A stretch of 7,789 nt of DNA from Deltaproteobacteria bacterium (GTDB lineage Bacteria > Desulfobacterota_B > Binatia > Binatales > Binataceae). Location of the stretch: positions 1 through 7,789 of the forward strand of contig JAKAVX010000107.1 in NCBI GenBank assembly GCA_021827465.1, read 5' to 3'. Below the pieces are notes generated by a model. That model was not told the origin of the DNA. It saw only the letters and a program-made list of their open reading frames with translations, and did no database searches. The stretch's first letter is position 1. Each line of letters opens with the position of its first letter. This document shows positions 1 through 7,789 of this stretch, piece after piece. A program made the position numbers and the translations under genes.

Positions 1-1
1 C

Positions 2-811
2 CTCGGCATCAAAACCGCGCTCCACGAAGCAAACACCGGGGTGGGTGTTGCCAACCGCTTCCTGGGCTCGATTGTGGACCGCGCCTATATCGGCTTCGAG
101 TCCGCCGCGCGTGAATTCCCGCCCGGGCGGGCTCACTTCACGGGAAACCCGGTTCGCCCCGAGGTGCTGGCGCTCCTTCACGAAGCGCGCAAGGCTCCTG
201 ACCGGTCGCGGGCTGCGCGGATTCTCGTAACCGGAGGATCGCTCGGATCGGCTTTCCTCAATCTGAACGTGCCCGGGCTTATCGAACTCCTGGGCGCTGC
301 GGGGCTTCGGGTCGAAGTGCGCCATCTGACTGGCCGCGGCCGGCGCGAAGATATGCCTGCGCTTTACCGGCGCGCGCGGGTCGAGGCCGTCGTGAGCGAA
401 TACGTGGAGGACATGACGCCCGCCTACCGATGGGCCGATTTCGCGATCACCTGCGCGGGGGCGGCCACGATGGCGGAGCTTGCGATCGCGGGGCTGCCCG
501 CTCTGTTCGTTCCGATGCGCGTCGCCGCGCGAAACCATCAACTCGACAATGCGATCGCGTTCACCAATGAAGGCGGCGGATGGTACGTCGAGGAGCATCG
601 ATGGTCTCCGGAAGCGCTCGCCGATCGGATCGCGGCGCTGCTGAGCGACGGCGAGGCCTGGCGCGCCGCGTCGAGCGCGATGCGCCGGATGGCCCGGCCG
701 TCGGCCGCGGACCTCATCGTCGCCGATTGCGAAGCGCTTCTCGGCGGCCAGCGTGCGGCGGCGTCGAACGGAGCCGCGGAGCCCGCGTCGGCGCCGCTCG
801 CCGGCCGCTAA
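2..811 (+). CDS. murG: MurG: undecaprenyl-PP-MurNAc-pentapeptide GlcNAc transferase, 5' end missing
   Basis: This is the C-terminal three quarters of a MurG-type GT28 glycosyltransferase, which adds GlcNAc to lipid I to make lipid II at the inner face of the cytoplasmic membrane. The frame is already open at base 2, so the true start lies upstream; the GTG at 41 is internal. Family landmarks in order: HEANTGVGVANR (like HEQNxxPGxANR), FTGNPVR near 138-155, ILVTGGSLGS at 221-250, the DM-AY-WAD stretch, AGAATMAELAIAGLPALFVP around 455-515, and HQLDNA at 536-553. The acidic residue of the nucleotide-sugar site is present (GAG at 476-478). Two changes stand out: GGSLGS where GGSQGA is usual, and Cys (452-454) where most MurGs have Arg before AGA. 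The last ~24 residues are Ala-rich and not conserved. A divergent MurG paralogue is possible. No dcw partner (murC) follows; the next gene is convergent. Confidence 0.88.
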   Translation, partial: LGIKTALHEANTGVGVANRFLGSIVDRAYIGFESAAREFPPGRAHFTGNPVRPEVLALLHEARKAPDRSRAARILVTGGSLGSAFLNLNVPGLIELLGAAGLRVEVRHLTGRGRREDMPALYRRARVEAVVSEYVEDMTPAYRWADFAITCAGAATMAELAIAGLPALFVPMRVAARNHQLDNAIAFTNEGGGWYVEEHRWSPEALADRIAALLSDGEAWRAASSAMRRMARPSAADLIVADCEALLGGQRAAASNGAAEPASAPLAGR

Positions 812-3756
812 TTCCCCTTTTCCAGTTTCTGCCAGTTCACCTTCCAGGCGCTGATCCGTTCGTCGGCGAAACCGTCGTGCCGGGACGCATTCGTGAAGAT
901 CGTGTCGTAGCGCCCGTTCAGGAAAAAGAGCCTGGCGAAGGTCGATTGTAGAAGACCAGGAGAGCCCAGCCGCGCGCGCGAGTTGGGAAGATCGATAAGC
1001 ACGCCGAGACCGGGCCACTCAGTCGAGGGAAACGATACGTCGTGGAGCCGCTTCTGCCCGGCCACCACCATCAACTCCGGCGTCAGTTCGAGCCGGGCGG
1101 AATCGTGGCCGACCTTCGATACCACCAGCAGGCTCTGGTTCGGCGCGTCTGGCCGATAAATCACCTGCCTGACGACATACTTTTTTCCGACCTGCAGGTT
1201 GGCGTCGCACACGAGCGACGAATCCGGGGTCGTGTGGCACTGGAACCATCGGCTGTTGAGATCATTGAGCGTGGGCGCAAGGAAGCGGATTTTTTCCATC
1301 AGGGTGCGGACCGCGTTCGCTTCCTTGTATAGCTCGCGAGCCTTGTCCGGGGTGTAGCCGAACCGGGCGACCATGTCGGCGACCGCTTTGGCCTCGGGCA
1401 GCGGACGATCGAGTCTGAAGATGTACTCGCGGGTGAAGTCGCGGTTGGCCATCGGCCACCATCCGCTGAGCGTCGCCAGCTTGGAGTTCACGATCAGATA
1501 GGCGGGAGGCGCGGCGCAATGCGTCGAGCGCAGGATATCGGCGCGCTCGGCCGGGTCGAACTTCTGCGTTGCAAGATAGGCGTCGGCGTCGGCGCGATCG
1601 AGCTGCGTCAGGCGGCTGATGATCGCCGCGTCGCGAATCGGGCCCGCGCCGTAAGCTGCCAGCTTGCCCCATGCGCCCTCGCGTCCCTCGGGCAGCGGAG
1701 TCGAGTCGGAGCCGCAATCCAGCATCCGCAAAAGCCCGGCGCTTTGGCGATCGGTTGGAGCCGTGAGCACTCGCGCGATCCAGTACGGGATGTGCGTCGC
1801 CAGCGAGCCGCCGTCGGCGGTGGTGCGGCGCTCGGCGGCATATTCGCTCCAGTAGCCGTAGTCCCACCAGGTGGTAACGATAGAGTCGGGCGGCGACTGG
1901 CGGCGCACGTCATCGAAGGTTTTCCACCAGCCGGAGTTTATCGGCGGAACATAGTTGAACGTGGTTTCGTATCCCGCCCGCGCGGGCAGGATTAACACTG
2001 AGGCCAGCGCCGCAAACACTACAGGGCGTACCGCCTGCTCGGCGCGCGGACGGTTGAGCCGATGCAACTGGCCCGCGAGCCATTGATAAAGCCTGCCCAT
2101 CGCGACGCCGAACGCAATTCCGAACGGCGCCGCCAGCAGCATCACGAAGCGCAAGCCCTGATACGACAGGAAAAGACTTGCGAGGAACCAGATGCCGATG
2201 ATCAAGCCCGCGCCCAAATCAGCCGCCGGCTCGGCACTCACCAGGTCCACGACCAGCGCGGCGGCGATCGGCAAAGTGAGGAGCGCGAGCAGCATGAACC
2301 GCCCGGGATTGCCGGTCAGCAGATACCAGTAGATGTAGTTGCCGACGAGCAGGATGGCGTAGTGACGCATCTGCCATCCGCGCCGCGGAACGAGCAGCAG
2401 GAGCAGCCCAAGCCAGCTCGCGAAGAACGGAACCTGCCCGCTCATGAAGTTAGCGATGCCGGTCAGGTTGTAGGTCTTGAGTTCCGCAACCGTCGAGAAC
2501 ACGTTCGGGAAAAGGTTCAAGGCTTTGGCGGCGCCGGAATGATGTGGGCTGAAAGCCTGCCGTAGCAGTGTCGACGGAACGGCGAAATATGATTTTCCAC
2601 CCGCGATCGCCACGCATGCCGCCGCTGCGACGTAAAAGACCGCGATAACCGTCGCCGCGCGCCGAAGCCGGATTAGGCCGCTCGCGCGATTCATGTATCG
2701 GTCGATAACCGCGCGCACCGACTCCATTCCGAGGTTGGCGGCCATCGCGAACAGCACCACGCCGTAAGCCATCGGCCATCCCGACCAGGTCGCGGCATGA
2801 AGGCCGACAAAGATTCCCGCCGCGATCGCGCAGGCGATTTGTCGGCGCGGCCGCTCGGCGATAATCGCCTCGATCGCGGCCCAGGCCACCAACAGCGGCA
2901 GCACGATGTTCCATACGTCGTTGTCGCTGGAGAGGCTGCGCTTAAGGAACAGCGGGTTGATTCCGATAATGATCGCCGCCGACAGACCGCCGAGATTGCC
3001 CGCCAGACGCCGCCCGATCGCGAAGGCGGGAAATACGCCAAGAAGACCGATAATGACCGGCACCAGGAATGAACTCGACGCCAGCGGATAGCCGGGCCGA
3101 AGGAAAGTCATCAGGCGCTCGACCGCTACGATCGCGGTGATATGGAGCGAGCGGGCGTAGATATTGACGCGGCCGACGGGCGCGTTGGCGTGAGTGTCGA
3201 TACAACGGCCGTCTCGAATCGTGTCGCAGGTGGTTCCGGTGCGTAGATAGTTTCGCGCCATCCGAAGCCAGTGATAACTATCGTAGCCGCCCAGGAAGAC
3301 GTGCCGCACCCCGTCCTTGCCCACGTATGTAAGCTCGGAGCGAAGCTTCGCGCCGGTCGCATCACGCTCTGCCTGGAACTGCGCCGCGTTCGTCTTGACC
3401 CATTGCCGAAGTTCTGCGGCCACCAGGCGCTCGCCCTGGGCCGGCGCCGTTCCCGCGGGCAATGCGGCCGCCATTTGCCTCGCATGCCTGACCAGAACGA
3501 TCCGCTTCGCGTATTCCGTGGTCCCGCCTAGCGAAAGCGGCAGCATCCTGATCCATCCGACCACGACGAGACTCGCGAGCACCAGTGCCCAATGAACTGC
3601 CGGCTCGTCGCCTATCCATCGGCCCAACCAGCGCTTCGAATCATCAGCGCCCGGATGGCGATTCAACGGCTCGGCGAGGGTTTGCGACGTTACTTTGTGC
3701 TTGGTCGGCTTCACAAAACCGGATGCCCTGGCAGTTGTGGGGCGTTTCGGACGCAA
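808..3756 (-). CDS. STT3/PglB-type oligosaccharyltransferase catalytic subunit
   Basis: Predicted to move a glycan from a polyprenyl-linked donor to Asn in N-X-S/T on the outer face of the cytoplasmic membrane. Residue numbers are for the 982-aa frame. It has one membrane helix at ~56-72, an ~80-residue outer segment, about twelve more helices between ~227 and 593, and a ~390-residue soluble C-terminal domain with Cys681, 747, 840 and 850. GT66 signatures: first acidic motif GYDSYHWLR (Asp159), second acidic motif SSDNDVW (Asp278/Asp280), TVAE loop motif (Glu425), membrane Arg486 in NPGRFML, and WWDYG at 630-634 (bases 1855-1869). It is much longer than Campylobacter PglB (713 aa) and nearer archaeal AglB in size. 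The start is uncertain: the TTG at 3756 directly follows an in-frame stop and sits only a few bases below the predicted transcription start, so GTG at 3714 (codon 15) may be the real start. The TAG stop overlaps the murG TAA. Function is confident; sugar donor and acceptor are unknown. Confidence 0.93.
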   Translation of the reverse strand: MRPKRPTTARASGFVKPTKHKVTSQTLAEPLNRHPGADDSKRWLGRWIGDEPAVHWALVLASLVVVGWIRMLPLSLGGTTEYAKRIVLVRHARQMAAALPAGTAPAQGERLVAAELRQWVKTNAAQFQAERDATGAKLRSELTYVGKDGVRHVFLGGYDSYHWLRMARNYLRTGTTCDTIRDGRCIDTHANAPVGRVNIYARSLHITAIVAVERLMTFLRPGYPLASSSFLVPVIIGLLGVFPAFAIGRRLAGNLGGLSAAIIIGINPLFLKRSLSSDNDVWNIVLPLLVAWAAIEAIIAERPRRQIACAIAAGIFVGLHAATWSGWPMAYGVVLFAMAANLGMESVRAVIDRYMNRASGLIRLRRAATVIAVFYVAAAACVAIAGGKSYFAVPSTLLRQAFSPHHSGAAKALNLFPNVFSTVAELKTYNLTGIANFMSGQVPFFASWLGLLLLLVPRRGWQMRHYAILLVGNYIYWYLLTGNPGRFMLLALLTLPIAAALVVDLVSAEPAADLGAGLIIGIWFLASLFLSYQGLRFVMLLAAPFGIAFGVAMGRLYQWLAGQLHRLNRPRAEQAVRPVVFAALASVLILPARAGYETTFNYVPPINSGWWKTFDDVRRQSPPDSIVTTWWDYGYWSEYAAERRTTADGGSLATHIPYWIARVLTAPTDRQSAGLLRMLDCGSDSTPLPEGREGAWGKLAAYGAGPIRDAAIISRLTQLDRADADAYLATQKFDPAERADILRSTHCAAPPAYLIVNSKLATLSGWWPMANRDFTREYIFRLDRPLPEAKAVADMVARFGYTPDKARELYKEANAVRTLMEKIRFLAPTLNDLNSRWFQCHTTPDSSLVCDANLQVGKKYVVRQVIYRPDAPNQSLLVVSKVGHDSARLELTPELMVVAGQKRLHDVSFPSTEWPGLGVLIDLPNSRARLGSPGLLQSTFARLFFLNGRYDTIFTNASRHDGFADERISAWKVNWQKLEKGN

Positions 3757-3768
3757 TTAGTTGGATGG

Positions 3769-3798
3769 TTCATAGAAGCGGGAGCGTCAGGCTGTCAA
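3769..3798 (-). promoter_or_regulatory. Sigma-70-like promoter for the oligosaccharyltransferase gene
   Basis: Read on the minus strand, a perfect -35 TTGACA (3793-3798) is followed after 18 bases by TATGAA (3769-3774), four of six matches to TATAAT. The start of transcription would be near 3762. It lies downstream of the terminator at 3876-3911, so the oligosaccharyltransferase probably has its own transcript, separate from the secreted-protein gene. Confidence 0.55.
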
Positions 3799-3840
3799 CG
3801 GCCCCGCGCAAGCATCGCGGAAAGCGCTTCCGGGAACGGC

Positions 3841-3857
3841 TCTTCCTGGACGGAAGA
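3841..3857. repeat. Inverted repeat A, TCTTCC-TGGAC-GGAAGA
   Basis: A perfect 6-bp dyad with a 5-base centre, about 40 bases upstream of the -35 of the oligosaccharyltransferase promoter. It resembles dyads at 4820-4836 and 4883-4898 in the other spacer, so it could be an operator. It could also be a chance hairpin. Confidence 0.35.
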
Positions 3858-3875
3858 CCGGCCGCGCCATTTCGC

Positions 3876-3911
3876 AAAAAGGGCGGACCCGCGATTGCAA
3901 GTCCGCCCTTT
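3876..3911 (-). terminator. Intrinsic terminator of the secreted-protein gene
   Basis: AAAGGGCGGAC (3878-3888) pairs perfectly with GTCCGCCCTTT (3901-3911) across a 12-base loop. Read on the minus strand the GC-rich stem ends in a run of five T (3876-3880). It starts about 20 bases after the stop codon of the 3932-4741 gene, the right place and direction for Rho-independent termination. The oligo-A side also gives a short T run on the plus strand, so weak two-way action is possible. Confidence 0.8.
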
Positions 3912-3931
3912 GGAAAACAGAGCTGGCGGTT

Positions 3932-4741
3932 TCAGGGGACCGGGATTACAGGACAAACCGATTGGCTGACGTCCTTGGTTTCGAATTCAGGAGTTATGTC
4001 GATGCAGGAAGTGTCTTCGGTTTCGTTCTCGGCGGTCTCGTTCTCCGAGGGAAAACGCAGAGATCCCATCGTGATCGTGAGTGACGCGTTTCCGCCCGAC
4101 TCGAACGCGCACAGGCTTCCGTTGCCCTCGAGATGGAAGTACGCCTCGGTCCCGGTGTCGGGAACCGTGACCTCCATCGACACGCTCGACCCCAGAATTC
4201 TTCTACCGGGCGTAACGTACGGAACAAAGATGGTGCCGGCGACGTTGCCCTCGAAGGTGTAAATCGTCTTGTTCGGATTGCTGTGTACCATGAAGGAGTT
4301 ACCGGGCAACTCCGCAACAAAAGTTCCGGCTGGATTCGGGTTCGACGCGAGGGAATCGCATGATGCCGGAGCGAGTTTGACCGAAATCGGCTCGCTCGAA
4401 AGGTCGGTGCCGAAGTCGTTGTCGTCGAGGTTCAGTTTCGCGTTGAGATCGAACGAGTCGAGAAATTCCGAGGCATCAACGCAGCTTACCACGGAATCCG
4501 TGGAATTCGAGGCAGTCGTGTTTCCGCCTCCGCCGGAGAAGTAATTGAGAATCCCAAGGTCGCCCCGGCACGCGGTGGCGGTTTCGTGAGTGATCTCACT
4601 GTGGGCGCTGGCAATGTCGAAGTCCGAAGATGCGGCGGACACTGCCGGGACGCCAAAGCGATTTCTGATGCCGAGAGAAACGACGGCGACGGCCACGGAT
4701 GCCGCCAGGAACATAGGCGCGAGTTTCTTTATGCTTTTCAT
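3932..4741 (-). CDS. Secreted sequon-rich protein of unknown family, candidate N-glycosylation acceptor
   Basis: A 269-residue protein I do not recognise. It starts at ATG 4741 and the N-terminus looks like a Sec signal: basic MKSIKK, hydrophobic core ~7-25, then a polar stretch ending AVSA-A, with likely cleavage after Ala36. The mature part is acidic, rich in Ser/Thr/Gly, has six Cys (58, 87, 128, 211, 246, 263; possibly three disulfides), and from ~138 to 230 alternates polar and hydrophobic residues as in a beta-sandwich. Seven of its 17 Asn are in N-X-S/T (X not Pro): Asn74, 79, 157, 207, 218, 234 and 239; about 3.5 would be expected from its Ser/Thr content. Only Asn207 has the acidic -2 residue of the Campylobacter rule. 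Two 60-base stretches I counted inside it are 47% and 53% GC, against 67% in one from the next gene. It lies upstream of the oligosaccharyltransferase on the same strand but ends at its own terminator. There is no PEP-CTERM, LPXTG or lipobox. That it is a glycoprotein is inference. Confidence 0.72.
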   Translation of the reverse strand: MKSIKKLAPMFLAASVAVAVVSLGIRNRFGVPAVSAASSDFDIASAHSEITHETATACRGDLGILNYFSGGGGNTTASNSTDSVVSCVDASEFLDSFDLNAKLNLDDNDFGTDLSSEPISVKLAPASCDSLASNPNPAGTFVAELPGNSFMVHSNPNKTIYTFEGNVAGTIFVPYVTPGRRILGSSVSMEVTVPDTGTEAYFHLEGNGSLCAFESGGNASLTITMGSLRFPSENETAENETEDTSCIDITPEFETKDVSQSVCPVIPVP

Positions 4742-4779
4742 GGGTTTCTTTTGCTACAAGGCAGCCTTGATGGTACCTG

Positions 4780-4881
4780 ATGAAGTTTGATTACCTACGG
4801 ACGCTTTTCAAGGCCGCCAGTTTCCTGAACGGGAACAAGAAAGTCAAACTCTTCTTCGCCGACAAATTGACGCAGACCTAG
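4780..4881 (+). CDS. Possible 33-codon small ORF, basic and hydrophobic
   Basis: ATG at 4780 opens a 33-codon frame ending TAG at 4881. The peptide begins MKFDYLRTLFKAASFL and continues with a Lys-rich, Phe-rich stretch. By my count about three quarters of its codons end in G or C, higher than the local base composition, which is what real genes of this genome would show. No clear ribosome binding site precedes it. It could be a real small protein, the remnant start of a larger membrane protein (the pattern loosely recalls ABC-exporter N-termini), or chance. No function is assigned. Confidence 0.22.
   Translation: MKFDYLRTLFKAASFLNGNKKVKLFFADKLTQT
4820..4836. repeat. Inverted repeat B, GTTTCC-TGAAC-GGGAAC
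   Basis: A 6-bp dyad with one G-T pair and a 5-base centre. Its centre TGAAC and arms resemble repeat A (TGGAC centre) at 3841-3857. It lies in the divergent spacer about 80 bases upstream of the secreted-protein start and inside the possible small ORF. Confidence 0.3.
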
Positions 4882-4882
4882 C

Positions 4883-4898
4883 CTTTCCCGACGGAAAG
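4883..4898. repeat. Inverted repeat C, CTTTCC-CGAC-GGAAAG
   Basis: A perfect 6-bp dyad with a 4-base centre, ending about 10 bases before the GATAAT -10-like element at 4907-4912. An operator overlapping that promoter, or a hairpin just after the small ORF's stop, are both possible. There is no T run, so it is not a good intrinsic terminator. Confidence 0.3.
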
Positions 4899-4957
4899 CG
4901 CGCTGAGATAATCAGGCTCGCGGGCGAATCTGTAGCCGATGTGCACGGTTACGGCTC

Positions 4958-6361
4958 ATGCCCCGGGGTGGCGCTCGAAGAATGTTCAAACCGGTTGGCC
5001 TGCGCGTTCAATGGGCAATCCTGATGGCTGGCGACGCCGCGATCGCCTCGCTTGCCACATGCGCCGCATTCGCCGCCCGGCGTCCGATGCCGCCGCCGGC
5101 TCACTTCATTGCCGCCGCGCTTTTCTTCGTCGTTCTCTGGGTCGCTGCGATCTTCCTGCTCGATCTCTATCGGATCGAGCGCCCGCTCCCGAGCGAGGGC
5201 CAGCTCGTGTTCACCGTGATAGGGACGGCGAGCGTGGTCGGGATCGGAGCTGCGGTTGCAGGAGTTGTCATCCCCGGCCTCGATCTCGGGCGGCGCTTCG
5301 ATATCGCCTACCTGGGCGTCGGCGGATTCGTTCTTCTGCTGTGGCGGATATGGATGGAGGACGCTTTCTTGCGCCGGATCGACCTGGGCGTGATGATCGC
5401 CGGCAAGGACGATTACGCCAAGCTGATAGCGCACGAGGTCGCGCGCCGCAGACATATCGGCTACCGGCTGATCGGCTTCCTTGAGCATTCGCCCGACGCG
5501 ACGGCGCTTTCCAACGGTCGCGTTTGGGACGGCGCGACGCTTTACCAGGCCGGCTCGCTCGAGTTCTTGGTCGAAGTGCCCGGGCTCAGGAGCCTCGTGA
5601 TGGCGGATGACACGCGCGCGCAGTTCGCCGCTCAGGACGTGCGCTATGCCCAACGGCACGGAATCAAGGTTGCCGATTACGACTCGTTCTACGAACGGCT
5701 GACGGGGCGGCTCAACGTTTCGGCGCTTCGAAAAGCGCTACAGGCGCCGGCGCCTGGATTTGCGTGGCCGCGATGGCACGCAGTGTTCAAGCGGTTCGTC
5801 GACCTGGTTGCGACGTCATTGATAGGCCTTGCCGCGCTGCCGGTCGCGCTCGTGGCCGCGCTTGCGATCAAGCTCGACTCGCCGGGTCCCATCTTCTATG
5901 CACAGGAGCGCGTCGGGGTGGACGGCAGGACTTTCCGTCTCTACAAGTTCCGCTCGATGCGCATGAGCGGCAAGGATGACGCCGGGTCGACCTGGACGCG
6001 AGCCCATGATTCGCGCGTCACCCGGGTCGGGCGTTTCATCAGAAGGCGTCATATCGACGAACTGCCGCAACTGCTCAACGTGCTTAGGGGTGAAATGAGC
6101 CTGGTCGGGCCTCGGCCCCAGCATCCGAGTTGGGTCGAGCGGTTGGAGCGCGAGTTGCCGCTTTATAGCTTCCGCCATCTGGTCAAGCCGGGAGTCACCG
6201 GATGGGCGCAGGTCTGCTGCGGGTACGGCTCCACCGTGCGCGATCATACCGAGATGGCGTGCTACGACCTTTACTATCTGAAGAACTGGTCGCCCGCTTT
6301 CGACATGCAGATACTGCTGCAAACCGCAAAGGTGGTGTTCTTCGGCCGCGGAAGCCATTGA
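4958..6361 (+). CDS. Polyprenyl glycosylphosphotransferase (EpsB/WbaP-type initiating sugar-1-P transferase)
   Basis: Transfers a sugar-1-phosphate from a nucleotide sugar to undecaprenyl phosphate, the first step of a lipid-linked glycan, at the cytoplasmic face of the membrane. The 467 residues hold about four membrane helices (~17-40, 48-70, 82-106, 115-132), a Rossmann-like middle domain (~136-245) ending in the YDSFYERLTGRL stretch, and the bacterial sugar transferase domain (~275-467). The latter has KRFVD, a membrane helix with Pro295, SPGPIFYAQERVG, YKFRSM, the catalytic Asp367-Glu368 pair in DELPQLLNVLRGEMSLVGPRP, PGVTGWAQV and YDLYYLKNWS. The ending (WAQV-x-x-x-YG, KVVFFGRG) fits the EpsB_2 group often linked with exopolysaccharide/PEP-CTERM loci. 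Cys420-Cys421 after WAQV is unusual. ATG 4958 was chosen; ATG 4982 (Met9) is also possible, and neither has a strong ribosome site. It could serve the neighbouring oligosaccharyltransferase or an unrelated exopolysaccharide. The sugar cannot be told. Confidence 0.92.
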   Translation: MPRGGARRMFKPVGLRVQWAILMAGDAAIASLATCAAFAARRPMPPPAHFIAAALFFVVLWVAAIFLLDLYRIERPLPSEGQLVFTVIGTASVVGIGAAVAGVVIPGLDLGRRFDIAYLGVGGFVLLLWRIWMEDAFLRRIDLGVMIAGKDDYAKLIAHEVARRRHIGYRLIGFLEHSPDATALSNGRVWDGATLYQAGSLEFLVEVPGLRSLVMADDTRAQFAAQDVRYAQRHGIKVADYDSFYERLTGRLNVSALRKALQAPAPGFAWPRWHAVFKRFVDLVATSLIGLAALPVALVAALAIKLDSPGPIFYAQERVGVDGRTFRLYKFRSMRMSGKDDAGSTWTRAHDSRVTRVGRFIRRRHIDELPQLLNVLRGEMSLVGPRPQHPSWVERLERELPLYSFRHLVKPGVTGWAQVCCGYGSTVRDHTEMACYDLYYLKNWSPAFDMQILLQTAKVVFFGRGSH

Positions 6362-6364
6362 GCG

Positions 6365-6385
6365 CCGCGCCTTGCGCGGGCTTTT
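6365..6385 (+). terminator. Terminator-like hairpin after the glycosylphosphotransferase gene
   Basis: CCGCGC (6365-6370) pairs with GCGCGG (6374-6379) across a 3-base loop, followed by GCTTTT. It begins four bases after the TGA stop. The stem is GC-only but the T run is only four, so efficiency is uncertain. The rest of the 111-base spacer to the next gene shows no clear promoter. Confidence 0.5.
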
Positions 6386-6472
6386 CAGAAAGCAAAGCCG
6401 CTTCGAGCCGCGCGCTTTCCCGATAGCTCCGGGGTTTTGCCTGTGGCGCATCATCTTGCGTACCCTTGACGC

Positions 6473-7789
6473 ATGGACACCGCCAGCATCCGGTCCCGCG
6501 TGAACACGCTTTGGGACGAATCGATCCTCGCCGAGCTCAAGGAATACATCCGCATCCCGAACAAGTCGGTCGCCTTTGATCCCGACTGGCGAACTCACGG
6601 CCACATGGACCTGGTCGTCGAGCGGTTTTCGCGATGGGCCCGCGCGCAGCAACTGCGTGGCATGACGGTCGAGGTCGTCAGGCTCGAAGGACGCACCCCG
6701 CTCATTTTCATCGAGATTCCCGGCGATTCCGACGAGGCCATCCTCCTCTACGGGCATCTCGACAAGCAGCCCGAGATGGCCGGATGGCGCGACGGACTCG
6801 ATCCCTGGCAGCCGGTGCTCGAAGGTGACCGCCTCTACGGGCGCGGAGCCGCCGACGACGGTTACGCCCTGTTCGCATGCATGGGCGCGCTCGGCGCGCT
6901 TCAGGTCGAAGGGATTCCGCACGCGCGATGTGTCGTCGTGATCGAGGCGTGCGAGGAGAGCGGCAGTTTCGACCTGCCCGCCTATATCGACCATCTTGCC
7001 CCGCGCATCGGCCAGGCCAATCTGGTGATCGCGCTCGACTCGGGATGCGGCAACTACGAGCAGCTATGGTCCACCACGTCGCTGCGCGGGCTGGCGGGCG
7101 GAACGCTCACGGTCACGGTGCTGACCGAGGGCGTACACTCGGGCGCGGCCGGCGGCGTGGTGCCGGAGAGTTTTCGAATCGCGCGCGCCCTCTTGGATCG
7201 AATCGAAGACAGCGTGACCGGCCGGATATTGCCGGCGGAATTTCACGTTGCAATACCGCTCGCGCGTCTCGAACAGGCCCAAGCCGCGGCCTCGACGCTG
7301 GGCGGCGCGATACGCGAGTTTCCTTTCGCTGGCTCGACGCATCCGGTCACGGACGAAGCCATCGAGCTTGTCCTGAACCGCACCTGGCGGCCCGCGCTTG
7401 CGATTATCGGCGCCGACGGACTGCCTCCGGCCGCCAATGCGGGCAACGTTCTGCGCCCGATGACGGCCCTCAAGCTGTCGCTCAGGCTTCCGCCCACCTG
7501 CGACGCAAAGGCGGCGTCGAGAAAGCTCAAAAAGATACTGGAGAGCGATCCACCCAACGGCGCGCAAGTAAGCTTCGCGCCGAACTGGGGCGCCGACGGA
7601 TGGGACGCGCCCCCGACTGCTCCGTGGCTCGAGCGCGCGCTCGACGAGGCGTCGCGCGCCTATTTCGGAAAACCCGCCGCCTACATGGGCGAGGGCGGGA
7701 CGATCCCGTTCATGGCGATGCTCGGCGAGCGTTTTCCCGAGGCGCAGTTCCTGATAACCGGCGTGCTCGGTCCCGGTTCAAACGCGCAC
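6473..7789 (+). CDS. M20-family metallopeptidase (dipeptidase-like), 3' end missing
   Basis: A cytosolic two-metal hydrolase of the M20 family (carnosinase/nonspecific dipeptidase, PepV, ArgE/DapE relatives), likely cleaving dipeptides or amide-linked amino acids. ATG 6473 is the start; an in-frame TGA at 6467-6469 excludes a much longer protein. The frame stays open for 439 codons to the window end. Active-site residues are all visible: His95 and Asp97 in YGHLDKQP, bridging Asp128 in GRGAADDG, catalytic Glu161 and metal Glu162 in EACEESGS, Asp189 in ALDSG, and the last metal His439 in GPGSNAH, the final codon of the window. The lid/dimer domain carries VHSGAAGG (His222), as in carnosinase-type dipeptidases, and SLRLPP. 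Relatives of about 450-480 residues suggest only a few dozen residues are missing. There is no signal peptide. The terminator-like hairpin upstream suggests a separate transcript; substrate specificity cannot be read. Confidence 0.93.
   Translation, partial: MDTASIRSRVNTLWDESILAELKEYIRIPNKSVAFDPDWRTHGHMDLVVERFSRWARAQQLRGMTVEVVRLEGRTPLIFIEIPGDSDEAILLYGHLDKQPEMAGWRDGLDPWQPVLEGDRLYGRGAADDGYALFACMGALGALQVEGIPHARCVVVIEACEESGSFDLPAYIDHLAPRIGQANLVIALDSGCGNYEQLWSTTSLRGLAGGTLTVTVLTEGVHSGAAGGVVPESFRIARALLDRIEDSVTGRILPAEFHVAIPLARLEQAQAAASTLGGAIREFPFAGSTHPVTDEAIELVLNRTWRPALAIIGADGLPPAANAGNVLRPMTALKLSLRLPPTCDAKAASRKLKKILESDPPNGAQVSFAPNWGADGWDAPPTAPWLERALDEASRAYFGKPAAYMGEGGTIPFMAMLGERFPEAQFLITGVLGPGSNAH

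Follow-up and report, generated by a model that had tools for sequence, protein, structure and literature searches.

Why does a small, apparently exported protein rich in N-X-S/T sequons have its gene next to that of an STT3-type oligosaccharyltransferase (OST), and could it be what the enzyme modifies? To our knowledge, few native bacterial N-glycoproteins are known outside the Campylobacter group, and the purpose of STT3-type enzymes in most lineages is therefore open. The cited part of PMC4894442 provides an exception in Desulfovibrio gigas, its protein HmcA. A small protein with several sequons, linked to its presumed enzyme, makes a native acceptor directly testable.

The locus and its oligosaccharyltransferase

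The features of the window, by which we mean the whole stretch of 7,789 nucleotides analysed here, are listed in Table 1. The genes for the secreted protein and the OST are on the same strand, the former upstream, with a gap of at least 175 bp between them. The GT28 gene is convergent with the OST gene and the WbaP-type gene is divergent from the secreted-protein gene; the M20 peptidase is not thought to be part of the glycosylation system and served for placement.

Table 1. Features of the window, with strand and supporting evidence
Feature	Position	Strand	Evidence or remarks
MurG-like GT28 glycosyltransferase, C-terminal part, cut by window end	2..811	+	PF04101 E 9e-30
STT3/PglB-type oligosaccharyltransferase (OST), up to 982 aa	808..3756	-	PF02516 E 1.7e-22, PF21436 E 7e-9
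Terminator-like hairpin, GGGCGGAC...GTCCGCCC then T-run	3876..3911	-	Between the secreted-protein gene and the OST gene
Secreted sequon-rich protein	3932..4741	-	269 aa, 7 N-X-S/T, 6 Cys; homologues; model
WbaP/EpsB-type polyprenyl-phosphate sugar-1-phosphate transferase	4958..6361	+	PF02397 E 9.9e-63; TIGR03025 over cut-off
M20-family peptidase, runs off window	6473..7789	+	PF01546

The hairpin between the two central genes is strong, positions 3870-3931 of the minus strand folding to -28.3 kcal/mol (z -3.73; 0 of 200 shuffles as good), implying that the genes probably do not form one simple operon; a consensus terminator scan with a loop limit of 8 did not list it. The open reading frame of the secreted protein begins with ATG. 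The database gene call (P0001, 260 aa) begins at Met10, and the homologue P0002 favours a start at Met1.

Genome G419, from the same family as genomes G420 and G433, encodes a protein 88% identical to the window M20 peptidase. The order of the M20 and WbaP genes is kept in G419, and its contig (L178:11035-11559, C335 end) stops inside the WbaP gene, at the point where the secreted-protein and OST genes would come next.

The initial annotation's naming of the OST is borne out by the STT3 N-terminal GT-C domain PF02516, which matches with 81 bits against a cut-off of 24.5. The enzyme carries D159, an SDND motif (277-280), TVAE (E425) and WWDYG (630-634). Across 38 aligned OSTs D159, D278, D280 and E425 are invariant, and WWDYG is kept in at least 90%. 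We take these acidic residues to be equivalent to the catalytic residues of Campylobacter lari PglB. For PglB, D56, E319 and a WWD motif are named in the cited part of PMC8479172. The Campylobacter-type PglB equivalog model NF050801 gives 23.9 bits against a cut-off of 1300, and the OST is far below the NCBI cut-offs for PglB and archaeal STT3. Among its relatives, P0094 is named Candidatus Binataceae, a name from which we place the window probably in Binatia (Binatota). Another, P0063, is 47% identical to the window OST and carries the name Bryobacteraceae, which we take to be acidobacterial. Genome G002 has two OST genes of the window type in tandem (C14:111309-116935, L116/L127), which may be paralogues that differ in acceptor or glycan.

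Sequons in the secreted-protein family

The secreted protein has six Cys and, as the initial annotation held, belongs to no recognisable family: Pfam and NCBIfam searches gave no Pfam match over cut-off, no listed NCBIfam match and no match to a pilin family. A search with the single sequence returned three proteins, the window's own among them, and a profile made from these three returned 38, of 134-277 aa, either without a name or named 'hypothetical protein'. The alignment of 34 sequences used below omits five of these, three that look frameshifted and two that are partial, as well as the copy from the window itself; it adds the window protein and P0144, from a sampled genome of the class. 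None of the six Cys varies among the 34 members. The C-terminal parts of P0030, P0034 and P0035 look frameshifted against the family, and two of the three are on contigs inferred to carry an OST.

AlphaFold2 predicts a β-sandwich whose nearest matches are Ig-like, both for the window protein (pLDDT 75, pTM 0.70) and for the homologue P0011 (pLDDT 80, pTM 0.75). Structure comparison of the predicted fold found no confident fold relative, the matches being weak and non-specific. In the model, the seven sequon Asn residues are in loops or, in the case of N207, at most two residues from a strand end. Judged by eye and by conservation, export is suggested by an N-terminal helix (residues 9-27, low-confidence model), an A-x-A motif and the invariant Cys residues. 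The N-terminal 32 residues (window 4646-4741, minus strand) are 71% conserved, compared with 56% for the rest (528 pairs), a conservation in which the outgroup P0144 has no part. Such high conservation is unusual, and would be more than a plain cleaved signal peptide needs.

Taken by itself, the window protein has seven of its 17 Asn residues (74, 79, 157, 207, 218, 234 and 239) in sequons, against 3.3 expected, and seven or more are found in 2.9% of sequence shuffles. Our recount thus agrees with the roughly twofold excess first claimed, which is weak for one protein; a single-protein p of about 0.03 is not enough alone to carry a claim of glycosylation. The WbaP-type neighbour, with two of four Asn in sequons, gives 3.2% by the same test. 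The OST has 3 of 32 Asn in sequons, as first counted, against 3.26 expected, and is singly at expectation.

Does the excess extend to the family? In 33 members (without P0144), 203 of 619 Asn are in sequons, against about 102 by shuffling, and position +2 is occupied by Ser or Thr for 34% of Asn, compared with 11-26% at eleven other spacings. Each of the 34 members has between four and eight sequons, so that the check for homologues devoid of them found none. The expectation that sequons would be conserved and other Asn would not did not hold. Asn is best conserved in the columns of N166 and N207, where 33 of 33 members have it, and these are sequons in 0 and 2 members, respectively; the best-kept sequon, N157, is present in 25 of 33. 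Frequent family sites in the columns of residues 42 (mostly DFN[LI]T) and 115 (mostly LNQT) of the window protein, which are sequons in 17 and 21 of 33 members, are missing from the window protein. What is conserved across the family is the number of sequons, and their positions turn over. There is no preference for an acidic residue at -2, Asp or Glu being found there for 50 of 209 sequon Asn (24%) and 98 of 427 other Asn (23%), and in one of the seven window sequons; the family does not follow the extended D/E-X-N-X-S/T sequon of Campylobacter jejuni PglB.

Permutation of alignment columns provides a null that preserves column make-up and shared ancestry and destroys the +2 spacing. The 34 members have 209 sequons against 107.5 expected (sd 25), a count reached by 1 of 2000 global permutations, 0 of 2000 local ones within about 15 columns and 1 of 2000 within about 8. 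The excess is carried by N-X-T, with 148 against 50.5 (reached by 0, 0 and 1 of 2000, in the same order), and N-X-S is near chance (61 against 57; 39% of permutations as high). The reversed motif, at 79 against 107 expected, is below expectation, as are N-[ST] and N-xx-[ST]. For 16 sequences non-redundant at 70% the counts are 91 sequons against 47 and 57 N-X-T against 21 (each 0 of 5000), with N-X-S at 34 against 26 (16% as high). When only the 202 columns with fewer than half gaps are used, the excess is weaker but stands (168 against 100, 1%; N-X-T 113 against 46, 0.25%). Thr at +2 is better for PglB, and much better in eukaryotes, according to the cited part of PMC8479172; an excess carried by N-X-T is thus what glycosylation would select.

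The OST family is depleted of sequons. The 38 aligned OSTs have 51 against 95 expected, a count equalled or exceeded in 98% of 500 permutations, with N-X-T at 11 against 39 and the C-terminal part at 17 against 57, as if the family, most strongly for N-X-T, were avoiding its own glycosylation. In G433, the genome with the best-scoring OST among those sampled, a crude export rule picks out 32 secreted-like proteins, in which N-X-T is at 0.94 and N-X-S at 1.38 of expectation. Of 20 secreted-like proteins with eight or more Asn, five have at least a third of their Asn in sequons; this set has rough gene calls and includes the homologue from G420 and its neighbour. Excess in the secreted family together with depletion in the OST is the look that would be expected of a real acceptor. 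We suggest that a family-wide N-X-T excess under a relatedness-keeping null, combined with bystander depletion, could serve as a sequence-only search for acceptors.

Gene linkage and glycan pathway candidates

Besides the window, three contigs appear to carry both a homologue and an OST, as the pairs P0003/P0045, P0034/P0047 and P0030/P0052. These pairs are known indirectly, by equal contig size and source tag. They account for 3 of the 12 homologue contigs longer than 4 kb, against 0.05 expected, the contigs being of 4473, 13271 and 16840 bases; together the two genes would occupy about 3.6 kb of the shortest and must therefore be near neighbours there. The OSTs of the three pairs form a clade well apart from the window OST, the common ancestor spanning 31 of 38 tips. 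The other 9 of the 12 homologue contigs have no match among the OSTs listed, in a list that was clustered, and 28 of the 31 nearest OST clusters (P0040-P0070) match no homologue contig among the matches listed. These include P0040-P0042, whose OSTs are 86%, 70% and 59% identical to that of the window and whose contigs, of 12-31 kb, share none with a homologue among the matches listed.

In 148 genomes of the class, a homologue is found in one (G420), PF02516 in 23 and an OST of the window type in 15, and the homologue and PF02516 do not overlap. G420, whose homologue has six sequons, gave no STT3 over cut-off (best 16.7 bits), and G433 gave no homologue, in assemblies whose completeness is not established. 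Among 395 genomes drawn from the phylum there was no match. The G420 homologue is near gatB-like and CPBP-protease-like genes, named by eye, and about 1.4 kb from it an exported-looking protein (L142:3684-4412) has 4 of 12 Asn in sequons. The proposal that the gene stays beside STT3 is thus upheld in so far as the arrangement appears to recur on the three inferred contigs, and contradicted by the split between G420 and G433 and the lack of overlap in the 148 genomes. Linkage to STT3 appears to recur but is not fixed. The weakest link is that the only evidence on the scale of whole genomes, that from G420 and G433, separates the two genes.

What might build the glycan? In 41 genomes of one family, the sole close relative of the window GT28, at 48% identity, is in G433; the next best reaches 37%. 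G433 also has another GT28 match, at 32%. At one G433 locus (L193:9799-15540, C14) a MurG-like GT28 has two GT4 enzymes and an ABC transporter as neighbours. The GT28 passes the NCBI murG cut-off. The transporter is best matched by MsbA and also by PglK, both below cut-off, and in structure matching the solved PglK ranks after many ABCB-type transporters. At their N-termini the two GT4 proteins look to us like ALG1 and ALG2, an identity that none of the family searches gives. The locus is possibly a eukaryote-like lipid-linked glycan pathway in a bacterium. By eye, a GT28 gene is convergent with the OST at three other OST loci (L113, L114 and L116). An archaeal enzyme resembling MurG and Alg14/13 makes the chitobiose of an N-glycan, according to the cited part of PMC8993221, and such a role is therefore possible for the window GT28.

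Interpretation and comparison with known systems

An exported protein whose family is rich in sequons is encoded beside the OST, and it is thus probably among the chief native substrates of the enzyme. The account that we favour, and consider reasonably likely, is that it is an exported, disulphide-stabilised, Ig-like β-sandwich, heavily N-glycosylated by the neighbouring OST as its principal but not its only acceptor. The protein would be exported by Sec and would fold to a small domain held by disulphides, and the single-subunit OST, a more general enzyme, would add N-linked oligosaccharides at several N-X-T and perhaps also N-X-S sites, located in loops or close to the ends of strands. The glycan would be assembled on a polyprenyl phosphate carrier, plausibly helped by the adjacent WbaP-type and GT28 transferases. 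Selection would preserve the number of glycans and not their exact places, suggesting a bulk role, in keeping an exposed protein soluble, protecting it or coating it. The initial annotation's candidate native glycoprotein is thus supported by the N-X-T-borne excess across the family (209 against 107) and by the depletion in the OST; that it is a dedicated acceptor is unproven, because linkage to STT3 is not general, G420 being separate from the 23 genomes with PF02516.

The sequons could instead be incidental, the protein being an unglycosylated β-sandwich rich in Asn, Ser and Thr in which strand and turn structure gives rise to N-x-T, with the OST adjacent by chance. Such an origin would fit the p of only 0.03 for the single protein, the six-sequon homologue in an assembly with no detected STT3, and the counts of independent gains, in which N-x-[ST], at 68, has only a modest lead over other spacings (40-64, with 64 at +6 and 55 at +4) and the share of T among sequon gains is unremarkable. 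It accords poorly with an excess that is found in N-X-T and not in N-X-S, the reversed motif or the +1 and +3 spacings, that is absent from the OST family and, for N-X-T, from the secreted-like proteins of G433, and that accompanies an OST linkage which appears to recur; we consider it unlikely, though deserving of some weight. If, on the other hand, the OST served mainly to modify the secreted protein, in the manner of HMW1C and HMW1 or of certain PglL enzymes and their pilins, we might expect the adjacency in the window, the inferred placing of P0003 and P0045 within 4.5 kb, the two further same-contig pairs, and the lack of N-X-T excess in the OST family and the secreted-like proteins of G433. 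The two genes should then also occur together and not apart, whereas G433 has only the OST and G420, without detected STT3, only the protein (completeness not being established for either assembly), none of the 23 of 148 genomes with PF02516 has a homologue, and a hairpin separates the genes in the window. We do not favour a dedicated pair, which is possible but in our view improbable. We give very little credence to the protein being a filament or coat subunit, in which the conserved hydrophobic N-terminus would be retained as a helix for assembly, in the way of archaeal-type pilins, with the N-glycosylated β-sandwich outside.

Beyond the favoured account of a principal acceptor, we tentatively propose a Binatia-like STT3 system in which a linked, Cys-rich β-sandwich acceptor family has been selected for about six shifting sequons, mostly N-X-T, and the OST against N-X-T. 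The glycan pathway of such a system may be in part like the eukaryotic ALG pathway. As far as the literature searched shows, it would be the first STT3-type system in bacteria to be recognised through a native principal acceptor encoded next to the enzyme.

How does this arrangement compare with known systems? The PglB of D. gigas, whose acceptor is HmcA, is likewise a GT-C OST with a WWDYG motif, and can use sequons with no acidic residue at -2, according to the cited part of PMC4894442; the window OST would match it in this. The initial annotation thought a dedicated or principal acceptor encoded beside its enzyme unusual among bacterial N-glycosylation systems. Bacterial precedents for an acceptor gene near its enzyme exist in HMW1/HMW1C and PglL/ComP, though with enzymes that are not of the STT3 type. 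HMW1C is likewise an N-glycosylation enzyme encoded near an exported acceptor with many sequons, but the cited part of PMC3983070 describes it as a GT41 enzyme that adds hexose in the cytoplasm with no lipid carrier, and HMW1 as a large two-partner-secretion adhesin. The PglL/TfpO enzymes and their pilins resemble our pair in layout, a lipid-carrier OST beside a small exported acceptor; the cited part of PMC3643930 gives 21 of 31 PglL homologues as beside or close to pilin-like genes, with ComP demonstrated as an acceptor. They differ in being O-linking and of another enzyme family, and the window protein matches no pilin family. Archaeal S-layer proteins, pilins and archaellins modified by AglB are likewise exposed N-glycoproteins of an STT3-type enzyme, and the S-layers of Sulfolobus acidocaldarius are heavily N-glycosylated, according to the cited parts of PMC4287180 and PMC5131992; these proteins are archaeal, and any resemblance in fold to the window protein is weak and not specific. 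From the known STT3, AglB and PglB enzymes the window OST is set apart both by scoring below their NCBI cut-offs and by the candidate acceptor gene that adjoins it. STT3-type N-glycosylation is itself known; what is new here is its occurrence with a recognisable native acceptor, as we read the secreted protein, encoded nearby.
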